From the NCBI GenBank assembly GCA_938010495.1, contig CALLUT010000059.1, positions 1 through 6,107 on the forward strand: a DNA stretch of 6,107 nt, written 5' to 3'. The translations under genes were made by a program, and so were the position numbers. How positions within the stretch are numbered: position 1 is the stretch's first letter; the number at the start of each line of letters is the position of its first letter. A model generated the notes under the pieces. That model had not been told where the DNA came from. It was given only the letters and a program-made list of their open reading frames with translations, and ran no database searches. Shown one piece after another: positions 1-6,107 of the stretch. This stretch comes from Candidatus Absconditabacterales bacterium (GTDB taxonomy: Bacteria; Patescibacteria; JAEDAM01; Absconditabacterales; Absconditicoccaceae).

Positions 1-189
1 GGTAAAAAGAAAATAACTTTCCTTTATTTAGATACCAAAGCAGATCGTGTAGAATTATTCGAAAATGTGTTAGCTTTTTCAGTAATGCAAGAGGAGTGGA
101 AAGGTATAGAATTTATGGTGTTTACTGGACTGTTGGAAGATTGAGAAAAGAAGAAATTTAGCGTTAGAAAAATGTTTGAAGTTGGGTAG
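1..189 (+). CDS. 3' end of an unidentified gene, OB-fold-like C-terminus (partial)
   Basis: Frame 1 is open from the window edge to TAG at 187-189, giving 62 residues of a C-terminus; the start lies outside the window. One in-frame TGA (142-144) is read as Gly, in the sequence LLEDGEKKKF; under the standard code the protein would lose 15 residues. The pattern GKKKITFLYLDT..DRVELF, followed by KGIEFMVFTGLLEDG, alternates hydrophobic strands in the manner of a nucleic-acid-binding OB-fold. It resembles the tRNA_anti-type OB domain near the C-terminus of the DNA polymerase III alpha subunit (DnaE), where a 'GKxxxFxxLxD...xVEVxxF' pattern is usual. This is a remote pattern match only: no catalytic part is visible and the real identity depends on upstream sequence. 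Its stop lies 2 nt from the stop of the convergent gene at 192-1208. Confidence 0.7.
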
Positions 190-191
190 TT

Positions 192-1208
192 TTATTTTTT
201 CTCAATGTATTTAATAATTAGTCATGGCATATTGTTTTCAATCATCTTTGGCTCTTTGCAATTAATATCTGTGAAAATATCTCATGTATCTGGTTTGGTA
301 TATCTTAATCATTGGTCAGTATTTATCCACATTCAGTCTAAATAATTACTTGCTGCATCTGCATCAGAATACAATGCACGACTTATTGGTAATTGATTCA
401 GTATTTGTTTTTTATCTTTAGGTGAACAGTTATTAATAATTAATTCTCATATTGTTCAATCATTCATTTGCACAAGAAAGTGACAATGTATATGTCACCA
501 CAAACTACTATCGTGATTTAAATTTCAATTTCTTTTTACTGATGACATAGTAAATATATCTGCTTTTTTGTTTAATAGTTTTTGAAATTGATCTTTAGAA
601 ATTTCACGAGAATGTGAAATATACATTTTTCCTCAAGTGATGTATCCAATTCATCTTCAGTCAGTAATTTTTGATTTTAATGATTCTTCTGTTCAAACTT
701 TAGATCAGTTGTCATAACATACTCAGGTGAGTGTAGTTTTTCAGTAAGAATCAAATGTTGGTCAATTAACTATCATCGTTATTTCTCTATGTGAACTGTG
801 TTCTTTATTGTAATCATCGAAATATTTTTGTATTGCTTTGATGTTAGGTATATATTGTTTTCCATCTCTTTCTGATGTTACTTTATAGTCAAATCGTTTT
901 ACTGCTTCTTGAGCACTTACAAACATTGATTTTGATTCCCATCATTGTGCTGCTTCAAATTTAACTAGTGTTCATACTTTTTTCCCATCAAGCAAAACTT
1001 CATAAGAATTGCTTCAAGTAGTAGATAATTTATCTATCTTCTTTCAAAGAGTTACTTTCTTATTTTGTGTTAAAATTTCACTTTCAGAAAGTGTATCCTT
1101 TATAAATTCTGGAAAATCAGCTATGGATAAAGAGTAGGTTTGAGCATCTTGAGCTTCATGTAATCTATTTGTTTCTTCTATGTGATAATCTTTATCGATT
1201 GGGATCAT
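192..1208 (-). CDS. Uncharacterised 338-residue protein, 20 UGA-encoded glycines
   Basis: With TGA as Gly the frame is open from ATG (1208-1206) to TAA (194-192), 338 residues. Under the standard code it has 20 internal stops, so it is invisible to ordinary gene callers. I do not recognise it with confidence. No signal peptide or membrane segment is evident, so it is probably cytoplasmic. The first 60 residues are charged and look helical. The central and C-terminal part shows INGxxF-type (residues 146-153, IVNGPTFD), GIGYITGGKMYI (186-197), a histidine-rich GHIHCHF (238-244), and AASNYLDGMW (285-294). The order 'NG..F', G-K, hydrophobic strand, then '.N.LDG' loosely recalls phosphodiester glycosidase (NAGPA-like) domains, but the Gly/Ser-rich loop after LDG typical of that family is missing, so this is a weak hypothesis. 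The first ATG after an AT-rich spacer was chosen as start; no Shine-Dalgarno sequence precedes it. It is separated by 95 nt from the pnp gene run and probably has its own promoter. Confidence 0.85.
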
Positions 1209-1303
1209 TAATTTTTATTATATAACAAAAAATTCTCATATTATATTTATAATATAAGTCAATATTTTATTTAAATAATTAGTTGTTACTTTTTAACAAA
1301 TAA
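1209..1303 (-). promoter_or_regulatory. AT-rich spacer with candidate promoter for the 338-residue gene
   Basis: Reading the minus strand there are two promoter-like arrangements. One is TTGACT (1262-1257), a 16-nt spacer and TATGAG (1240-1235), predicting a short leader of about 20 nt. The other is an exact TATAAT (1222-1217) only 8 nt before the ATG, with no recognisable -35 box; used alone it would give an essentially leaderless mRNA. In DNA this AT-rich, TATAAT-like strings arise easily by chance, so confidence is low. Confidence 0.3.
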
Positions 1304-1308
1304 TTATT
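1274..1308 (-). terminator. Long AT-rich palindrome, possible terminator after the DUF59 gene
   Basis: The arms AATAATTA-G-TTGTTA (1274-1288) and TAACAA-A-TAATTATT (1294-1308) are complementary at 14 of 15 positions, with one G/A mismatch and a 5-nt loop. The stem overlaps the stop codon of the DUF59 gene (1306-1304), so it would form at the very 3' end of the pnp run. It has few G-C pairs and no strong U-tract follows on the minus strand (only TTATTTAAAT), so it may be a weak terminator, a 3'-end-protecting hairpin, or just AT-rich chance symmetry. Confidence 0.4.
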
Positions 1309-1663
1309 CAAACATCCTTTGCAAATCTTCATCTTTAATCATTTTTGGAGATCGTAATGGATCAAACGTGATTTCTAATTTTACTTCCCACGCTGGATAG
1401 ACTTCAAGAATTGCATTTTCTGTCATTTGTTCAATCATCTCTCCCATTGGACATTGTGGAGTAGTGAAGGTCATTAGAATGCTAATGAGTGTATTATCAT
1501 CATCTATATCTATATTGTAGATGAGTCCCAATGTGAAAATATCTATAACTGGAAACTCAGGATCATACACTGTCATAAGTTGTTCTTCAATGATTTGCAT
1601 CATTGTAGGTTTTTCAGTTGTTACTTGTGCTAGTTTTGAAACTGGAGGAGTTTTTTTTGCCAT
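1304..1663 (-). CDS. MIP18/DUF59-family iron-sulfur cluster assembly protein (SufT/PaaD-like)
   Basis: This 119-residue protein belongs to the MIP18 (DUF59) family, small cytoplasmic proteins that help mature or deliver iron-sulfur clusters. The diagnostic core is visible: VYDPEFPV (32-39), TLGLIYNIDI (44-53), a strand SILMTFTTPQ (61-70) and the conserved cysteine in CPMGEM (Cys71), followed by a helix and the family's C-terminal 'DP..SP.M' segment (101-108). Two departures are noticeable: Thr44 where the family usually has Asp in 'DLGL', and Arg104 where many members have Trp. Residues 1-20 form a basic, Pro/Thr-rich extension before the domain. It is the only complete gene here with no in-frame TGA, but it has just two glycines (GGG and GGA). 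It starts 18 nt after the upstream membrane-protein gene and ends the pnp run. No sufBCD, iscS or other partner is in the window, so the exact role cannot be assigned. Confidence 0.92.
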   Translation of the reverse strand: MAKKTPPVSKLAQVTTEKPTMMQIIEEQLMTVYDPEFPVIDIFTLGLIYNIDIDDDNTLISILMTFTTPQCPMGEMIEQMTENAILEVYPAWEVKLEITFDPLRSPKMIKDEDLQRMFE

Positions 1664-1681
1664 GGATATATTATGAAAAAA

Positions 1682-2059
1682 TTATGATTGTTGCTTGCGA
1701 AAGTCTGCTGCAATAAGATATTGTAAGATAAGAAATACTATGATAAGCAAAATTCAAAGGATATTACTTCGTTGATCTATAATCATAAATGTTAAATTCA
1801 CAATCGTATACACTCATAGCATTAATGATAATTTGTAGCTGGCTGATGACTTTACATGATCATCATATGATGAAAATATCGACCAAAGAGCACGAAAGAA
1901 AAAGTAGGCAGCTCACCGAACCAACAGGAATACACCCAAAAATCAAAATCACAATCATAATGATGTATGTTCATAAACATTCACATAATTGTATAAGACT
2001 GAGAGTATTATTAACCCAAAGAATATTTTTATAAATGCTCAAACACTATATAAACGCAT
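1682..2059 (-). CDS. Small four-segment membrane protein
   Basis: With TGA as Gly, the frame runs from ATG (2059-2057) to TAA (1684-1682), 125 residues with seven UGA glycines; under the standard code nothing here survives on this strand. I do not recognise the family. Hydrophobic stretches at about 8-26, 34-56, 76-95 and 99-118 indicate four transmembrane segments, separated by a short polar loop (IFSSYDDHVKSSASYK, 61-76) and ending in a basic/polar tail (DFRKQQS). Three UGA glycines (LGLGFGF, residues 34-40) form a Gly-rich, helix-packing-like face in the second segment. The start lies 2 nt after the stop of the 260-residue membrane protein, so translation is probably coupled and the two proteins could act together. 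Open reading frames on the plus strand over 1789-2213 are antisense shadows of this gene and the preceding one. Confidence 0.85.
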
Positions 2060-2061
2060 GA

Positions 2062-2844
2062 TTAATCGATATCAACATCAATATCCACTTCGTCTGCCTC
2101 TTCTTCATCGACAAGTACTTCCTGGAGTGATGGAATATAAAAGAAGTTACTTCAGTTTTGATAGAACTTATAATAAATTTTTTCCCAAAGTCAGTGCCAA
2201 AATGGAAGCATAGCATATGCTAACACTGGAGGAAGAGCGAGTAGTATATGAGATGAACGTCCAGCAGTGCTATCCATTATTTTATAGGCTATTCAAAAGA
2301 ATATCACTCAAACAACTAATCATATAGCCGCTCATAAGACATGAACAGCAGAGTAGTTTGGGTTTGTACTCATTTCAATCAAAGCGAATGATAAGAATAC
2401 AGTAAATATAATATGAAATGCTAATACAAAGAATAATTGATCTATGCCTCAAGCAAAAAGAACATAGAGTCATAAGAATAGTACAAACATTATAATATTT
2501 GCAAAGAGAACTAGGCTAAACATTTTTCACATGTCGTAGTACTTATCTGTATATATTAAGTTATAGATTCCAGCTAGGATAATTGATCCAATAAATGTAC
2601 CTAAGAAAGCAATTATAATGAGAATTAGTGGGAGTAGTGGATTTATTGTTCCTGCTCAAAGAATTTGACTACTCATAGCTTCTTCGATTATTCATCATAC
2701 TAGAATAAGTATAATAAACACCAAAAAAGAAACGAATAATCATGTTACTAAACCTAATCAAGATCTAATAAAAATGCTCCATCGTGAAGGATTAAATGGT
2801 CCTACTTCAAATTCTTGATCTAATGCTGTATTGTCTGGAGTCAT
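2062..2844 (-). CDS. Six-segment integral membrane protein with acidic C-terminal tail
   Basis: With TGA as Gly, the frame runs from ATG (2844-2842) to TAA (2064-2062), 260 residues with 14 UGA glycines, including a tandem pair in LVGGIIEE (48-55). I do not recognise the family. Hydrophobic stretches at about 29-52, 69-94, 107-131, 136-156, 166-187 and 199-217 suggest six transmembrane segments. The N-terminus is soluble and polar (MTPDNTALDQEFEVGPFNPS). The C-terminus ends in a markedly acidic tail (residues 246-260, DEEEADEVDIDVDID), which could bind cations or a basic partner. The gene lies 33 nt after the lipoprotein gene and 2 nt before the next membrane-protein gene. No transporter or enzyme motif could be seen, so function is left open. 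Confidence 0.88.
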
Positions 2845-2877
2845 GTTTGTACATGAATAAACATAAAACGTACTATA

Positions 2878-3435
2878 TTATCAACACTCTAACGATTTAA
2901 TAATGTTTTTGAATAGTTTTTCTTGTTCTGCTTCATCTGTCGCATATGATATGATATATCAATATTCATTAGCAACAAATTGGTATTGGTGGATATAATA
3001 TTGAGAAGTTCACTGGTAAAATGTGTCTGTTACTTCGAATTGAATCATCACTCATGTAATTTCTTCTTCCAAACACATAAATGAGTATATTTCTTTTTCT
3101 CAAGGAGCATATCATACAAGTTGAGAACGAAGTTTTTGTTCGTTTGCTGTAGCAAACTGATCAAAATTGAGTGATGGATCTATGGTTGATTTTGTAATTA
3201 CTAAGTTTTTATCAAATCACTCAGGATTTGTTATTTTGAAAGATCTCAATACTTTATTGATGATTTGTTTATTCTCAACCAGTGATGGTGGGATGGATTC
3301 ATAGGTTTCATCAAGTGTTAGATTGAATGTATCGAAAGTGATATCTTGTCATACAGATGAAGATCATCAAAAACATCCAACAAGAAGTAGGGGAGCAGTA
3401 AGTATAATCGCTAGTGAAACGATTTTTTTACGCAT
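2878..3435 (-). CDS. Lipoprotein, PsbP/DcrB-like (tentative)
   Basis: This 185-residue protein begins with a clear lipoprotein signal: basic MRKK, a hydrophobic stretch (SLAIILTAPLL), and the lipobox LVGC with Cys21 as the lipidated residue, followed by a flexible FGGSSSVG linker. It should be anchored on the outer face of the cytoplasmic membrane. The mature part has an early IPPSLV segment, a middle strand region (GVMIQFEVTD, 128-137) and a final pattern YIISYATDEAEQEKLFKNIIKSLE, which resembles the C-terminal strand-helix of PsbP/DcrB-type domains; the homology is inferred from pattern only. There are ten UGA glycines, two directly after the lipobox Cys-Phe. The penultimate codon is TGA (2883-2881), immediately followed by TAA (2880-2878). 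The ATG overlaps the pnp stop region by 8 nt, which indicates coupled translation in one operon and fixes the start. Confidence 0.9.
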
Positions 3436-5587
3436 TTGATGATTTATCGGATGAAGCATCAGGAGTTGGAGTTAGATTTTTTACTGCTACTTTTCATTGA
3501 GCATCAATATCAATAACTTCTACTTTTAGAGGTTGTCCAACTTTGTAGAGAGCAGCTACATTTTCAATATATCAAGCTCATAATTGTTTAACATGGCAGA
3601 GTCATGATTTCTTATTTCCAAGAGCAACAAATACTCAGTATTTTTCTACTCTTGTTATTGTTCACTCAATAACATCTCATTTTACAGGTTTCCAAACAGT
3701 TCCCATTACTAGTTCTAGAGCTTTCTTTGCATCTTCTTGGTTGTCTGCAGTAATTACTCATGATCCATCATCTTGAAGATCGATTTTCACATTTGTTTCT
3801 CTAATAATTTCTTGAATAGTTGATCATCATGACCCAATTACTGTTCTTACTTCTTCAGGTTTTACATTGAATTGAAGAAGAGCAGGAGCAGAAGGATTGA
3901 GTTCTTTTCTTGGTTCAGAAATAGTTTTCATCATATAAGCAAGAATCGCTGTTCTTCAAATTTGTGCTTTATCAAGCATTTCTTCTAATTTTTCTACTCA
4001 TAGTCATTTGAGTTTTGTATCCATTTGGATAGCTGTCATTCCTTCGTCTGTACCAGCAAGTTTGAAGTCCATATCACCTGTAAAGTCTTCTGTTCATTTA
4101 ATGTCTGTAAGTACTACAGCTTGTGTATCATCAGCCATAAGACCCATTGCGATACCACTTACTGGTTTCTTTAAAGGTACTCATCATGCCATCATAGCAA
4201 GAGTAGAACCACATACAGCAGCCATAGAAGTTGATCATCCTGATCCAAGTACTTCAGAAACAACTCTCATTGTATATGGGAAGTGTTCAGCATCAGGCAA
4301 CATTGCTTCGATAGCTTTTTCTGCTAATCTCCCATGTCCAACTTCACGTCTATTTGTTCCTCTAATCATATTTGCTTCGTTGTTTGAGAACGGAGGGAAT
4401 TTATAATGGTGGAACCATCTAGATTCTGTTTGGTCATGTTCCATACCATCTTTGATTTCTACATCACCAGGAGAACCTAGTGTAAGATATGCTAGTACTT
4501 GTGTATCTCATCTCCAGAAAAGAGCAGTACCATGTGAATCTGGAACTGTATCTATTTCACAGTGGATTTGTCTGATATCATCAACTCATCTTCCATCAAC
4601 TCTTATCCCTTCTGAAAGCGTTCTTTCTCTAATCCATCCTTTTATAACAAGGAAGAATGCTTCACGAACATGACCAGGTTTCCAGTCATTTGAATCATCA
4701 TCTAATTTTTCAGCAAGAGCTTCTTTTATTTCATCTTCATATGATTTATATGTAGCATCCCAATGATTTTTTTCTACAACTCAATGTAATGCTTCAAGTT
4801 TTTCATCACTAAGTAATTCTCTAATTGCAGCTATCATATCATCAGCTGGCTTATTTTTTGTAATAGTTTGAGGAGTAATTGTACATTGTGCTAGGAATTC
4901 ATTTTGAATTGCACAAAGTTCTGCGATTGCTTCTTGAGCTAAACGCATTCATCATTTAATTACGTCCATTGGAGTTTCATTCCCTCATGCTTCGATCATG
5001 TTTATCTTTGTTGCTGTACCAGCAACATGAAGATCCATAATTGAATGTTCAGCTTGAGATTGAGTCATATTTACAACGTATTCACCATCGATATATCAAA
5101 TTCTTACTCAACCAATTGGTCATTCGAATGGTATACCAGCAAGCATAGTTCATACAGAAGCACCAAGAATAGAAAGTTCCCCAGGAGAATGTTCTAAATC
5201 TAATGAAAGCGGTGAAATAGTAATTACAACATCATTGATCATTCCCTTTGGAAACATAGGTCTCATAGGTCTGTCAGTTAGTCTACAATAGAGGATAGTT
5301 TCGTCTGATGGTCTTCATTCTCTTTTTCTATAGCGTCATCAACCAATTTTTCAAGCAGCATAATAACTTTCTCTAAAATCGATTCCAAGAGGGAATCGTT
5401 CTTTGTTTTCATCTGGGTTTTTATTCATAACTACTGTTACAAGAAGTTTTGTTCCTTCCATAGTAACTTCAACAGCACCATCACAATGAGGAGCTAGTTT
5501 CCCAGTTTTTAAAGTAATTTTTTTGCCACGCCATGTAGCTTCATGAATAATTTCATTGAACTCTTTCTTTTGAATTTCTTGTACCAT
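3428..5587 (-). CDS. pnp: Polyribonucleotide nucleotidyltransferase (PNPase), UGA read as Gly
   Basis: PNPase degrades RNA 3' to 5' by phosphorolysis, releasing nucleoside diphosphates, as a ring-shaped trimer in the cytoplasm. The 719-residue frame is full length for the family and has every domain: RNase PH 1 (about 1-230, with KREGRPSDE and RLTDRPMRPMFP), the helical linker (about 240-320), RNase PH 2 (about 327-560), KH (about 577-632, motif VIGSGGSTI with G585-G588) and S1 (about 637-705, GDVIEGTITRVEKYGVFV and CHVKQL), then a short Ser/Asp tail. The catalytic residues equivalent to E. coli Asp486, Asp492 and Lys494 are present as Asp501, Asp507 and Lys509 in EDFTGDMDFK. Thirty-one codons are TGA; many fall on family-invariant glycines (REGRP, DGRG, GSGGS, the KH GxxG loop), while tryptophan is encoded by TGG. 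The segment normally read KIPGGFFKREGRP is KIGGGRYRKREGRP, one residue longer. ATG at 5587 is the first in frame; there is no Shine-Dalgarno sequence. It heads a five-gene run. Plus-strand frames over 4008-4673 are its shadows. Confidence 0.98.
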
Positions 5588-5595
5588 GTGTTTTA

Positions 5596-5614
5596 TGAAC
5601 GATAAAAACGTTCA
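5596..5614 (-). promoter_or_regulatory. Start-proximal hairpin in the pnp leader
   Basis: Perfect 6-bp arms TGAACG (5596-5601) and CGTTCA (5609-5614) enclose a 7-nt loop. On the pnp mRNA the hairpin ends 8 nt before the ATG, exactly where a ribosome would load, so it could restrict translation initiation. The stem is short and only moderately stable. Confidence 0.45.
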
Positions 5615-5628
5615 ATCATGCTCTATTG

Positions 5629-5665
5629 GTGGGAAGAGAGAAATAGGTCGTACGTAAGTTCCCAC
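5629..5665 (-). promoter_or_regulatory. Competing 7-bp pairing overlapping the 15-bp hairpin
   Basis: GTGGGAA (5629-5635) and TTCCCAC (5659-5665) are perfectly complementary. One arm lies in the loop of the 15-bp hairpin and the other just outside it, so the pairing is either a pseudoknot or an alternative to the long stem. With only 2 nt joining the long stem to the outer arm, a full pseudoknot would be strained; alternation between structures is more plausible. The significance is inferred. Confidence 0.35.
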
Positions 5666-5692
5666 GTTTTTTGAACATACGACCTATTTCTC
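5638..5692 (-). repeat. Perfect 15-bp inverted repeat in the pnp leader
   Basis: The arms GAGAAATAGGTCGTA (5638-5652) and TACGACCTATTTCTC (5678-5692) are exactly complementary, with a 25-nt loop. In the pnp mRNA this forms a long hairpin about 50 nt upstream of the start codon. No U-tract follows directly on the minus strand, so it does not look like an intrinsic terminator. In E. coli and relatives, the pnp leader has a long stem cut by RNase III and then used by PNPase to repress its own mRNA; a similar role is an inference here. A double-stranded DNA operator is the alternative. Confidence 0.75.
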
Positions 5693-5740
5693 AGCTCCAA
5701 AACCCAAAAAGAGTCATGAGAACATTCTTAGTTTTTATTG

Positions 5741-5769
5741 ATTTAATGGGTGAAAGCAACTGAAGGCAA
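5741..5769 (-). promoter_or_regulatory. Candidate pnp promoter
   Basis: On the minus strand, TTGCCT (5769-5764), a 17-nt spacer and TTAAAT (5746-5741) match the sigma70 boxes at 4 of 6 positions each. A start near 5734 would give a leader of roughly 147 nt that includes all of the hairpins. The match is mediocre and other AT-rich boxes cannot be excluded. Confidence 0.3.
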
Positions 5770-5798
5770 GACGAAATGATAATTTTATGCTGATTTTT

Positions 5799-5827
5799 TT
5801 GCGTTTTTTTAAATTAGTTGATATAAT
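5799..5827 (+). promoter_or_regulatory. Candidate sigma70-type promoter for the rightward gene
   Basis: TTGCGT (5799-5804), a 17-nt spacer and an exact TATAAT (5822-5827) are correctly spaced. Transcription would begin near 5834, leaving a leader of about 30 nt before the ATG at 5863, with no Shine-Dalgarno tract in it. Confidence 0.5.
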
Positions 5828-5862
5828 TAATGCAGTAAATTTTAATTGCTATCTATTGATCC

Positions 5863-6107
5863 ATGAAAACAAGATCAAAAAAGTTATTTCTCTATTCTTT
5901 AATTTTGTGTTTATTCGCTGTGCTATGATTCTTCTGAAAAGGAATGATCATGACAGACACGAATGAACCTATTCTTAAAACACAATCTGCACCAGAGGGT
6001 GGTACAGACGGTCTAACGGATAGTCTCGTTGATAGTCTTGAAGAGGCTGGAGATACTACTGTTTGTATAGAAACTACTCTGATAGATCTCGCTGGAGAAA
6101 AAGCGAA
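5863..6107 (+). CDS. Exported or membrane-anchored protein, 5' part (partial)
   Basis: The frame opens at ATG 5863 and is still open at the window edge (81 full codons). The N-terminus has a basic start (MKTRSKK) followed by a hydrophobic segment (about residues 8-26, LFLYSLILCLFAVLGFFGK), typical of a signal peptide or a single membrane anchor. There is no convincing lipobox around Cys16, since it lacks the small residue before Cys. After this comes a low-complexity, Gly/Asp/Ser/Thr-rich acidic region (SAPEGGTDGLTDSLVDSLEEAGDTT), like the linkers of secreted surface proteins. Two TGA codons (5926-5928 and 5935-5937) lie inside the hydrophobic segment and are read as Gly; under the standard code the product would end after 21 residues. 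A later ATG (5944 region) exists but would discard the signal. The function cannot be told from this fragment. Confidence 0.8.

Follow-up and report, generated by a model that had tools for sequence, protein, structure and literature searches.

Evidence for three reassigned codons, UGA as glycine and CGA and CGG as tryptophan, in a DNA segment of probable Absconditabacteria (SR1) origin

The stretch of DNA analyzed here, 6,107 nucleotides long and hereafter called the window, appears to come from an Absconditabacteria (SR1) bacterium with three reassigned codons, in which UGA is read as glycine and both CGA and CGG (together CGR) are read as tryptophan; we give this reading a probability of roughly 0.94. 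The use of UGA for glycine in Absconditabacteria (SR1) and BD1-5 reportedly goes back to work by Campbell and by Rinke, both in 2013 (cited in PMC8629427). It is described for these groups, GTDB class JAEDAM01, as NCBI table 25 in the available text of Hanke 2014 (PMC4032931) and PMC11393006. The tryptophan meaning of CGA and CGG in Absconditabacteria was put forward by Shulgina and Eddy 2021 (PMC8629427) and is restated in PMC13092985, and the accessible portion of the former lists no more than a handful of bacterial changes to sense codons. As far as that portion goes, the system described here is like theirs in its two codons, their meaning and the tRNA types, all atop UGA as glycine. The code itself is already known, and what is new here is a shift in CGR usage.

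Read with table 25, the window is tiled by eight frames (Table 1) that hold 85 TGA and no TAA or TAG internally, as the earlier note had proposed. That note's per-gene TGA counts, with seven of the eight genes affected, prove exact when pnp is taken from the ATG at 5587, and all seven visible stops are TAA (six) or TAG (one), as it had stated. No tRNA gene was found in the window, and only two relatives of g2 were found.

Table 1. Genes of the window in map order, with in-frame TGA and CGR codons.
Feature	Position	Strand	Details
3' end of gene, no Pfam/NCBIfam family	1..189	+	1 TGA; stop TAG
g2, 338 aa, no Pfam/NCBIfam family	192..1208	-	20 TGA; 1 CGA (codon 105)
DUF59 / SufT-like Fe-S assembly protein	1304..1663	-	PF01883, 1.7e-13; 0 TGA; CGA codon 104
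g4, 125 aa, membrane-like by eye	1682..2059	-	7 TGA; 1 CGG (codon 48); 1 CGA (codon 97)
g5, 260 aa, membrane-like by eye	2062..2844	-	14 TGA; 1 CGA (codon 21)
g6, 193 aa, lipoprotein-like by eye	2878..3459	-	10 TGA; no CGR
pnp, polynucleotide phosphorylase, from ATG 5587	3428..5587	-	NF008805, 2.1e-231; 31 TGA (32 from upstream GTG); 7 TGG; 1 CGA (codon 64 from ATG, 65 in alignment numbering)
5' part of gene, no Pfam/NCBIfam family	5863..6105	+	2 TGA

The core gene pnp has its best match in SR1 bacterium CSBr16_97, the nearest named relative (64% identity), and further UGA-recoded pnp loci, several of them titled SR1, follow at 42-52%. These pairwise identities, which are not a tree, place pnp among Absconditabacteria (SR1) and support the view that the window is probably DNA of this group.

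Under table 11 the window genes other than the DUF59 gene fall into fragments, which favors the view that UGA is a stop and that the genes are decaying or frame-broken. Against this, order-1 Markov copies of the genes carried a mean of 72 TGA and 81 TAA or TAG in frame over 300 runs, with at least 60 TAA or TAG in every run, whereas the real frames contain none of the latter. TGA makes up 254 of the 671 stop triplets in the other five frames of these genes; were the 85 in-frame stop triplets drawn in this proportion, all of them would be TGA with a probability of about 10^-36. The pnp frame also matches its profile with 770 bits across residues 42-729, and five window genes are retained in the same order, at 51-75% identity, in L001, the locus of the nearest named relative. 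We regard termination at UGA as so improbable as to be negligible.

Alignments show that UGA stands for glycine in the window. In a comparison of the PNPase with 17 standard-code homologues, 19 of 31 pnp TGA codons stand opposite columns in which glycine is the commonest residue, close to the figure for GGN codons (23 of 38), and the glycine assignment of the earlier note is borne out. Its reading of the pnp motifs stands for the KREGRP glycine and both KH glycines, which are TGA-encoded and lie in columns that are glycine in 16 or 17 of the 17 outgroups, but not for VDGRG, in which TGA encodes the second G and the column is glycine in only three of 17. Of 62 window TGA codons aligned to L001, 41 face TGA and 11 face GGN. 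TGA accounts for 86 of 152 TGA and GGN codons (57%, with pnp taken from the upstream GTG). The window thus shows in-frame UGA at conserved glycine columns and no visible UGA stop.

Table 4, in which UGA is tryptophan, has been applied to this DNA: the database protein P0001 is identical letter for letter to the table-4 translation of g2, a full-length product with tryptophan at 20 TGA sites of the glycine type. The prediction that standard annotation would yield fragments therefore holds under table 11 but not for this database copy. In the ValRS, IleRS and LeuRS genes of 15 related genomes, however, TGA occupies 118 of 427 cells in which the outgroups have glycine and none of 208 in which they have tryptophan, and the tRNA(UCA) in the genome of L001 bears glycine identity bases (G1:C72, C2:G71, G3:C70 and U73). 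Table 4 is extremely unlikely to be the code of the window.

The accepted frames contain six CGR codons, one of them CGG. Five of the six align to L001 when CGR is read as W for alignment, with four facing CGR, one facing TGG and none facing arginine; conversely, all eight CGR codons of L001 face CGR (four) or TGG (four) in the window, again with no arginine. With CGR masked, the 20 partner cells of window CGR across all genomes comprise four CGR, one TGG and 15 F/Y, with no arginine. The DUF59 CGA corresponds to the tryptophan of a conserved DPxW motif, which is W in all four PDB homologues and likewise CGA in L001. The CGA codons of g4 and g5 each face CGA in L001, whereas opposite that of g2 one relative has W and another has L. 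The pnp CGA faces CGG in L001 and Phe/Tyr in the standard-code outgroups; as these outgroups have no tryptophan opposite this codon or any of the seven TGG, pnp supports tryptophan through its relatives only. The single CGG, in g4, is probably tryptophan as well, given the one TGG with which it aligns in L001. The earlier note was right that TGG is used for tryptophan, although TGG is not the sole tryptophan codon.

Comparisons among relatives extend this pattern. Among 17 recoded PNPases with CGR masked, the 390 partner cells of CGR comprise 182 CGR, 113 TGG, 60 F, 13 Y and 22 V/L/A, with no arginine. In ValRS, IleRS and LeuRS of the 15 genomes, the 208 cells at outgroup-tryptophan columns include 93 CGA, 17 CGG, 68 TGG and one arginine codon (AGR/CGY), while CGR occurs in none of 321 cells at outgroup-arginine columns; as a control, standard-code rows set against each other have CGR in one of 323 tryptophan cells and 101 of 387 arginine cells. 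The tryptophan cells come mostly from LeuRS (14 columns, 11 SR1 rows), with three columns by 15 rows from ValRS and 11 columns by two rows from IleRS, which adds few cells because its search reached the strict limit in two of 16 SR1-like genomes. Excluded from these counts were valS L225-L227 (partial or cross-hits), ileS L240 (a second copy) and leuS L265-L267 (second pieces); G003 yielded none of the three synthetase loci, no leuS locus was obtained from G004, G010, G011 or G015, and the longest frame was used for the valS match of G006, which spans a TAA. CGA and CGG thus lie at tryptophan rather than arginine positions in the window and its clade, and at the level of sequence comparison CGA is shown to stand for tryptophan in both.

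These data bear directly on plain table 25, in which UGA is glycine and CGA and CGG stay arginine. Table 25 has been applied to Absconditabacteria, for example in the available text of PMC10746230, and the tested DUF59 column holds R in 95 and W in 25 of the 120 proteins listed among 252 found, the window's own copy included. From the protein sequences, we read this R as probable mistranslation of CGR. Arginine never lies opposite CGR in the PNPases and CGR never falls in synthetase arginine cells, and the tRNA(UCG) and tRNA(CCG) in the genome of L001 carry A1:U72 and G73 without A20, whereas its GCG, UCU and CCU tRNAs carry A73 and A20. The 'code 25' label of the earlier note thus holds for UGA; as a whole code, with CGA and CGG as arginine, table 25 does not fit the window and is highly unlikely, and its use as in PMC10746230 would place arginine at tryptophan sites.

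An ambiguous CGR, read partly as tryptophan and partly as arginine or another aromatic residue beside UGA as glycine, draws some support from a wider ortholog set (pairs below 35% or above 95% identity excluded), in which 1564 CGR partner cells include 130 F+Y and 20 arginine codons, and from G37 in the L001-genome tRNA(UCG), unlike tRNA-Trp(CCA). TGG behaves alike in the same set, however, with F+Y in 154 of 890 partner cells, and the synthetase arginine columns are free of CGR, making ambiguity quite unlikely.

The decoding apparatus seen in relatives is consistent with UGA as glycine and CGR as tryptophan. A tRNA-Gly(UCA) was found in 12 of 16 related genomes by a strict pattern, which can miss variants, together with ARAGORN, and tRNA(UCG) and tRNA(CCG) with G73 were found in 15 and 13 of the 16, respectively; N20 was read in the L001 genome only. 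A DNA search of the 16 genomes with the L001-genome tRNA(UCG) returned only its own copy, and these tRNAs were instead sought by anticodon and acceptor-base patterns, leaving uncounted any match that ARAGORN did not call a UCG or CCG tRNA (e.g., both in G015). Pairwise scores of the UCG and CCG tRNAs against the 37 tRNAs of G001 were low and scattered, and therefore we claim no origin for them. RF2 scored above the cut-off in none of the 16 related genomes, whose completeness is not given, compared with 10 of 14 control genomes; weaker matches to the RF2 model occur in 15 of 16, and the three tested all score higher as RF1. A single TrpRS exceeded the cut-off in all 16.

By analogy with these relatives, in which the parts are seen, we infer that the window's cell would hold the same tRNA set, no RF2-grade match and one TrpRS. 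RF2 would have been lost, with RF1 terminating at UAA and UAG; tRNA-Gly(UCA) would decode UGA alongside tRNA-Trp(CCA) for UGG; the UCG and CCG tRNAs, which bear tryptophan identity bases, would presumably be charged by the single TrpRS; and CGU/CGC (tRNA GCG) and AGA/AGG (tRNAs UCU and CCU) would still encode arginine. Such a system is like that of table 25 in its UGA at glycine columns in the window and in the tRNA-Gly(UCA) and lack of an RF2-grade match in the nearest relative, and unlike table 25 in its CGA and CGG. Service of three anticodons (CCA, UCG and CCG) by one TrpRS becomes directly testable.

The available text of PMC8629427 describes CGA and CGG as rare, with CGA below 37 per 10,000 in all species, and the reassignment as early. 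In contrast, CGR exceeds TGG here at synthetase tryptophan columns (110 versus 68), as well as in 11 of 16 related genomes when ORFs with orthologues are counted and in 10 of 16 when every long frame at the pnp loci is included. Many relatives are therefore past the published 'not yet rebounded' stage. We consider it likely that, in the majority of the 16 sampled SR1-like genomes, tryptophan is now encoded more often by CGA and CGG combined than by UGG, with the reassignment mature rather than early there, and that the window and its nearest relative belong to a low-GC lineage with UGA as the majority glycine codon. A clade in which captured codons outnumber the original codon would provide an example of a finished reassignment.

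We also considered whether wobble of tRNA-Gly(UCA) on UGG pushes tryptophan into CGR, in which case loci with a higher UGA share should have a higher CGR share as well. The two shares are negatively related across 17 loci (Spearman -0.55, uncorrected for relatedness), and this idea is therefore unsupported. Against GC, over the same number of loci and likewise uncorrected for relatedness, the values are -0.56 for UGA share and 0.49 for CGR share.

The recoding in this window, which the earlier note described as window-wide reassignment of UGA to glycine under code 25, is real and mostly known. Use of UGA for glycine is established, with peptide evidence from a BD1-5 member (PMC4032931); PMC11393006 assigns the trait to GTDB class JAEDAM01 rather than to GTDB class Gracilibacteria. 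Under NCBI table 25 the window is tiled by eight frames, and translation with table 11 yields fragments except for the DUF59 gene, as had been anticipated for a standard-code annotation.

Frames tiling the window under NCBI table 25
Feature	Positions	Strand
Partial gene	1-189	+
g2, 338-aa protein, no family	192-1208	-
DUF59/SufT-like protein	1304-1663	-
g4, g5, g6: three proteins without family		
pnp	3428-5587	-
Partial gene	5863-6105	+

The pnp product scores 770 bits against the PNPase equivalog model. The per-gene TGA counts previously given are exact when pnp is counted from its ATG; the listed ORF, from an upstream GTG, has 32 TGA, and an ATG stands at the same place in the pnp frame of L001, the pnp locus of SR1 bacterium CSBr16_97 (genome G001). 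The frames of pnp and g6 overlap at 3428-3459 by up to 32 bases, or by 8 if an inner ATG of g6 is used.

Inside their frames the window genes contain 85 TGA and no TAA or TAG. When these genes are read in the five remaining frames, 254 of 671 stop triplets are TGA, and order-1 Markov copies of these genes contain about 81 TAA plus TAG. Against 17 standard-code PNPases, glycine is the commonest residue at 19 of the 31 pnp TGA sites and alanine at six, while GGN codons fall on glycine at 23 of 38. The VDGRG motif, cited earlier as a conserved-glycine site, does contain a TGA, but this encodes its second G, which is glycine in only 3 of 17 outgroups. By this codon-to-residue comparison, UGA is read as glycine in the window.

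A scan of genome contigs with the window pnp protein gave 35 loci, led by L001 (64% identity), where the order pnp-g6-g5-g4-DUF59 is the same and the last four products are 51-75% identical. In-frame TGA also occurs in the pnp of the 15 remaining recoded loci, several of which bear SR1 in their titles; these show 42-52% identity to the window pnp. We refer to the 16 genomes as SR1-like, a label that includes records titled only "bacterium" or "Patescibacteria".

As a description of this code, table 25 holds for UGA but not for CGA and CGG (CGR), which do not encode arginine here; the window code is more than table 25. Codon 104 of the DUF59 protein is CGA, and tryptophan occupies that position in all four PDB homologues. 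In a window-L001 codon alignment made with CGR read as W, five of the six window CGR codons align (g2 has no L001 partner), all opposite CGR or TGG, as are 8/8 aligned L001 CGR codons. No CGR of either lies opposite an arginine codon, and window AGR and CGY codons lie opposite arginine at 30 of 38 positions. With CGR masked, the 20 partner cells of window CGR codons across all genomes hold CGR (4), TGG (1) and Phe/Tyr (15), with no Arg; among 17 recoded PNPases, the 390 partners are CGR (182), TGG (113), F (60), Y (13) and V/L/A (22), again with no Arg. Standard-code PNPases lack tryptophan opposite these CGR codons and opposite the window's TGG codons, and pnp therefore supports tryptophan only through CGR-TGG exchange inside the clade. 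Codon 358 from the pnp ATG is TGG, CGA or CGG in all 17 recoded PNPases, and T, S, Q, K or R in the 17 standard-code PNPases; it is a clade-specific tryptophan just ahead of the RGDTQ stretch.

An independent test drew on three tRNA synthetase genes, looked for in 30 genomes and included wherever they were detected, with columns at least 85% Trp, Arg or Gly in standard-code rows; the window falls outside this test because it lacks these genes. In SR1-like rows, Trp columns (n = 208, 15 genomes) held 93 CGA, 17 CGG, 68 TGG, one Arg codon (AGR/CGY) and 29 others. Arg columns (n = 321) held no CGR, 253 AGR/CGY and 68 others, and Gly columns (n = 427) 281 GGN, 118 TGA and 28 others. Standard-code rows set against one another had CGR at 1/323 Trp cells and 101/387 Arg cells. 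The split at Trp columns is uneven (CGR 1, TGG 14 in G005; 5 and 9 in G013; 12-14 and 1-3 in G002, G007, G009 and G016). For the window, table 25 should give way to a code that adds CGA = W and CGG = W to it. This reassignment was predicted for Absconditabacteria by Shulgina and Eddy (PMC8629427) and restated in PMC13092985; apart from one unrelated review, these two papers were all that targeted searches of an open-licence library brought up.

ARAGORN found 37 tRNAs in stretches taken from G001, labeling them by anticodon only (UCA as selenocysteine, UCG and CCG as Arg). By the identity rules given in PMC8629427, with positions assigned by hand, tRNA(UCA) is of glycine type, tRNA(UCG) and tRNA(CCG) are of tryptophan type (A1:U72, G73, no A20), and the GCG, UCU and CCU tRNAs are of arginine type. 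Labels and identity bases thus disagree (SeC and Arg versus Gly and Trp) for L069:2118-2192, L083:251-324 and L075:100-172. The anticodon loop of tRNA(UCG) (L083:251-324) carries G37 and C38; tRNA(CCG) and tRNA-Trp(CCA) carry A37 and A38. Combining pattern searches and ARAGORN, tRNA(UCG) with G73 was found in 15, tRNA(CCG) with G73 in 13 and tRNA(UCA) with a Gly acceptor end in 12 of 16 SR1-like genomes. The RF2 cut-off was reached in none of the 16, and 15 had a weaker RF2-model match; three of these, when tested, all exceeded the cut-off of one RF1 model, and one also passed a second. Each genome has one TrpRS over cut-off, with a second, weak match in G011.

In ORFs with orthologues, CGR exceeds half of CGR+TGG in 11/16 SR1-like genomes (445/717 overall); when every long frame of the pnp loci is counted, it does so in 10/16, with 44% in L001. 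According to PMC8629427, usage of the reassigned codons has yet to rebound: no species reaches 37 CGA per 10,000, and CGG stays below 7 in all but one. In contrast, CGA exceeds 37 per 10,000 here in 12/16 genomes in ORFs with orthologues. All these usage figures are ORF rather than Pfam-column counts, with all CGR taken as Trp and several genomes resting on two or three ORFs. The Trp-column count (CGR 110, TGG 68) is free of the all-CGR-as-Trp weakness. TGA makes up 57% of TGA+GGN in the window, 68-72% in G001 stretches, 54-57% in G013 and, in ORFs with orthologues, 14-30% in the other genomes, but over all long frames it reaches 57% in L005 (genome G005) and 39% in L012. UGA use is higher and CGR use lower at loci of low GC content, by a statistic not corrected for relatedness.

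The g2 protein had no Pfam or NCBIfam match and, besides itself, only two relatives at E 1e-3 (2893 candidates from 5.8 billion proteins). Its database copy, P0001, is a table-4 translation of the frame, with Trp at its 20 TGA sites. W also lies opposite aligned g2 TGA sites in the relatives P0002 (seven) and P0003 (six), which may therefore be mistranslated like P0001.
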